Source of the DNA: Cyclobacteriaceae bacterium
GTDB taxonomy: Bacteria > Bacteroidota > Bacteroidia > Cytophagales > Cyclobacteriaceae
Reading direction: 5' to 3'
Length of the DNA: 64,000 bases
Assembly: GCA_019638395.1 (NCBI GenBank)
Contig: JAHBTX010000001.1
Location: forward strand, 1-64,000
A model generated the notes under the pieces. The model was not told where the DNA came from. It ran no database searches and saw only the letters and a list, made by a program, of their open reading frames with translations. Below, piece by piece: positions 1 to 64,000 of the stretch (position 1 is its first letter; every line of letters starts with the position of its first letter). Position numbers and translations under genes: made by a program.

Positions 1-6
1 CCATCT

Positions 7-315
7 TCAATATGTCACTGATAAATTAAGTTGTCCACCGAGTCCTTTTTGAATAATTCTCATTAAAGTCGATAGTCTAATGTCACTCGCGTTGTTCTCA
101 ATTCGTGAGATATAAGACTTGGTTGTTCCACATTTTGAAGCCAACTGCTCTTGTGTCAAATTTTGCTGTTCTCTCATCTCTTGAATAAGTACGCCAAGTT
201 TGAATGCTTCAAACTCTTGCTCGTAGGCATCTCTCTTTGGAGTCCCTTTTTTTCCATATTGCTTGTCCAAGTGGTCAGCAAATGATGTTAGATTTTTATT
301 TCCCTTTTTTTTCAT
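7..315 (-). CDS. higA: HigA-like XRE-family antitoxin
   Basis: This 102-aa protein has a central helix-turn-helix of the XRE/Cro type (roughly residues 40-95, with LTQEQLASKCGTTKSYISRIEN as the recognisable core, split here by description only). In the HigBA family such proteins neutralise the paired RNA-cleaving toxin and repress their own promoter. Its start lies inside the end of the upstream toxin gene (20-base overlap), so the two are translated together, in the toxin-first order usual for HigBA. It is expected to be cytoplasmic and to bind the palindrome at 641-658. It ends near the window edge, so anything downstream is not visible. The family call is firm; the HigA name is by context. 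Confidence 0.85.
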   Translation of the reverse strand: MKKKGNKNLTSFADHLDKQYGKKGTPKRDAYEQEFEAFKLGVLIQEMREQQNLTQEQLASKCGTTKSYISRIENNASDIRLSTLMRIIQKGLGGQLNLSVTY

Positions 316-649
316 CGAAGTATTGTTTTTTTAATCTCTCAGCCAGCTCAATTTCTTTCTTTGGAGTCTTTTGTGTTTTCTTTTGAAATCCATTTACCAA
401 TATTATCACCTGACCCTTGTCGAAGAAACTGAAAACTCGATAAATATCAGTCCCAACTTCGACACGAACTTCAAAAATCCCGTCAGAGTCCTCCATGTGT
501 CTAAAATACTTTTCAGGAACTCTCTCAATGGCAGAGATTAAACCCAAAGTCCAGTTGAACTTAGCTTTTACTTCTGGTTTTAAGGTTTTAAAGAAGTCCA
601 AGTAGTACCTCTTATAATAGAAAATGTGCCTGTTAAAGTTTTTGTCCAC
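296..649 (-). CDS. higB: HigB/RelE-superfamily toxin
   Basis: This 117-aa protein resembles the HigB / phage Gp49-like branch of the RelE superfamily. The pattern includes a helical N-terminus, a KFNWTLGLI segment, then IFEVRV and IYRVFSFFDKGQVIILVNGFQKKTQKTP, which is the typical core strand and loop of these ribosome-dependent mRNA interferases. The start appears to be GTG at 649, only six bases from a full promoter -10 type box (655-662), which suggests a leaderless or nearly leaderless message. It overlaps the antitoxin gene by 20 bases. The long basic C-terminus (KKEIELAERLKKQYFDEKKGK) is usual for the family. I infer the function from family and pairing. Confidence 0.87.
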   Translation of the reverse strand: MDKNFNRHIFYYKRYYLDFFKTLKPEVKAKFNWTLGLISAIERVPEKYFRHMEDSDGIFEVRVEVGTDIYRVFSFFDKGQVIILVNGFQKKTQKTPKKEIELAERLKKQYFDEKKGK

Positions 650-658
650 GAGGACAAA
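641..658. promoter_or_regulatory. Inverted repeat operator over the higB start
   Basis: A perfect inverted repeat of 7-base arms (TTTGTCC and GGACAAA) around a 4-base spacer ACGA. It covers the higB GTG start and part of the -7 box. Position and symmetry fit an autoregulatory operator for the HigA antitoxin. Confidence 0.6.
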
Positions 659-686
659 GTTATCTAATTAGGAAACCATCTCCAAA
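655..686 (-). promoter_or_regulatory. Bacteroidota-type promoter of higBA
   Basis: On the minus strand TTTG (686-683) is followed after exactly 20 bases by TAACTTTG (662-655). This matches the Bacteroidota primary sigma consensus TTTG, N19-20, TAnnTTTG. The start codon of higB lies only six bases beyond, so transcription would begin at or next to the codon. Confidence 0.65.
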
Positions 687-1107
687 CCCCAAAAGTTCAA
701 ATTTTGACTAAATTTTCTTTGAAACAGGGCATGGCACCCCAACGTTGGTGCATATTGCGTTTGGCTGCTCTGAAAACCAATCTGTCCCACGTGGCAAGAA
801 CTAAATTATGAAACTATAACCACAATGCAACACCGAGCCAGCCAAAATGAAATATGCACATTGTTGCCAGCCGTAGGGTCTTCTCCGCACTTCATTCGAA
901 GCCCTTATCTTTCGTCACCCGTTAATGTTACACCTCTCGTTATAATTCAGTCGTGCGGTGGGGCTTTTTTCATTGACTACTTTATCCACTTACACTACAC
1001 TGAGCACGCTTATTGACTGGCTTTGTATCTGGGTTGCAAGTGCGGCCAGGCAATGTGTGTGGTTAAGATAACTCTTTTGCCAAGAAGTATTTATTGCATT
1101 TTTAAAG
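663..1107. other. Long intergenic region, no gene seen
   Basis: About 445 bases between the toxin-antitoxin module and the DUF4249 gene. I see the higB promoter at its left end and no convincing coding frame; short open frames here lack family resemblance. The stretch contains a near-palindrome around CCAACGTTGG (733-742). It may be the edge of an inserted cassette, but no recombination site was demonstrated. Confidence 0.4.
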
Positions 1108-1956
1108 TCATAATTTAATTCGTAATGAAATACTATTGTACCCTGCAAAAATCCCAACTCCATTATCAATATTAGAAAATACTGGAGCGGGTTGTTGAAA
1201 GTTGGGGAAAAGTGAATCAGTATTATTCGCGTTCCAATCATCATAAGCACGGTAACTCTTAAAATACTTATACAGGTTGGATTCAACGTTCCGTAACGAA
1301 ACGACTAGCTTTGGGCTACTTGATAGAAAAGCACGAATGGCAATGCCTTCATACTCGTTATAGTCCTGCTGAGCATCTGAAGGGAATTGGATGTCATCTA
1401 ATAAACGTGCGATAACCTGTTCAGTAATCGTACCCCAAGGATAAGTATATTCGTAATTTCCTTCGCCAAATGTGACTAGCGTAAAATATCGATGAGCTGA
1501 AGGATTATCCCAATGAATAGTAAATCTGTAATCATCACTTTCTCTCCAGCCAGCTATGCTAGGAAGTTCTGGGCGAGGCGGAATGATGCAGGTAGCTTTG
1601 AGTAGTCGGCCTGTAGGCGTTATAACAGCAAGAAAGTATTGTGATGATTCCTTCAATATTATATTCTTGGGCTCTATCTGATACCTCCTAATTTCTTCAT
1701 TATGTTTAAGTGTGTCTGCTGTATTTGTATCTGAAATAATCACAACTGAATCTTTAACCAGAGCAAGATCAGGATTGTCGAGTTGCCCAAGACCACGAGC
1801 ATGATAAACATAAGCAGTGAGTAAAGTGTCTTGCGGAGAGATAAACGAACTCACCGAAAACAAATCTTCGGTAGGAATATTTTCAAGCTCTACGCCACTA
1901 TCACACCCGGTGATTAGTCCAAAAGCAATAATTATTAATATCTTATAGCTTTTCAT
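1108..1956 (-). CDS. DUF4249 family lipoprotein
   Basis: A 282-aa protein with a lipoprotein signal peptide ending in the lipobox LITGC (Cys18). The order SVSSFISPQDTLLTAYVYHARG, a repeated strand pattern and a C-terminal GVGIFAGYNSISLRIKL is what I know from DUF4249 proteins, which are Bacteroidota lipoproteins encoded next to TonB-dependent receptors. It starts five bases after the receptor gene ends, so both were one transcript. The likely location is the outer membrane, perhaps as a receptor-associated surface protein; its ligand is unknown. Because the upstream receptor has lost its own 5' end and signal peptide, this gene may now lack a proper promoter. Confidence 0.8.
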   Translation of the reverse strand: MKSYKILIIIAFGLITGCDSGVELENIPTEDLFSVSSFISPQDTLLTAYVYHARGLGQLDNPDLALVKDSVVIISDTNTADTLKHNEEIRRYQIEPKNIILKESSQYFLAVITPTGRLLKATCIIPPRPELPSIAGWRESDDYRFTIHWDNPSAHRYFTLVTFGEGNYEYTYPWGTITEQVIARLLDDIQFPSDAQQDYNEYEGIAIRAFLSSSPKLVVSLRNVESNLYKYFKSYRAYDDWNANNTDSLFPNFQQPAPVFSNIDNGVGIFAGYNSISLRIKL

Positions 1957-1960
1957 TTTT

Positions 1961-4285
1961 TCAAAACTTAAAGTTATATGTTATGGAAGGTAAAATTGGG
2001 AAAAGAGATTTCTTCTTTAATTCAACCCTCTGTCCATTACTTGCGAAATCGTAAGAGGATTGCAAGTAGTAGTAAAATGGATTCTGGCGGTTGTATGCAT
2101 TGAACAGGCCAAACTCCCAGTATCGAACATATCGTTTTTTCTTTTTGTGTAATTGTATAGCAACATCCATGCGATGATAAGCTTCCGCCCTGAAACTGTT
2201 CTGAGAACCAAAATAAGGGATGCTATTGATCTGTGTATTTACTAATTCATTTGTAATTACATTGTTATTCAAAGAACCTCTGATGTTAGTGCCATTGGCC
2301 GTGTTTCCATAATAGAAACCTTGTGGTACGGTGAGGGCATTTCCTGTGCCATATACCCATGTAGCTGAGACCTTTACCTTTGGTGAAATCGTGTAAACTC
2401 CAACCAATGAAATATTGTGGCGGCTATCTTGGCGAGGGAAAAATCGTTTCCCATTGTTAATTTCATCGAACTGATGAATTGTCCATGAAAGCGTGTAACC
2501 AATCCAGCCTGTAATAGTACCGGTTTTCTTTTGAACTAAAACCTCCGTCCCATATGACCAACCTTTACCGATTGTTATGTTGTCCTCCCAATTGACTCCC
2601 TGATTTTCACCATCAATCACAAGAAATGGTGCATTAGATTTGTAAGCCACCATATTGCGAAGATACTTTCGATAGCTCTCTATAGATATTGTCAATTTTG
2701 GTTTCGAAAGGTGCGTCATCACCCCCACAGCAAGCTGATCAGCTTGCTGTGGGGGTGATGCTTCTGTCACGGGAACCCACAAATCAGTTGACAGTCCGAT
2801 ACCTGTATTTGAAAGTAAATGAACAAATTGATTGGCGCGAGTATAGGATGCATTCATGGTGACTGCCGTTGTTAGAGCATAAAAGAGATTCATGCGAGGC
2901 TCTAGAGCGGCATAATTTTTAAAATATGTATCGTAGGAAACAATACGAATACCGTAGTTGGCTGACAATTTTGATGAAAAAGTCCACGTATCTTCCACGT
3001 AGGCGTTAACTTCTTTATTTCGAAAGATTTGTGTACTGCTGGAATCAAATCCAGTAGCTTGATCCTGAGTCCTGTAATCACGTGGCGAAAATATGTGATA
3101 TGACAAGGCTAACCCTCCTTTTATAACGTGTTTATTTGATGGGAAATAATCTAAATCAACTTTAGCAGAATAGTCGGTAATAGCAGATGTGTTTTTAGTT
3201 TTAGTTGAGTTTGCATTTGTGCCAAGCCGAGTGTATTCATCTTGTAGATAAAATCGAAAGTGACTATAAAGCAGAGTGGTATTCGCAAATAATTGATTCC
3301 CAAAAACATGATTCCATCGAAGTGACCCTGTTGCATTGCCCCACCCAAGGTCGGTTTTTGTTTTAATCGTAGATTGGGTTCGGATCGTAAACTCCTTAGT
3401 CAAGAGCCTGTCATTACCAAGATACCCGCCCAGGAAGAGATTATTTCTTTCATTTATAGTCGTATTAAATTTTGTATTTAAATCATAAAACCTATAAGCA
3501 TCCAACGATTCGCCACTCATAAATGGCCTTGTAATTATATCTATATAACTTCTGCGGGTTGAAAAAAGGAAAGATGATTTTTCTTTTTTAATTGGACCTT
3601 CTAGAGTAAGTCTGCTGGAAAGCAACCCAATTCCTCCTTCGCCCTTTAATTCATGTTTGTTTCCGTCTTTCATTTTAATATCAATTACAGAAGAAATGCG
3701 GCCACCGTAGCGGGCAGGAAAACCACCCTTCCAATAGTCAACACTTTTCAGAGCGTCACCATTGAAGATTGAAAAAAAACCAAAAAGGTGATTGGCGTTA
3801 TATACAAGCGCATCATCCAGCATAATAAGATTTTGATCTGCGCTCCCGCCACGCACATAGAGGGCCGTAGACCCTTCTGTACCTCGCTGTGCACCGGGTA
3901 ACAATTGAAGTACTTTTATTACATCTTTCTCGCCCACGAGAGCTGGTATGTCTTTAGTAGTGCTTATATCTAAAGAAACCTTTTCTAATTCATTTTGAAA
4001 ATCATTTTCAGTAGAACTGCTTATAAGAACTTCAGATAGCTCCAACGTTTTGGGAAGCATGTCAATATTTAATGCCACATTCTCAGTAGGCACGAATGTA
4101 TGTGTCTGAGTTTGATAGCCTACAAATGAATAATGAAGAGTAACCTGAACCCCAGCCTGTACCTTTAGAGAATAGAAACCATACCCATTGGAATATGTAC
4201 CATTCTTATCGTCTAATTTAATATTTACCCCGGAAAGGTACTCTTTGCTTGAATTGTCTCGCGCTGGAGTCCACCAACTGCTCAA
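1961..4285 (-). pseudogene. TonB-dependent receptor truncated at its 5' end
   Basis: The frame encodes most of a TonB-dependent outer-membrane receptor: a carboxypeptidase-regulatory-like domain (about residues 10-75, NGYGFYSLKVQAGVQVTLHYSF followed by GYQT), a plug domain (around 105-215, with LPGAQRGTEG and YVRGG motifs) and a full beta-barrel ending in the aromatic-terminal YNFKF. There is no signal peptide. The only start available is a TTG at 4285, and its first eight or so codons read antisense through a VOC-family gene tail. The receptor part begins at about Arg9, so the normal N-terminus with export signal has been removed by a rearrangement near 4255-4266. The protein as predicted could not reach the outer membrane. 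A 44-bp perfect palindrome lies inside the barrel coding region. Confidence 0.8.
2717..2760. repeat. Perfect 44-bp palindrome inside the receptor gene
   Basis: Two 22-base arms with no spacer, centred between 2738 and 2739 on TGATCA. The left arm starts CATCACCCCC and the right arm ends GGGGGTGATG. It encodes part of the barrel, SPPQQADQLAVGV, which looks like normal receptor sequence. Confidence 0.95.
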
Positions 4286-4400
4286 AGAAATTGCTGACCG
4301 TTCCGTTCAAACAAAGAAATCTTGGTGGGGTTACGATGTACTTCAAATTGAAGACCCGGACGGAAACGAACTACTTGTTTGTTTAGAAAACCTTCTATGA
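4263..4400 (+). pseudogene. C-terminal fragment of a VOC/glyoxalase-family gene
   Basis: The plus strand reads AGVHQLLKEIADRSVQ, then SWWGYDVLQIEDPDGNELLV and a stop. The EDPDGNELL ending is the usual last strand of vicinal-oxygen-chelate (glyoxalase/bleomycin resistance) proteins, which carries a metal-binding Glu in active members. The rest of the domain is missing: left of 4263 the sequence belongs to the receptor gene on the other strand. This is a remnant, not a gene. Confidence 0.65.
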
Positions 4401-4717
4401 AACCCGTCCACGCAAACAGTTTTACAGCCAATGGATAAGTTTGATTTACGCAGACGACAATTTTGTATTCACTGACAGTTTACAGCTCGATGACAGTTTA
4501 CATCTCCGCAGGCGGTGGAGAAAAATTTAAAGCAAAAGGACTGGAAAGAAATTGGTGCTCGCTGACAATTGGCAACACGTGGACGGTTCGGTGATGACCT
4601 TTGGACAAGGTGAGTTATCCGGAAAATACATATTGACTGACTACCCAAGTGTAAGTATCCCCGAAAATAATACCGTTGTAAGCTCCCCTAAACATGAGCC
4701 ATTTGAAAATACTTCTT
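4401..4717. other. Intergenic remnant DNA
   Basis: About 315 bases between the VOC fragment and uxaC. Short frames are open on the plus strand (for example one running through 4552-4875) but they run into uxaC antisense and show no family resemblance. I read it as decayed accessory sequence associated with the rearrangement to its left. Confidence 0.4.
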
Positions 4718-6124
4718 CTAAAAACCAAAATACTCCCTCGCGTTGTAATAACACACATCGGCTACAAGTTTACCCAACCACTTTTCATCAGCAGGGAGTT
4801 CACCGTTTTCAACATCTTGCCCAATCAGGTTACACAAAATTCTACGGAAGTATTCATGGCGCGGGAAGGACATAAAGCTACGCGAGTCGGTAAGCATACC
4901 TATAAAACAACTGAGTAAGCCCATGTTGGAAATGGCATTCAGTTGCTTTTCCATGCCATCTTTCTGATCGAGGAACCACCAGGCCGAACCGTATTGTACT
5001 TTCCCTTTTACGGAACCATCGTTAAAGTTTCCGATCATCGCAGCAAACACTTCGTTGTCGGCCGGATTAAGATTATAGAGTATAGTTTTGCAAAGTTGAT
5101 TGGTGCTGTCCAGCGCATTTAAAAAAAAAGCTAAAGCTGAAGCTTGTGAAAAATCACCTATCGAATCAAACCCGGTATCAGGTCCAAGTTGCGTTAACAT
5201 ACGCGTGTTGGTATTGCGCAGCGCACCTAAATGAAATTGCTGTACCCAACCACGTTGGTGGTACATGCGGCACAACTCCAGCAATATATGGTAACGAAAG
5301 GCATTGCTTTCAGCTGGGCTAAGTGTTTCGTTACGATTTAACTTTTCAAAGAGCTTATGCGGATTGTCCAGTGCTGATTCCGGAACAGCAAGCTGGCTCA
5401 AACCATGATCGGCCAACCGGCAACCGTTTTGGTGAAAGTACTCAACCCGCTTTTGTAAAGCTTGCAACAAGGTATCGTAACTGGTTATATCCATGCCGCA
5501 TGACTTAGCCAACAAATCGCGATAAGCCAGAAAAGTTTTGCTGGTAGAAAAATTATAAACCTTATCGGGACGGAACGTGGGAAGCACTTTTGTTTTGAAA
5601 TTGGTGCCTGCCAATTGTTGGTGCGGTTGTAATGAATCTACAGGATCATCGGTAGTACACACAACTTCCACTTTCATTTTAGCAAGTAAGCCGCGCGTAG
5701 AAAAATCCGGTGTACCCAAGGCTGCATTTGCTTTTCCGTAAACTGCATTGGCGGTTTCGGGTTGTAGCAAATCATAAATACCAAAGTAGCGCTGTAATTC
5801 CAGGTGCGTCCAGTGGTAAAGCGGGTTACGCATGGTATAGGGAACAACTGCAGCCCACTTTAAAAATTTTTCATGATCGGATTTGTTGCCGGTGATATAA
5901 CTTTCGTCAATGCCGAGTGTGCGCATAGCCCGCCATTTATAATGGTCGCCACCCAGCCAAACACGGGTAATGTTTTCAAACTTGCGATCGGTCGCTATTT
6001 CATCGGGTGGTAAATGATTATGATAATCAATGATGGGCAATTCTTTAGCATAGTCATGGTACAACTTCTGCGCGAACGGACCCTTCAGTAAAAAATTATC
6101 GGTTATAAAACTCTTCATCATCAC
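4718..6124 (-). CDS. uxaC: Uronate (glucuronate) isomerase
   Basis: A 468-aa cytoplasmic enzyme that interconverts D-glucuronate and D-fructuronate (or galacturonate and tagaturonate), the first step of uronate catabolism. The amidohydrolase-fold metal motif is visible in PIIDYHNHLPP (His35-His37 region), followed by the family's LGGDHYKWRAMR signature and VVCTTDDPVDSL; the C-terminal GSAWWFLDQKDGME and GMLTDSRSF segments are also typical. Length matches the family. Three Met codons stand at the start and any could be used. It begins four bases after uxuA ends and is the last gene of the lacI-GH67-uxuA-uxaC group, so it processes the glucuronate released by the glucuronidases upstream. Confidence 0.95.
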   Translation of the reverse strand: MMMKSFITDNFLLKGPFAQKLYHDYAKELPIIDYHNHLPPDEIATDRKFENITRVWLGGDHYKWRAMRTLGIDESYITGNKSDHEKFLKWAAVVPYTMRNPLYHWTHLELQRYFGIYDLLQPETANAVYGKANAALGTPDFSTRGLLAKMKVEVVCTTDDPVDSLQPHQQLAGTNFKTKVLPTFRPDKVYNFSTSKTFLAYRDLLAKSCGMDITSYDTLLQALQKRVEYFHQNGCRLADHGLSQLAVPESALDNPHKLFEKLNRNETLSPAESNAFRYHILLELCRMYHQRGWVQQFHLGALRNTNTRMLTQLGPDTGFDSIGDFSQASALAFFLNALDSTNQLCKTILYNLNPADNEVFAAMIGNFNDGSVKGKVQYGSAWWFLDQKDGMEKQLNAISNMGLLSCFIGMLTDSRSFMSFPRHEYFRRILCNLIGQDVENGELPADEKWLGKLVADVCYYNAREYFGF

Positions 6125-6127
6125 AAA

Positions 6128-7300
6128 TTATAAATTCAGCATTCTACCGATGCCCAGTTCAAGTCCGCGCAGTTCGGCTAATCCTTTTAATCGGCCAATA
6201 GCGGAATAACCAGGATAGGTTTTCTTATTCAGATCGTCCAACATCTGGTGTCCATGATCCGGCCGCATGGGTATTGATATTTTTCTGCGCTGCATCAACA
6301 ACAGAATTTCTTTCACAATCAAAGGCATGTCGGCATCGCCACCCAAATGATCGGCTTCAAAGAAATTACCTTCAGCATCGCGCTTGGTATTGCGCAAGTG
6401 TAAAAAGTTAATGTGATCACCAAGATGTTGAATCATGCTCACCAGATCATTATCAGCACGCGCACCATACGAACCCGTACAAAAACATAAACCATTGGCT
6501 GGCGAAGGCGCTGCGTTTAATAATTCTTTTGCATCTTCTTCCGTACTTACCACACGTGGCAAACCGAGCATGGGGTAGGGTGGATCATCTGGATGAATGG
6601 CGAGCTTTACTCCAGCTTCTTCTGCCACCGGAACTACTTGTTGTAAAAAATAATACAGGTGTTGTTTAAGTTTTGTGGCATCTACATCCGCATATTCTTT
6701 CAAGGCGGTTAATACTTGCTGTGGAGTAAAACTTTCATCGCTGCCGGGTAGCCCTAACAAGCAATTGGCGAACAGATATTTTTTTTCGGCTTCAGAAGCA
6801 GCAGCAAAATATTTTTGAGCCTTTTCAATTTCCTGCTGCGAATAATCTTTGTGTGCATCGGGTCGCTTCAGCAGAAATAAATCAAAGGCCACAAATGCTG
6901 CCCGATTAAAATACAATGCCTTACTGCCGGTGGGCAATGTATAGGCTACATCCGTACGCAGCCAATCCAACACCGGCATAAAGTTATAGGTAATTACTTT
7001 TAGTCCGCAGGCGGCTACATTCCGGATACTGGTTTTGTAATTTTCAATCCACTTTTTATAATCGCCTTTTTGCTTTTTAATATCTTCATGCACAGGTAAA
7101 CTTTCAATTACAGTCCACGACATACCGGCATCGGCAATCAACTGTTTTCGCTTGTTGATTTCATCTACGGACCAGATTTCACCTACCGGTATATGATGTA
7201 AAGCCGTAACCACACCGGTGCAACCTGCCTGACGAATGTCGCTCAGTTTCACGGCATCATGGGGCCCGTACCACCGCATCGTTTGTTCCATTGTTATCAT
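6128..7300 (-). CDS. uxuA: Mannonate dehydratase
   Basis: A 390-aa cytoplasmic enzyme that dehydrates D-mannonate to 2-keto-3-deoxy-D-gluconate, the third step of glucuronate breakdown. Recognisable family segments are [19 protein letters not shown] at the N-terminus, [23 protein letters not shown] in the middle and [11 protein letters not shown] near the C-terminus; the last two carry the metal-binding His and Asp residues. Length is as expected. It sits between GH67 and uxaC. The enzyme linking the two steps, fructuronate reductase (uxuB or an SDR), is not seen in this window. Confidence 0.95.
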
Positions 7301-7303
7301 AAA

Positions 7304-7441
7304 CTATATAATGTTAAAAGCCAATAGCGTTGCAGCCCAACCAATAAACACGGTGCGGATATTATGAATAGTAAACTTGCGCGCAATTGGCGGGCCTAAT
7401 CCTGAGCCACTACTTACTATTGTTATTGCTTGATCGTCCAT
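7304..7441 (-). CDS. Small ORF between GH67 and uxuA, unknown
   Basis: A 45-codon frame starting with ATG fills the gap between the GH67 gene (ends 7451) and uxuA (starts 7300), with ten and three bases to its neighbours. The N-terminus is ITIVSSGSGLGPPIARKF, weakly like a Rossmann glycine loop but one residue short of the TGxxxGxG pattern of SDR enzymes; the C-terminus TVFIGWAATLLAFNII is hydrophobic. It could be a small membrane protein or the decayed remains of a larger gene. I do not assign a function. Confidence 0.35.
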   Translation of the reverse strand: MDDQAITIVSSGSGLGPPIARKFTIHNIRTVFIGWAATLLAFNII

Positions 7442-7450
7442 TGCTAAAAA

Positions 7451-9595
7451 TTACCACTGTGGTTTAATACCCGGTGCGTACGGAAACTCCAGACTCATGT
7501 AGAAGGACAATGATTTATCAGGCATCGGTAATGTGGCGGGTATAGGTTGTTTAGAAAAAGTCTGGAAGTATAATACACAGGCATTGCGCCACCACGTTGC
7601 TTCCTGGTATTGAATAGCCAATAACTGACGGACTTGTTCGTGTCGATCTGAATCGATTTTCGGTTTAAGCATATCCCAGGTTGTTTGCATTTGCTTTACC
7701 TGATCGGCCCCGGTATAATAGCGATAGCAGAGTTCTTCCCACAAAGTTTTTCCACCGGTTAACGTGTCATTCCAGCCCACATGATGAAACCAGAGTAAAT
7801 ACTTTTCGGGTATTGCTTGCCGCGAAGAAAACACAGCCTGCCATTCGGGAGCATATTGCGCAACGGCATTACTGCCTGTTGTTGTACGATTAAAACCAAT
7901 TCCAAAAGTATCTGCTTTGTGATAATACACCGAAGTCCAGTCGGCACGATGTTTATCTTTTATCCAAGGTGCGGGCCCGTAGTGGTGGCTCCAGCCCATA
8001 ATATGATGCAGCCCAAGTGGTGTCATGTAATTCACACACGCTTCCCACGATTGATCCAACATGGTTGTAATGGATGCAACCGTATTTGTATCATTTGTAA
8101 AAGTCATACGCACCCACTCCACAGCAATTTGCTGAGACGAAAGTTGATGATCCCACGCCAATCGCCCAAAGGCGTACCAGTTTGCTTGCGCGAACGGATG
8201 CCCACACCAGTTGCGATCGGTACCAATGTTAGTTACACCAGCCATTGCGGTTAATGTTTGTCCGGTTGCGCTACCATCCAACACTTTTGCTACGGTACTG
8301 CCTTTACCAAACTGGTAGGTATCAGTATCCAACACTTCTTTAAACAGGTTAGCGAGGTAAACAAGATTGGTACTCTGGCCAAGGTACTCCTGTGTAATCT
8401 GAAACTCCATCATAAGCGGAGTTTTTTTAAGGGCACCAAATAACGGATGGAAGGGCTCGCGTGGTTGAAAATCCAACGGGCCATTTTTAACCTGCACAAT
8501 TACATTATCGCGAAAGGCACCATCCAACGGTTTAAATTCGGTATAAGCTTGCTTTACGCGATCGTCAGGTTCTTTATCATCATAGACAAATGCACGCCAC
8601 ATTACAATGCCGTTGTATGGAGCCAATGCATCGGCTAATACGTTGGCACCATCGGCATGCGTACGCTTGTAATTCTGCGGACCGGGTTGACCTTCTGAAT
8701 TTGCTTTTACAACAAAACCACCAAAGTCGGGAACGTATTTATAAATCTCCGTAACCTTATCTTTCCACCATTGCTTAACAGCTTCATTCAGCGGATCGGC
8801 TGTTGGGAGTTTACCAATCTCAATAGGCGCACTGAAGCGTGCGGTGAGATATACTTTAATCCCGTAAGGCCGGAATACGTTTGCCAGTGCAGCTACCTTT
8901 TGCAGATAAGCAGGTGTTAACACCAACGCATTGGCGTTTACATTGGTAAGCACGGTTGCGTTAATGCCAATAGACGCATTGGCGCGTGCATAATCAATAT
9001 AACGATCATCGATATAGCCCGGTAACTTGTGCCAGTTCCAGAGCGAGAAACCGGCATAGCCGCGTTCAACGGTTCCATCCAGATTATCCCAATGATTTAA
9101 AATGCGCAGCTTAATTTTGGGTGAGCTTTGAATATTTAACTGCTGAAGGGATTGTTGAGTTTGAATCAGCTTCAATAAATGAAAGCTTCCATACAGCAAA
9201 CCAATTTCCGTTTTGGCAGTAAGTATGAGTAACCTTTTACCGGAGTGCGTTATACTTCGGATTACAAAACCTTCTTCACCCAGATTTGGATCAACATGCA
9301 AATTTAAACTTTGGATGATCGGAGTATCTACGGTAGCCACAACCAGTCCGGTTAATCCGGTTGTAGGTTTGGGTATATAACCCAACATACCCGATAAGCC
9401 CCGGTTTAGTTCATCGTGAATGATTAGCAGGGTAGGAGACTGCCCGGGAATATGGAGCGATGTTAATTCCTTTTTGTATTGGCTAATCAAACGAGCATCC
9501 GCAATTTTATCATAACGCAACCAAAGGCGATAACCATCTTCGGCTAATGCAGCCGAACTTAATACTATGGCAAGTGAGAGTAGAACTATCCGCAT
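7451..9595 (-). CDS. GH67 alpha-glucuronidase
   Basis: An enzyme that removes 4-O-methyl-glucuronic acid from the non-reducing end of xylo-oligosaccharides. I place the start at ATG 9595, because the translation from there gives a clean signal peptide (MRIVLLSLAIVLSSAALAED) and directly follows the lacI stop; the frame is open ten codons further upstream. Catalytic residues can be placed by family motifs: general acid Glu301 in KANSEGQPGP, and the Asp375 (NGPLDF) and Glu397 (MMEFQITQEY) pair. Length of about 714 aa fits GH67. It is probably periplasmic. It shares a transcription unit with lacI, uxuA and uxaC, so its product feeds directly into them. Confidence 0.95.
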   Translation of the reverse strand: MRIVLLSLAIVLSSAALAEDGYRLWLRYDKIADARLISQYKKELTSLHIPGQSPTLLIIHDELNRGLSGMLGYIPKPTTGLTGLVVATVDTPIIQSLNLHVDPNLGEEGFVIRSITHSGKRLLILTAKTEIGLLYGSFHLLKLIQTQQSLQQLNIQSSPKIKLRILNHWDNLDGTVERGYAGFSLWNWHKLPGYIDDRYIDYARANASIGINATVLTNVNANALVLTPAYLQKVAALANVFRPYGIKVYLTARFSAPIEIGKLPTADPLNEAVKQWWKDKVTEIYKYVPDFGGFVVKANSEGQPGPQNYKRTHADGANVLADALAPYNGIVMWRAFVYDDKEPDDRVKQAYTEFKPLDGAFRDNVIVQVKNGPLDFQPREPFHPLFGALKKTPLMMEFQITQEYLGQSTNLVYLANLFKEVLDTDTYQFGKGSTVAKVLDGSATGQTLTAMAGVTNIGTDRNWCGHPFAQANWYAFGRLAWDHQLSSQQIAVEWVRMTFTNDTNTVASITTMLDQSWEACVNYMTPLGLHHIMGWSHHYGPAPWIKDKHRADWTSVYYHKADTFGIGFNRTTTGSNAVAQYAPEWQAVFSSRQAIPEKYLLWFHHVGWNDTLTGGKTLWEELCYRYYTGADQVKQMQTTWDMLKPKIDSDRHEQVRQLLAIQYQEATWWRNACVLYFQTFSKQPIPATLPMPDKSLSFYMSLEFPYAPGIKPQW

Positions 9596-9596
9596 C

Positions 9597-10622
9597 TTAA
9601 TTCCGGTTTGAAGATTCGCGAACAATTAACTCATGCCGTAAAACAATTGTATTGAGGCTGGGTGCGTTTTTTTGATCTAATTTATTAACAAGCGTAGCGG
9701 CAGCCACCTCGCCCATTTCATGACCGGGATAATTGATGGTGGTAAGATTTGGATCAATTACTTTGGATATCGGATCGTTGTTAAAGCCTACTACAGCAAT
9801 CTCGTTCGGAATGTGGATGCCGGATAATTTTAATTGCCGCATACACGCTACCGCTGCGGTATCGTTACTGGCAAAAATTCCATCGGGCCTATGTTCCATC
9901 GACAAAATTAATTGCGCAGCATCCACACCACCTTGTTCGCTCAATAACGAGTTGCTTATAACCAATGTGGAGTCGAACGGAATTCCGAACTTGGCTAATG
10001 CCATTTTATAACCTTCCAGGCGATCGGCATACACATTGCGGCTTAGGTTACCGGCAACCTGCATAATGCGTTTGCACCCTTGTTTCAGTAAATGCACAGT
10101 TGCATCATATCCGGCTTGTTTATTATCAATTACTATGCTGGTACAACCCGGATGATCGATAACCCGATCGAAAAATATAATGGGGATATTTTTTTTCAGC
10201 AACACTTCAAAATGATCGGTATCTGCTGTATCGTATGCCAACGAAACCATCAATCCATCCACGCGGCTGTCGTACATGGTGTTAACACTCACAATTTCTT
10301 TTTTGAAAGACTCCTGCGATTGGCTGATGATAAGGTTGTAACCACTTTGGTTTGCCACCTTTTCCATACCTGCAATTACAGTGGACATAAAGTAACTGTT
10401 AAGCCTGGGAATAATAACGCCAATGGTATTAGATCGCTTGCTCCTGAGGTTACTGGCAAACGTATTTTGCTGATAGCCCATTTTACGTGCTGCATCCAAA
10501 ATCCTTTTCTTGGTGTCTTTGCGGATAGCGGGATGATCTTTTAAACCACGGCTAACCGTGGCCGGAGATACATTAAGCACTTTAGCAATATCGTATATGG
10601 TAATGTCTTTGGGCGGAGTCAT
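9597..10622 (-). CDS. LacI-family transcriptional regulator of the xylan locus
   Basis: A 341-aa DNA-binding repressor. The N-terminus holds the LacI helix-turn-helix (ITIYDIAKVLNVSPATVSRGL, about residues 7-28) and hinge (KMGYQQNTFASNLRSKRSNTIGVIIP), followed by a periplasmic-binding-protein-like sensor domain to the end (DGIFASNDTAAVACMRQLK, AVVGFNNDPIS). It ends one base before the GH67 start, so they form one unit with uxuA and uxaC. A site related to the palindrome upstream of susC lies immediately upstream of its start codon (10623-10636), which suggests autoregulation. The effector is probably a xylan-derived or uronate sugar; this is inference from context. Confidence 0.93.
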   Translation of the reverse strand: MTPPKDITIYDIAKVLNVSPATVSRGLKDHPAIRKDTKKRILDAARKMGYQQNTFASNLRSKRSNTIGVIIPRLNSYFMSTVIAGMEKVANQSGYNLIISQSQESFKKEIVSVNTMYDSRVDGLMVSLAYDTADTDHFEVLLKKNIPIIFFDRVIDHPGCTSIVIDNKQAGYDATVHLLKQGCKRIMQVAGNLSRNVYADRLEGYKMALAKFGIPFDSTLVISNSLLSEQGGVDAAQLILSMEHRPDGIFASNDTAAVACMRQLKLSGIHIPNEIAVVGFNNDPISKVIDPNLTTINYPGHEMGEVAAATLVNKLDQKNAPSLNTIVLRHELIVRESSNRN

Positions 10623-10636
10623 CTCAATCGGTTACG
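10623..10636 (-). promoter_or_regulatory. Possible LacI-type operator at the lacI start
   Basis: The minus strand reads CGTAACCGATTGAG, which matches 10 of 14 positions of the TGCAACCGATTGCA core of the palindrome upstream of susC, including the uninterrupted AACCGATTG. It abuts the lacI start codon, so binding would block initiation. The remaining intergenic DNA to 10723 holds no gene. Confidence 0.45.
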
Positions 10637-10723
10637 AATAAATTTAACTTACAATATTAATCAATGTACAAGGTTAAATCTGAGTTCTGATGTAATTGGT
10701 TTAATGAAATAATCATAGCGTTA

Positions 10724-12652
10724 TCATTTTTTCACAATTGAAAATTCAGTACTAAAAGGTGATGCTGGTAATCCTTCTGAGTTATAAAAATTGGCACCCT
10801 CCGGATTATCGGCCCACGCATATCGAACTGCTGCCGGTTTATTTATTGCATCGTTCCAAACAATTACGGTGTTACCTTCTATGCGCGCGTTGGCCCAAAC
10901 AAATTTTTTATCGGCACCGGCTATAGCAAAATACTTCAAGTCACTGCCTTTGGTTACAAGGCTGCCTCCGGTAGAACTAAATTCAATTATTACCTTATTG
11001 CCGCTTACCTTAAAGTTTTTGAAAATAGGTCCAGAACAGATCAGATTTGGTTCCTGATAGGCTATTTTGCGCGCGGCCAGCGCTAAGCGGTAGCCTACAT
11101 CGGCTTTGTTTAATGGATGAATGTCGTTCCACTCGCCAATATCGATTGTAACTACAAGGCCGGTGTTCTTAACAGCAAGCGTATTCAGTTGTGCCTGGCG
11201 CAACCGCGCCCAATCACTTTCTGTTGGTTGGGCTTTGGCTTCCATAAAATTTGTAAGCTGTACAATCAAAAACGGAAAGTCGCCTTGCTTCCAGTTGGTG
11301 CGCCAGTTTCTAATTAAAGTGGGTAATAGCTTTTCATATTCAACGGCATTACGGGTGTTCGATTCGCCCTGATACCAAAGCACGCCTTTGATTTTGTAAT
11401 TCAACAAAGGTGCAATCATACGATTGTAAAGTCCGGCAGGTTTCCAGCGCACGGGTGGTTCGCCTTGCAATGGCTGCATGGTTGTACCCAATTTATATTT
11501 CCATTCACCGGCTAAATGCAGTGTATCTGCGCCTACAGAAAGAAAGTAAGGTTTATCTAATACAAATCCACCGCTACCATTAGTGTTGATTACCCGTACC
11601 GCAATTACATTTTCGCCTGCGTGCAGCACATCGTTGCCAAACGAATACCTGCGGGGCGGGTATTGATAACCGGTAGAACCAATCAGTTTGCCATTAACAA
11701 AAACCGAATCGGCATCCACAATTCTACCCATCCAGAGTTTACCTGGCTTACCGGCCCACGAAGCAGGAATAATAACTTTTTTTCGAAACCATACCGAACC
11801 GTTTACATTACCCAGTGCACCATCGGCCCAATAGCCGGGAAGGTTCATGTTGTTCCAATCCAAATCATCAAGGTCGGGCCGATGCCATCTTTTTAAACCT
11901 GCGTCTTTGTTGTTTAACTCACTGTACCATTTTGCGAAACGGTTGCGATCGATGGTTTCTACTTCTTTTATTAACTCATCGTTTTTGAAACGTTGCAATT
12001 CGTTATAGGCCGTGGGGAAGGAACGCAGAGCATCTTCACTTAACCAGGCTTCAATGGGCGAACCTCCCAATGCAGCATTGATTAAACCAATCGGAACCTG
12101 ATAACGCTTGTGTAAATCAAGTGCAAAGAAGTAAGCCACAGCCGAAAAGTCCAGAACGGTTTCAGGTGTGGCTGCTATCCAGTTGCCGGCATCCAGATCG
12201 GTATGTTGTTTTTTGAAATCGTATTTATCGGCTACTAAAAATTGCCGGATATGATCGTTGGTGGCAGTTTCAATTACGTTGCTGTACTTTTCTTTAACAC
12301 GCTCCAGGGTAAGCTCCATATTCGATTGTCCCGAACAAACCCATACATCGCCAAATAGAATATTTTTTATTGCAACCTGATTTATAGCTGTGAAGGTTAA
12401 TACATGGGGGCCTCCCGCAGGTTGAGGTGGAAGTTTAATGATCCAGGTACCGTTTAGCCCGGTGGTGGTGCTATACGTTTTATTCTGAAAAGAAAGCTCA
12501 ATTTTTTCACCAGGTTCGGCCCACCCCCAAAGTTTTAGTTCAGTATCGCGTTGCAATATGGCACCATCACTTATCAAACGCGGTAGTTTAATTTCAGCCT
12601 GTGTAACCAGAGCAGAGCTTATAACTACTAATAGAAGTAAATAACGCATCAT
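10724..12652 (-). CDS. SASA-domain acetylesterase (sialate O-acetylesterase-like)
   Basis: A 642-aa exported esterase with a signal peptide at residues 1-19. The SGNH-type nucleophile motif WVCSGQSNMEL puts the catalytic Ser at 110, and the Asp-His pair is in EWNDIHPLNK near residue 520. Between the two halves of the esterase domain is a jelly-roll like that of GH2 enzymes (about 265-390, WFRKKVIIPASW, ADSVFVNGKLIG), normal for the long members of this family. In xylan loci these proteins remove acetyl groups from xylose units (family CE20 by context), not sialic acid. It starts immediately after the GH10 stop codon, the last of the enzyme series downstream of susC. Confidence 0.88.
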   Translation of the reverse strand: MMRYLLLLVVISSALVTQAEIKLPRLISDGAILQRDTELKLWGWAEPGEKIELSFQNKTYSTTTGLNGTWIIKLPPQPAGGPHVLTFTAINQVAIKNILFGDVWVCSGQSNMELTLERVKEKYSNVIETATNDHIRQFLVADKYDFKKQHTDLDAGNWIAATPETVLDFSAVAYFFALDLHKRYQVPIGLINAALGGSPIEAWLSEDALRSFPTAYNELQRFKNDELIKEVETIDRNRFAKWYSELNNKDAGLKRWHRPDLDDLDWNNMNLPGYWADGALGNVNGSVWFRKKVIIPASWAGKPGKLWMGRIVDADSVFVNGKLIGSTGYQYPPRRYSFGNDVLHAGENVIAVRVINTNGSGGFVLDKPYFLSVGADTLHLAGEWKYKLGTTMQPLQGEPPVRWKPAGLYNRMIAPLLNYKIKGVLWYQGESNTRNAVEYEKLLPTLIRNWRTNWKQGDFPFLIVQLTNFMEAKAQPTESDWARLRQAQLNTLAVKNTGLVVTIDIGEWNDIHPLNKADVGYRLALAARKIAYQEPNLICSGPIFKNFKVSGNKVIIEFSSTGGSLVTKGSDLKYFAIAGADKKFVWANARIEGNTVIVWNDAINKPAAVRYAWADNPEGANFYNSEGLPASPFSTEFSIVKK

Positions 12653-13744
12653 CTAAAAATCAACAACTTTATGGTACGCATTTTTGCGTTTAAGATTGGT
12701 ATCGAATAGCAGCGGGTAGTCTTTTCGATTGCGCACCGGAAAATGATCTAACCAACTGTGCTGGTCGCTTATGTTCCAAAAGGTTACACTGGTTATGGAT
12801 GCCTTATGTTTTCTGAATACCTCAAAGTAAGTTGCATAAGCTTGTGCTTGTTTTGCTTCTTTTTCTTGAGTAAAATCTGTCAGGTCGTCTTCTGGTTTGC
12901 GTTCTCTGCGTCCGTGTTCTTTAGGATAAACCGAAACATCTAATTCTGTAATCTGCAAGGGTAAACCCAGTGTAGCAAATTCTGTAAGAGTGCTGTCTAA
13001 CCGCGCGCGCGTGGGTTCATACATGGACCAATGAGCTTGTAAACCCACCCCGTGTATGGGCACTCCGGCTGCTTTCAATTCTTCAACCAGCTGAATAATT
13101 TTTTTGCGCTTAACAGGGTTGATCTCATTATAATCGTTGTAAAAAAGTAATGCTTCCGGATCGGCAGCATGTGCATACTCAAATGCTTTTGCTATAAACT
13201 CGGGGCCACAGATTTTATACCAGGGGCTGTCGCGATAGAATTCATCTTTCTTATCAGAGATTACTTCGTTCACCACATCCCAGGCATAAATTTTTCCTCT
13301 GTAGCGATTTACAACGGTGGTAATATGATCTTTTAATCGGGCTAACAATATTTCTTTAGTTACCTGATTGCTATCGGCATCCATAAACAGCCAGGCCGGG
13401 GTTTGATTGTGCCAGCATAATGTGTGGCCCCGGATTTTGATTTTGTTACGTTCGGCAAATGCCACAATTGAATCGGCATGTTCCCAGAAGTATTCATTTT
13501 CTTTTGGATGAATCGGCCCCATCTTCATGGCATTCTCGGCTGTTATACTGTTAAACTCGGTTACAATCAACCCGGCTTCATCGGTATTCAGGGCACGAGG
13601 CGAAACAGCAACTCCAATCGGAAAATGATCTTTGTAATAATCTTTCAGGCCCTTATTAGCTGTTGCATTATCTCTTTTTTCGCTGCACGAAATAAGCGAT
13701 ACAAGCAACAACAGGAAGGATACCTTAACGTATGTTAACTTCAT
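12653..13744 (-). CDS. GH10 endo-1,4-beta-xylanase, lipoprotein
   Basis: A 363-aa enzyme that cuts the xylan backbone internally. It carries a lipoprotein signal (LLLVSLISC, Cys20), so it is membrane anchored. The GH10 catalytic residues are plain: acid/base Glu160 in YAWDVVNEVI and nucleophile Glu267 in QITELDVS; substrate-binding RGHTLCWHNQTPAW is also present. Length fits a single-domain GH10 with no binding module. It overlaps the GH43 stop codon by one base at 13744 and abuts the esterase gene. It probably acts on imported oligomers or at the surface, while the other GH10 (17397-18671) is secreted by a different route. Confidence 0.95.
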   Translation of the reverse strand: MKLTYVKVSFLLLLVSLISCSEKRDNATANKGLKDYYKDHFPIGVAVSPRALNTDEAGLIVTEFNSITAENAMKMGPIHPKENEYFWEHADSIVAFAERNKIKIRGHTLCWHNQTPAWLFMDADSNQVTKEILLARLKDHITTVVNRYRGKIYAWDVVNEVISDKKDEFYRDSPWYKICGPEFIAKAFEYAHAADPEALLFYNDYNEINPVKRKKIIQLVEELKAAGVPIHGVGLQAHWSMYEPTRARLDSTLTEFATLGLPLQITELDVSVYPKEHGRRERKPEDDLTDFTQEKEAKQAQAYATYFEVFRKHKASITSVTFWNISDQHSWLDHFPVRNRKDYPLLFDTNLKRKNAYHKVVDF

Positions 13745-14832
13745 TACTTATAGGGATAAATAGCTTCAATGCTACCATCGGCATTGTGCTGCAGTTCGGT
13801 AACCTTTATGTTTCGCAAATGAGTTTTACCTGATAGTTGTACATCGTGGTAGAACAAGTACCATTTGCCGTTTATTTCTACAATGGAATGATGGTTGGTC
13901 CAACCTTGTACAGGATGCAGCACCACACCTTTGTAAGTAAAAGGGCCGTAGGGCGAATCGCCAATGGCATAGTTGATAAAGTGTGTATCGCCCGTTGAGT
14001 AAGAGAAATAATACTTACCATTAAACTTATGAACCCAGGCAGCTTCGAAAAAACGTTTGTCGTTTTGTGATTCTGTAAACAGCTTTCCATTTTCATCCAC
14101 CAGTTGAATTTCTTTTACCGGGTCGGCAAAGCTTTTCATATCGGCATTTAGTTTGGCAATGCGGGGCAGAATGGCTTGCTCTTCGGGTTTACGGGTTTGG
14201 CCATCGGCTTTGTATTGGTTGTTATCCCATCGTTGCAACTGGCCACCCCAAATGCCGCCAAAGTACATATAGAATGAGCCATCATCATCTTTAAATACAG
14301 TGGGGTCAATGCTGTAGCTTCCTGCTATGGGATTTGGTTCTGCTACAAATGGCCCTTCGGGATTTTTGCTGGTGGCTACTCCAATTTTAAATACATCGTT
14401 TTTATCTTTTACTGGAAAGTACAGATAGTAAGTATTGTTAGCGAAGGCTGCATCGGGTGCCCACATTTGCCGGCCAGCCCAGGGTACATCTTTTATATCT
14501 AAAGCTACACCATGATCAGTTACTTCGCCACCAATAGCGTCCATCGAAAACACGTGGTAATCCAACATTCCAAAATGTCCGCCATCATCATCCTGTGGAA
14601 TGCCGGCATCAATATCGTGCGAAGGATAAATGTAAATCCGATTGTTAAACACATGTGCAGAAGGATCGGCCGTATAAATATGACTTACCAACGGCTGCGA
14701 TATAGGCACAGGTGTAGCCTCTGATTCGGCTTTTGCAGTATCAGCTTGGCTTGTTTGCTTACTGCCACAACTGGTAATAACCAGAACGATGGTGGCTACA
14801 ATTAGAAAACGAATTGAAAATTTTTGAGTCAT
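13744..14832 (-). CDS. GH43-family glycosidase, lipoprotein
   Basis: A 362-aa five-bladed propeller hydrolase with lipobox VLVITSC (Cys22). The three carboxylates of family GH43 can be seen: base Asp56 in YTADPSAHVF, pKa-modulating Asp176 in GSYSIDPTVF, and acid Glu263 in RFFEAAWVHK. GH43 members in xylan loci are beta-xylosidases or alpha-L-arabinofuranosidases; sequence alone does not separate these, but the absence of another xylosidase gene here favours xylosidase. It sits between GH115 (18 bases upstream) and GH10 (one-base overlap), clearly the same operon. Confidence 0.92.
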   Translation of the reverse strand: MTQKFSIRFLIVATIVLVITSCGSKQTSQADTAKAESEATPVPISQPLVSHIYTADPSAHVFNNRIYIYPSHDIDAGIPQDDDGGHFGMLDYHVFSMDAIGGEVTDHGVALDIKDVPWAGRQMWAPDAAFANNTYYLYFPVKDKNDVFKIGVATSKNPEGPFVAEPNPIAGSYSIDPTVFKDDDGSFYMYFGGIWGGQLQRWDNNQYKADGQTRKPEEQAILPRIAKLNADMKSFADPVKEIQLVDENGKLFTESQNDKRFFEAAWVHKFNGKYYFSYSTGDTHFINYAIGDSPYGPFTYKGVVLHPVQGWTNHHSIVEINGKWYLFYHDVQLSGKTHLRNIKVTELQHNADGSIEAIYPYK

Positions 14833-14850
14833 GTTTGTTTCTGCTTTTAA

Positions 14851-17400
14851 TTAAAATTTGGTTTCGGGTGGCCCTAAATAACTGGACTTTAGTCCGCCAA
14901 AATCTAATACAATTTTTTGTAAAACAATTCCAGAATCCACCGCCCAGAATTTAAGTGTATGTTTACCTGCTTTTTGAATGTTATGCAGGCTTACCTGGAT
15001 ATTAATGTTGTTCGCAACCCATTTTTCCCAAGTTTTAAGGTCTGCATCGTTAGCATTTACGCTAAAAACCTGAGGCTTTTCATCGTCAATAGCTACAGCG
15101 TACTGTAAACCATTTTGTAATGCATGAAAATTTAGTGTAGGCGAGAAGTATAAGTGCGCGGATACAGGGCCTTTGCTATAGGAATAAAATTTATATTCAA
15201 CACGGGCTGACGATGCACCGGGTACTTGCCGGGAGGCGGTAACCGGAAAGGTTGTAATAGCTGAGCCTGTTTTGCCGAGATTAGGAATTACCTGCCAGGT
15301 TATAGTTTGGCTTTTTAACATGTTGGTTGCATGGTTGGCTTCGATTGAAACGTAGTTATCTTTTTCAAAGAATACATTCGCTTTTGAACCTGGCGGTATA
15401 AGATTGCGTGCCGTGCGCGATTGCGGTTGGGGCTGCGGATTTAATTTTACACCGCTTTGTAAATACATTACTGCCGGCATTTTATTTACCGGTGGCTGTT
15501 GCCAGTACGTATATCCAATGTGTGTTTGGCTCATCATGTGGTTCCACTTGCCGTTGTTGCGTGTATGGTAGGCTACTGTTATTAAAGAATCTTCTGCATA
15601 GTGTGCTTTCGCTTTATCCGCATAAGCGTTGGCCTGCATATCGTTTTTACTTGCTGCGCGTTGGTTAAGCGCAACATAGTAGTACAATTCATAAAGATTG
15701 CAACTGGCCTCAATCGGGTGCAGCACCAGTTGATAGAATGCTTCCTGTTTTTCTGGTTCTAACCTGGCAGCTAACCGGGAAGCACGCTCCCGCAATTGTT
15801 GATATTCGGTAACCACCCGTTCAAATTCATGATAATTATCCAGGCTGTACGTATTTTCATTCAACAATTCTGGCTTTACACGACCGCTATATTTTGAATA
15901 CAGCGATAGGAGCGAGGCAGCTTCTTTTGCGTGTGTGCTGCCAAATTGTTGTGCGCACCACCGCTCGGTATAGTTGTGTAAATCATCAGCCTTAATTAAT
16001 GTTGGATTCCAGGCATAGTCCAGAAAAAATGAAATCGGAAATTCCATTGGTTTAATGTCGCCTACATTTACAATCCAAATCCGATCAACCCCATGTTGAT
16101 AGGCAAGGTGCATTTGTTCCCATACCCGTTCAATGGTATTTGTGTTGAGCCATTTATAATTGCGCGGGCCGCCCACATAATCGAAGTGATAATAAATGCC
16201 GTAACCTCCCGGTCGTTTAGGTTCAGTTAGCCGTGGCAGTTTTCGAATGTTCCCCCAGTTATCATCGCACAATAGTAAAGTAACATCATCGGGCACCCGC
16301 ATGCCTTTATCGTAATATTCCTGCACTTCTTTATACAATGCCCATACCTGAGGGGTGGCTGATGCTGGTTTGCTAGTAACCTGCTGCAGGATGTTTCGCT
16401 GATCAGCAACAATTTTTTGCAATAATGCTATGTTACTTTCTTCCGACATAGGTTCATCACCATCGCCCCGCATTGCCAGCGTAACAATACTTTCATAGTT
16501 ACCCATTCGTGCAATACCTTCTTGCCAAAACTCTTTTAATGCTGTTTCATTGGTAGCATAATTCCACTTGCCCTTGTTGGCGCGTTGCCATTCTACGTGT
16601 GCCCGCATCATGGGTTCATGATGCGATGTGCTGATGACGATGCCATATTCATCGGCTAATTTTGGATTCAATGGATCTTCTGTATAAAAACTCTGGCCCC
16701 ACATGGCTGGCCATAAAAAATTCCCTTTCAGGCGGAGTATCAGTTCAAATACTTTTGTGTAAAACTTGCTGTTGAATCCACCATAATTTTCTTTTACCCA
16801 ACCACCCAAAGCGGGTTGTTCATCGTTTATAAAAATGCCACGGTATTTTACCGAAGGCTTGTCCACTTGCCTTTCGGTCGATACATGCAACTCGGTCTGT
16901 TTTTTAACCGGAACATCGGCCCACCAACGCCAGGGCGATACGCCAATTTGTTTGGATAATTCATAAATACCATAGATGGTGCCACGCTTGTCGCTGCCGG
17001 CAATAACCAAAGCCCGATCCACATTTGGAAAAGGATTGCTAATAGTTTGAATGAGGTAGGCTTCCCATTGGTTTATAATTTCGTCCACCTGAAGTTTATT
17101 GCTGCGTATGAGTTCATCAATCCATTCGTTTTTACCAATGGTGCCGATTAGAACAGCTATACCGTTAACTTCAGCAATATGAGAATACACATTGAGTACA
17201 GAACCACTTACCTGCTCAATATCCGATTGAAGATCGGTTACGGCTCGTACTACTCCGGCAAATTCAGTTTGGCTGATTACCAAAGCGGTGTTGGTTTGAG
17301 CGGTAACAAGTGGAAACGGGCTTTTGTTGTTAGCAGGTTGTGCCATTAGGCGAAACATACCCGTTACCAGCAGCAGCAATAACCCTGTATGGACTTTCAA
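14851..17400 (-). CDS. GH115 xylan alpha-1,2-glucuronidase
   Basis: An 849-aa exported enzyme (signal peptide to about residue 21, LLLLLVTGMFRLMAQ). GH115 enzymes remove (4-O-methyl)glucuronic acid from internal positions of polymeric xylan, complementing GH67, which needs terminal positions. Family features seen are IYGIYELSKQIGVSPWRWWADVPV, VKYRGIFINDEQPALGGW, KGNFLWPAMWG, STSHHEPMMRAH and MRGDGDEPM. A C-terminal beta-sandwich follows. The start overlaps the preceding GH10 stop by four bases, showing translational coupling. Having both GH115 and GH67 fits a locus aimed at glucuronoxylan. Confidence 0.94.
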   Translation of the reverse strand: MKVHTGLLLLLVTGMFRLMAQPANNKSPFPLVTAQTNTALVISQTEFAGVVRAVTDLQSDIEQVSGSVLNVYSHIAEVNGIAVLIGTIGKNEWIDELIRSNKLQVDEIINQWEAYLIQTISNPFPNVDRALVIAGSDKRGTIYGIYELSKQIGVSPWRWWADVPVKKQTELHVSTERQVDKPSVKYRGIFINDEQPALGGWVKENYGGFNSKFYTKVFELILRLKGNFLWPAMWGQSFYTEDPLNPKLADEYGIVISTSHHEPMMRAHVEWQRANKGKWNYATNETALKEFWQEGIARMGNYESIVTLAMRGDGDEPMSEESNIALLQKIVADQRNILQQVTSKPASATPQVWALYKEVQEYYDKGMRVPDDVTLLLCDDNWGNIRKLPRLTEPKRPGGYGIYYHFDYVGGPRNYKWLNTNTIERVWEQMHLAYQHGVDRIWIVNVGDIKPMEFPISFFLDYAWNPTLIKADDLHNYTERWCAQQFGSTHAKEAASLLSLYSKYSGRVKPELLNENTYSLDNYHEFERVVTEYQQLRERASRLAARLEPEKQEAFYQLVLHPIEASCNLYELYYYVALNQRAASKNDMQANAYADKAKAHYAEDSLITVAYHTRNNGKWNHMMSQTHIGYTYWQQPPVNKMPAVMYLQSGVKLNPQPQPQSRTARNLIPPGSKANVFFEKDNYVSIEANHATNMLKSQTITWQVIPNLGKTGSAITTFPVTASRQVPGASSARVEYKFYSYSKGPVSAHLYFSPTLNFHALQNGLQYAVAIDDEKPQVFSVNANDADLKTWEKWVANNINIQVSLHNIQKAGKHTLKFWAVDSGIVLQKIVLDFGGLKSSYLGPPETKF

Positions 17401-18671
17401 TTGACTATAATTTTTGTAAACGTTGTGCGCTGGTTGTTTCGAATCTCAACCAAATATTGGCCGGGCGGTTCTTCGATCTGTATCGGTACAACTTGTTGAT
17501 TCGATACCTTAAATTGCTTTATTACCCTTCCACTTAAATCGCGAATAACGATGCTGTAAAAACCGGCTGGTAGCTGCATAGCGAATTTGCCTTGTGGGGC
17601 TGGGTTAGGATATACCGTGAAGCTGTCTTCAACTTCATTTGTACTGGTTGTTAGACAAAACGATCCACCTGGTTGTGTCGGAACATAATTTTTTAGCCAC
17701 ATTAATGCAGGTCGTTCTGTGCCATCTGTTCGTAAAAGATAGGCTGTTTCCTGCCAGGTTACTCCTTGTAAATAGCCCCAAATAGTAATACCCTGCACCG
17801 CAGGATGTTGCCACAATACCGGAAAAACACGTTGCATAATTTCAAGCTGCACGGCATCATCGGTTGTGGAGCTTCCGGTACTGGTGTTATTGAGATTGCC
17901 CACGTCAAATTCGCTGATATAGATGGGCAAGCCACTTGTTGCCAGCTTATCTAAATTACTTTTTAAACGTGTAACCGGAACATTCTCAATTTCGAAGCGA
18001 TGGCATTGAATACCAATTCCATCAATCAGATTGTCGGCTTTTAATAAATTAATAAGTGCCAGATAATCGTTGGTGGCGGCATCTACATTAATAATGTTGT
18101 AATCGTTTAAAATCAATTGTGCTTTAGGGCAATAAATTCTGGCTTTCTGAAAAGCCCACTTTACCCAGTTCCAGCCAGTGCCCAGGGCAAGGTCGTATAA
18201 AGGTGTTGCATGAAACGGTTCGTTAACCACATCAATTTGATCGGTATCCGGGTAGCGCTCACAGTAAAGCCTAATCCATTCTTCCACTTCATTCCGAACT
18301 TGCTCATATCTTTCTTCGATAGGAATAGAGGTGTTATTCATTAAAGTGGTTAACCAGCCGGGTTGCTGTTGGCCCCAAACAAACGTATGCTGCTTAAAAG
18401 GAAAGCCATTACTCTTGGCGTGGCTATACGCAAGATCCAACGCGTTCCAATTCATGGTATTTCGGATGGCCTCTACCGAGCCCCACTTACCACTGTTTTC
18501 AGGAGTTACTTGATTCCAGTATGTATTAAAAGTGGTAGGTACACTGTTGGCAATTACATTACCCAGGTATTTGCATTTGTCTTTCGCAATCTGGCCCTGT
18601 ACTGTACCTAGAAAAGAGCTGAAAGCAACGCCAGCAATAAAAGATTTTATGTAAAGTTTGGAAATCCTCAT
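17397..18671 (-). CDS. GH10 endo-xylanase with type IX secretion tail
   Basis: A 424-aa secreted xylanase: signal peptide (to about residue 27), GH10 catalytic domain with acid/base Glu151 in IDVVNEPF and nucleophile Glu254 in YISEFDVGN, then a C-terminal sorting domain from about residue 345 with the typical YPNP motif (354-357) and FYSIVIRDLSGRVI and YLVEIRN repeats. That tail directs proteins through the type IX secretion system, so the enzyme is released or held at the cell surface, where it would make oligomers for the SusCD complex. It is the first gene after the 18691-18717 hairpin and overlaps the GH115 start by four bases. Confidence 0.95.
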   Translation of the reverse strand: MRISKLYIKSFIAGVAFSSFLGTVQGQIAKDKCKYLGNVIANSVPTTFNTYWNQVTPENSGKWGSVEAIRNTMNWNALDLAYSHAKSNGFPFKQHTFVWGQQQPGWLTTLMNNTSIPIEERYEQVRNEVEEWIRLYCERYPDTDQIDVVNEPFHATPLYDLALGTGWNWVKWAFQKARIYCPKAQLILNDYNIINVDAATNDYLALINLLKADNLIDGIGIQCHRFEIENVPVTRLKSNLDKLATSGLPIYISEFDVGNLNNTSTGSSTTDDAVQLEIMQRVFPVLWQHPAVQGITIWGYLQGVTWQETAYLLRTDGTERPALMWLKNYVPTQPGGSFCLTTSTNEVEDSFTVYPNPAPQGKFAMQLPAGFYSIVIRDLSGRVIKQFKVSNQQVVPIQIEEPPGQYLVEIRNNQRTTFTKIIVN

Positions 18672-18690
18672 TAGTAAAGAAATTAAAAAT

Positions 18691-18717
18691 GATCAATCGG
18701 GCATTGCCCGATTGATC
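18691..18717 (-). terminator. Intra-operon hairpin (partial terminator or processing site)
   Basis: A perfect stem of 12 bp (GATCAATCGGGC and its complement) with a 3-base loop, in the 86-base gap between the TIG/CBM gene and the GH10 gene. No strong T-run follows it on the minus strand, so full termination is not certain. A stem here would favour expression of susC, susD and the binding protein over the enzymes downstream. Confidence 0.7.
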
Positions 18718-18757
18718 GTACTGATTCTAAAAACCTAAATAGACCCTAAACTATCTG

Positions 18758-19861
18758 TTAGTTTTTGATCAGCTTAACATCATCAATAAAGAAAGTCGTA
18801 ACAGCTGTATTGTTTCCATTAAAGTCCAGAACCACACGCGTAGAAGTAGTAGCTATTGCATTACCTGCAGCCGGGGAAAAAGTAAATGCCAGGCGTTGCC
18901 ATTGGGTGGTTACATTCTGGTTTCCGGTATATTTTGCATCAGGATTGGTGGAAACACGCAGACTACCACCCGCGGTGGATGCTTTAGCCCACATATAAAC
19001 CGTGTACGATGCACCAGCCTCCGTATCAATTAAATCGGAAGCCAGTTGAATGCGCCATTCACCACTTGCAAGCGATCCGTCTCTTACTACTTTTAAAGCC
19101 CGCGAACCGCGAAATACTTCGCTGGCCACGGAGGTTTGAACCATGTAGTTGCCACCATTGAATTTGCTCCAGTTATCAAAATTATCACCAGTGCCAAGTT
19201 CAAAGCTCGCATTTAGATTTACACCCGCCAGGCAATCACCACCAGGGGTTGCAGTACACGAAACTAGGTTTTCGGCACTAGTTGTATTACCGGCTGTTCC
19301 TACCAATGTGATCTTACCAGTAGGGGCTCCGGAAGGCATTGTAAATTTGAGTTGTGTTGCTGATTGACTGGTAATGGTGGCTGTAACATCGCCTAATTTT
19401 ACTGCTGTAACCAAGTCGAAGTTTACACCAAACAAAGTAATGATTTCGCCAGCTGCGGCTGAGTATGGTGTAAAACTGCTTACAGCTTGGAGCGGCACCA
19501 CTTCAATTTTGGCAAAGGCCCGTTCCGAACCCGGAAAGGCAACCAGAACATCTGTTAATGTACCATCGGTGCGTACGCCAACCGTGGCAGGTACATTAAA
19601 GGTGATAGCCGATTCAGTTTGACTTACAAAGTTTCGCGCCAGAATAACTTCGTTGCCAATGAATATTCGTTGCGCATGTTGTAACTGCGTACCGTTTATG
19701 GTTAGTTGGGCGCCAGGTCCGGTCTTCGAGTTACTAAAGCCAGTAATGCGGGAGCTTACATCTGTAACTGAATAGGTGATCCCATCCTCGTTGGCGCATC
19801 GGCTGGAAATTAAAGCCATTACCGATACGTAGAGAATAATTAATAAATTTTTTGCTTTCAT
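18758..19861 (-). CDS. Surface glycan-binding lipoprotein, TIG domains plus CBM-like domain
   Basis: A 367-aa lipoprotein (ISSRC, Cys22) in the position of SusE/SusF after susC and susD. Residues about 35-120 and 125-205 form two IPT/TIG immunoglobulin-like domains (SRITGFSNSKTGPGAQLTING; ITLFGVNFDLVTAVKLGD). From about 213 the sequence reads NLNASFELGTGDNFDNWSKFNGGNY and ends WQRLAFTFSPAAGN and FFIDDVKLIKN, the pattern of a CBM4/9 or CBM22 type xylan-binding module. I infer that it holds xylan at the surface. The gene lies 12 bases after susD. It has no catalytic motif. Confidence 0.82.
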   Translation of the reverse strand: MKAKNLLIILYVSVMALISSRCANEDGITYSVTDVSSRITGFSNSKTGPGAQLTINGTQLQHAQRIFIGNEVILARNFVSQTESAITFNVPATVGVRTDGTLTDVLVAFPGSERAFAKIEVVPLQAVSSFTPYSAAAGEIITLFGVNFDLVTAVKLGDVTATITSQSATQLKFTMPSGAPTGKITLVGTAGNTTSAENLVSCTATPGGDCLAGVNLNASFELGTGDNFDNWSKFNGGNYMVQTSVASEVFRGSRALKVVRDGSLASGEWRIQLASDLIDTEAGASYTVYMWAKASTAGGSLRVSTNPDAKYTGNQNVTTQWQRLAFTFSPAAGNAIATTSTRVVLDFNGNNTAVTTFFIDDVKLIKN

Positions 19862-19873
19862 AGTACGTAACTT

Positions 19874-21772
19874 TTAATACCCAGGATTTTGATATTTCTG
19901 TTTTTCAGGATCGTTGATAGCATCTAACTGCGATTGCGGAATTGGCCGAATGCGGTGCTTAGCCTGAACTTTGCCGTTGGCATCTTCATTTAGATTCACA
20001 CGACTAATAAATTTAGAAGGATCAGCTCCGCCACGCAGTGCCAGGTCAGTCCAGCGGCTGCCCTCACCGGCTAACTCGCGGGCCCGCTCGTCCATAATAA
20101 AATTAAAGTTTACTTGGCCTGAAGTAATTTGCATGTTGGCAACACGGGTTGCTAAGACCGGTGCCGATAATCCAGTACGGAATGCTGCACGGGTTCGGAT
20201 AATATTGATCAGCTCCGCTGCACGGGTTGCGTTACCAATTTCAAAGGCAGCTTCTGCGGCAAGTAAATAAGTTTCGGCCAGACGAAAGATAGGCATTGGT
20301 CTGCCCGAAGATCCGTTAGGGCTGGCACGTTCGGTATCAACAAACTTTCGCAATGATGGATAAACCAGCACCACGTTTGACGGTGCCGGAGGCCCTGCAT
20401 ATAGTTGGTTGCTATACCAATTAGCCGAAGAATAAACCCGGTAATACTTTGTGCCAAAAGGGTTAGCTCCACTTACCCCCATGGCTGCTGCCTGTGCCGG
20501 GCTATCGGCCAGAAAGAAGGCAGTATCGCCAAGTACACGGCCATTGGTTGTAAGTGTATTGATGAAATTAGTGTAGGCAGTTGTTCCGGACGCATTTTGT
20601 GTTGCGGCTGTCCATACTGTACGGAATGAACCGTGATATCGGGCATCATTTACTTTATCAGCAAATGCAGTTTCGGTAAGCCAACGTGTAGGTGCTAATT
20701 TTCTAAGTGGTCTTTGAAATGCAAGGGGTCTTCCATCTATAATGTCAAGCCCGGCAGGAGTTTGTAGCACCGGTTGTTCATAGTTACTGGTAAAGCAATT
20801 GGAGGCCATATTCTCGCCATCTCCAATGCCATCAGCATTGGCGTTTAAGTAACCGTTATTGATGTATGCACCCGGAATACGTTCTGCGGAAAACAATATT
20901 TCACTATTGTAATCATTTCCTTGCCGGAAAACTTCAGTAAAGTTTTGTTGAAGCGCCACACCATACTTGCCCAAATTAGTTACTACCTCGTTGGCTGCGT
21001 CATAAGCCTTTTGTGCATCACCGGTCTGCGATACCGTTGAATAGTGCCGTGCCAGGTAAACCTTAGCCAATAAATGGTATGCTACTGCTTTAAATAACCG
21101 GAACTCACCAGCGGGGCGCCTGTCTGGTAAATTTTCAGCTGCATAGGTGAGGTCTTCAATCATCGCCTGATAGTTCCGGGATAATAATTCAGTTCGTTCT
21201 GCATCACTGGTTCCTCTGTTAAATCCCGCATAGGGAATAGTATTAAAAGCAAGGTCGCCACTACCAAGGTTTAGCGGAACTGATCCGAAATGACCTACAA
21301 GCAGGTAATAGTAGTGTGCCCGTAAATAACGCGCCTGCGCAACCGACTCACGAAATTGTTGTTCGGTAAACGTAGGAACCTGTTCGGCAAATGCAATTAG
21401 ACCATTCAAGGTATTAATTACAGGGAAGGTTCTGTTAAAGGTTATCTGCAAGTATCCAATTTGTGGTGTAACATCGTAGGTGCCCATTAACTTATGCGGC
21501 TGGTTGTCTCCTGAACTATTGTAGTTTGGTTCTGGACCAAATGTAAATTCATCGGTGCCGGTTATGTTAAGGCCCAATGCTGGGTTTGATCCATATTGAA
21601 AACGCAGGTAGGAGTAAGCGGCATTAAGCCCATCCTGAAATCCCTGTGCTGTTTTGTAATAATCTGTAGTAAAGGCTGTCTTTGGGTCTTCCTGCAAGAT
21701 GTCGTTACATCCTTGTGAAGTACATAACAGCACTATGCCGACAAAAAGTAATTTAAAGTTTTTCATAACCAT
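19874..21772 (-). CDS. SusD/RagB-family nutrient-binding lipoprotein
   Basis: A 632-aa outer-surface lipoprotein (TSQGC lipobox, Cys22) that captures oligosaccharides for the SusC channel. Family features are the N-terminal LQEDPKTAFTTDYYKTAQGFQDGLNAAY, four TPR-like helical pairs (ARYLRAHYYYLLV; FKAVAYHLLAKVYLARHY) and the C-terminal AETYLLAAEAAFEIGNATRAAELINIIRTRAA with FIMDERARELAGEGSRWTDLALRG. The length is above average but within range. It follows susC by 20 bases. The specificity is inferred as xylo-oligosaccharide from the surrounding enzymes. Confidence 0.95.
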   Translation of the reverse strand: MVMKNFKLLFVGIVLLCTSQGCNDILQEDPKTAFTTDYYKTAQGFQDGLNAAYSYLRFQYGSNPALGLNITGTDEFTFGPEPNYNSSGDNQPHKLMGTYDVTPQIGYLQITFNRTFPVINTLNGLIAFAEQVPTFTEQQFRESVAQARYLRAHYYYLLVGHFGSVPLNLGSGDLAFNTIPYAGFNRGTSDAERTELLSRNYQAMIEDLTYAAENLPDRRPAGEFRLFKAVAYHLLAKVYLARHYSTVSQTGDAQKAYDAANEVVTNLGKYGVALQQNFTEVFRQGNDYNSEILFSAERIPGAYINNGYLNANADGIGDGENMASNCFTSNYEQPVLQTPAGLDIIDGRPLAFQRPLRKLAPTRWLTETAFADKVNDARYHGSFRTVWTAATQNASGTTAYTNFINTLTTNGRVLGDTAFFLADSPAQAAAMGVSGANPFGTKYYRVYSSANWYSNQLYAGPPAPSNVVLVYPSLRKFVDTERASPNGSSGRPMPIFRLAETYLLAAEAAFEIGNATRAAELINIIRTRAAFRTGLSAPVLATRVANMQITSGQVNFNFIMDERARELAGEGSRWTDLALRGGADPSKFISRVNLNEDANGKVQAKHRIRPIPQSQLDAINDPEKQKYQNPGY

Positions 21773-21792
21773 CGTATTTGAAGTTATCGGTT

Positions 21793-24700
21793 TTAAAATG
21801 TGAGGTTTAACCCAAGAATGTACGATCGGGTAGGAGGAGTAGAGGCGGAGATCACAAGGGCGGGATTATTTCCACCTGTTCTGAAGTTACCACCCGTGGC
21901 AACTATTCCTGTTGCACCTTGTCCGGTTGGTTCCGGGTCCACACCATTGTGCTTAAATACATAAGGGCTCCATAGTAAAAATGGATTTTGTGCGGTTACA
22001 TATACGCGTACATTTTGTGCTTTTATCCGCTCAGTAACTGAACGGGGTAGCGTATAGCCTAGGTTAATACTTCTAACCCGTCCAAAAGATGCATCGTAAT
22101 AGGCCAGTGTGGTCCAACCGGTTGAAGCTCCACCTGGAAGTGCTGCACCCGGTGCAGGAAATTCATTGGTTGGATTAGTGGGTGTCCAGTAATCAACTTT
22201 AAGGCCACTGCGCTGTCCGGTAAGGTTGGTGAGATAAGCACCATTGGGTGCATGCAGGTAACTTAACAATGTACCCCCTTGCCGCGCATAAATTACAAAC
22301 GATAAGTCAACTCCTTTCCAGGTAAACCGATTGGTAATACCGCCTTGCCAATCGGCCTGTTGGCTACCAATAATTTTTCTGTCATCGGCATTAATTACAC
22401 CGTTATTATCCAAATCTCTGAACTTAATCTGTCCTGGCTGTTGGCCAAAGGCTGCAGCATCTTCTCCAATTTGCCAGATACCGATTTTTTCATAATCGTA
22501 GATTGCTGTAATAGGCTGCCCGACAAACAAACCATTAGCTATATCCTGATCTACACCTGGTAAATAACTTAAGAGTTTATTGCGGTTGTAATACCAGTTA
22601 AGATCAACACCCCATTTAAATCCGTTAGCCAACTTCAATACCGTTCCGCTCAGTACTATCTCCAAACCTTTGTTTTCCATACCACCAATGTTGGTTTGGA
22701 ACTGCTGTTCATATCCGGCAGTAATTGGTAAACTCAAATTAAACAACAGATCGCGTGTTTGTGCATTATACCAATCCACACTTCCTGTAAAACGGTCATT
22801 AAGAAATCCAAAGTCAATACCAATATTGGTGGTACCTGTAGATTCCCAACGTAATGTTTTGTCTGGAATACGAGCTGCCAAAAAGCCCTGAACTTGTGAA
22901 TTTCCATAATTATAACGAAGCGGAACAGTACCGCCAGCAATACCCACTGTATTTACTACCCCGCCCAACGTAGTATAGGGGTTAACTGATTGATTGGAGG
23001 TTTCTCCATAACCAATACGCAACTTTAAATTGCTTACCGCATTGGAGATGTTTTGCATGAAAGATTCGTTTGTGATATTCCAGCCTACTGCAAATGCAGA
23101 GTAGTTATGCCACTTCTCGGCCAGGCGCGAGGAGCCATCTCTTCGCAAAGTTGCAGTTAGCAAATACCGATCTTTAAACGCATAATTTACCCGTGCCATG
23201 TAAGACTCCAGCCCCCAGGTTTGTTCACCCCCACTTAATACAGGCGGTTGAGCCGGATCGGCAATTGACATATCGTAGAACTCGATAAAGTTTGCAGTAA
23301 TGGCGTCTTTATTTGCCTGGGTTGCATAACTGCTGTTGCGTTGCCTGCTATAAAGACCGGTAAAGGTTAGCCGATGATCTTCGGCAAAAGTCTTTTCATA
23401 GGTTACAATGTTTTCGGCAGTCCACGATACGTTTTCGCTATTGCGTACACCGGCACGGCTGTCCACCAGCTTTCGAAAGTAGGTACCTTTACCTTGAAAT
23501 TGAGCGGCATTGGTTTGCCCATATTCCAAGCCCAGGTTAAAGCGGTAGGTTAACCCTTCTATAATTTTTAACTCTGCATAAGCGCTATTAAACGTTCTAA
23601 GCCTCCGCACTCGATCGGTCCAATCATTGTTATTTGTCTTAATATATAACGGATTTAAATTGGCTGAGGCATCATCAAGGTTACCGAAAGGTTCTGGAAA
23701 AATTTCGCCATTGGCCCGATAAGGTGGCATCAGGGGACTGGTAGCTAAAATGTTGTACATAATCCCGCCACCAAAGCTGCCTGGGTTGCCTGGCTGTGGA
23801 TTTACAAACTGAGTTCCATTGGCATAATTAACGGTGTTGAGGCTGGTAAGCCCGATCTTTAAACGTTCGCCAATTTTCGATTCAGTTGAAATTTTTAAAG
23901 AGAAACGTTCAAAATCCTGACCAGGAAGGACTGTAGTCTCCTTGAAATAACCAGCACCAACCGCATAAGAGCCTTTTTCCGTTCCACCAGTAATACCCAA
24001 ATTATGATTTGTAATATAGCCGTTCTCATACATCAGGTCTTGCCAATCTACATTTCTCCCTAAGGCAATACCTTCAACTTCTTCTGGGCGGTAAGGCCAA
24101 ACCCCGGTATAATCGCGCATGGCTTGATATTCTTCTGCATTTAACAACGGGTATTTGCGTGCAACTGTGGTAACACCTATGTAACTGTTAAATGAAAGTC
24201 TCGTTTCTCCAGCCTGACCTTTCTTGGTGGTAATCAACATTACGCCATTTGCACCTCTGGAACCATAGATGGCTGTAGCTGAAGCGTCTTTCAATACATT
24301 TACCGAAGCAATTTCGTCCGGGTTGATATCATTCAAGTTTCCTTCGAATGGAATACCATCCAATACAATAAGGGGATCGTTTGAGCCAAGCACCGATCGT
24401 TCACCTCTTACTCTTATTCTCGCAGTTGCACCTGGTGCGGTACCAATCCGTTGAACTTCAATACCAGCCAACCTGCCTTGCAATGCTTGCTGTAAATTTG
24501 CTACTGGAACTTCGCGCAAGGCCTCGCTGTTTACAGATACCAATGATCCGGTTACATCGGTTTTGCGTTGAGTTCCATAACCAACAACAACGATTTCATT
24601 GAGGGAAACCACATTGGTACTTAAGCTAACATCAATTGTGGAACGCCCATCAATTGATTGTTCTATAGTCTCATAGCCAATAAAGGAAAATACCAATATT

Positions 24701-24954
24701 TTTTGGGTTCCCTCTGATGGAAGCTGCAACGTGTAATTACCATTCGCATCCGTAGTAGTACCGGTAGTTGTTCCCTTAATCAGAATGTTTACACCGGGTA
24801 GTCCTATCCCGGCCTCATCGCTTACTTTTCCTCTTATGGTTGTTTGGGCAAATGCTGCCTGCCCCATCGTGAGGATTAACAGGGCTGCCACCGCTGTCCG
24901 GGCAAACACCCAGCGCCAGTTTCCTTCTTGAAGTTGTAAAATTGTTTTCATCAT
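21793..24954 (-). CDS. SusC/RagA-family TonB-dependent transporter
   Basis: A TonB-linked outer-membrane channel of about 1,053 aa. I place the start at ATG 24954 (MMKTILQLQ), because translation from there gives a signal peptide (VAALLILTMGQAAFAQ); the frame is open to 25035 without support. Domains in order: carboxypeptidase-regulatory-like (TIRGKVSDEAGIGLPGVNI), plug with the SusC signature VVVGYGTQRKTDVTGSLVSV and DPLIVLDGIPF, then a barrel ending in the final aromatic LNLTF. It imports xylo-oligosaccharides together with the SusD partner. It is first in the operon, downstream of the palindrome at 25054-25083, which implies control by the LacI regulator. Confidence 0.95.
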   Translation of the reverse strand: MMKTILQLQEGNWRWVFARTAVAALLILTMGQAAFAQTTIRGKVSDEAGIGLPGVNILIKGTTTGTTTDANGNYTLQLPSEGTQKILVFSFIGYETIEQSIDGRSTIDVSLSTNVVSLNEIVVVGYGTQRKTDVTGSLVSVNSEALREVPVANLQQALQGRLAGIEVQRIGTAPGATARIRVRGERSVLGSNDPLIVLDGIPFEGNLNDINPDEIASVNVLKDASATAIYGSRGANGVMLITTKKGQAGETRLSFNSYIGVTTVARKYPLLNAEEYQAMRDYTGVWPYRPEEVEGIALGRNVDWQDLMYENGYITNHNLGITGGTEKGSYAVGAGYFKETTVLPGQDFERFSLKISTESKIGERLKIGLTSLNTVNYANGTQFVNPQPGNPGSFGGGIMYNILATSPLMPPYRANGEIFPEPFGNLDDASANLNPLYIKTNNNDWTDRVRRLRTFNSAYAELKIIEGLTYRFNLGLEYGQTNAAQFQGKGTYFRKLVDSRAGVRNSENVSWTAENIVTYEKTFAEDHRLTFTGLYSRQRNSSYATQANKDAITANFIEFYDMSIADPAQPPVLSGGEQTWGLESYMARVNYAFKDRYLLTATLRRDGSSRLAEKWHNYSAFAVGWNITNESFMQNISNAVSNLKLRIGYGETSNQSVNPYTTLGGVVNTVGIAGGTVPLRYNYGNSQVQGFLAARIPDKTLRWESTGTTNIGIDFGFLNDRFTGSVDWYNAQTRDLLFNLSLPITAGYEQQFQTNIGGMENKGLEIVLSGTVLKLANGFKWGVDLNWYYNRNKLLSYLPGVDQDIANGLFVGQPITAIYDYEKIGIWQIGEDAAAFGQQPGQIKFRDLDNNGVINADDRKIIGSQQADWQGGITNRFTWKGVDLSFVIYARQGGTLLSYLHAPNGAYLTNLTGQRSGLKVDYWTPTNPTNEFPAPGAALPGGASTGWTTLAYYDASFGRVRSINLGYTLPRSVTERIKAQNVRVYVTAQNPFLLWSPYVFKHNGVDPEPTGQGATGIVATGGNFRTGGNNPALVISASTPPTRSYILGLNLTF

Positions 24955-25053
24955 ACTGGTTGATTTTAATGGGTTAATTGGTTCCAGTTCTTTTAAAAGC
25001 CTTTGCCGAAAACCCAGCCAGGATGTTCGGCTCAATAAAGGTGTAAGAAAGAC

Positions 25054-25083
25054 TTTTATTTTGCAACCGATTGCAAAATAAAA
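25054..25083. promoter_or_regulatory. 30-bp palindrome, candidate LacI-family operator
   Basis: Perfect 13-base arms (TTTTATTTTGCAA and complement) around CCGA. Its core TGCAACCGATTGCA has the symmetric layout with central CG used by LacI-family proteins and fits the pattern TGNAANCGNTNNCA. It lies 100 bases upstream of susC, in the divergent gap before the acylase gene. On the minus strand TTATTTTG (25081-25074) is one base off the TAnnTTTG promoter box, so the operator may cover the susC promoter. Confidence 0.65.
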
Positions 25084-25128
25084 TTTTACGGAAAGGTTTG
25101 AAATGCCTAATTATGATTTAAAAATTAA

Positions 25129-25142
25129 TGCAACCGATAGTA
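25129..25142 (+). promoter_or_regulatory. Second, imperfect copy of the susC operator
   Basis: TGCAACCGATAGTA matches 12 of 14 positions of the core of the palindrome 62 bases away. It could be an auxiliary operator allowing looping, or a decayed copy. The rest of 24955-25295 holds no gene; it is the divergent promoter region. Confidence 0.45.
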
Positions 25143-25295
25143 AAGTATTTAGCTTTTAGTATTCTTTTTACTTCCGCGGGCGCCAACTAGAAGTTGTAAC
25201 CATCTGTTTTAAACAAGCATTAATGAGGCCTTCTATACTATTTCTTGAATTTGATGTGCTGCGTTTTCAATACCTTTTCGCCTAAAATTCACTTC

Positions 25296-27470
25296 ATGCG
25301 ATTACTTCTTGGTATCGGACTTAGCCTTGTTTTATGCACGGGCCACAGTCAGCCCTTCTCAAAACGAGAAATAGCTAACTGGAAAGCGCAGGCACAACGT
25401 GTTACCATTATACGCGATACCTGGGGTGTGCCTCATATTTATGGTAAAACCGATGCGGATGCTGTGTTTGGATTTCTATTCGCCCAATGCGAGGACGACT
25501 TTCCGCGTGTCGAACTCAATTATATAACTTCGATGGGGCGACTGGCCGAAGTGGAAGGCGAAGAGAAATTGTATCACGATCTGCGGCAGCGACTATTTTA
25601 CGATACACTGATGGCGGAGGAAATCTATAAACAAAGTCCGGCCTGGCTTAAGCGATTGTGTAATGCATTTGCTGATGGTGTTAATTATTATTTATACACG
25701 CATCCCGAAGTGAAACCGAAGTTGATCAAACGCTTTCAACCGTGGATGCCATTCTTATTTAGTGAAGGTAGTATAGGTGGCGACATCGAATCCATTTCGG
25801 TAAACCGGCTCAAAGAATTTTATGGCAAGGGCAATCAGTATATCTCCGAAGAGATTAACCACAATGAACCTGAGCCCGAACCACGTGGATCAAACGGTTT
25901 TGCCATTGCTCCACCATTGAGTGCCTCAGGTAATGCGTTGCTGTTAATCAATCCGCATACCTCATTCTATTTCCGACCCGAGGTGCATGTGAGTAGCGAT
26001 GAAGGTTTAAACGCCTATGGAGCAGTAACGTGGGGTCAGTTTTTTATTTACCAGGGTTTTAACGAATACTGTGGCTGGATGCATACCAGCAGCCAGGCCG
26101 ATGTAATTGATGAATACCTCGAGACCATTGTGCAAAAGCAAAATTCTGTTTTTTATAAACACGGTAACAACATAAAACCCATTCGCAACAAAACAATTGT
26201 GCTGGCTTACAAGAATGGAAACACCAAGAGTTTTAAAGAATTCACTGGAAGGTTTACTCATCATGGCCCCGTAATCGGAAGTCAAAATGAAAAATGGATT
26301 AGCATTGCGTTGATGGTGGAACCTTTAAAGGCACTTACACAATCGTACCAACGCACTAAAGCCAAAGGCTATGCCGATTATAGTAAAGTGATGGAATTAA
26401 GAGCCAACTCATCCAATAATACTGTATTTGCCGATCGCGATGGCAACATTGCCTACTGGCACGGCAACTTTATTCCAAAGCGCAATCCTGCTTTTGATTG
26501 GAGTAAGGCGGTGGATGGTAGCAACCCACAAACCGATTGGCAAGGACTACACAACGTAAACGAAATTGTTCAATCGCTTAATCCCGCCAACGGTTGGATT
26601 CAAAACTGTAACTCCACACCGTTTACCCTTGCGGGAATATACAGTCCGGATAAAAATAACTATCCTTCCTACGTGGCACCCGATGCACAAAATGCGCGAG
26701 GCATTAATGCTGAGCGAGTTTTGAATCGTGAGACAAAATACACGCTTGATAAATTGATTGCAGCAGCAAACGATCCGTACCTGGCAGGTTTTGAAAATTT
26801 GTTACCTGCACTATTAAAAGCATTTGACACAAACGGAAGCAACTACGCTGAATTGAAAGAGCCAATAGAAGTGTTGCGTGCATGGAATCTGAATTACGGA
26901 AAGGAATCGGTGGGTGCAGCGTTAGCCATGTATTGGGGTGTTGAATTACGGCAACGTATTTTCCCGCGCCTACCAGCAGGAACCAGTCAGTTGGAAATTA
27001 TTAATTACATGACGGAACAAACAACTGCCGAAGAAAAGATTAGTGCATTATCAACAGTCATAACTGAATTTAAACGCGACTTCGGTAAATGGAATGTAGT
27101 GTGGGGCGAGGTAAATCGTTTTCAGCGCCTTACGGGAAACGTTAATGAAACCTTTGATGATTCCAAACCAAGTTTAGCAGTTGCATCGGCATCATCATTT
27201 TGGGGTTCGCTTGCTGCCTTTGGAAGTCGCAAGTATCCGGGTACCAATAAAATGTACGGCTATGTGGGCAATAGTTTTGTAGCCGTTGTTGAATTTGGGA
27301 AAACAATAAAAGCTAAATCAGTATTAGCAGGAGGGAACAGCAACAATCCACAATCCCCTTACTTTACCAATCAAGCTGATCTCTACAGCAATGGGCAGTT
27401 TAAGGATGTTTGGTTTTACAAGAAAGACGTAGAAGCAAATGCGGTAAGAAAGTATCAACCCGGAAAATAG
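25296..27470 (+). CDS. Penicillin acylase family (N-terminal nucleophile) hydrolase
   Basis: An exported amidohydrolase of the penicillin/aculeacin/acyl-homoserine-lactone acylase family. I use ATG 25296 as the start since it gives a signal peptide (MRLLLGIGLSLVLCTGHSQ). The N-terminal segment VTIIRDTWGVPHIYGKTDADAVFGFLFAQCEDDF is the alpha-chain signature. Autoprocessing and catalysis should occur at the Ser of EPRGSNGFAIAPP (about residue 199 from this start), which becomes the N-terminus of the beta chain. The chain length of about 724 aa fits. The substrate cannot be told from sequence. It is divergent from susC and not clearly part of the xylan locus. Confidence 0.9.
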   Translation: MRLLLGIGLSLVLCTGHSQPFSKREIANWKAQAQRVTIIRDTWGVPHIYGKTDADAVFGFLFAQCEDDFPRVELNYITSMGRLAEVEGEEKLYHDLRQRLFYDTLMAEEIYKQSPAWLKRLCNAFADGVNYYLYTHPEVKPKLIKRFQPWMPFLFSEGSIGGDIESISVNRLKEFYGKGNQYISEEINHNEPEPEPRGSNGFAIAPPLSASGNALLLINPHTSFYFRPEVHVSSDEGLNAYGAVTWGQFFIYQGFNEYCGWMHTSSQADVIDEYLETIVQKQNSVFYKHGNNIKPIRNKTIVLAYKNGNTKSFKEFTGRFTHHGPVIGSQNEKWISIALMVEPLKALTQSYQRTKAKGYADYSKVMELRANSSNNTVFADRDGNIAYWHGNFIPKRNPAFDWSKAVDGSNPQTDWQGLHNVNEIVQSLNPANGWIQNCNSTPFTLAGIYSPDKNNYPSYVAPDAQNARGINAERVLNRETKYTLDKLIAAANDPYLAGFENLLPALLKAFDTNGSNYAELKEPIEVLRAWNLNYGKESVGAALAMYWGVELRQRIFPRLPAGTSQLEIINYMTEQTTAEEKISALSTVITEFKRDFGKWNVVWGEVNRFQRLTGNVNETFDDSKPSLAVASASSFWGSLAAFGSRKYPGTNKMYGYVGNSFVAVVEFGKTIKAKSVLAGGNSNNPQSPYFTNQADLYSNGQFKDVWFYKKDVEANAVRKYQPGK

Positions 27471-27534
27471 AATTCAATTTCGAATTACATATTTCGAATT
27501 TTAAAATCCGAAAACTTAAATTTTAAATCTTGAA

Positions 27535-28719
27535 ATGTTAAAACTAGGAACACCACTTACCTCATCAGCCATTAAAGTAATGATGTTGGGCTCGGGCGAA
27601 TTGGGAAAGGAAGTAGTTATTGAGTTTCAGCGCTATGGAGTTGAAGTAATTGCTGTTGACAGGTATGACAACGCACCGGCTATGCAGGTAGCACATCGCG
27701 CACATGTTATCAATATGTTAGACGGTGCTGCCATTCGTGAACTAATTGAAAAAGAAAAGCCACATATTATCGTACCCGAAGTAGAAGCTATTGCTACACA
27801 TACGTTGGTACAATTGGAACAGGAAGGTTTTAGGGTGGTGCCAACTGCCAATGCTGCGCGATTAACCATGAACAGGGAAGGCATTCGCGTACTGGCTGCC
27901 GATAAACTTAAGTTGAAAACTTCGCCTTTTCAGTTTGCAGCCACGCGTACCGAATTTGAATCGGCTGTACACAACATTGGAATACCATGCGTGGTAAAGC
28001 CAATCATGAGTTCATCGGGCAAAGGGCAAAGTATTATTAAAAATGCAGCCGAAATAGAAACCGCCTGGCGGTATGCGCAGGAGGGTAGTCGCAGTGGTGG
28101 TGGTAAAGTGATTGTAGAAGGTTTTGTAGAATTCGATTTTGAAATAACGCTGTTAACCATTCGACATAAAGATGGTGTTTCGTTTTGTGAACCCATTGGC
28201 CACCGGCAAGAGCATGGCGATTATCAGGAATCGTGGCAACCACACCCCATGCACCCAACTGCATTAGCCGAATCACAATCCATTGCTGAAAAAGTTGTAA
28301 ACGCGTTAGGTGGTTATGGGATTTTTGGTGTAGAGTTTTTTGTGAAAGGTGATACTGTTTATTTCAGCGAACTCTCGCCACGACCACACGATACAGGTAT
28401 GGTTACCATGATCTCGCAAGATCTCTCTGAATTTGCTTTACACGTGCGTGCTATTCTGGGTTTACCTATTCCCGTTATTCGCCAATTAGGGCCATCGGCT
28501 TCATCCGTTATACTTGTGAAAGGAAAATCGAACAACATAACCTACACCGGCATCGAAGCAGCGTTAGAGGAACCCGATACTCAGATCAGAATTTTTGGCA
28601 AGCCGGATGTGAATGGTGAACGAAGAATGGGGGTTTGCCTCGCGCGAGCTGACTCTATTGAAGCTGCCCGGGCAAAAGCCAACAGCGCATCAGGCAAGGT
28701 TAAAATTATTCTTACCTGA
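27535..28719 (+). CDS. purT: Formate-dependent GAR transformylase (PurT)
   Basis: A 394-aa ATP-grasp enzyme that makes formyl-GAR from formate, ATP and GAR in purine synthesis, a folate-free alternative to PurN. The N-terminal fold has [41 protein letters not shown]; the ATP-grasp domain shows [16 protein letters not shown] (about 150-165), [12 protein letters not shown] and [28 protein letters not shown]. Length matches. It is preceded by an AT-rich spacer (27471-27534) of the TTCGAA type also seen in the suf region. It ends 48 bases before the convergent DUF1080 gene. Confidence 0.95.
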
Positions 28720-28766
28720 TGCGCTGTTGCTATGAATGTAACATAGCAAGCTGTTTGTAGGGTAAC

Positions 28767-29549
28767 TTATAACTTACGCAACCAGATATTTCTAAACTGA
28801 GTTTTATTACCATGATCCTGTAGGGAGATTACATCTTCACCATGGGCTTCCGGATAATGATGTAAACCAATGTATAAAGTAAGGCCATTGATGGTAACAT
28901 TATTCTGAACCAACACGCCATTGTGCAACACAGTAATGCGTGCCGGATAATCTAATGTGCCGTCAGGCTTATAGCGTGGTGCAGTATAGATTACATCATA
29001 CGAGTTCCATTCCAGCGGCCCGCGCATGGCGTTCACTAACGGTGCATGATCTTTGTAAATACTGGCTGCTTGTCCGTTGCGATAGGTTCGGTTATTATAC
29101 GAATCCAGAATTTGCAGCTCGTAGCGGTTTTGGAAAAATACTCCGCTATTACCACGGCCCTGACCTTCGCTCTCCACCACATCAGGAGCACTAAACTCGA
29201 TGTGCAATTGGCAATCGCCAAACTTCATTTTGGTTTGAATACCACCCGAGCCGGGTACTACTTCCATATGATCGTTATTTACAATCTTCCAAGGTGCGGG
29301 TTTGGTTACATCTTTCTGACTAACCCATTGATCCAGATTTTTTCCATTGAAGAGGATGATGGCATCGGAGGGTGCATCGCCCAACACTTTGGCAGGCGTA
29401 ACTACTTTTACCTCCGGTTCCCAGATTTCCGTCATTTCGGGTTTCATAGGGGCAGGCGATACTTCAGGTGGCTTGCTGGAGTATTGAGCTTTTGCCAGTA
29501 CCACTGACCCTATGGTCAGCATGGTGGTGATCCATAAATTTTTCTTCAT
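28767..29549 (-). CDS. DUF1080 (3-keto-disaccharide hydrolase-like) secreted protein
   Basis: A 260-aa exported protein with a signal peptide (MKKNLWITTMLTIGSVVLAKAQ) and one concanavalin-like DUF1080 domain: DAIILFNGKNLDQWVSQKD, then DCQLHIEFSAP, RGNSGVFFQNRYELQILDSY and a C-terminal SLQDHGNKTQFRNIWLRKL. Members are sugar-binding or 3-keto-glycoside hydrolases; which applies here cannot be read from sequence. It stands alone: the terminator at 29632-29650 separates it from the bacilliredoxin gene upstream. The start gives a proper signal peptide. Confidence 0.88.
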   Translation of the reverse strand: MKKNLWITTMLTIGSVVLAKAQYSSKPPEVSPAPMKPEMTEIWEPEVKVVTPAKVLGDAPSDAIILFNGKNLDQWVSQKDVTKPAPWKIVNNDHMEVVPGSGGIQTKMKFGDCQLHIEFSAPDVVESEGQGRGNSGVFFQNRYELQILDSYNNRTYRNGQAASIYKDHAPLVNAMRGPLEWNSYDVIYTAPRYKPDGTLDYPARITVLHNGVLVQNNVTINGLTLYIGLHHYPEAHGEDVISLQDHGNKTQFRNIWLRKL

Positions 29550-29631
29550 ACAAATAATTTTAAGCCTGTGATATTCAAACTTATTAGAAAAAAATGATTT
29601 GGATGTTACCGTTCGCCAAAATCAAGCCAAT

Positions 29632-29655
29632 AAAAAAGGCCCGAAGGCCTGTATT
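29632..29655 (-). terminator. Rho-independent terminator of the suf-bacilliredoxin unit
   Basis: On the minus strand AGGCC-TTCG-GGCCT (29650-29637) is followed by TTTTTA. The loop closes with the very stable C(UUCG)G tetraloop. It lies 28 bases after the bacilliredoxin stop codon. Confidence 0.8.
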
Positions 29656-29678
29656 CAATTTTATACGTTAGCTTAATA

Positions 29679-30095
29679 TTAGCAAAATTCATCAAACACC
29701 TCTACCAGGTGTTCACCAATCATTTGAGCATTGCGGCCTTCAATGTGGTGGCGTTCTACAAAGTGCACCAGCTCACCATCTTTAAACAAGGCAATGGATG
29801 GCGAGGAGGGTGGGTAAGGCAATGTGTATTCGCGTGCTTTTGCCACAGCCTCTTTATCTACACCTGCAAAAACAGTTGTCAGGTTATTAGGCTTTTTTGC
29901 CGAATGTTGGATTGCCCATTTAATACCTGGACGAGCAGCACCAGCCGCACAACCGCAAACAGAATTAATTACCAGCAGGGTTGTTCCTTTCTGATCTTTT
30001 AATTCCTGATCTACATCAGCAGCAGTTTTTAATTCTTTAAAGCCAGCCACCGTCAAATCCTGGCGCATGGGGGCTACAAGTGGTTCGGGATACAT
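29679..30095 (-). CDS. BrxA/BrxB-family bacilliredoxin
   Basis: A 138-aa thioredoxin-like protein with the CGC motif of bacilliredoxins in NSVCGCAAGAARPG (Cys residues near 47 and 49). Family members reduce mixed disulfides between proteins and low-molecular-weight thiols such as bacillithiol. It follows the DUF59 gene after a 97-base spacer that has an AT-rich TTTTGAATTCGAAATTT-type sequence, and ends before a clear terminator, so it is probably the last gene of the suf transcript. That position suggests protection of iron-sulfur assembly from thiol stress; this is inference. Confidence 0.9.
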   Translation of the reverse strand: MYPEPLVAPMRQDLTVAGFKELKTAADVDQELKDQKGTTLLVINSVCGCAAGAARPGIKWAIQHSAKKPNNLTTVFAGVDKEAVAKAREYTLPYPPSSPSIALFKDGELVHFVERHHIEGRNAQMIGEHLVEVFDEFC

Positions 30096-30192
30096 ATCGA
30101 TTTAAAATTTAGAATTTGAGATTATTCAGTTCAACAATAATTTTTATGATCCGGTTCATTCAATCCTTAATATCGAATTTTGAATTCGAAAT

Positions 30193-30543
30193 TTACATGA
30201 ATCCAAGTTCCAATTTGGCTGCTTCGCTCATCATATCCTGCGAGTAAGGTGGATCGAACGTAAGTTCAACTTTCACACTGCTTACTCCGGGTATCTCTTT
30301 CACTTTTTGTTCTACTTCACCGGGTATTACTTCAGCCGAGGGACACGAAGGCGAGGTAAGTGTCATTTGGATATACACATTGTTTACCGGAAACACATTG
30401 ATTTCATAAATTAACCCTAATTCATATACATCTACCGGTATTTCCGGATCATAAACAGTTTTGAGTGCTGCAATTACTTTGTCGCGCAAATCGCCTTGCG
30501 GGATTTCGGTGGTGGATTCAGTATGTTGTGTCTGTTCGCTCAC
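30193..30543 (-). CDS. DUF59/MIP18-family iron-sulfur assembly protein (SufT-like)
   Basis: A 116-aa protein with the DUF59 pattern: DKVIAALKTVYDPEIPVDVYELGLIYEI and TLTSPSCPSAEVIPGEVEQKVK. The conserved Cys sits in the SPSCPSAE motif (about residue 77). These proteins help mature iron-sulfur proteins and in Bacteroidota are routinely encoded with suf genes. The start overlaps the sufE end by four bases. The N-terminal 15 residues are polar and probably unstructured. The role is by family and operon context. Confidence 0.9.
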   Translation of the reverse strand: MSEQTQHTESTTEIPQGDLRDKVIAALKTVYDPEIPVDVYELGLIYEINVFPVNNVYIQMTLTSPSCPSAEVIPGEVEQKVKEIPGVSSVKVELTFDPPYSQDMMSEAAKLELGFM

Positions 30544-30977
30544 TTTGCTAATTCCTTTTGTGTTTTAAAAGCCAGCGCATATAATTTCATTTGCTTGATC
30601 ATGGCCGCAAAGCCATTTGAACGCTGGGTACCAATGAATCGTTCCATGCCGATCTTGTTCATAAAATATAGCTCTGCATTCAGAATATCTTCCGGCTTTT
30701 GATTATTAAAAATTCTGACAAGCAAACTTACTAGTCCTTTGGTGATAGCCGTGTTGCTATCAGCCTCAAAAACAACCCCATCATTTTCCAACTTTGCAGT
30801 AAGCCATACCTTGGACTGACAACCCTTTACAATGTTGTCGTCTGATTTATCCATTTCATGCATGGCTGGAAGTTTCTGCCCAAGTTCCATGATGTAGAAC
30901 ACGGTCATTTCCATGTCTCCGTCTAAAACAGAGAATTCATTGATGATTTCATTTTGATGAAGTTCAATTTGATTCAC
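30540..30977 (-). CDS. sufE: SufE, cysteine desulfurase sulfur acceptor
   Basis: A 145-aa protein that takes sulfur from SufS and passes it to the SufBCD scaffold. The active Cys is residue 53, in IVKGCQSKVWL, the hallmark of the family; FEADSNTAITKGLVSLLVRIF is the second conserved block. Length is standard. It overlaps its neighbours by one base (upstream coiled-coil gene) and four bases (downstream DUF59 gene), so it is tightly coupled. Confidence 0.95.
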   Translation of the reverse strand: MNQIELHQNEIINEFSVLDGDMEMTVFYIMELGQKLPAMHEMDKSDDNIVKGCQSKVWLTAKLENDGVVFEADSNTAITKGLVSLLVRIFNNQKPEDILNAELYFMNKIGMERFIGTQRSNGFAAMIKQMKLYALAFKTQKELAK

Positions 30978-31216
30978 TACTTGAAGACAGTTACTTCCAA
31001 TTTTGCAATTCTTTTTTCGTGTTCGGCAACCAGACGAATTTCATCTGCAAGTTTTAGGATAGCTCTAGAATTTTCAGAAGTCTGAAGCCCTTGTTTGAAA
31101 ATTTCAGTCTTCATCAGAGATATTTCAGTTTTCATTCCTGAAACTTCTTCAATTAATTTGTCCTGACCCTTTACCATTTCAGCCAACAACTCGACAATTT
31201 TATCCTCATTTTTCAT
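30977..31216 (-). CDS. Small coiled-coil protein in the suf operon
   Basis: A 79-aa protein made almost wholly of heptad-like helix (KIVELLAEMVKGQDKLIEEV, then MKTEISLMKTEIFKQGLQTSENSRAILKLADEIR). There are no cysteines or other catalytic candidates. It sits between sufS (10 bases upstream) and sufE (one-base overlap). I do not recognise a family; similar short coiled-coil proteins occur as strays in Bacteroidota. It is probably a real, coexpressed gene given the tight spacing. Confidence 0.65.
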   Translation of the reverse strand: MKNEDKIVELLAEMVKGQDKLIEEVSGMKTEISLMKTEIFKQGLQTSENSRAILKLADEIRLVAEHEKRIAKLEVTVFK

Positions 31217-31226
31217 AGTTGTGGAT

Positions 31227-32465
31227 TTACTTCATAAAGTTAACAATTCTTGCTACACCCTCTGCCAACTGATCAATCTCGGCTTTGGTATTGTAAACCG
31301 AAAATGAAGCCCGCACGGTTCCTTCAATTCCAAATGCATCCATTAGGGGCTGTGTACAATGATGGCCCGTGCGCACGGCAATTCCCCGCGTGTCCAGCAT
31401 CTGCCCGATATCAAAATGATGAATCCCTTCAATCACAAACGACTGCACACTTACTTTTTCTTTTGCAGTTCCAACTAGGCGGACTCCTTTGATGGATGAT
31501 AGCTTAGCAGCTGCATAAACAAGCAAATCATGTTCGTGTGCGGCAATATTTTCTTTGCCTAACTCATTGATGAAGTTTATGGCTTCATTCAAAGCGATTA
31601 CATCGCCAATATTAGGCGTGCCTGCTTCAAACTTATAGGGGAGATCGTTATAGGTAGTTTTGGCGAACGTTACTTCTTTTATCATTTCACCACCGCCCAT
31701 ATAAGGTGGCATTTTCTCAAGCAATGCTTTTTTGCCGAACAAAATACCGGTTCCGGTAGGGCCATACATTTTGTGCGAGGAAATGCAATAGAAATCGCAG
31801 TTCAGCTCCTGCACATCTATTTGAAGATGCGCGGATGCTTGTGCGCCATCAATCAAAACTACTGCACCCACTTGATGAGCGAGTGTAATGATTTCTTTTA
31901 TGGGATTAATCGTTCCTAAACTGTTGGACGCATGGTTTACTGCAACAACTTTTGTTTTATCGGAGAGGATTTTTTTATAAGCATCCAGATCAAGCTCTCC
32001 AACTTCCGTTACCGGAATGACTTTTAGAATAGCCTTACGCTCTTCGCAAATCATTTGCCATGGAACAATGTTGGAGTGATGCTCCAATCCAGAAATAATT
32101 ACTTCATCGCCTGCATTTAAAAACGCACGACCGTATGATGATGCTACGAGGTTAATACTTTCCGTTACGCCTCGTGTAAAGATTATTTCTTCTTCATGCC
32201 TGGCATTGATAAATGCTTGCATGGCATGCCGCGTGTTTTCGTAAGCTTTAGTAGCCCGTTCGGCAAGTGTGTGAATGCCACGATGAATATTGGCATTATC
32301 ATTTTCGTAATAACGCGTTAAAGCATCAATTACCCGCATGGGTTTTTGATTGGTAGCTGCGTTATCAAAATAAATCAATGGCTTGCCATTAACCTGTTGG
32401 TACAGAATCGGAAACTGACTTCTGATTTGCTGAACATCCAGGCTTGCCATTGCAGTATCCATCAT
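31227..32465 (-). CDS. sufS: SufS cysteine desulfurase
   Basis: A 412-aa PLP enzyme that removes sulfur from cysteine for iron-sulfur assembly. The PLP-binding Lys232 is in CISSHKMYGPTGTGILFG, the persulfide Cys370 in VRTGHHCTQPLM, and DGAQA (206-210) and LEHHSN are conserved cofactor contacts. The short loop around Cys370 is that of group II desulfurases, which need SufE, and sufE is present. It overlaps the sufD stop by one base. The start may be either of the two first Met codons. Confidence 0.96.
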   Translation of the reverse strand: MMDTAMASLDVQQIRSQFPILYQQVNGKPLIYFDNAATNQKPMRVIDALTRYYENDNANIHRGIHTLAERATKAYENTRHAMQAFINARHEEEIIFTRGVTESINLVASSYGRAFLNAGDEVIISGLEHHSNIVPWQMICEERKAILKVIPVTEVGELDLDAYKKILSDKTKVVAVNHASNSLGTINPIKEIITLAHQVGAVVLIDGAQASAHLQIDVQELNCDFYCISSHKMYGPTGTGILFGKKALLEKMPPYMGGGEMIKEVTFAKTTYNDLPYKFEAGTPNIGDVIALNEAINFINELGKENIAAHEHDLLVYAAAKLSSIKGVRLVGTAKEKVSVQSFVIEGIHHFDIGQMLDTRGIAVRTGHHCTQPLMDAFGIEGTVRASFSVYNTKAEIDQLAEGVARIVNFMK

Positions 32466-33766
32466 CAGAAATTTTTATGCAGTCTTTCTGCAATCAGGTT
32501 ATCGAGGTATGCTTTCAGCGTTTCGTTCTGGATGGGTTCCAATACTTCGGCTGCGAAAGCATAGAGCAACATGGCTTTGGCGTTTGTCTCTGAAATTCCG
32601 CGTGAGCGCAGATAGAATAACGCTTCTTCATCTAACTGGCCAGACGTACAACCATGCGAACACTTCACATCATCGGCCCAGATTTCGAGCTGCGGTTTGG
32701 TGTTTACTGTTGCAGTATCGGAAACAATGATATTTCGGTTCGATTGAAATGCATTAGTCTTTTGTGCATGTGGCCGCACATAAATCTTGCCATTAAAAAC
32801 ACCTTTCGAGTTGCCATCCATAATGCCTTTATACATTTCATTGCTGAATGAATTAGGCTTTCGGTGATCAACTACCGTATGGTTATCGGCATGTGTACTT
32901 CCTGTAAGCAAATACAATCCATAAAAATGCGATTCACAATTTTCTCCATCAATTAAGATGTGAAGGTTGTTGCGGATCAGTTGACCATCTAGCGTAAGCG
33001 TGAAGGTATTGAGTTTACTGTTGGATGACTGAAGAATTACCGAGTTTGAAACCTGGCAAACTTTGCCCGCATCGTTTTGAATTTTGCAGTATTCCAGGTG
33101 CGCATCTTCTTTTATAATCCACTCTTCAGCAAAGTTGTGAAAAGCAACCTGATCGCCAACCGTATCGGATTTTTCAATGATGCTGATGCTACTGCCTTTT
33201 TCCAACACACCCAGTATGCGGGTTTGGGTTATTACTGGCGATTGAGAGCCATCATTTATTTGAATAATAAAAATAGGTTTACTAACCGTAGTATTTTCCT
33301 GAACGTGAATAAAAATTCCTTCCTGCCAGCCAGCACTGTTCAAGGCAGCAAAGGCATCGGTTTCGGTTTGAAGATTTTTATTGAAATATTCTTTAACGGC
33401 TGGATGTTCTTTGCGGAAAGCTTCACTAAGTGTGGTAATTGTTACCTCAGACTCAAGACTTACAATTTTAGAGTGCAGCGCGTTGAAGCGGCCATTGACC
33501 AATACTACAACATTGGCATCGAGTTGTGGAATCAGAAATTCTGAAATGGATGAAAGTGTACTCTCCGAATTGTTATTTGTCCAACTAAAATTCTTTTCCA
33601 GATGGCGGGTAATAGGAGTGAAGCGATACTCCTCATGCTTTGCTGACGGCAAGCCAAGTTTTTTGAATTGTTCCAGTGCCAGCGTGCGCGAATCGTGTGC
33701 TACTTCAAATGCCGGTTGGTTCTCAATAATTTCAGTTGCCAGATCTTGTTTTACAGAAGTACTCAT
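32465..33766 (-). CDS. sufD: SufD scaffold subunit
   Basis: A 433-aa beta-helical subunit of the SufBCD complex, which builds iron-sulfur clusters. The characteristic C-terminal part is clear: HADNHTVVDHRKPNSFSNEMYKGIMDGNSKGVFNGKIYV, KTNAFQSNRNIIVSD and EIWADDVKCSHGCTSGQLDEEALFYLRSRGI. The N-terminal half is variable, as usual. It lies two bases after sufC and overlaps sufS by one base. Confidence 0.95.
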   Translation of the reverse strand: MSTSVKQDLATEIIENQPAFEVAHDSRTLALEQFKKLGLPSAKHEEYRFTPITRHLEKNFSWTNNNSESTLSSISEFLIPQLDANVVVLVNGRFNALHSKIVSLESEVTITTLSEAFRKEHPAVKEYFNKNLQTETDAFAALNSAGWQEGIFIHVQENTTVSKPIFIIQINDGSQSPVITQTRILGVLEKGSSISIIEKSDTVGDQVAFHNFAEEWIIKEDAHLEYCKIQNDAGKVCQVSNSVILQSSNSKLNTFTLTLDGQLIRNNLHILIDGENCESHFYGLYLLTGSTHADNHTVVDHRKPNSFSNEMYKGIMDGNSKGVFNGKIYVRPHAQKTNAFQSNRNIIVSDTATVNTKPQLEIWADDVKCSHGCTSGQLDEEALFYLRSRGISETNAKAMLLYAFAAEVLEPIQNETLKAYLDNLIAERLHKNF

Positions 33767-33768
33767 GA

Positions 33769-34524
33769 TTATGCTACGGTTGCTTCGCTTTTAATCCAAT
33801 CGTAACCTTTAGCTTCTAATTCCAGGGCTAGTTCTTTGGTGCCCGATTTTACAATCTTGCCTTTATAAAGCACATGCACGTAATCAGGAACGATGTAATC
33901 GAGCAGGCGCTGGTAGTGCGTTACTACTACTACCGCATTATTTTTGTTACGAAGTTTATTTACGCCATTGGCTACAATACGCAAGGCATCGATGTCAAGC
34001 CCTGAATCGGTTTCATCCAGCAAAGCAAGTTTGGGTTCCAACATCGCCATTTGAAAGATCTCGTTGCGTTTTTTCTCGCCACCAGAGAAACCTTCATTTA
34101 ATGATCGGTTCAAGAGTGATTGGTCGATTTCAACCAACTTCATTTTTTCTTTCATTAGTTGCAGAAACGAAACTGCATCCAACGCTTGTTGACCACGGTA
34201 TTCCCGAATCTGGTTGAGAGCAGTCTTCATAAAGTTGATGGTGCTTACGCCTGGAATTTCTACCGGATATTGAAAGGCCATAAAGATACCTTCACGGGCA
34301 CGGTCTTCAGGTGAAAGTTCCAGTAGGTCTTTACCCAGAAAATCAACTTCGCCACCGATAACTTCGTATTCTTCGCGACCCGATAATACCGATGCGAGTG
34401 TACTTTTGCCAGAACCATTGGGCCCCATAATGGCGTGCACTTCACCGGCATTTACGTTCAGGTCAATCCCATTCAGGATTTGTTTCTCACCAATTTTTGC
34501 TTGTAGATTTTTGATATTTAACAT
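33769..34524 (-). CDS. sufC: SufC ATPase subunit
   Basis: A 251-aa ABC-type ATPase that drives SufBCD. Motifs in order: Walker A GPNGSGKST (about 34-42), the SufC-specific FMAFQYPVEIPGVS, signature LNEGFSGGEKKRNE (about 145-155), Walker B with LALLDETDSGLDIDAL, and the switch His in VVTHYQRLL. The spacing upstream is disturbed: a four-helix-bundle gene with flanking inverted repeats separates it from sufB, with which it is usually adjacent. Confidence 0.96.
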   Translation of the reverse strand: MLNIKNLQAKIGEKQILNGIDLNVNAGEVHAIMGPNGSGKSTLASVLSGREEYEVIGGEVDFLGKDLLELSPEDRAREGIFMAFQYPVEIPGVSTINFMKTALNQIREYRGQQALDAVSFLQLMKEKMKLVEIDQSLLNRSLNEGFSGGEKKRNEIFQMAMLEPKLALLDETDSGLDIDALRIVANGVNKLRNKNNAVVVVTHYQRLLDYIVPDYVHVLYKGKIVKSGTKELALELEAKGYDWIKSEATVA

Positions 34525-34546
34525 TTCGAATTCAAAATTTCGGATT
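34523..34546 (+). repeat. Left inverted repeat flanking the four-helix-bundle gene
   Basis: The sequence runs ATTTCGAATTCAAAATTTCG and then GATT. Its inverted counterpart is at 34966-34998. It overlaps the first bases of sufC at one end. Related AT-rich spacers are at 27473-27534 and 30170-30194. Confidence 0.6.
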
Positions 34547-34557
34547 GCTTGAGTTAC

Positions 34558-34965
34558 TTATTTATTTTGTTTCCTGTTTATGAATTTTGATCCCTTAATT
34601 TCTGATAGGGATAAGTAGTTCATAAAACCTCCAATTTGCTTGCCTACTTCCGTTGCTTGTTTTGTTAGCGTGTTAAACTCACCTTCAGTGATGTGATTTC
34701 TGTCTTTTGCTCTATACAACTGAGAACGAACTTCACCGCATGATCCTTTTGAATAGGATAAAAACTGAATGAATTCTTTGTTCCCGCCTCGCTCAAACCC
34801 CTCAGCAATATTATCCATTACCGAACCAGACGAACGGTTTATCTGATCACGTAAACTAAAATCCTTTGAGAATGAATTGGTCAATGTTTGATTCCATACA
34901 TCATTGGCTAAAACTCTTGCTTTTTGCCAAACTTCAAGATCCTCAAAAGATTTTATTGTTGCCAT
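34558..34965 (-). CDS. Four-helix-bundle (S23/IVP-like) protein inserted in the suf operon
   Basis: A 135-aa protein of the family once called S23 or 23S-intervening-sequence protein: KSFEDLEVWQKARVLANDVWN at the N-terminus, SLRDQINRSSGSVMDNIAEGFERGGNKEFIQFLSYSKGSCGEVRSQLYRA in the middle, then a basic tail. Four helices without catalytic residues are expected. The role of the family is not established; copies turn up in unrelated operons in Bacteroidota. Here it splits sufB from sufC and is flanked by inverted repeats (34523-34546 and 34966-34998), which suggests that it arrived as a unit. It can still be cotranscribed with suf genes. Confidence 0.9.
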   Translation of the reverse strand: MATIKSFEDLEVWQKARVLANDVWNQTLTNSFSKDFSLRDQINRSSGSVMDNIAEGFERGGNKEFIQFLSYSKGSCGEVRSQLYRAKDRNHITEGEFNTLTKQATEVGKQIGGFMNYLSLSEIKGSKFINRKQNK

Positions 34966-34998
34966 AATCCGAAATTTTGAATTTTAAATTCGAAATTT
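34966..34998 (-). repeat. Right inverted repeat flanking the four-helix-bundle gene
   Basis: Begins AATCCGAAATTTTGAATT and continues with a 7-base extra segment TTAAATT-like before CGAAATTT. Apart from that segment it is the reverse complement of 34523-34546. It ends at the sufB stop codon region. Confidence 0.6.
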
Positions 34999-36442
34999 AT
35001 CCAACACTTCCCTCTAGAGTTAACGCCAACAATTTTTGTGCTTCTACCGCAAACTCCATGGGTAATTGATTCAGTACTTCTTTGGCATAACCATTTACAA
35101 TCAAGGCTACCGCTGATTCTTCATCGATGCCGCGTTGCAAACAATAAAAGATTTGATCTTCGCCAATCTTGGAGGTAGTTGCCTCGTGCTCAATACGAGC
35201 CGAGTTATTCTCTACATCAATGTAAGGGAAGGTGTGCGCGCCACATTGATCGCCCATCAGTAATGAATCGCACTGTGAGTGGTTGCGCGCGTTGGCCGCC
35301 CGCTTCATAATATGCACCTGGCCACGGTAGCTGTTTTGCGATTTGCCAGCTGAAATACCTTTGCTCACAATCCGCGAACGTGTGTTCTTACCAATGTGAA
35401 TCATCTTGGTGCCGGTATCGGCTTGCTGATAGTTATTGGTAACAGCTACCGAATAAAATTCACCCACCGAATAATCACCTTTAAGGACACAAGATGGATA
35501 CTTCCAGGTAATGGCCGATCCGGTTTCTACTTGTGTCCACGAGATTTTAGAATGATCGCCTGCGCAGAAACCACGCTTGGTTACGAAGTTGTAAATACCA
35601 CCTTTGCCATGCTTATCACCCGGATACCAGTTTTGAACAGTTGAGTATTTTATTTCGGCACCCTGCATGGTATAGAGTTCTACCACAGCTGCGTGTAATT
35701 GATTTTCATCGCGCATGGGCGCAGTGCAGCCTTCTAAATAACTTACATATGAGCCTTCATCGGCTACAATCAACGTTCTTTCAAACTGACCGGTATTGGC
35801 TGCGTTAATGCGGAAGTAAGTAGATAACTCCATGGGGCAACGTACACCTTTCGGGATGTAGCAGAAGGAGCCATCGGAGAATACTGCTGAGTTAAGTGCA
35901 GCAAAATAGTTATCGTTCATCGGTACAACCGAACCGAGGTATTTTTTTACCAACTCCGGATGTTCTTTTACTGCCTCACTGAAAGAACAGAAGATGATAC
36001 CGAGTTCACTTAGTTTTTCTTTAAAGGTTGTAGCAACAGAAACACTATCGATTACGGCATCAACAGCTATACCGGTTAATCTTTTTTGCTCGGTTAAACT
36101 AATGCCCAGTTTTTCAAAAGTTTTAATTAGTTCAGGATCAACTTCATCCAAACTGTTGGGTTTTACTTTTTGCTTGGGCGCAGAGTAATAAATAATATCT
36201 TGATAATTAATAGCAGGGTAGGTAACATTTGGCCATTTAGGCTCAACCATTTTCTGCCATTGCCGAAATGCTTTTAGACGCCATTCCAGCAACCATTCAG
36301 GTTCATTTTTCTTTGCAGAAATGAAGCGAACTATTTCTTCATTAAGACCTTTGGGTGCTTCATCCGTCTCCAGATTTACAGTCCAGCCATGCTCGTATTC
36401 CTTCGAGGTAATTTCTTCCAGAACCTGGTTGCTTTTGCTCAT
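34997..36442 (-). CDS. sufB: SufB scaffold subunit
   Basis: A 481-aa core subunit of the SufBCD scaffold, where the nascent cluster forms. Distinct family blocks: [19 protein letters not shown], the [20 protein letters not shown] block, [104 protein letters not shown]. Length is typical. It is the first suf gene after the promoter region 36476-36522. Confidence 0.96.
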
Positions 36443-36475
36443 TGTAGCCTATTTAGACTAATTTTAAATTATGTG

Positions 36476-36522
36476 CAAAAGTACAACAAAACTACTGCTT
36501 TAAGGTTCCTAAATACCTTAAA
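36476..36522 (-). promoter_or_regulatory. suf operon promoter with adjacent palindrome
   Basis: On the minus strand two exact TAnnTTTG boxes occur, TAGTTTTG (36494-36487) and TACTTTTG (36483-36476), 34-45 bases before the sufB start. Just upstream is an inverted repeat with 8-base arms (TTTAAGGT 36499-36506, ACCTTAAA 36515-36522) and an 8-base spacer, where the -33 box would be expected. It is therefore a candidate operator; the regulator is unknown. No clear TTTG -33 box was found. Confidence 0.5.
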
Positions 36523-36534
36523 TTTCTTTGAAAA

Positions 36535-36999
36535 TCAGGTGAGTTTAAGGTTTCTGTCCAGACTTTCTTCCAGCGAAATCATGGTTTCGGTTCTTTCAAT
36601 ACCTTCTACCTGTTGCATCTTATCATGAAGTACCTCTTTGAGGTGGTTTGTATCGCGGCAATGGATGCGAACAAACATGCTGTAATTACCAGTAGTGTAG
36701 TGAATGTTGGTTATTTCAGGAATGTTCTTCAGTTTGGCTAAAACCATTTCGTATAAAGCACTCTTCTCTAAGTAAATGCCAATAAATGCCGTGATGTCGT
36801 AACCGAGCTTGGCATAGTTGATTTTGAGGGTTGTTTTTTCAAGAATGCCCGCATCTTCCATCTTATTCATGCGCACATGTACGGTTCCTTGCGATACGTT
36901 AACACGTTTGGCAACTTCTGTGTAAGGACGTTTTGCATCCTGCATCAGGATTTCAAGAATCCGCAGGTCAGTATTATCGATTTCAAAATTACGACTCAT
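36535..36999 (-). CDS. Lrp/AsnC-family transcriptional regulator
   Basis: A 154-aa regulator: N-terminal winged helix (NTDLRILEILMQDAKRPYTEVAKRVNVSQGTVHVRMNKMEDAGIL, about residues 8-55) and a C-terminal RAM ligand-binding domain (ITAFIGIYLEK, NIPEITNIHYTTGNYSMFVRIHCRD). Proteins of this size sense amino acids or related small molecules. It lies upstream of sufB on the same strand with a separate promoter between, so control of suf is possible but unproven. A TAAATTTG box (37023-37016) is close to its start. Confidence 0.93.
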   Translation of the reverse strand: MSRNFEIDNTDLRILEILMQDAKRPYTEVAKRVNVSQGTVHVRMNKMEDAGILEKTTLKINYAKLGYDITAFIGIYLEKSALYEMVLAKLKNIPEITNIHYTTGNYSMFVRIHCRDTNHLKEVLHDKMQQVEGIERTETMISLEESLDRNLKLT

Positions 37000-37168
37000 T
37001 GAGCAATGTTTTTTACAAATTTATTAATCAATTATACTTATTATTAAATAATACATAAATAATTTACAGATATATTGACTTAATTTTCATTTTTTATGTT
37101 CCTTTGTGATGTAATTTATAAATCACATCAGAGACAAGTGGTTTAATATTGCAGCCAAAAGGCTAACG

Positions 37169-37257
37169 TTCTTAAAAATTGTAGGGTGTTGAATCCCGAT
37201 AGCTATCGGGAGGCAGACAAGCTCAAGTTAGTTTCTTAAAAATTGTAGGGTGTTGAA
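37169..37257 (+). repeat. 64-bp tandem duplication of the 5' part of the tRNA-like gene
   Basis: The 25-mer TTCTTAAAAATTGTAGGGTG plus TTGAA occurs at 37169-37193 and again at 37233-37257, 64 bases apart. Both are followed by GGCAGACAAG, but in the first copy an 18-bp palindrome sits where the D-loop would be. The first copy lacks the remaining arms and is a remnant. Confidence 0.8.
37194..37211. repeat. 18-bp palindromic repeat, copy 1
   Basis: TCCCGATAGCTATCGGGA, a perfect palindrome, inserted in the D-loop position of the broken tRNA-like copy. A second copy with one mismatch lies at 37331-37348. Confidence 0.85.
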
Positions 37258-37405
37258 ATTGGCAGACAAGCCCTCCTGTCTCGGGGGTGGAGAGCAAAGG
37301 ATAAACGCAAGGTAATGGGTTGACCACTAATCCCGATAACTATCGGGAGTTTTCTTATGCCTTGCAGCTAACTTCTCCGTGGAGGTTCGACCCCTCCCTC
37401 TACAG
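37244..37405 (+). ncRNA. tRNA-like RNA with a giant structured variable arm
   Basis: A 162-nt cloverleaf can be drawn. The acceptor stem is TGTAGGG (37244-37250) with CTCTACA (37398-37404), seven pairs with one G-U, then discriminator G. The D-arm is TTG/CAA with an AAATTGGCAGA loop, resembling leucine tRNAs. The anticodon-like arm is CCCTC/GGGGG with loop CTGTCTC, so GTC would be read. The T-arm is GGAGG/CCTCC with a canonical TTCGACC loop (37381-37397). Between 37288 and 37380, where a variable arm belongs, three nested stems occur: GGAGA/TCTCC, GCAAGG/CCTTGC and TCCCGATA/TATCGGGA. A terminator follows at 37412. It could be a functional tRNA-like RNA, an unusual tRNA, or a tRNA gene disrupted by palindrome insertion. 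CCA is not encoded. The U at position 37 is abnormal for a tRNA. Confidence 0.6.
37331..37348. repeat. 18-bp palindromic repeat, copy 2
   Basis: TCCCGATAACTATCGGGA, one base different from copy 1 at 37194-37211. It forms the tip of the long variable-arm hairpin of the tRNA-like RNA. Confidence 0.85.
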
Positions 37406-37411
37406 CAAGTA

Positions 37412-37437
37412 AGCCACGCAGTCCGCGTGGCTTTTTT
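37412..37437 (+). terminator. Terminator of the tRNA-like RNA gene
   Basis: AGCCACGC-AGTCC-GCGTGGCT, a perfect 8-bp stem with 5-base loop, followed by five more T residues. It begins seven bases after the discriminator position of the tRNA-like RNA. Confidence 0.88.
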
Positions 37438-37521
37438 AATTTTCCACCTGCTAACAAACGATTGCTAACACCACCTTTTTTTTCTTTCTTTAGATTTCAA
37501 TAAAAATTAAAGAAAGTGCGC

Positions 37522-39201
37522 ATGAGTTTTCCATGGTATTCAAAATATCCTAAAGGTACCCCATATCAGATTGGTGCCCTCGAATACAATTCATTGATTG
37601 AACTATTTGAAGTGGCTGCTCAGAAATATCCTAATCGCGTTGCATTCGAAAATTTTGGCAAGCAGATTTCATTTGCTGAGATAGATCGCCTGTCAACTGC
37701 CTTTGCAGCTTATTTGCAAAACGATTTGAAGTTAAAGAAGGGTGATAGGGTAGCCATTCAAATGCCTAATCTGATTCAATTCCCGATTGCCTTTATGGGC
37801 GTTATCAAAGCCGGCATGATAGCGGTTAATACCAATCCGCTCTATACACCGCGCGAAATGGAGCATCAGTTTAATGATGCCGGAGTATCGGCTATTGTTA
37901 TCGTTTCAAACTTTGCACATAACCTTGAACAGATTTTCCCCAAACTCAAAACCAAGCCACATGTAATTCTTACGAATATGGGCGACATGGTGGGTGGCTT
38001 GAAAGGCATGATTATAAATTTTGTGGTGAAGTATGTTAGAAAAATGGTACCGGCCTTTAGTTTGCCAGATGCCATTCCGTTTAAAGTTGTTTTAAAAAGT
38101 GGCGAAAATTCTACTTATCAGAAACCTGAAATCGGAATTGAAGATTTGGCGGTGTTACAATATACCGGTGGTACAACCGGAGTTTCAAAAGGTGCACAGC
38201 TTTCTCATCGTAACATCATTGCACATAACGCAATGATAACCCACTGGTTTAAACCGATTATGACCGAGGGCCAACAAGATGTTATTATCACGGCACTTCC
38301 CCTCTATCATATTTTTGCTTTAACGGTAAACGGATTGTTAATGTACACACAGGGCGTGAAGAGTGTACTTATAACCAACCCACGCGATATGCCGGGTTTT
38401 GTAAAAGAGTTAAAAAAGCACCGGTTCTCTGTAATCACTGGCGTTAATACATTGTTTAACGGTTTGCTCAATAATCCTGATTTTAAAGACTGCGATTTTT
38501 CAGCTTTAAAAGGCGCAATAGGTGGGGCCATGGCTGTGCAAGATGTAGTGGCCGATCGTTGGGAAAAGCTAACGGGTTGCCCGTTGATTGAAGGCTACGG
38601 GCTGAGCGAAACTTCACCTGTGTTGTGTTGCAATCCGCTTGACGGGAATCACAAACGCGGTACGATCGGTATTCCGATGCCCAGTACCGAAATTGGAATT
38701 TTTGATGATGATGGCAACCAATTACCCCAAGGTGAGACTGGCGAAATTTGCGCACGCGGCCCTCAGGTTATGCGCGGTTACTGGAATCAGGATAACGAAG
38801 GAGTATTCTTTCATAAAGAGTGGTTTCGCACAGGCGATATTGGCATAATGAGCCCGGAAGGTTATTTCAAAATTGTTGATCGCAAGAAAGACATGATAAA
38901 AGTTTCAGGCTTTAATGTATATCCCAATGAAGTAGAAAATGTATTGGCAGCCCACCCGAAAGTATTGGAAGTTGCGGCTATTGGTGTGCCCGATGCAAAG
39001 TCGGGTGAAGCAATAAAAGTATTTGTGGTAAAGAAGGATGAATCGCTAACCGAAGATGAGCTAAGAAAGTATGCACACGAAAATTTAACCAATTATAAAG
39101 TACCACGTCATTTCGAGTTTAAAACCGAGTTACCCAAAACCAATGTGGGAAAGATTCTGAGACGAGCATTGAAGGAAGAAGAGAAAGCAAAGGCAGCTTA
39201 G
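37522..39201 (+). CDS. fadD: Long-chain fatty acid-CoA ligase
   Basis: An acyl-AMP-forming ligase of about 559 aa that activates fatty acids with ATP and CoA. The AMP-binding P-loop YTGGTTGVSKGAQLSHRN is near residue 215, followed by GYGLSETSPV, WFRTGDIGIMSPEGYFKIVDRKKDMIKVSGFNVYPNEVE and the C-terminal PKTNVGKILRR with the adenylation Lys. I choose ATG 37522; GTG six bases upstream is also in frame. The short N-terminal WYSKYPKGTPYQIG matches FadD-type enzymes. It follows the tRNA-like gene and its terminator, so it has its own promoter. Confidence 0.93.
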   Translation: MSFPWYSKYPKGTPYQIGALEYNSLIELFEVAAQKYPNRVAFENFGKQISFAEIDRLSTAFAAYLQNDLKLKKGDRVAIQMPNLIQFPIAFMGVIKAGMIAVNTNPLYTPREMEHQFNDAGVSAIVIVSNFAHNLEQIFPKLKTKPHVILTNMGDMVGGLKGMIINFVVKYVRKMVPAFSLPDAIPFKVVLKSGENSTYQKPEIGIEDLAVLQYTGGTTGVSKGAQLSHRNIIAHNAMITHWFKPIMTEGQQDVIITALPLYHIFALTVNGLLMYTQGVKSVLITNPRDMPGFVKELKKHRFSVITGVNTLFNGLLNNPDFKDCDFSALKGAIGGAMAVQDVVADRWEKLTGCPLIEGYGLSETSPVLCCNPLDGNHKRGTIGIPMPSTEIGIFDDDGNQLPQGETGEICARGPQVMRGYWNQDNEGVFFHKEWFRTGDIGIMSPEGYFKIVDRKKDMIKVSGFNVYPNEVENVLAAHPKVLEVAAIGVPDAKSGEAIKVFVVKKDESLTEDELRKYAHENLTNYKVPRHFEFKTELPKTNVGKILRRALKEEEKAKAA

Positions 39202-39261
39202 CTTGAAATTAAGAATTTAAATGGCTGATAATAATTCGAGCACAGTGGTAGATTTGCGCGC

Positions 39262-40353
39262 ATGAATATTTTGCTCATTACGCAAGAAGATTTTTTTGCT
39301 GGCTCTACTTACTCTGTTTCGTATTTAGCACATGCGCTGGCCGCAAGAGGTAATAACGTGTATGTGGCTGCAAGACCCAATTCTTTATTGCACGAATTGA
39401 TTGAAAAATATCCTCAGGTAGTTTTTTTGCCACTTACTATTAAATCACGGTTCGATCGAAAGGCTATTCAACTACTTGTTAAGTGGACCCACGAATACAA
39501 TATTCATGTAATCAATGCTCAATCCAGTAAAGATCGCTACATCACCATATTTGCCCGCTGGTTCTACGGTATAAAGTCTCGCTTATTCCATACCCGCAGA
39601 CAATACCCTATGAGTGTGGGCGGTTATGTGCAACGCAAATTTTATGTTGCCGGTACCGATAAAATAATTTCGATAAGCGAAGGACTAAAGCAAATCTTTG
39701 TAAAAAAGGGATTTCCTGCTGCGCATATCAAAGTTATTCACAACGGAATGCCTGCTGCACGCTACCAGCAATGGAGCGAAACGGAGGTGGATAGGCTGCG
39801 CACACTGTATGGTATTAAGCCTGGTGAAATTGTGGTAGGTAGCATTTCGCGCTATAAACGTCAGGAGCAAATTATTAAAGCAATGGCCTTGCTGAATAAA
39901 CCTGAAATAAAGATAGTAACAGCAGGATTGGACGAAGGGTATTTGGATTCATTCTGTAAAGAATTTAATTTAAAGAATCCGGTTATCTATGCCGGTGCTG
40001 TGAAAGGCGATAGTGTACTTAACTACTACAAGCTACTAACTGTAAATATTCTGGCGTCTGTTTCTGATGGCTTTGGATTGGTTTTACTGGAAGCTATGGC
40101 CATGGGAACTCCTGTTATTGCCACCCGCTTTGGTGGAATTACCGATGTGGTTAAGCACGATGTAAACGGCTTGCTTTTTAACGATGGCGATTGCGAAACA
40201 CTTGCCCGGCATATTGACATGCTGATAAGCAATCCATCTTTGCGGCAGCGATTGGTTGAGCAAGGATATAAGACAGCTTATGACGAATTCAGCATAGAAA
40301 AGACAGCAGCCAACTACGAGTTGTTATTTCAACAGCATTTAGAACAAGATTGA
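39262..40353 (+). CDS. GT4-family glycosyltransferase
   Basis: A 363-aa GT-B fold transferase. The N-terminal acceptor domain opens with MNILLITQEDFFAGSTYSVSYLAHALAARGNNVYVAARP; the C-terminal domain carries the nucleotide-sugar site VSDGFGLVLLEAMAMGTPVIATRFGGITDVV with its EX7E-like Glu residues (about 270-290). There is no signal or membrane segment, so it works at the inner face of the membrane or in the cytoplasm. The 60-base gap to fadD and the lack of other polysaccharide genes leave substrate and product unknown. Confidence 0.9.
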   Translation: MNILLITQEDFFAGSTYSVSYLAHALAARGNNVYVAARPNSLLHELIEKYPQVVFLPLTIKSRFDRKAIQLLVKWTHEYNIHVINAQSSKDRYITIFARWFYGIKSRLFHTRRQYPMSVGGYVQRKFYVAGTDKIISISEGLKQIFVKKGFPAAHIKVIHNGMPAARYQQWSETEVDRLRTLYGIKPGEIVVGSISRYKRQEQIIKAMALLNKPEIKIVTAGLDEGYLDSFCKEFNLKNPVIYAGAVKGDSVLNYYKLLTVNILASVSDGFGLVLLEAMAMGTPVIATRFGGITDVVKHDVNGLLFNDGDCETLARHIDMLISNPSLRQRLVEQGYKTAYDEFSIEKTAANYELLFQQHLEQD

Positions 40354-40471
40354 ATCCATTTGCCGTTGGTTTTTATCCGCATACCGGTATTTTTTAGCTT
40401 TTGAGTGGAGGTACATCATGCATTTAGCATGTTACAGACTATTATCTTCGCGCAAAATTTAATCCATCAGA

Positions 40472-41551
40472 ATGAAAGCCCTATTCATATTATTGGCAGC
40501 TTGTTTTACTGCCATCTATGCCCAGCCGGGCGCAGCACAAACTTCTCCCATTCATTATCCGCAAGAATCGCATTTAAAAAATGTAAGGCAACTTACCTTT
40601 GGTGGCGATAATGCTGAAGCATACTGGAGTTTTGATGGAAAGAAAATAAGCTTTCAATCTAACTACCTGCAATGGGGTTTAACCTGCGATCAGATTTTCT
40701 ATATGCCAATAGAAGGCCTTGATTTAAGTGTAAAAGGTTCGAAACCACCTATGATCAGCACCGGGTTGGGCCGAACCACGTGTGCTTATTTTATGCCTGG
40801 CGATAAAACCATTCTTTTCGGATCAACCCATTTGGGCGGAAACGAATGCCCTCAAGATCCGGGCCGTGCACCAGGAGGCAAATACTTGTGGCCTATTTAT
40901 AATACCTACGATATTTTTGTTTCAGACTTAAAAGGAAAAATCAAGAAGCAGTTAACCAACGTGCCGGGTTACGATGCCGAAGCAACCGTTTCACCGAAAG
41001 GAGATAAGATTGTATTCACATCAACACGCAATGGCGATCTTGATCTGTATGTAATGGATATAAACGGTAAGAATGTAAAGCAAATAACAAATGAGATTGG
41101 TTATGATGGCGGAGCGTTCTTTTCACCTGATGGAAAGAAGCTCGTATTCCGGGCATCAAGACCCAAAACAGAAGAAGCTAAAAAGGAATATCTCGATTAC
41201 CTGAAAGAAGGCTTGGTGGCACCTACCGAAATGGAAATTTATACCTGCAATGTAGATGGCAGCGATTTAAAGCAAATTACTAATCTGGGTAAAGCCAACT
41301 GGGCTCCGTTCTACCATCCTTCCGGAAAGAAAATCTTGTTCAGTTCAAACCATAAAAGTGCCCGCGGGTTTCAGTTTAATCTGTTTATGATAAACGAAGA
41401 TGGTACCGGGTTAGAACAGATTACATACGATGGCGTTTTCGATTCTTTCCCCATGTTTTCGCCTGATGGGAAAAAACTTATTTTCTCCAGCAATAGGAAC
41501 AACAACGGCACGCGCGATACTAATTTGTTTGTGGCTGATTGGGTCGATTAG
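40472..41551 (+). CDS. TolB-like beta-propeller (PD40) exported protein
   Basis: A 359-aa protein with a signal peptide (MKALFILLAACFTAIYAQ) and at least five WD40-like PD40 repeats, visible as AYWSFDGKKISFQSN, ATVSPKGDKIVFTSTRNGDLDLYVMDING, AFFSPDGKKLVFRAS, PFYHPSGKKILFSSNHK and PMFSPDGKKLIFSSNRN. These form a propeller as in the C-terminal half of TolB, but the N-terminal TolB domain is absent. Members are often secreted or periplasmic sensors or binding proteins; I assign no more. It is convergent with the NSS transporter gene. Confidence 0.88.
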   Translation: MKALFILLAACFTAIYAQPGAAQTSPIHYPQESHLKNVRQLTFGGDNAEAYWSFDGKKISFQSNYLQWGLTCDQIFYMPIEGLDLSVKGSKPPMISTGLGRTTCAYFMPGDKTILFGSTHLGGNECPQDPGRAPGGKYLWPIYNTYDIFVSDLKGKIKKQLTNVPGYDAEATVSPKGDKIVFTSTRNGDLDLYVMDINGKNVKQITNEIGYDGGAFFSPDGKKLVFRASRPKTEEAKKEYLDYLKEGLVAPTEMEIYTCNVDGSDLKQITNLGKANWAPFYHPSGKKILFSSNHKSARGFQFNLFMINEDGTGLEQITYDGVFDSFPMFSPDGKKLIFSSNRNNNGTRDTNLFVADWVD

Positions 41552-41562
41552 AATTGTTACTG

Positions 41563-41588
41563 GTTACTGGCTTAAGTACACCAGTAAC
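41563..41588. terminator. Hairpin between convergent genes
   Basis: GTTACTGG and CCAGTAAC, 8-bp arms with a 10-base loop, between the stop codons of the propeller gene and the NSS transporter gene. There is a short T-run on one side only, so it may be a weak bidirectional terminator. Confidence 0.5.
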
Positions 41589-41589
41589 T

Positions 41590-43023
41590 TTAAATCAGGT
41601 TCTCAATTCCGAAAAACTTCTCAAGAATTATAACCACCGAAAGCAGCCCCAGTAAAATGGGGGCAATCCATTTGATGGTTATATGCAAGAATGTGCGCAC
41701 ACGCGATTGCATGTAAGTACTGTTGCCGTGTACCAACTCAACATCCATATTATGAATACCCCACTTGCGCGAAATAAAAATCGACATCAGGCAACCACCT
41801 ACCGTTAAACAAATGTCGCTCATATCAGCAATAAAAGTCAGAAAATCCTGCCCCCGGTAAAATGGCAAGCTATTGAGTGCAGGTATCATTCCCTGGCTTA
41901 CCATGCTGGGTAATCCACAAACAAATATTATCAAGGCCATTAGCCAGACTACACGTTTGCGTTTCCATTTTTTCTGATCTACCAGGTAGGCTACGGGCAC
42001 TTCCAGCAGCGACACGGTGGATGTAAGTGCGGCAAAGCAAACCAACAGAAAAAACGACCCGCCAATAATGCGGCCCAATACCGGGCCCATTTCATAAAAT
42101 ATTTGTGGCAATACCACAAATATGAGCGGAGGGCCCGAAGTACCGATTTCCTGCGGATTGATATTTAGTTTATATGCCAGGAAATGAACCAATGGAAAAA
42201 CCATTAGTCCGGATACGAAAGCCACTGAGGTATCGGCAATGGAGATAATTGCTGCCGAGGATGTAATATTTTCTTTTTTGCTAAAATAAGAGCCGTAGGT
42301 TATCAAAGCACCCATACCCAGCGAGAGCGAAAAGAATGCTTGCTTAAGCCCATCTACAACGGTTTGAATTTTTAATTCACTGAAATCAGGGATCAGATAA
42401 AACTTTACACCCGATAATGCATTGGGTAATGTTAAACTGTAAATAATAATGCCGATGAGTATTACATAAAGTGAGGGCATCATAATTTTATTCGAAGCTT
42501 CAATACCTTTTTGTATCCCCTGCGAAACAATAAGTGCGGTAAGGCACATAAACACCAATGAAAACACCAGGTTTGAATTGGTTAGTCCGCCCACGCTACT
42601 CAGGTCAAGAATGTCGTTCACATATTCGCCAAAAAAGCCGCCAAAATTGTTGTGGTTTAATAAATCGCCAAACGATATATGCAGGAAGTAACCAAACGCC
42701 CAACCTGCAACCACATTGTAAAACGAGAGGATAAGAATACCGGCAAAAATTCCGAAGAGGCCCAGGTAGCCCCATTTTTTTCCGCCCAGGCGCGAGTAAG
42801 ATCCAAACGCATCGCTATTGGCTGCGCGGCCTATGGCAATTTCGCCCACCATTATAGGATAGCACAATAAAAATATACAACAGAGATAAACCAACAGAAA
42901 TATAGCGCCACCGTTTTCACCAGCCAGGTATGGAAATCGCCAGATGTTTCCAAGCCCAACGGCCGAACCTGCCGCTGCCAGAATAAATCCTAATCGTCCG
43001 CTAAAGTTACCTCTGTTTGCCAT
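41590..43023 (-). CDS. Neurotransmitter:sodium symporter (NSS) family transporter
   Basis: A sodium-coupled amino-acid type transporter of 477 aa with eleven or twelve membrane helices. The NSS signature opens the protein: FSGRLGFILAAAGSAVGLGNIWRFPYLAGENGGAIFLLVYL. I start at ATG 43023 (MANRGNFSG), since that matches the family's N-terminus; the frame is open 22 codons further up with weak residues. SLGMGALITYGSYFSKKENI is the conserved helix-6 region. The substrate is unknown; many bacterial members carry amino acids such as tryptophan or leucine. Confidence 0.92.
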   Translation of the reverse strand: MANRGNFSGRLGFILAAAGSAVGLGNIWRFPYLAGENGGAIFLLVYLCCIFLLCYPIMVGEIAIGRAANSDAFGSYSRLGGKKWGYLGLFGIFAGILILSFYNVVAGWAFGYFLHISFGDLLNHNNFGGFFGEYVNDILDLSSVGGLTNSNLVFSLVFMCLTALIVSQGIQKGIEASNKIMMPSLYVILIGIIIYSLTLPNALSGVKFYLIPDFSELKIQTVVDGLKQAFFSLSLGMGALITYGSYFSKKENITSSAAIISIADTSVAFVSGLMVFPLVHFLAYKLNINPQEIGTSGPPLIFVVLPQIFYEMGPVLGRIIGGSFFLLVCFAALTSTVSLLEVPVAYLVDQKKWKRKRVVWLMALIIFVCGLPSMVSQGMIPALNSLPFYRGQDFLTFIADMSDICLTVGGCLMSIFISRKWGIHNMDVELVHGNSTYMQSRVRTFLHITIKWIAPILLGLLSVVIILEKFFGIENLI

Positions 43024-43148
43024 AGTATGTTGGGTTGCAATCAGCGCAAAATAGAACCTTAAACTAAAATTATCAAAAAGGCGTTTCATTTAGTGTTGTA
43101 CTGCGTACCTTGTACAGGAATAGCAAGTTTGAAACAGTACTAAGTGCG

Positions 43149-44579
43149 ATGGAAGAAAAAAAACTTACTACACAAGAAAAAGCCCTCCGGATAAACTTAA
43201 GCAAAACCATCTATGGTTCATTTGCCGAAATAGGAGCGGGCCAGGAAGTAGCAGCTAATTTTTTTAAGGTAGGTGGAGCATCGGGCACCATTGCCAAAAC
43301 CATGTCGGCCTACGATATGAAATTCAGCGATGCCATTTACGGTGTGTGCGAGCGCTATGTGTGCGAAGACAGACTCATTCAAATGTTAAATCATGAATAC
43401 CGGTTATTGCCCGAACGGTTGCAACACCGTATTGCCGATACCCGGTTTTTCGCTTTCGCTGATACGGTTGAGATTTTAAACTTTGAGCGAACCAATCAAG
43501 GGCATGGCTGGATTGGACTTCGGTTTCAACTGCGGCCCGAAGGCCCCTATAACGATTGTGTGGTACATGTTAAGTTATTGGACAACGATCCTTTACAACA
43601 GCAGGTATCGCTTGGTATTTTGGGAGTGAACATGATTTACGGATGCATGTTTATTACCGATCCGGAAGCGATTATTAATTCATTATTAGATGGATTAACC
43701 ACACGCAGAATGGAAGTTGATATGTTTCGCCTTAGTGGCCCCGATTTTGTGCATGTGGATAACCGGCTAATGGCCCTTAAACTTGTTAAGAACGGACTCA
43801 CCAAAGTAGCCATGTTTGGCCCCGATGGTTCGGTTATGCAACCATCCGAAGCATTGTACAAGAAAAATGTGTTGGTTTTGCGCGGCAGGTTTCGGCCCGT
43901 TACCCATGTAAATGTAGATATGCTGCTTACTTCGCGTAAGCGCTTTAAGCATGACCCCGATGTGGACAAAAACAAATTGGTAGTTTTAACCGAACTCACT
44001 TTAAACGATTTAAGTTCGGATGGCCAGATTGATGAAAAAGATTTTTTGTACCGGGCTGATATAATTTGCTCGTTAGGGCAAACGGTTTTGGTATCTAATT
44101 ACTTTGAGTATTACCGGTTGGTAGATTACCTATCGCGCATTACACGTGGAAAAAAAATAGGACTTGTATTGGGTATTTATGCTCTGCAAAAAATATTTGA
44201 GGAGAAAACCTACGATAACCTGCGCGGTGGAATTTTAGAAAGTTTTGCTCCGTTATTCGGAACTAAAGTAAAACTCTATATCTATCCATCGTTGCGCCCG
44301 GGCAGTAATCAGCTATTTACCTTAGCCGATTTTGAGCAAGAGTTGCCACCGAATCTTCAGGGCTTATTCAGGTATTTGAAAGACAATAACAAATTAGAGG
44401 ATATCCAGAACGCCAATATTAGTAATCTGCATATTATTTCAGATAATGTTTTGGCTATGATACGCAAAGGTGAAACGGGTTGGGAGAAATTTGTGCCCAC
44501 CAAGGTAAGCGATGCAATAAAAGTGAATGGTTATTTTGATTACCCGCTTGCTGGCAACACTGCGAAAGCGTTAGTATAA
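43149..44579 (+). CDS. Conserved protein of unknown function, 476 aa
   Basis: I do not recognise the family. The translation is globular and mixed, with no signal peptide and no membrane segment. A start at ATG 43149 (MEEKKLTTQEKALR) is preferred over an upstream TTG at 43110, which adds thirteen weak residues. Striking blocks are YGSFAEIGAGQEVAANFFKVGGASGTIAKTMSAYD near the N-terminus, LDNDPLQQQVSLGILGVNMIYGC in the middle and KKIGLVLGIYALQKIFEEKTYDNLRGGILESFAPLF later. The glycine-rich first block looks like an active or binding site. It is divergent from the NSS transporter and convergent with the AGCS transporter. Codon use resembles its neighbours, so it is likely resident. Confidence 0.8.
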   Translation: MEEKKLTTQEKALRINLSKTIYGSFAEIGAGQEVAANFFKVGGASGTIAKTMSAYDMKFSDAIYGVCERYVCEDRLIQMLNHEYRLLPERLQHRIADTRFFAFADTVEILNFERTNQGHGWIGLRFQLRPEGPYNDCVVHVKLLDNDPLQQQVSLGILGVNMIYGCMFITDPEAIINSLLDGLTTRRMEVDMFRLSGPDFVHVDNRLMALKLVKNGLTKVAMFGPDGSVMQPSEALYKKNVLVLRGRFRPVTHVNVDMLLTSRKRFKHDPDVDKNKLVVLTELTLNDLSSDGQIDEKDFLYRADIICSLGQTVLVSNYFEYYRLVDYLSRITRGKKIGLVLGIYALQKIFEEKTYDNLRGGILESFAPLFGTKVKLYIYPSLRPGSNQLFTLADFEQELPPNLQGLFRYLKDNNKLEDIQNANISNLHIISDNVLAMIRKGETGWEKFVPTKVSDAIKVNGYFDYPLAGNTAKALV

Positions 44580-44582
44580 TAA

Positions 44583-45980
44583 CTAAAGTTTGCCTTCTTC
44601 CTTCATGCGCATAAAGTACGATCGCGCCTCGGCTAATACTTTGGGCGCCAACAAAAATCCTGAAAGCATGGTGGGTAATGCCATTAAAGCGTATGCCACA
44701 TCAATAATGTTCATCACATCAGTCATCGACAAAATGGCCCCCAGCACAATTGTTGCCAGGTAAAAGTAATTGTAATACACCCCGGCTTTAACGCCAGCCA
44801 GAAAGCTCATGGCTTTATTGCCATAATAGCTATAGGAAAAAAGCGAAGTTACAGCAAAGAAAAAAGCGCACATCAATAATAAGTACTTACCTGTAATACC
44901 CAACGAAGTTTCGAACGCAGTAGAGGTAAGTGTTACACCATTTGCACCAGAAGTTTGCCAAACATCGGTAACCAAAATGGCTAATGCCGTAAGTGTGCAA
45001 ACCAACAAGGTGTCGATAGCGGGGCTCAGCATCGATACCAAACCCTCACGAATGGGTTCTGCACTTTTAGATGCCCCCAATGCCATTGGCGCGGTACCAA
45101 TACCGGCTTCGTTGGAGAAGGATGCCCTGCGGACTCCGGCCACAATTAACCCTCCTACAATACCACCTAAGGCAGGTTCACCTCTGTAATTGTTGGCAGC
45201 AAAGGCATCGGTAATTACCATCCATAAATAATGGGGTATATCCTGAATGTTTAGTATTATAATAATGAGCACCGATAAAAAGTAAATCACAATCATAAGT
45301 GGAACCATTTTACCGGCCCATTTTCCAATCCGTTGAATGCCGCCTATAATAACAAAACCAGAAATGATCATGAGGAGAGTTCCAATAATAAACTTGGGTG
45401 TGGAAATAGTAAACCCTATGAAATCAAACGTAGCATTCTTAAACGTTTCGGAGGTTACGCCAATATCAATGATTACTTGTGTAAGTTGGTTGGCTTGAAA
45501 AATAGGCAGGCAGCCGATCATAGCACAAACGCTGAATAAAACTGCCAACGGATAATACGATTTATTTAATGCCTCGCGAATAACATACATGGGGCCGCCT
45601 TGAATGGTGCCTGCAGAGTCTTTACCACGATACATAACCGAAAGTGAACTGGTAAAAAAATTGGTGCTCATGCCAACGAAAGCTGTAACCCACATCCAGA
45701 ACAAAGCACCCGGCCCCCCCATAGAAATAGCTGCGGCTACTCCGGCAATATTCCCCATGCCTACAGTAGATGCCAACGCAGTTGATAAAGCTTCGTAGGC
45801 GTTAATCTGGCCAGGATCGTTCGGGTTATTAAATTTACCGCGCAGTATAGCTACTGCATGGCCAAAGTATTTATAAGGAATAAAGCGGGAGTAGAGAAAG
45901 AAAAAAAGACCACCAAGTATCAATAGAAATAAAACGGGTGTCCAAACTCCGGTGGCGATAGTACTGATTAAATCACTCAT
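44583..45980 (-). CDS. Alanine/glycine:cation symporter (AGCS) family protein
   Basis: A 465-aa membrane protein importing small amino acids with sodium or protons. The AGCS signature is strong: INAYEALSTALASTVGMGNIAGVAAAISMGGPGALFWMWVTAFVGMSTNFFTSSLSVMYRGKD followed by GGPMYVI, and SFSNEAGIGTAPMALGASKS later. About ten helices are visible. It is three bases away from the convergent unknown gene. A role in nitrogen supply is likely but not specific. Confidence 0.94.
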   Translation of the reverse strand: MSDLISTIATGVWTPVLFLLILGGLFFFLYSRFIPYKYFGHAVAILRGKFNNPNDPGQINAYEALSTALASTVGMGNIAGVAAAISMGGPGALFWMWVTAFVGMSTNFFTSSLSVMYRGKDSAGTIQGGPMYVIREALNKSYYPLAVLFSVCAMIGCLPIFQANQLTQVIIDIGVTSETFKNATFDFIGFTISTPKFIIGTLLMIISGFVIIGGIQRIGKWAGKMVPLMIVIYFLSVLIIIILNIQDIPHYLWMVITDAFAANNYRGEPALGGIVGGLIVAGVRRASFSNEAGIGTAPMALGASKSAEPIREGLVSMLSPAIDTLLVCTLTALAILVTDVWQTSGANGVTLTSTAFETSLGITGKYLLLMCAFFFAVTSLFSYSYYGNKAMSFLAGVKAGVYYNYFYLATIVLGAILSMTDVMNIIDVAYALMALPTMLSGFLLAPKVLAEARSYFMRMKEEGKL

Positions 45981-46146
45981 GCATTCATGCTTAATGGGCT
46001 AAAGTATGAAATAATTTTTTAACGAGACTAATTAGATTGATTAGTGGCTGGTTACTGGTTGCTGGCTTTCGGTTTATGCAGCCAAGCTATAGTAAAACTA
46101 CTACCGATTACTGATATACCAGTTACTGATTACTAAAGACTAACTA

Positions 46147-47157
46147 CTACCTGCTACTCAACGCAAACTGACTCAACTCCCACAGCACCCGCGCACCTAC
46201 GCACGCATCCCATTCCTGATTTCCCACTTCGCATAAATCGAAGCCAATAATTTTACGACCGGATTTTACAATCTGCTGAATCAGATAAATAGCTTGTTCA
46301 AACTCAAGCCCACCAGGAACAGGCGTGCCGGTATTGGGGCAGAGATTTGGCCGCAAGCCATCAATGTCGAAACTAATGTAAACCAGTGGCGGCAACTCGG
46401 CAATAATTCTATCACAAATAGATTTCCAGGTACTTCCTTCCGCTAATTGTGTTTTCAAATCGGGATCGAAAAATGTTTTAACACGAGCAGCGGCCCGTAG
46501 CATCATTTGCATTTCTTCATCGCAATAATCGCGCACGCCCACTTGTACAATTCGGGCAACGGCCGGCAGCTTTAATGCATTGAACATAATGGAACCGTGT
46601 GAGTATGTAAAGCCTTCATAACTTTTACGCAGATCGGCATGCGCATCGATTTGAAGAATTCCAAACCGATCGTACTTCTCGGATAGTGCGCGGAGCAGAC
46701 CAAGCGGTGTACTATGATCGCCACCCAAAACAGCAACCAGTTTACCAGCCCGCAACAGATTTTGCGCTTGGCTCTTTATATATATATTCAGATTTTCGCA
46801 GGCCTCGTTTATTTTGGTTGCTACCACTTTTCCGGTTTCGGCATCTGCACCGGCTTCCAGTGCCTGTATGTATGTGCGGGCAAGGCTGCGCAACGAGTTA
46901 TTTTCAATAAGCAGATTATCGGCAATGGGTAACATAGCTACCGGAATTTTCCATGCCTCTTGTATATAATGATGGTACAAATCTATTTGGTTTGATGCTT
47001 GCAGCATGGCAGCGGGAGCTACTGCGGTTCCTTCCTTGTAGGTAACGGTTACTTCCCAAGGCACTGGAATAACAATCAATTGTGCATGGTCGGCATCGCC
47101 CGGTAAACCAAAAAGTTTTCCTTTTATGCCGGGACCGTTGTGATCGAAACTATTCAT
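46147..47157 (-). CDS. Arginase/agmatinase/formiminoglutamase-family enzyme
   Basis: A 336-aa ureohydrolase. The binuclear metal ligands are all present: LGGDHSTPLG (His), LQIDAHADLRKSYEG (Asp-His-Asp) and VYISFDIDGLRP (Asp-x-Asp). Members hydrolyse arginine, agmatine or formiminoglutamate; the sequence does not clearly separate these, although the long N-terminal region and AYVE-less second motif are unlike classical arginase. It lies three bases after the SixA-like gene, so they are coexpressed. It is expected in the cytoplasm with manganese. Confidence 0.9.
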   Translation of the reverse strand: MNSFDHNGPGIKGKLFGLPGDADHAQLIVIPVPWEVTVTYKEGTAVAPAAMLQASNQIDLYHHYIQEAWKIPVAMLPIADNLLIENNSLRSLARTYIQALEAGADAETGKVVATKINEACENLNIYIKSQAQNLLRAGKLVAVLGGDHSTPLGLLRALSEKYDRFGILQIDAHADLRKSYEGFTYSHGSIMFNALKLPAVARIVQVGVRDYCDEEMQMMLRAAARVKTFFDPDLKTQLAEGSTWKSICDRIIAELPPLVYISFDIDGLRPNLCPNTGTPVPGGLEFEQAIYLIQQIVKSGRKIIGFDLCEVGNQEWDACVGARVLWELSQFALSSR

Positions 47158-47159
47158 AC

Positions 47160-47648
47160 TTAATACAATGGATGATATGTATATTCATGCTTGGCCATTC
47201 CGCCCGTTACCAGTGCCCACGATGAATCGATTGTTAGTGCAACCAATTCGCCCGTTTGCATGCTGGCAAGTTGTTTATTCGATGCGAGGTAATTATGCAG
47301 CTCCACAACGGTAGGATAGTGGCCCACCAACATAACCGCATCAACTGAATCAGGCAATACAGTGAGTAACTTCAATATTTCAAGTTTGTTTTCGGAGTAC
47401 AAAGTCTTTTCAATACGGATGGGTATTGTTTCATGGCACGCGTTGCGAATAGCCAAAGCTGTTGCATGTGCACGCAACGCGTGGCTGCTGATGATTAAAT
47501 TAAGATTAGAATTTTTTTGTTTAAGAAATGTTCCAACATAGGCACTGCAGTTTTCACCTTCTTGTGTAAGTGTACGTGCTTCATCGGGTATTTGTAAGCT
47601 GCCGGGAATGGCCTGCGCGTGTCGCACCAGATAAATTTTTCGCTGCAT
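47160..47648 (-). CDS. SixA-like histidine phosphatase
   Basis: A 162-aa protein of the histidine phosphatase (phosphoglycerate-mutase-like) family. The RHG-type active site is VRHAQA with the phospho-acceptor His10, and the second His is in MLVGHYPTVVE near 108. The small size and IPDEARTLTQEGENCSAYVG are as in SixA. Its substrate (a phosphohistidine protein or a metabolite) is unknown. It precedes the arginase-family gene by three bases. Confidence 0.88.
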   Translation of the reverse strand: MQRKIYLVRHAQAIPGSLQIPDEARTLTQEGENCSAYVGTFLKQKNSNLNLIISSHALRAHATALAIRNACHETIPIRIEKTLYSENKLEILKLLTVLPDSVDAVMLVGHYPTVVELHNYLASNKQLASMQTGELVALTIDSSWALVTGGMAKHEYTYHPLY

Positions 47649-47862
47649 GCGTACAAAATTACAGGTTGTGTAAATTTTTTTTTGGGTTACATCGTAGTCT
47701 GTTTGCTTTTTTAGCGCAAACCAGTGGTAATCATAATGGTTAAGGTTAATTTTTTGTACGATATACTCTTAAAAAGTACATGCCCAAAGGTGTGGTAATA
47801 CCAGTCAAGGCTTTTGTTTTTAAAAATTTACTGATATTTGAAGCCATCGAAAGATTTTTAGC

Positions 47863-50355
47863 ATGTCAAAAAACTTAGTTATAGTAGAGTCTCCGGCAAA
47901 GGCAAAAACCATTGAGGGTTATCTTGGAAAAGATTATAAGGTAGCCAGTAGCATGGGGCACATCCGCGATTTGGCGAAAGGCAATGGTGCGATTGATATC
48001 GAGAACGATTTTGAACCGACCTACGAAGTATCGCCCGAAAAGAAAGATGTAATTAAAAAGTTAAAAGAGTTAGCCGAAGATGCCCAGATGGTTTACCTGG
48101 CAAGCGATGAAGACCGCGAAGGGGAGGCTATTTCGTGGCATTTAAAAGAAGTATTAAATCTGAACGATAAAAAAACAAGACGCATTGTTTTTACTGAGAT
48201 TACCAAGAACGCAATCTTAAATGCCATTCAAAATCCACGAGGTATAGATATTGACCTGGTAAATGCACAGCAAGCACGCAGGTTGCTCGATAGACTGGTG
48301 GGTTTTGAACTTTCGCCTATTCTCTGGAAAAAAATTAAAACCGGGCTTTCTGCCGGACGCGTACAATCGGTGGCAGTACGATTGGTAGTGGAGCGCGAAC
48401 GCGAAATAGAAAAGTTCGATGCCAAGTCATCGTTTAAAGTATCGGCTATTTTTGATTTGGGTAACAATAAACAATTGGTGGCCGACCTGGGCGAAAAATT
48501 CAATGAAGAGAAAGAAGCATTGGCTTTTCTGGAATCGTGCAAAGGGGCTACGTTTTCTATTTCCGATCTTGTAAAGAAGCCCGCAAAAAAATCTCCGGCA
48601 CCACCTTTTACAACTTCTACCTTGCAACAGGAAGCGGGTCGTAAATTAAGTTTCTCGGTTTCGCAAACCATGATGGTTGCCCAAAAGTTGTACGAAGCCG
48701 GTAAGATTAGTTACATGCGTACCGATTCTGTTAATCTTTCGGACGAAGCTGTGAACGGAGCTGTTAGGCAGATTCAATTCGCATACGGAAATGAGTTTGT
48801 TCAAACACGCAAGTTCAAAACAAAATCGGCCAGTGCACAGGAAGCACACGAAGCTATCCGACCAACGGATTTTTCGGTGCTCGATCCGGGCATGGATCGT
48901 AATGCACAACGTTTATACGATCTGATCTGGAAACGAGCCATTGCTTCGCAAATGGCCGAAGCCGAACTGGAAAGAACCACCGCTACTATTTCTATTTCAA
49001 CTAATCCACGCACGTTTACCGCTACCGGTGAGGTGATTAAGTTTGAAGGTTTCCTGAAGGTGTATATGGAATCGAAGGATGATGACGAGGGTGAAGATGA
49101 AGCAAGTGGAAAAGTGTTACCACCCCTTGCGGTAGGACAGAAGTTGGATCTTAATAATATAACGGCCACGCAAACATTCTCGCGTCATCCGGCACGCTAT
49201 ACCGAAGCCAGCCTTGTAAAAAAATTAGAAGAGCTGGGCATTGGCCGCCCTTCCACGTATGCGCCAACAATTTCAACTGTGCAAAAGCGCGGCTATGTTG
49301 TGAAAGAGAGTCGCGAAGGTGTGGAGCGTAAGTATAATGTACACCTGTTGCAAGGTGGTAAAGTTACTTCTACACAAGAAACAGAAACTACCGGTGCCGA
49401 AAGCAACAAGTTGTTTCCAACTAATATAGCCATGATTGTGAACGATTTTCTGGTGGAGCACTTTCCGGATATCACCAACTATTCGTTTACAGCAGAGATA
49501 GAACAGGAGTTTGATGAAATTGCCAGCGGCAAATTGAAGTGGCAGAATATGTTGCATCAGTTTTATAAGCCGTTTCATAAAACTGTTTCCAAAACCGAGC
49601 AGATTGAACGCTCGGCTGTTCAAAATAAAAATAAAGAGTTAGGTGTTGATCCGAAAACAGGCAAGAATGTATATGTAAAGCTTGGCCGGTTTGGTGCCTA
49701 CGTGCAGTTGGGCGAAAATCCTGATGATAACGGTGGTGAGAAACCCAAGTTTGCAGCGCTCCGCCCCGGACAGTTTATAGAAAATATTACCCTGGCCGAT
49801 GCACTGGAGCTGATGAAGATGCCGCGCGACATGGGCTTGTTTGAAGATAAACAAATGACCATTAACATCGGTCGCTTTGGGCCTTATGTGTTACACGATA
49901 AAAAATTTGTATCTATTCCCAAAGGCGAAGATCCATATACCGTAACTTCTCAGCGCGCAGTTGAGTTGATACAAGCCAAGCGCGAAGCCGATGCTAACCG
50001 CCTGATCAAATCATTTGCCAGCGAAGGAAATACTGAAATTGAAATTCTGAATGGCCGCTTCGGGCCGTATATCAAAGCCGGCAAGAAGAATGTGAAAATT
50101 CCGAAAGACAAAGAACCGAAAGACCTTACGTTGGAAGAGTGTATAATACTTGCGGCCAACGCACCTGAAAGCAAAGGCCGGTTTGGTCGCTTTGCGCGGA
50201 AGAAGGAAGCACCAGCAGCAGAAACAAAACCAGCAGTTAAAGCTGCCACTAAAAAAGCTGCTCCTAAAAAAGTAGCAGCAAAGAAAGCAACCAAGAAAGT
50301 AGCCGCTCGAAAACCGGTTGCAAAAAAAGCTGTGAAGAAGACTTCGAAGAAATAA
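47863..50355 (+). CDS. topA: DNA topoisomerase I
   Basis: An 830-aa type IA topoisomerase that relaxes negative supercoils. The Toprim domain opens with NLVIVESPAKAKTIEGYLG and the acidic SDEDREGEAI (81-90). The active-site Tyr284 is in KISYMRTDSVNLS. In place of zinc-finger repeats the C-terminus has three GRFG-type repeats (VKLGRFGAYVQLGE, NIGRFGPYVLHDKK, NGRFGPYIKAGKK) and then a long Lys/Ala-rich tail, from about 775 to the end, of the histone-H1-like kind. No Cys zinc ligands are present. This arrangement is common in Bacteroidota. Confidence 0.97.
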   Translation: MSKNLVIVESPAKAKTIEGYLGKDYKVASSMGHIRDLAKGNGAIDIENDFEPTYEVSPEKKDVIKKLKELAEDAQMVYLASDEDREGEAISWHLKEVLNLNDKKTRRIVFTEITKNAILNAIQNPRGIDIDLVNAQQARRLLDRLVGFELSPILWKKIKTGLSAGRVQSVAVRLVVEREREIEKFDAKSSFKVSAIFDLGNNKQLVADLGEKFNEEKEALAFLESCKGATFSISDLVKKPAKKSPAPPFTTSTLQQEAGRKLSFSVSQTMMVAQKLYEAGKISYMRTDSVNLSDEAVNGAVRQIQFAYGNEFVQTRKFKTKSASAQEAHEAIRPTDFSVLDPGMDRNAQRLYDLIWKRAIASQMAEAELERTTATISISTNPRTFTATGEVIKFEGFLKVYMESKDDDEGEDEASGKVLPPLAVGQKLDLNNITATQTFSRHPARYTEASLVKKLEELGIGRPSTYAPTISTVQKRGYVVKESREGVERKYNVHLLQGGKVTSTQETETTGAESNKLFPTNIAMIVNDFLVEHFPDITNYSFTAEIEQEFDEIASGKLKWQNMLHQFYKPFHKTVSKTEQIERSAVQNKNKELGVDPKTGKNVYVKLGRFGAYVQLGENPDDNGGEKPKFAALRPGQFIENITLADALELMKMPRDMGLFEDKQMTINIGRFGPYVLHDKKFVSIPKGEDPYTVTSQRAVELIQAKREADANRLIKSFASEGNTEIEILNGRFGPYIKAGKKNVKIPKDKEPKDLTLEECIILAANAPESKGRFGRFARKKEAPAAETKPAVKAATKKAAPKKVAAKKATKKVAARKPVAKKAVKKTSKK

Positions 50356-50374
50356 TACAACCTAAGACGTTACA

Positions 50375-50406
50375 AAATAGCCGGTGGAAACACCGGCTAT
50401 TTTTTT
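50375..50406 (+). terminator. Terminator of topA
   Basis: AAATAGCCGGTG-GAAA-type loop-CACCGGCTATTT followed by TTTT, twenty bases after the topA stop codon. A strong classical rho-independent terminator. Confidence 0.9.
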
Positions 50407-50779
50407 GTACTGGTGAGATAATAAAATTTAGGAAAAGGTTTGAAACCAAACATGTGAAAGTAAAGTTGGGTGCTGCTTGGTGATACTTATTCAGCGGGTG
50501 TTTAGAAGTGTGTAATTAAGAAGTTGTGTATATTTAGAAGTTATCCTTGTATCAAAAGCGAAATAATGATAAAATAAAAAGACAAAAAAACTGCCAATGC
50601 TTAATAAATTGAAAGCCGCATACCACCTTACAATCCAACCTTAAACGAACAGTAATCATATAAATGCCCACACTACACTGGATATGAAATGATAAAGTTA
50701 TTAATCATCACATGGATGTTCCGTTTAAAGTATTGGAACACTCCTACGGGTTTGATAATGGCAAGCAGATAAAGAAGAT
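50407..50779. other. Gene-poor stretch upstream of the Fic gene
   Basis: About 370 bases of AT-rich DNA with no family-like frame. A 41-codon frame (from ATG 50711, MDVPFKVLEHSYGFDNGKQ) runs into the Fic gene in another frame; it may be a leftover of another gene. No terminator or promoter is clear. Confidence 0.35.
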
Positions 50780-51562
50780 ATGGAAAAGCTACTTACAGAT
50801 ACACACTACAACACATGGCTTTCGTTACTTGATGTGAAGCTGGATAAAGAGTTTGAGAAAATAAAATCACGAGAATGGACTGCCGGAAATTTTAAATTCG
50901 CCACAGCCATTTCAGTAATGTCTTCTTCAAAAATTGAAGGTGAAACGCTTGAAGTAGATAGTTATGTCAAGCATAAAATGCTTGACGTAGAATACCTGCC
51001 TAATTTAATCGAAAAGCCAAATGACTTATATGCTGCATATGAATTTGCAAAAGACCATACATTATCAAGAGAACATTTTCATACATGCCATGCAATTGCA
51101 ACCTTGCATTTATTGCCCGAACAACAAAGGGGTCAGATAAGAAAAGGTAACATGTTGATAATGCAGCAACAATCACAGCGTGTGGAATATGAAGCAGCAT
51201 CCGCTCAATTGTTAAAAGAAGAATACGATAGGTTTTGGAATGAGTTAAACAACTTAATTGAGATTAATCTAAAAATTGAAGAAGCCTTTTATTATGCATC
51301 GTTGATTCACCTGGTGTTTGTTAAAATTCATCCGTTCAACGATGGCAATGGCAGAACTGCAAGATTGCTTGAAAAATGGTTTCTCTCTGTAAAATTAGGA
51401 GAAAAGGCTTGGTATGTATCAAGTGAATTGTATTACTACAACAACCTGAAAGCGTATTATCACAATCTGGCTCGTGTTGGATTGTTTTATTCGGAATTGA
51501 GGTATGAAAGAGGAATACCATTCCTACTCATGCTTCCGCAATCATTAATTTTTGAAAAGTAA
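50780..51562 (+). CDS. Fic-domain AMPylase-type protein, class II
   Basis: A 260-aa Fic protein, which transfers AMP (or another nucleotide part) to hydroxyl groups of target proteins. The catalytic motif HPFNDGNGRTAR is complete with His184, and the N-terminal inhibitory helix carries the (S/T)xxxE(G/N) motif as S49-S-K-I-E53-G54, so this is a class II enzyme that inhibits itself intramolecularly. No partner antitoxin gene is needed or seen. The target is unknown. It stands alone in a gene-poor patch, which fits acquisition by transfer. Confidence 0.9.
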   Translation: MEKLLTDTHYNTWLSLLDVKLDKEFEKIKSREWTAGNFKFATAISVMSSSKIEGETLEVDSYVKHKMLDVEYLPNLIEKPNDLYAAYEFAKDHTLSREHFHTCHAIATLHLLPEQQRGQIRKGNMLIMQQQSQRVEYEAASAQLLKEEYDRFWNELNNLIEINLKIEEAFYYASLIHLVFVKIHPFNDGNGRTARLLEKWFLSVKLGEKAWYVSSELYYYNNLKAYYHNLARVGLFYSELRYERGIPFLLMLPQSLIFEK

Positions 51563-52022
51563 CTGGAACTAAAAACCACATCAACAACAAGTGTTCAATG
51601 ACCGTTCTTCGTTCCTCGAATATATTCAGAAACCAAGGCTGTAAAGGATGCATTTTATAATTTCTGGTCGCTACACCTAAGAACACCGTTGCAACCTTTT
51701 CAGGGCATAGCCATTGAGCCATACAAACAATGTTCCCGTGTTCGCATACAAGGTTGATATTGATGAAACTAAAAAAAAGAACACGCGCCAACTTTCATAA
51801 AACTACTAAACGCATCATGGACATTATCGGAAATATGTATCCAATTCCCGACAAGGAAATTGAAAAATACATCAACTGTATTTTAGAAGATTTCAAAGAT
51901 GAGCAATTCAGCGACTTTGCAAACAATGAATACGAGGACTTTATTAAAAGTTTTATATAAACCCGGCATGCAGGCTTCATCAATGTCCGCTTTTTATTAT
52001 TTGACTTTCATATTGTAAACGA
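51563..52022. other. Gene-poor stretch downstream of the Fic gene
   Basis: About 460 bases with one small open frame (51763-51960) and otherwise nothing I can support. The plus strand between 51600 and 51760 has short frames broken by stops, which could be the remains of a decayed gene. Confidence 0.4.
51763..51960 (+). CDS. Small hypothetical protein
   Basis: A 65-codon frame from ATG 51763 (MKLKKRTRANFHKTTKRIMD), open further upstream to 51730. The product has a basic N-terminus and an acidic, helical C-terminus (KEIEKYINCILEDFKDEQFSDFANNEYEDFIKSFI). No family is recognised. It could be a small regulatory or inhibitor protein of the neighbouring Fic gene or simply a spurious frame in AT-rich DNA. 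Confidence 0.4.
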   Translation: MKLKKRTRANFHKTTKRIMDIIGNMYPIPDKEIEKYINCILEDFKDEQFSDFANNEYEDFIKSFI

Positions 52023-53219
52023 TTATGAACTATGCTTTTCAGGTTTCCCAATCAGCAATGTAATCCACGCGGCTACAGCCGAAAGTGCAATCATCAACGC
52101 AACCAGTAAACTGGTTTGTGTATTGAATAACCCGATGCTAGCCGAGATCAAACCACCAATACCAATTTGTACGCAACCCAACAGAGAAGATGCGCTACCA
52201 ATGTTATTAGTAAAAGGGGCCAGTGCTAAGGCCGAACTGTTGGGGAACGTCATGCCCAGGCAGGTGAGTAGCACAAAGAAAAAACCTACCGTAGCATATA
52301 CCCCATACCAGTTTAAACCCGCACCAATTAAAAAAAGCAAGGCACTGCCCATTTGAATGGTTAAAGCCATTTTAAAAAGTTTGTCGGCTTTAACTTTTCT
52401 CAGTAATCGTATATTCAGATTATTGCCTACAATCAAACCGATGGATTGCAAAGCAAATAAGATGGCGTAGAATGTAGGAGTAACCTTAAACTGATCTAAT
52501 AAAATTACGGTTGAACCAGCCAGGTAAACAAATAATCCACCAATGGCAAACGAGCTCGCGAGCGTGTAGGTAAGAAATTGTCGGTTGCGTAAAATTTCGC
52601 AATAAGTGCGCACCATCGGTTTGATGCGCAGCGAAACGGTAGGGTCGGGCTTATAAACTTCAGGCAAAAACAAGTACGTAATTATTAAAATTATGATAAC
52701 GATAAATGCGAGTATGTAAAACACCCAACTCCAGTGTAATTGGTGCGTGATAACACTTCCCAATGAGGGAGCGAGCAATGGCGATACAGAAAGTATTAAC
52801 ATCAGCATTGAAAATATTTTCGGACTTTCTTCAACACTAAAATAATCGCGAACCATAGCGCGAACGCCTACTGCTGATACGCAACAACCCAATGCCTGTA
52901 TCAGCCGGAAGGTAATAAATAACTCTACGGATGTAGCCCACGCACAACCAACGCAAGCTATTACGTATAGTGCCATTCCATAATACAATGGCTTGTGCCT
53001 ACCGTACCGATCGAGCAGTGGCCCATAAACTACCTGGCCTAACCCAAGCCCGATAAAATAGCTGGTAAGCGAAAGTGATACGCGGGCCGTAGTGGTTCCG
53101 AAATCGGCAGCCATTTGTGAAAAGGCCGGCAAGTACATATCAATGGTGAGCGGAGCAATGGTATCGAAGGCACCCAAAATAAAAATGATGAATGTGCGCG
53201 AGGGTTTGCTGGTGTTCAT
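52023..53219 (-). CDS. Bcr/CflA-family MFS drug exporter
   Basis: A 398-aa twelve-helix proton-driven exporter. The Bcr/CflA pattern is clear: FIIFILGAFDTIAPLTIDMYLPAFSQMAADFGTTTARVSLSLTSYFIGLGLGQVVYGPLLDRYGRHKPLYYGMALY (motif A in the last part) and RLIQALGCCVSAVGVRAMVRDYF. Known members export bicyclomycin, chloramphenicol and sulfonamides; the substrate here is not known. The gene is divergent from the pirin gene with a 143-base shared upstream region. Confidence 0.92.
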   Translation of the reverse strand: MNTSKPSRTFIIFILGAFDTIAPLTIDMYLPAFSQMAADFGTTTARVSLSLTSYFIGLGLGQVVYGPLLDRYGRHKPLYYGMALYVIACVGCAWATSVELFITFRLIQALGCCVSAVGVRAMVRDYFSVEESPKIFSMLMLILSVSPLLAPSLGSVITHQLHWSWVFYILAFIVIIILIITYLFLPEVYKPDPTVSLRIKPMVRTYCEILRNRQFLTYTLASSFAIGGLFVYLAGSTVILLDQFKVTPTFYAILFALQSIGLIVGNNLNIRLLRKVKADKLFKMALTIQMGSALLFLIGAGLNWYGVYATVGFFFVLLTCLGMTFPNSSALALAPFTNNIGSASSLLGCVQIGIGGLISASIGLFNTQTSLLVALMIALSAVAAWITLLIGKPEKHSS

Positions 53220-53362
53220 GAAGTTTAAAAACTGAAAAGATAATAAAATCTTTCAGGGCAGTGGTAATTTTCCGTTTTATACAAAACGCTTCACATTGCT
53301 TTAACGTAAATCCCATTTTCATTTGCAAGCTTTCTTATCGTTCTTGCATAAAAGAAGTTTTT

Positions 53363-54280
53363 ATGCTCGATCTGGTAATTGAAGCCCGTGCTGCCTCGTT
53401 GGGTGCCGGCATGAATGTGAAACGTATTCTTCCGTTTCGGCAACGCAGAATGGTGGGGCCATTTATTTTTATGGATCATGGTGGGCCGGTAAAGGCAGAC
53501 CCATTACAGGTTGCTAATATGGATGTGTTACCGCACCCGCACATCGGGCTTTCAACTGTTTCGTATTTGTTTGGCGGCCAGATTACGCATCGCGATAGTT
53601 TAGGTGTACAGCAAATTATAAAACCCGGAGAAGTAAACTGGATGACAGCCGGTAAAGGCATTGCGCACTCCGAACGCTTTGAAGACCCATCGGTATTGGC
53701 AGCCGGTAACTTTGAATTGATACAAACCTGGGTGGCTTTACCCGAAAAAGATGAAGAGGCTGACCCAACATTTGTAAACTATCAGCAAGAAGAATTGCCC
53801 GTGTTTACCGACAAAGGGGTGTGGATGCGGTTGATTGCAGGCGATACATATGGATTACTTAATAAAGTAAAAACACACTCGCCTTTATTCTATTTACATG
53901 TGGTGCTGGAACAAGGTGCTCGCTTCGGACTTCCGCAAGGTTATTCTGAACGTGCTATTTACCTGGCAAAAGGAAGTGTGGAAGTGGCTGGGCGATACTA
54001 CACTGCGGGGCAGATGTTAGTATTTAATACTGGTGTTGATCCGGTTATTGTCGCACACGAACCAACTACACTTATGCTGCTGGGTGGCGAACCTTTGGGT
54101 GAACGTTTTATCTGGTGGAACTTTGTTTCATCTCGTAAGGAAAGAATAGAACAAGCCAAACACGATTGGAAGGAAGGCAGAATTATTTTACCACCTAACG
54201 ATAACCACGAGTTTGTCCCTTTGCCCGAAGATAAATCGCGCCCGGCTGGGTCATCACCAGCCCCGCAGGCATTTTCGTAG
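53363..54280 (+). CDS. Pirin-family bicupin protein
   Basis: A 305-aa pirin-like protein. ATG 53363 (MLDLVIEARAASLGAGMNVKRILPF) is the true start by similarity; the upstream in-frame extension has no family features. The N-terminal cupin carries the metal site in DVLPHPHIGLSTVSYLFGGQITHRDSLG, followed by MTAGKGIAHSERF. Some pirins are quercetinases and some act as regulators; the function here is unresolved. The C-terminus ends ASPAPQAFS, probably disordered. Confidence 0.9.
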   Translation: MLDLVIEARAASLGAGMNVKRILPFRQRRMVGPFIFMDHGGPVKADPLQVANMDVLPHPHIGLSTVSYLFGGQITHRDSLGVQQIIKPGEVNWMTAGKGIAHSERFEDPSVLAAGNFELIQTWVALPEKDEEADPTFVNYQQEELPVFTDKGVWMRLIAGDTYGLLNKVKTHSPLFYLHVVLEQGARFGLPQGYSERAIYLAKGSVEVAGRYYTAGQMLVFNTGVDPVIVAHEPTTLMLLGGEPLGERFIWWNFVSSRKERIEQAKHDWKEGRIILPPNDNHEFVPLPEDKSRPAGSSPAPQAFS

Positions 54281-54376
54281 TGGCTACGGTAACAACTCCA
54301 CCAATACAAAGTCTATTGGTAAAATGAGCGAATAGCCCTACTTTGGGCAGTAAACCTATTCTAAACGTATTGGTGA

Positions 54377-55870
54377 ATGAGTACTGAAAAAACTTTTCTG
54401 GGCCACCCGCGCGGTTTAGCAACCTTGTTTTTTACCGAGATGTGGGAGCGCTTCAGTTATTATGGAATGCGCGCCCTGCTTTTACTCTACATGGTTGCTG
54501 CCATTGATAAAGGTGGTATGGGAATAGATGACCGAACCGCAGGTGCTATTTATGGTTTATATACCATGTTTGTTTACCTGATGGCCTTACCCGGAGGCTG
54601 GGTTGCCGATAAGTTATGGGGTTTGCGTAAATCTGTTTTTTATGGTGGTTGTATTATTGCCGTTGGTCATATCTGCATGGCTTTTCCTGTTACCGAAACA
54701 TTTTTCATTGGTCTTTTATTGATTATTCTGGGAACGGGTTTATTGAAACCCAACATCAGCAGTATGGTTGGCGAAATTTATCCGGCCGATGATCAGGCCA
54801 GGCGCGATGCCGGGTTTTCATTGTTCTACATGGGAATTAATTCGGGTGCACTGCTGGCTCCGCTTATTGTAGGGTACCTCGGTGAAAACATCGATTGGCA
54901 TTATGGGTTTGCGGCAGCCGGTGCGGGTATGATTCTCGGACTTATACAATACAAACTAACAGAAAACTACCTGGGCGATGCCGGTTTGCCCCCGGTGTAT
55001 GCAACACCAGAAGAAGTACAAACCCAAAAGAAAATCAAAACTTCACTTATAGTGATTGTAGTGGCGCTTATTGTATTTGTAGTGCTGATGATTTCAGGTT
55101 TGCTAACCATTAATCCTATAACCTTTGCTGGCATTTCGGGTATTGTTATTACGGGGTGTGTGTTTCTTTACTTCGGGTATGTATTCTTGTTTGAAAAACT
55201 AACTCCAGACGAAAAGAAAAAAGTAGGTGCCATCTTTATTTTGTTTGTGGTTACCGTAGCATTTTATGCCGGGTACGAGGGCCAAGGCTCATCATTGAAT
55301 CTGTTTGCTGATCGGTATACGAATATGTTTATCGGTTCCTTCGAGATGCCCGCCAGTTGGTTGCAATCCGCACCACCATTTTTTGTATTGATTTTTGTGC
55401 CCGTGTTTGCGTGGCTATGGATCTGGTTAGCCAAACGTAAACTCAATCCATCCACACCTGTAAAAATGGCGTTGGGTTTATTGTGGATGGGTGTAGGATA
55501 TTTGGTTATGATGTTCGCTGCTGATATTGTGATTGCGGGCGAAAAACCATTGCCCACATGGTTAATTGCTACTTATATGTTTCACACCTTCGGTGAGATT
55601 TGTCTTTACCCGATTGGCCTGAGTGGTGTAACCAAGCTTTCGCCTAAGCGATTGGTAGGGCAGATGATGGGTGTATTTTTTATGGCGCTGGCATTGGGCA
55701 ACCTGGTGGCGGGCCTGTATGCAGGCGAGTTTAACAATGATGCTATCACGGCCAACCCATCGTTGCTGAATGATCTGTTTGGCCTCATAGTAAAAATTAT
55801 GTTTATCGGAACGGTGGTTGTTATTGTATTCAATAAACCCATTCGCAAGTTGATGGGTAACATTAACTAA
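54377..55870 (+). CDS. POT/PTR2-family di- and tripeptide transporter
   Basis: A 497-aa proton-coupled peptide importer. The family signature is at the start (FTEMWERFSYYGMRALLLLYM, which holds the ExxERFxYYG motif), followed by ADKLWGLRKSVFYGG and YMGINSGALLAPLIVGYLGE. About fourteen helices can be counted. It stands six bases before the OPT transporter gene, so the two form an operon devoted to uptake of peptides. Confidence 0.95.
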   Translation: MSTEKTFLGHPRGLATLFFTEMWERFSYYGMRALLLLYMVAAIDKGGMGIDDRTAGAIYGLYTMFVYLMALPGGWVADKLWGLRKSVFYGGCIIAVGHICMAFPVTETFFIGLLLIILGTGLLKPNISSMVGEIYPADDQARRDAGFSLFYMGINSGALLAPLIVGYLGENIDWHYGFAAAGAGMILGLIQYKLTENYLGDAGLPPVYATPEEVQTQKKIKTSLIVIVVALIVFVVLMISGLLTINPITFAGISGIVITGCVFLYFGYVFLFEKLTPDEKKKVGAIFILFVVTVAFYAGYEGQGSSLNLFADRYTNMFIGSFEMPASWLQSAPPFFVLIFVPVFAWLWIWLAKRKLNPSTPVKMALGLLWMGVGYLVMMFAADIVIAGEKPLPTWLIATYMFHTFGEICLYPIGLSGVTKLSPKRLVGQMMGVFFMALALGNLVAGLYAGEFNNDAITANPSLLNDLFGLIVKIMFIGTVVVIVFNKPIRKLMGNIN

Positions 55871-55876
55871 TACGTT

Positions 55877-57922
55877 ATGGAAGAACTTAAGAAAGCGTTC
55901 AAACCTTACATTGCGCCCGAGCAAAACGTAGCTGAGTTTACAGTAAAGTCCGTTGTGTTTGGTTCGTTGTTCGGTATTTTGTTTGGGTGTTCAACGGTTT
56001 ACCTGGCGCTAAAAGCCGGTCTTACAGTATCGGCCTCAATACCCATTGCCGTAATTGCCATTACGCTGGGGCGTAAGTTTTTAAAAACAACCATCCTCGA
56101 AAACAATATCATACAAACCACCGGCTCGGCAGGCGAATCTATTGCAGCGGGTGTAGTGTTTACCTTACCGGGATTTTTGTTTTTATCGCCCGGAGCCAAT
56201 GGCGATGAGTTCTTTAATTATTTAACCATTCTTATTCTGGCTGCATTTGGTGGTATGTTGGGTACATTGATGATGATTCCGTTAAGGCGATCGCTGATTG
56301 TAAAAGAACACGATACCCTTCCATATCCGGAAGGCACTGCCTGTGCATCGGTGTTGCAGGCTGGTGAAAAGGGTGGTGAGTTTGCCAAGACCGCATTCTT
56401 AGGAATGGGCGTGGCATTGTTTTACGCTGTACTTCAAAAAGTATTTCATGTAATTGCCGAAGCACCCACATTTGTTACCAATCAGGTAAACAAGTTTTGG
56501 CCATCGGCTACTATTAATGGTGAGATTACACCGGAGTATTTAGGGGTGGGTTATATCATTGGGCCACGCATTAGCGGTGTGTTGGTGGCAGGTTCGGTGT
56601 TAGCGTGGTGGGCTATGATTCCCCTTATGGCAACATTGGTAGCACCTGAAACGATTGCCTTGCAATTGGTTAAGCTGGGCTACCTGGCCGACATCAATAC
56701 GGAAGGCGGCCCTGGCGGTTGGGATCCGGCTGCACAAACATTCGGAAATTATTCGTCAGCCATTTATCGGGCTTACATCCGGCAGATTGGTGCGGGTGCA
56801 GTAGCAGCCGGTGGCTTTATCACATTAATGAAAACCATCCCCACCATTATAAGCTCATTCCGCGAAAGCATCGGTTCATTAAATGAAAAATCAGAAGTTG
56901 GAGTGTCGCGCACCGAAAATGATTTGTCATTTAGAGTTGTGATAGTAGGTAGTGTTGTTTTAATCGCAATCATTGCTTTGCTGCCAAGCCAAATCATTCC
57001 GGGAGATGGAATACTTCAAAAACTTTTGATTGGTGTGCTGATCATCATCTTCGGATTTTTCTTTGTAACCGTAGCCAGTCGCATTGTGGGTTTAGTAGGT
57101 TCTAGCAATAGTCCCATCTCGGGTATGACTATCGCTACATTAATGGGCACGTGTTTAATCTTTACATCGGTAGGGTGGAGCGGCCAGTTTTTTGAACCAC
57201 TTGCTTTAGTAGTAGGCGGTATGATTTGTATTGCAGCAGCTAATGCCGGGGCTACTTCGCAGGATTTAAAGTCGGGTTACCTGGTTGGTGCTACGCCTCG
57301 CTATCAGCAATTAGCGTTGTTCATTGGTGCAATTGTTTCATCTATTGCCATTGGGTATGTGGTAATTCTGCTGGATACACCCACGCCCGATATGAAGGCT
57401 ATGGGAATAGAACACGCCATAGGTAGCGAACGATATTCGGCTCCACAGGCTACGTTAATGGCCACATTGGCAAAAGGAATTTTATCATATAATCTCGATT
57501 GGCAATTTGTGATGGTTGGAGTTTTTATTGCAGTAATGATTGAATTATGTGGCATCAAAGCTCTTGCATTCGCAATTGGATTGTACTTACCGCTCTCCAC
57601 CACATTGCCAATTGCAATTGGTGGGGGTATTAAAGGTTTGATTGATTGGCGTGCCGAACGCAGAAAAGAAGCAAAGGCCGATGAGGACTTGGGAAAAGGT
57701 AGTTTGTTTGCAACCGGTTTAATTGCAGGCGGTGCATTGGCAGGTGTAATTGTTGCATTACTTTCTGTAAACGAATCAATTTATAAGGGACTAGCTGAGA
57801 TAAGTGCTGAACACGGTTTGGTAAAATTATTAAACGAAGGTGGTTATCACTTTTTGGGTGTGCTCTTCTTTGTGGCAATGGCCATTATGTTGTATCAGGT
57901 GGCTATTAAGAAGAGTGAATAA
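55877..57922 (+). CDS. OPT-family oligopeptide transporter
   Basis: A 681-aa membrane protein with fifteen or sixteen helices. Family features are the N-terminal YIAPEQNVAEFTVKSVVFGSLFGILFGCSTVYLALKAGLTVSASIPIAVIAI, IIQTTGSAGESIAAGVVFTLPGFLF, and MIPLRRSLIVKEHDTLPYPEGTACASVLQAGEKGG. Members move oligopeptides or iron chelates. It is cotranscribed with the POT gene, six bases upstream, so peptides are the best guess. The glycosyltransferase gene follows after 11 bases. Confidence 0.94.
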   Translation: MEELKKAFKPYIAPEQNVAEFTVKSVVFGSLFGILFGCSTVYLALKAGLTVSASIPIAVIAITLGRKFLKTTILENNIIQTTGSAGESIAAGVVFTLPGFLFLSPGANGDEFFNYLTILILAAFGGMLGTLMMIPLRRSLIVKEHDTLPYPEGTACASVLQAGEKGGEFAKTAFLGMGVALFYAVLQKVFHVIAEAPTFVTNQVNKFWPSATINGEITPEYLGVGYIIGPRISGVLVAGSVLAWWAMIPLMATLVAPETIALQLVKLGYLADINTEGGPGGWDPAAQTFGNYSSAIYRAYIRQIGAGAVAAGGFITLMKTIPTIISSFRESIGSLNEKSEVGVSRTENDLSFRVVIVGSVVLIAIIALLPSQIIPGDGILQKLLIGVLIIIFGFFFVTVASRIVGLVGSSNSPISGMTIATLMGTCLIFTSVGWSGQFFEPLALVVGGMICIAAANAGATSQDLKSGYLVGATPRYQQLALFIGAIVSSIAIGYVVILLDTPTPDMKAMGIEHAIGSERYSAPQATLMATLAKGILSYNLDWQFVMVGVFIAVMIELCGIKALAFAIGLYLPLSTTLPIAIGGGIKGLIDWRAERRKEAKADEDLGKGSLFATGLIAGGALAGVIVALLSVNESIYKGLAEISAEHGLVKLLNEGGYHFLGVLFFVAMAIMLYQVAIKKSE

Positions 57923-57933
57923 TTTTCTCAGGT

Positions 57934-58809
57934 ATGAAAGTTTGCGGGTTTACATTTATACGGAACGCTGTTCTCTACGATTACCCTGTAGTAGAAGCCA
58001 TTCGTTCAATTTTACCAATTTGCGATGGGTTTGTTGTGGCTGTGGGCAGATCAGACGATGCTACCCTGGAGTTAATAAAAGGGATTGATCCTAAAATTCA
58101 AATTATTGAAACGGTTTGGGATAAAACACTCACCGCAGGCGGGCGCGTATTTGCCGATGAAACCGACAAAGCGTTTCAAGCAATACCGGACATATACGAT
58201 TGGGCATTTTACATTCAGGGCGATGAAGTGTTACATGAAAAATACTTACCTGTTGTAAAGCAGGAAATGAGCAATAACCTGCGTGATAAGCGTATCGATG
58301 GCTTACTCTTTAATTACCTGCACTTTTATGGTTCTTATGATTTTGTTGGGCAAAAGCACTCTTGGTACAGGCGCGAAATCAGAGTAATAAGAAATCGAAA
58401 GGATATATTTTCATACAGAGATGCCCAAGGGTTTAGAAAAAAACCAAACGATAAATTGAAAGTAAGGCATATAGATGCATTCATTTACCACTACGGATGG
58501 GTTCGCGAACCTGACGCCTTACAAAAAAAGGAAACTGCCAAGTCTGGCTTCTACCAGTCTTATGCTAAAGTTAAGGAGCTATTGGAAAAGACTAAAACCT
58601 TTGATTATCAAAGCCGAAGAGAACCCTTGCAAAAATTCTCAGGTAGTCATCCACACGTTATGGATGATAGAATTGCCCGTAAAAACTGGCCATTCAAACC
58701 TGATTTAAGAGTTGGTTATTACAACTGGAGAGACTTTTTAAAGCGAACAATTGGAAAATTAACGGGCTGGTACCCTGGCGAGTATAAGAACTACAAAATT
58801 ATTCGCTAA
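57934..58809 (+). CDS. Glycosyltransferase-like protein (GT2-type fold)
   Basis: A 291-aa protein with a GT-A like opening: MKVCGFTFIRNAVLYDYPVVEAIRSILPICDGFVVAVGRSDDATLEL, then DWAFYIQGDEVLHEKY, where the D-x-D-like acidic motif of sugar-nucleotide binding could be GDE. The C-terminus is basic and has LTGWYPGEYKNYKIIR. It is cytoplasmic by appearance. It may make a surface glycan; the nearest genes are transporters, so context does not help. Confidence 0.8.
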   Translation: MKVCGFTFIRNAVLYDYPVVEAIRSILPICDGFVVAVGRSDDATLELIKGIDPKIQIIETVWDKTLTAGGRVFADETDKAFQAIPDIYDWAFYIQGDEVLHEKYLPVVKQEMSNNLRDKRIDGLLFNYLHFYGSYDFVGQKHSWYRREIRVIRNRKDIFSYRDAQGFRKKPNDKLKVRHIDAFIYHYGWVREPDALQKKETAKSGFYQSYAKVKELLEKTKTFDYQSRREPLQKFSGSHPHVMDDRIARKNWPFKPDLRVGYYNWRDFLKRTIGKLTGWYPGEYKNYKIIR

Positions 58810-58819
58810 TTCACCCCAA

Positions 58820-59191
58820 TTAAGGTTTATTCAACAGATCGATAACCTCTTTCAACTCGTTAACAGCCTTTGTTTCCGATTCCTCTACTTTACCATCGGC
58901 ATGAATAATATCGTACATGTCGGCATAGATTTTATACCGCTGCGAAAATTTAATGTGATCGAAATGCAGGAATGAAGCCTTGATAATTTCGTGATGGAGG
59001 TTCTTGTCAATCTCGTTGTATTCCTTTACGCGCTGATCATACCGTACTTTATGATCGCCTTCAATAGGAAAGTGCCGGTTCATTTTTTCTAACACTACAC
59101 GCTCTTCTTCTGCGTGCAGTTCACCATCTGCGTAAGCAATGTGTATGTACAGGTAAAGTACAAAATCACTGAACGTTTTATGAATAACCAT
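58820..59191 (-). CDS. TerB-like tellurite resistance/co-chaperone-type protein
   Basis: A 123-aa all-helical protein of the TerB family: LYLYIHIAYADGELHAEEERVVLEKM near the start and YDIIHADGKVEESETKAVNELKEVI near the end. The two ADGE/ADGK elements contain the acidic metal-binding residues of the fold. The family is found with tellurium resistance genes and as stand-alone proteins of unknown use. It lies upstream of groEL on the same strand after a 90-base gap that contains the groEL terminator (so groEL is read toward it). Confidence 0.8.
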   Translation of the reverse strand: MVIHKTFSDFVLYLYIHIAYADGELHAEEERVVLEKMNRHFPIEGDHKVRYDQRVKEYNEIDKNLHHEIIKASFLHFDHIKFSQRYKIYADMYDIIHADGKVEESETKAVNELKEVIDLLNKP

Positions 59192-59232
59192 CAGTATTTG
59201 GGTTTACTACCTAACCCTAAAGGTAATAAAAA

Positions 59233-59262
59233 AGGCCACGCTAAAATGCGCAGCCTTTCGTA
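59233..59262 (-). terminator. Terminator of groESL
   Basis: On the minus strand AGGCTGCGC-ATTTTA-GCGTGGCCT (59256-59233) is followed by TTTTTATTACC. Nine pairs, two of them G-U. It lies about 25 bases after the groEL stop codon at 59281. Confidence 0.8.
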
Positions 59263-59280
59263 TTATCCACATGATTTTTA

Positions 59281-60915
<1,635 letters not shown>

Positions 60916-60941
60916 TTAGATTTTAGTTGTGAGTGAAAAAA

Positions 60942-61220
60942 TTAAACGGTTCCAAAAATGTCGGAATTGCGCATGATGAGGTATTCTTTGCCATCGATGT
61001 TAATCTCGGTGCCTGAATACTTGCCATATAGAATCTGATCGCCAACCTTAACAGTAACAGGCTTGTCTTTCAGACCTTCGCCTACCGCTATTACTTTTCC
61101 TTTCTGTGGTTTTTCTTTTGCGGTATCCGGTATAATAATTCCGGAAGCTGTTTTTTGTTCTGCTGCCGCAGGCTCAACGAGCACACGGTCTTCATTAGGT
61201 TTAAAGTTGATTTTTGCCAT
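60942..61220 (-). CDS. groES: Co-chaperonin GroES (10 kDa)
   Basis: A 92-aa cap subunit: [44 protein letters not shown] (the mobile loop is [14 protein letters not shown]), [16 protein letters not shown] and [12 protein letters not shown]. It is the first gene of groESL. No CIRCE element was found upstream, so control differs from the HrcA model. Confidence 0.98.
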
Positions 61221-61388
61221 ATGGGTTAATAAAAATTTAGTTGAACAATTTTTTTAAACTGTCAGTGCGTCATGCAACGATTTCTATGCCAGTGCTTTTA
61301 GCAAGGCTTTTTTTGCCACTTTTTCCGTTTTGAGGGTAGCAAAGATGAAAAAATATGACAGACTAAGACAGAGGGCAATCGTTCAAAA

Positions 61389-61401
61389 TGGCAGTTTGTC
61401 A
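61389..61401. promoter_or_regulatory. TGNCA direct half-sites upstream of groES
   Basis: TGGCA-GTT-TGTCA between the divergent groES and 238-aa gene. TGNCA half-sites are also near CTGTCA at 61260 and in ATGACAGACTAAGACAGAG at 61353-61372. They could be a heat-shock or promoter element; I rate it weak. Confidence 0.25.
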
Positions 61402-61445
61402 CAAAAGCTAGTTTTTTCGTATAATTAGGATGAAAATGTAGCAGT

Positions 61446-62162
61446 ATGGAAAGTTTAAAAGACAATTGGTTAACAGAAGGCCTAATAGACTTTGAGTTTA
61501 AACAGTATCAGTTGCTGGCCTATTTCAAAAAGGTTAAGGAGTCGTTTACACGGGTTGAGTTGTATCCCTACTTATCAGACTTGGTGTTTCATTATCGAAA
61601 CTTGTTGCAGATTAAGAACAACCATTCCCTTTTGCGAGATTCCTTTCCCAAAGAAATTTCCCCGGAAGGGCTTAAAAATCTGGAACTAAATTATAAACGC
61701 ATGATTGAAGATGATGCCGTGATGCACGAGTTAGAGTCAATCATGGAATTTGCACTTCCCAAATTCAAATCTTCGCTCGATGAGGGCTCCTTCATTTACG
61801 ATTATGTAGAATCGCGTTGCGAGATTTCGCCTGTTGGGCTTACTTCGTTGTATGCCAACGAAGGCTATCTGTTTATAACCCAACCCCCCGAAAAGGAAAC
61901 TACGGTGTATCGCTATCAGGTTACACTCTTCGAACAAAGTTCGGAGTTGATGCGCGGTATTCATACTCATTATTTACTAACAGCTCCGCGCAGCATCAGT
62001 AATACCTACGAACATTTGAAACTTACGCTGATCCGTCAATACGCAGAACTACCCAACCCTTCTGTGTACCTGGTATTGTCTAAGCTTAAGTTTCCGCTTG
62101 ATAAAACGTTAATGCCAATTGCAAAGCGGTTGCTGGTAAAACAAATTGCAAAAGCTGCCTGA
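61446..62162 (+). CDS. Conserved hypothetical protein, 238 aa
   Basis: I do not recognise the family. No signal peptide, membrane helix or catalytic motif can be seen. The first half is helical (FEFKQYQLLAYFKKVKESFTRVELYPYLSDLVFHYRNL), the second has beta pattern (YVESRCEISPVGLTSLYANEGYLFI, VYRYQVTLFEQS). It is divergent from groES with 225 bases between, so it may share heat-shock control. A terminator at 62170-62191 follows. Confidence 0.8.
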   Translation: MESLKDNWLTEGLIDFEFKQYQLLAYFKKVKESFTRVELYPYLSDLVFHYRNLLQIKNNHSLLRDSFPKEISPEGLKNLELNYKRMIEDDAVMHELESIMEFALPKFKSSLDEGSFIYDYVESRCEISPVGLTSLYANEGYLFITQPPEKETTVYRYQVTLFEQSSELMRGIHTHYLLTAPRSISNTYEHLKLTLIRQYAELPNPSVYLVLSKLKFPLDKTLMPIAKRLLVKQIAKAA

Positions 62163-62169
62163 AACAAAA

Positions 62170-62191
62170 AGTCCCCGATTTATCGGGGGCT
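62170..62191. terminator. Bidirectional terminator
   Basis: AGTCCCCGAT / ATCGGGGGCT with a very short loop, between the convergent 238-aa gene and secG. It has A-rich sequence on the left and TTTGTTTT on the right, so it can work both ways. Confidence 0.8.
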
Positions 62192-62196
62192 TTGTT

Positions 62197-62532
62197 TTAT
62201 TTGGTTGTATCGGCCGGTGCGGCCGGTTGCTCTGTCTGATTGAGGTTTACACCGCCTCCTTGCTGGCGCGCCCGCTGCAGTATTTCGCTTTCGCTGGCAG
62301 CATTGGGTGTGGTAAAGTTGGTAGCCAGGGCAATCACCATAATGGCAACAGCCAAACCCCAGGTTGTGCGCTCTAAAAAATCGCCCGTCTTTTTAACACC
62401 AATTAAATTGCTGGCACCTGATCCACCAAACTGGTTAGAAAGCCCGCCACCTTTAGAATTTTGAGCCAAAACCACCAGCACCATTAACACTGAGCAGAAG
62501 ATGGCTAAGCCGATTAACAAGGAATAATACAT
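62197..62532 (-). CDS. secG: SecG preprotein translocase subunit
   Basis: A 111-aa membrane protein of the SecYEG translocon: two helices around the family motif (LIGLAIFCSVLMVLVVLAQNSKGGGLSNQFGG, then GVKKTGDFLERTTWGLAVAIMVIALATNF). The C-terminal tail is long and Gln/Asp/Pro rich. It lies in the lptE - TPR - secG cluster, three bases after the TPR-like gene. Confidence 0.95.
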   Translation of the reverse strand: MYYSLLIGLAIFCSVLMVLVVLAQNSKGGGLSNQFGGSGASNLIGVKKTGDFLERTTWGLAVAIMVIALATNFTTPNAASESEILQRARQQGGGVNLNQTEQPAAPADTTK

Positions 62533-62534
62533 AA

Positions 62535-63404
62535 CTACTTTTTCAGTTCTTCAATTCGAGCCGCAAAGTAAGCCTTTTTTTGTGGAAATTTCCAAATCAG
62601 CTTTTTAAGCACTTCAACAGCTTTATCTTTCTTTCCTTGCTTTAACAGAATTTCAACCAGGGTTTCTGAAACAATGTTGTCGCCATAAGTAGCACTGGGT
62701 TCGGAAAGGTCGTTTTTAGGTTGACCTTCTTTAACTATTGCCTTTGGCAGGGAAGGCTGGGTTTTGATAAACTGATCTATAATCTCAATCTGTTCCTTTT
62801 GCTTTTCGCTTTCGGGCTTAATCTTCTTTTTCTGGCTTTTAATTTCATTCAACAAACCGTCATCAGGGTCGGCCGGTTTTGTTTTTTTTGATTTGAGTTC
62901 GGCAGAAACCGGAATTCCCTTTTCCATGTAGCTCACCATTTTTTCAAATTGGGCTTTGCGTTGGCGCAGAATTTCTATGTCGTGCATTAATTCTTCATTT
63001 AATGCATCGCCACTTAGGTTTACGGGTATATTCAGTTCTTTTAAATCAATAGAAGTCTCATTCACCGAAACAACTTCAGGTATTTCAACGGCCGGAATTT
63101 CAACAACGGTTACAAGAGTATCAACCGCAACCTTTTCAGGTTGTGTTATAACTGTGGTAACCCGAGGTTGTTGCAGGGCTGTCATAATTGATTTAAGCAC
63201 AGCCCGATCGGTACTATAAATGGCACTTAAATGCAGGTGATGTTCTTTGTTGTTCAGGTTGTTATCCTGTGTTGCACGTGCCGCTAATCCGTGCAGTACC
63301 TGGCTATACGGGAAATTGCGTTGCAGACTAAGTACAACCTCCGCTTCTTCCGCAGTAAGTGCGGTATAGTTGGTTAAGAGTTGATGAAATCTTTCTTTTT
63401 CCAC
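62535..63404 (-). CDS. TPR-like Bacteroidota protein of unknown function
   Basis: A 289-aa soluble protein. The N-terminus reads ERFHQLLTNYTALTAEEAEVVLSLQRNFPYSQVLHGLAARA and the last 60 residues have a TPR-like unit (ETLVEILLKQGKKDKAVEVLKKLIWKFPQKKAYFAARIEELKK). The middle is charged and low in complexity. In Bacteroidota such genes are encoded between lptE and secG, as here; its role is unknown, but a link to envelope biogenesis is plausible. Confidence 0.8.
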   Translation of the reverse strand: MEKERFHQLLTNYTALTAEEAEVVLSLQRNFPYSQVLHGLAARATQDNNLNNKEHHLHLSAIYSTDRAVLKSIMTALQQPRVTTVITQPEKVAVDTLVTVVEIPAVEIPEVVSVNETSIDLKELNIPVNLSGDALNEELMHDIEILRQRKAQFEKMVSYMEKGIPVSAELKSKKTKPADPDDGLLNEIKSQKKKIKPESEKQKEQIEIIDQFIKTQPSLPKAIVKEGQPKNDLSEPSATYGDNIVSETLVEILLKQGKKDKAVEVLKKLIWKFPQKKAYFAARIEELKK

Positions 63405-63460
63405 AATAGAATTAAGCCGGGAAGGTAAATGTAGTTGAAATTACGGCTTATTGCAACCAT

Positions 63461-63985
63461 TTACCAGTTGGCAATGGTAGCGTTGAAGATGTCGATAAAA
63501 ATCTGGTCGAAGATTTTTCGCTCCAGATTTTCCTGCACCGAACTTAAATCTTGTGTGCTGGGAAAGTCCTGATAGAAACTAAAAGTTTTGTCTTTAAAAC
63601 TGTTTTTGGGTTCCAGGGTATCAACATAGTTTACGCGCACAGCAATAGTTAGGCGTGTAAGGGCAGCCAGGTCGGCCCGATTACTTGATGCCCCTGACAC
63701 CGGAGCTACAGGTGTAACGGCATATTGGGTGAGCATTCCTTCAATTTGAAGTTCGCCATTTTCTTTCGCTACTCTTAAACTTGAGTTTTGTTGAAAATAT
63801 TCTTTCAAGCGGTTGGTAAAGGTTTGGCCCAGGTTGGCAGGGCCCAGATCAGTGTTATTAAAAAAATCTTCCACCTGTATGGTCTTGGCAGTGGTTGCTG
63901 CTCCGGTAAAAGAATAACTTATGCAACCCTGAATGGTGGGTAAGGCTAATAATATAACAAACGCGATAACCCGGTTACTCTTCAA
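63461..63985 (-). CDS. lptE: LptE-family LPS-assembly lipoprotein
   Basis: A 174-aa lipoprotein (lipobox ALPTIQGC, Cys21) resembling the Bacteroidota LptE: CISYSFTGAATTAKTIQVEDFFNNTDLGPANLGQTFTNRLKEYFQQNSSLRVAKENGELQIEGMLTQYAVTPVAP. LptE plugs the LptD barrel that puts LPS in the outer membrane. The start is TTG at 63985, with an overlap of about eleven bases with the previous gene's end; no ATG gives the signal peptide. The synteny lptE - TPR - secG - groESL is that of many Cytophagales. Confidence 0.85.
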   Translation of the reverse strand: MKSNRVIAFVILLALPTIQGCISYSFTGAATTAKTIQVEDFFNNTDLGPANLGQTFTNRLKEYFQQNSSLRVAKENGELQIEGMLTQYAVTPVAPVSGASSNRADLAALTRLTIAVRVNYVDTLEPKNSFKDKTFSFYQDFPSTQDLSSVQENLERKIFDQIFIDIFNATIANW

Positions 63986-64000
63986 GTTCGTACTCTTTAA
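63975..64000 (-). CDS. 3' end of upstream gene, probably a Fis-type sigma-54 regulator
   Basis: The minus strand ends in KEYELEE and a TAA stop overlapping the lptE start. The ending resembles the last helix of Fis-type DNA-binding domains (RKLKEYGL-like), and sigma-54-dependent regulators are often found before lptE in this group. Only a few codons are visible, so this is weak inference. Confidence 0.4.

Follow-up and report, generated by a model that had tools for sequence, protein, structure and literature searches.

A tRNA-like RNA of Bacteroidota and some viruses, with a Leu-type body and an Asp-type loop, that very probably lies outside decoding

We found that an element in the window, the whole 64,000-nt stretch of DNA analysed here from a Cyclobacteriaceae bacterium, is on comparison of genomes a real and widespread RNA, and that it very probably represents a family of tRNA-derived RNAs that do not decode. 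By sequence its body is closest to that of tRNA-Leu. The family appears to be a broadly conserved, stable RNA of a large bacterial order and of some viruses that was overlooked by the finders we tried. Our literature searches returned no description of this RNA: none of the Bacteroidetes motif names in Table 1 of PMC2864571 suggests a tRNA-like RNA, and the text of PMC7609411 contains none of the strings bacteroid, phage and cytophag.

The element and its surroundings are laid out in Table 1. A sequence-only reading had proposed an acceptor stem, D-arm, loop CTGTCTC, T-arm, G73 and terminator for positions 37244-37405, and all of these are present. The three stems that it placed in the variable arm exist as well, except that the outer one usually has 4 bp (in alignment A4, described below, a fifth pair is broken in 112 of the 126 cells counted) and the innermost, TCCCGATA/TATCGGGA, is a palindromic repeat of the genome. 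Copies show the cloverleaf, acceptor and T stems of 7 and 5 bp, a TTCGANN loop and GG in the D-loop, with a T-stem bulge of 1-2 nt in some. U1-A72 and G2-C71 of the acceptor are invariant in A4 (125/125 counted), and the D-stem reads ATG/CAT or ACG/CGT elsewhere in the family. C74 is encoded after G73, with CA presumably added. In the broken partial copy upstream, the exact 25-nt repeat is 37169-37193; the remainder was judged by eye.

Table 1. Positions in the window of the tRNA-like RNA, its parts and its upstream neighbours
Feature	Positions	Strand	Basis or remark
tRNA-like RNA, expected mature form (nucleotides 1-73)	37244..37405	+	model R1 match, 154.9 bits
Acceptor stem, 5' strand TGTAGGG	37244..37250	+	pairs with 37398-37404, 7 bp
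Leu-like D-arm, 3-bp stem TTG/CAA	37253..37269	+	alignment, comparison with host tRNAs
Anticodon-type arm	37271..37287	+	loop CTGTCTC at 37276-37282
Long variable arm: outer stem, internal loop, inner stem, apical domain	37289..37378	+	alignments
Variable-arm internal loop GGATAAAC / GCTAAC	37299-37306 / 37367-37372	+	
Apical motif GGGTTGACCAC	37317..37327	+	with close variants, in long host copies and most viral copies
Palindromic repeat TCCCGATAACTATCGGGA, tip of variable arm	37331..37348	+	one of 11 genomic sites
T-arm, loop TTCGACC	37381..37397	+	sequence and alignment
Acceptor stem, 3' strand, and discriminator G73	37398..37405	+	G73 at 37405
Intrinsic terminator AAGCCACGC-AGTCC-GCGTGGCTT and T run	37411..37437	+	read from sequence
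Broken partial copy of leader and 5' end	37169..37227	+	split by palindrome 37194-37211
Possible promoter region, TTGACTT and CCTTTG, degenerate in window	37074..37107	+	inferred
Lrp/AsnC regulator, divergent neighbour kept with the RNA	36535..36999	-	Pfam

Standard tools passed over the element. ARAGORN called no tRNA in the window and no tmRNA at the element; Rfam 15 gave no match for it at gathering score, RF00005 included; and an RF00005 search of the whole genome listed nothing at 37244-37405. The run against the Rfam tRNA and tmRNA models that had been proposed for it came back empty, even at E <= 10. When the variable arm was swapped for a short hairpin, ARAGORN called tRNA-Asp(gtc). 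Single-sequence folding was unconvincing (z = -1.57, with 13 of 200 shuffles folding equally well), so the case for an RNA rests on comparison; the minimum free energy structure lacks the cloverleaf form of the D-arm, and energy folding of 12 viral copies favours a different D/anticodon pairing.

Searches of related genomes detected the RNA widely. BLASTN with 37230-37420 matched 71 of 96 genomes, its own included; three of these matches (G009, G029 and G069) were the palindrome alone or an unrelated place, which by reading the rows leaves 67 of 95 relatives, and not the absence from relatives that would have counted against the sequence-only reading. R1, a covariance model built from 68 copies, found the RNA in 219 of 291 genomes of the order, Cytophagales, at E <= 1e-14, and across a phylum sample 41 of 395 genomes (counted by hand) had a best E <= 1e-16, both figures including its own genome. 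We rejected a tally of 355/395 at E <= 0.01 as a family size because it includes ordinary tRNAs, and the weaker matches elsewhere that we inspected were tRNA-Leu in eight of eight. An exact 29-mer of the D/anticodon region occurs in at least 120 stretches of the species genome set; among the matches listed, 80 loci all bear names that we read as Bacteroidota, including Dyadobacter, Spirosoma, Cyclobacterium, Algoriphagus, Flammeovirga, Saprospiraceae and others, and a function outside decoding should be directly testable in the first five. The same 29-mer occurs in 41 metagenomic viral stretches, and a loop-free pattern found 61 that overlap these 41, viral here meaning metagenomic contigs called so by their source, with phage-type neighbours checked for few proteins. 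One query each against isolate-phage and plasmid collections gave no match.

Several loci hold more than one copy. In four genus relatives (L016, L019, L034 and L088) a short copy with loop CGATCTC is followed by a long copy with CTGTCTC, and tandem arrays of four to six copies occur in L070, L202, L341 and L342; in the six-copy array of L070 the spacers resemble, by eye, a hairpin followed by TATAAT. A weak tRNA-like match of 106 nt (19.4 bits) lies elsewhere in the element's own genome, at C22:566946-567051, with a good T-arm by eye and no call by ARAGORN.

Covariation supports a cloverleaf with a variable arm. The model alignment A4 holds 142 copies (127 distinct) from loci found by BLASTN, the model and the loop-free pattern, and 94.3% of its cells pair. 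A4 was itself aligned to the structure; with that caveat, both partners vary in 28 of 34 pairs against a shuffle mean of 18.7, and the covariation score is 0.456 against 0.166 in shuffles, each value reached by 0 of 500. Shifting partners by 1-3 columns lowers pairing to 48-58%, and one inner pair fails in 46 cells. A MAFFT alignment (A2) agrees, with 25 of 34 pairs changing on both sides (0/500 shuffles). Copies had entered R1 only if their acceptor and T stems paired and their loop lay no more than two changes from CCTGTCTC; the D, anticodon and variable stems were no part of this filter. The covarying stems that the sequence-only reading had hoped for are thus present, and its view of a tRNA-like RNA gene with a class II-like body, an Asp-type loop and its own terminator, distinct from random sequence, is supported.

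Several positions of the anticodon-type loop and the acceptor end are constant. U35, C36 and C38 occur in all 142 copies of A4, which were selected without a loop criterion, and in all 195 distinct copies pooled over all sets; the 29-mer contains the loop, so the 195-copy set undercounts loop variation and A4 is the fairer set. Position 34 in the 195 is G in 174, A in 15, U in three and C in three. G73 is found in 193 of the 195, the remaining two rows ending before this position, and G2-C71 is invariant among the aligned copies. At position 10 most rows of A4 have A (97 of 127), mostly as A10-U25. C74 is encoded in 212 of 212 copies, a separate set that was also selected through a loop filter, as it is in all 30 ordinary tRNAs checked. 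The identity set of AspRS comprises G34, U35, C36, C38, G73, G2-C71 and G10. Most of this set coincides with positions constant in the RNA (U35, C36, C38, G73 and G2-C71), which is why we propose recognition by AspRS, a step to which we give somewhat less than an even chance. The earlier claim of Asp identity thus stands for these positions and falls short at 34 and 33, which vary, and position 10 is likewise not fixed as G. Against recognition by AspRS also stand U1-A72, unlike the G1-C72 of host tRNA-Asp, and the single AspRS: in 26 of 29 genomes one match exceeded the family cut-off and in 0 of 29 two did. A second AspRS as partner of the RNA was therefore set aside, as nothing of the kind was found above that cut-off in the 29 genomes.

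Upstream of the RNA, 112 of 158 host loci carry a divergent gene from a single protein cluster (median distance 163 nt, range 115-357), and the window's member of this cluster is Lrp/AsnC by Pfam. By set, the linkage holds in 30/30 loci of the genus, 15/19 of the order, 22/30 of the phylum and, among the matches listed, 45/79 of the named set, some species being present in two of these sets. Where at least 700 nt of upstream flank was available it was found in 111 of 147 host loci and missing in 36, and no Lrp lay within 2.5 kb of the RNA in any of the 41 viral loci examined. The closest Lrp to that of the window, among the matches listed, is 85% identical and belongs to a MAG of the Cyclobacteriaceae (L226). 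The genes downstream differ among loci; an AMP-binding enzyme forms the most frequent cluster (34 loci). The motif TAnnTTTG points towards the RNA in 69 of 112 intergenic regions (mononucleotide shuffles 16.7, sd 3.8, max 28) and occurs on the lrp strand in 46 of 112; 64 of the 69 copies end 18-66 nt ahead of the RNA. KTTCTT lies within 45 nt of the RNA in 24 of 112 (shuffles 5.9, sd 2.5, max 15), and in 20 of the 24 at 11-15 nt. Elsewhere in the window, a 135-aa ORF at 34558-34965 that by eye resembles the 23S-rRNA-intervening-sequence (four-helix bundle) protein sits between sufB (34997-36442) and an ABC-ATPase-like ORF (33769-34524) on the same strand.

The variable arm differs greatly among lineages. 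Full-arm copies range from 108 to 195 nt, and six genomes of one genus (g13, which we guess may be Hymenobacter) carry a form of 76 nt whose variable loop has 7 nt and whose anticodon-type loop reads CTATCTC; this last loop was read with a pattern presupposing UC.C, and the full sequences confirm it. The 76-nt forms retain the anticodon-type loop and G73 despite the loss of the long arm. By eye, a terminator hairpin follows in six of six loci, TAnnTTTG stands upstream in four and TAnnTTTA in two; no Lrp was found in the six loci of ~3 kb. Since these forms do without it, the arm is, on this comparison, dispensable and accessory, and the family offers a natural experiment in which an arm has apparently grown to about 100 nt or been deleted while loop and acceptor end stayed fixed. 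Some copies suggested that the anticodon-type loop pairs with GGAYA in the arm; we rejected this, since other copies break the pairing and the 76-nt forms have the loop without the arm.

Within this otherwise variable arm the apical motif GGGUUGACCAC, or a close variant, recurs, which together with the Lrp linkage would suit a trans-acting regulatory RNA that keeps the tRNA fold for stability and processing only and acts by base pairing, through loop UCYC or the apical motif, or by binding a protein such as Lrp. There is precedent in tRNAOther, reported outside translation with predicted mRNA targets (PMC3399842). However, the motif is missing from short copies and 76-nt forms, viral loci lack Lrp, and the canonical acceptor, T-arm, G73 and C74 are less well explained; we regard this reading as possible though doubtful.

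Genes near the viral copies encode thymidylate synthase, PhoH-like proteins and a terminase large subunit, the last from a cluster present at 19 of 41 viral loci. A scan of 36 viral stretches found tRNA or tmRNA genes in 17 and none in the other 19; three hold a tmRNA, and two (L111 and L116) a separate normal tRNA-Asp(GTC) beside the RNA. In a tree from 118 columns of A4 the viral copies, which are those added by the loop-free pattern alone, form two pure clades of five and seven distinct sequences. In five viral loci the RNA lies 4 nt from tRNA-Ser(UGA), three of them (L089, L112 and L121) carrying an identical copy. This placement is what a substrate of SerRS might show, and SerRS, which recognises a long arm and G73 according to PMC7609411, could serylate such an RNA whatever its anticodon. 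Yet the 76-nt forms lack the long arm, the D-arm is Leu-like and the constant U35, C36 and C38 would be left unexplained, so that we consider a SerRS substrate improbable.

The arm tips of viral copies are often self-complementary, with GCGCGC, GTGCAC and others. Of 34 distinct viral segments, 27 have a perfect palindrome of at least 6 after GACCAC, where shuffles give 13.2 (sd 2.7, max 21), and 17 have one of at least 8 (shuffle mean 4.2, max 9), counts that take copies as independent, ignoring kinship, and that score as lacking a palindrome at least two segments (L288 and L296) anchored at the wrong GACCAC. Host segments show no excess (33/104 vs 34.4), and RNAfold places the viral palindromes in varying contexts. 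Because many different palindromes occupy the same place, we suggest that self-pairing of viral arm tips may have been selected.

A decoding tRNA for GAC/GAU with an unusual body is quite improbable, even though the loop CUGUCUC gives most copies the anticodon GUC, differing from the host tRNA-Asp loop at position 37 alone, and ARAGORN reads the arm-shortened element as tRNA-Asp and the minimal forms as tRNA-Asp(atc) (five of the five given), which we take to be a miscall. Pyrimidine 37 in 194 of the 195 distinct copies (U 188, C six, A one) and in 141 of 142 in A4 makes decoding unlikely. Position 33 is U in 177, G in ten, C in five and A in three, U33 thus being lost in 18, whereas all 36 ordinary tRNAs examined in the host have U33 and purine 37, with C38 in tRNA-Asp alone. 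Nor is a decoder missing, since the host and the two viral stretches named above hold a normal tRNA-Asp(GTC).

Highly improbable, too, is a decoy that protects tRNAs against anticodon nucleases of defence or toxin systems and is retained by phages and hosts. The Asp-type loop, the presence in viruses, some with tRNA arrays, and the tandem copies, such as the six of L070, would fit such a role; the RNA instead looks like housekeeping because most genomes of the order have it, often in the same chromosomal position.

The palindrome at the arm tip belongs to a repeat, CCCGATANCTATCGGG, with 11 sites in the genome (contigs C1, C12, C22 and C23 included) against 0 for a reversed-pattern control. 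Eight of the 11 lie inside stable RNA genes or ~150 nt or less from them. Its two sites in the window, 37194-37211 and 37331-37348, are both at the tRNA-like RNA; others fall within the genes for tmRNA and RNase P RNA and close to tRNA-His, tRNA-Arg(cct), tRNA-Leu/Gly and tRNA-Phe. Three sites (L006, L007 and L392) have no Rfam or ARAGORN match and may mark RNAs not yet recognised. By eye, only L011 and L017 among 29 other genus-level loci have a similar arm palindrome, and the 18-bp palindrome looks recent and the long arm old. A pseudogene, or an ordinary tRNA gene interrupted by a recent insertion, either of which the sequence-only reading had allowed for, would account for this repeat and for the broken partial copy just upstream but is contradicted by conservation in 219 of 291 genomes and covariation at 28 of 34 pairs, and its probability is negligible.

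We therefore return to the non-decoding tRNA-derived RNA. As a whole, the best explanation, in which this RNA is a probable ligand of AspRS and its function is inferred, has in our view about an even chance. The gene would make a stable RNA, selected against decoding, that is expressed, undergoes tRNA-type processing and is recognised and perhaps charged by AspRS; serving outside decoding as ligand or aspartyl carrier, it could then report on or divert aspartate or AspRS. The divergent Lrp/AsnC regulator would control it in hosts, some large phages would carry it alongside their own tRNA and tmRNA genes, and the variable arm would be an added module that varies by lineage. Recognition by AspRS and control by Lrp are the best-supported of these steps, and both are predicted. 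Weighing against the whole are the host, 76-nt and viral loci without Lrp, the viral stretches without a tRNA gene and the different folding of viral copies. The fullest picture is tentative and rather unlikely to hold in every part: an RNA class not described before and typical of one part of the Bacteroidota, with a tRNA-Leu body, an Asp-recognition loop and decoding barred by pyrimidine 37, serving as AspRS ligand or aspartyl carrier under Lrp/AsnC and re-encoded by some large phages, whose arm-tip palindromes may let viral copies kiss as dimers.

Among known systems, tmRNA is likewise a long RNA with tRNA-type ends, and three viral stretches hold both; the RNA differs in having complete D- and anticodon-type arms, the host encodes a tmRNA elsewhere, and ARAGORN found no tRNA-like domain with a tag reading frame. 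We know of no giant variable arm in tRNAOther. Allo-tRNAs and tRNA-Sec-like species have extended acceptor branches of 8/4 or 9/3, and this RNA has 7/5. In PMC3399842, tRNAOther is a Bacillus cereus pseudo-tRNA that, compared by description only, is also tRNA-like and not translational, but it belongs to B. cereus and some other Bacilli and has a Trp anticodon. Allo-tRNAs and selC* tRNA-Cys resemble our RNA in having unusual bodies but, according to PMC7609411, share tRNA-Sec features such as a longer acceptor stem, against 7 bp and a T-stem of 5 bp here. With tRNA-Leu the RNA shares the D-arm and general body; it differs in G73 and U1-A72 (all five tRNA-Leu genes of the host carry A73 and G1) and in its Asp-type loop, pyrimidine 37 and a variable arm of up to about 100 nt or none. 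With tRNA-Asp(GUC) it shares, in its common form, C32 U33 G34 U35 C36, C38, G73 and G2-C71, and it departs from tRNA-Asp in its pyrimidine 37, unfixed positions 33 and 34, mostly A10-U25, U1-A72 and class II-like arm.
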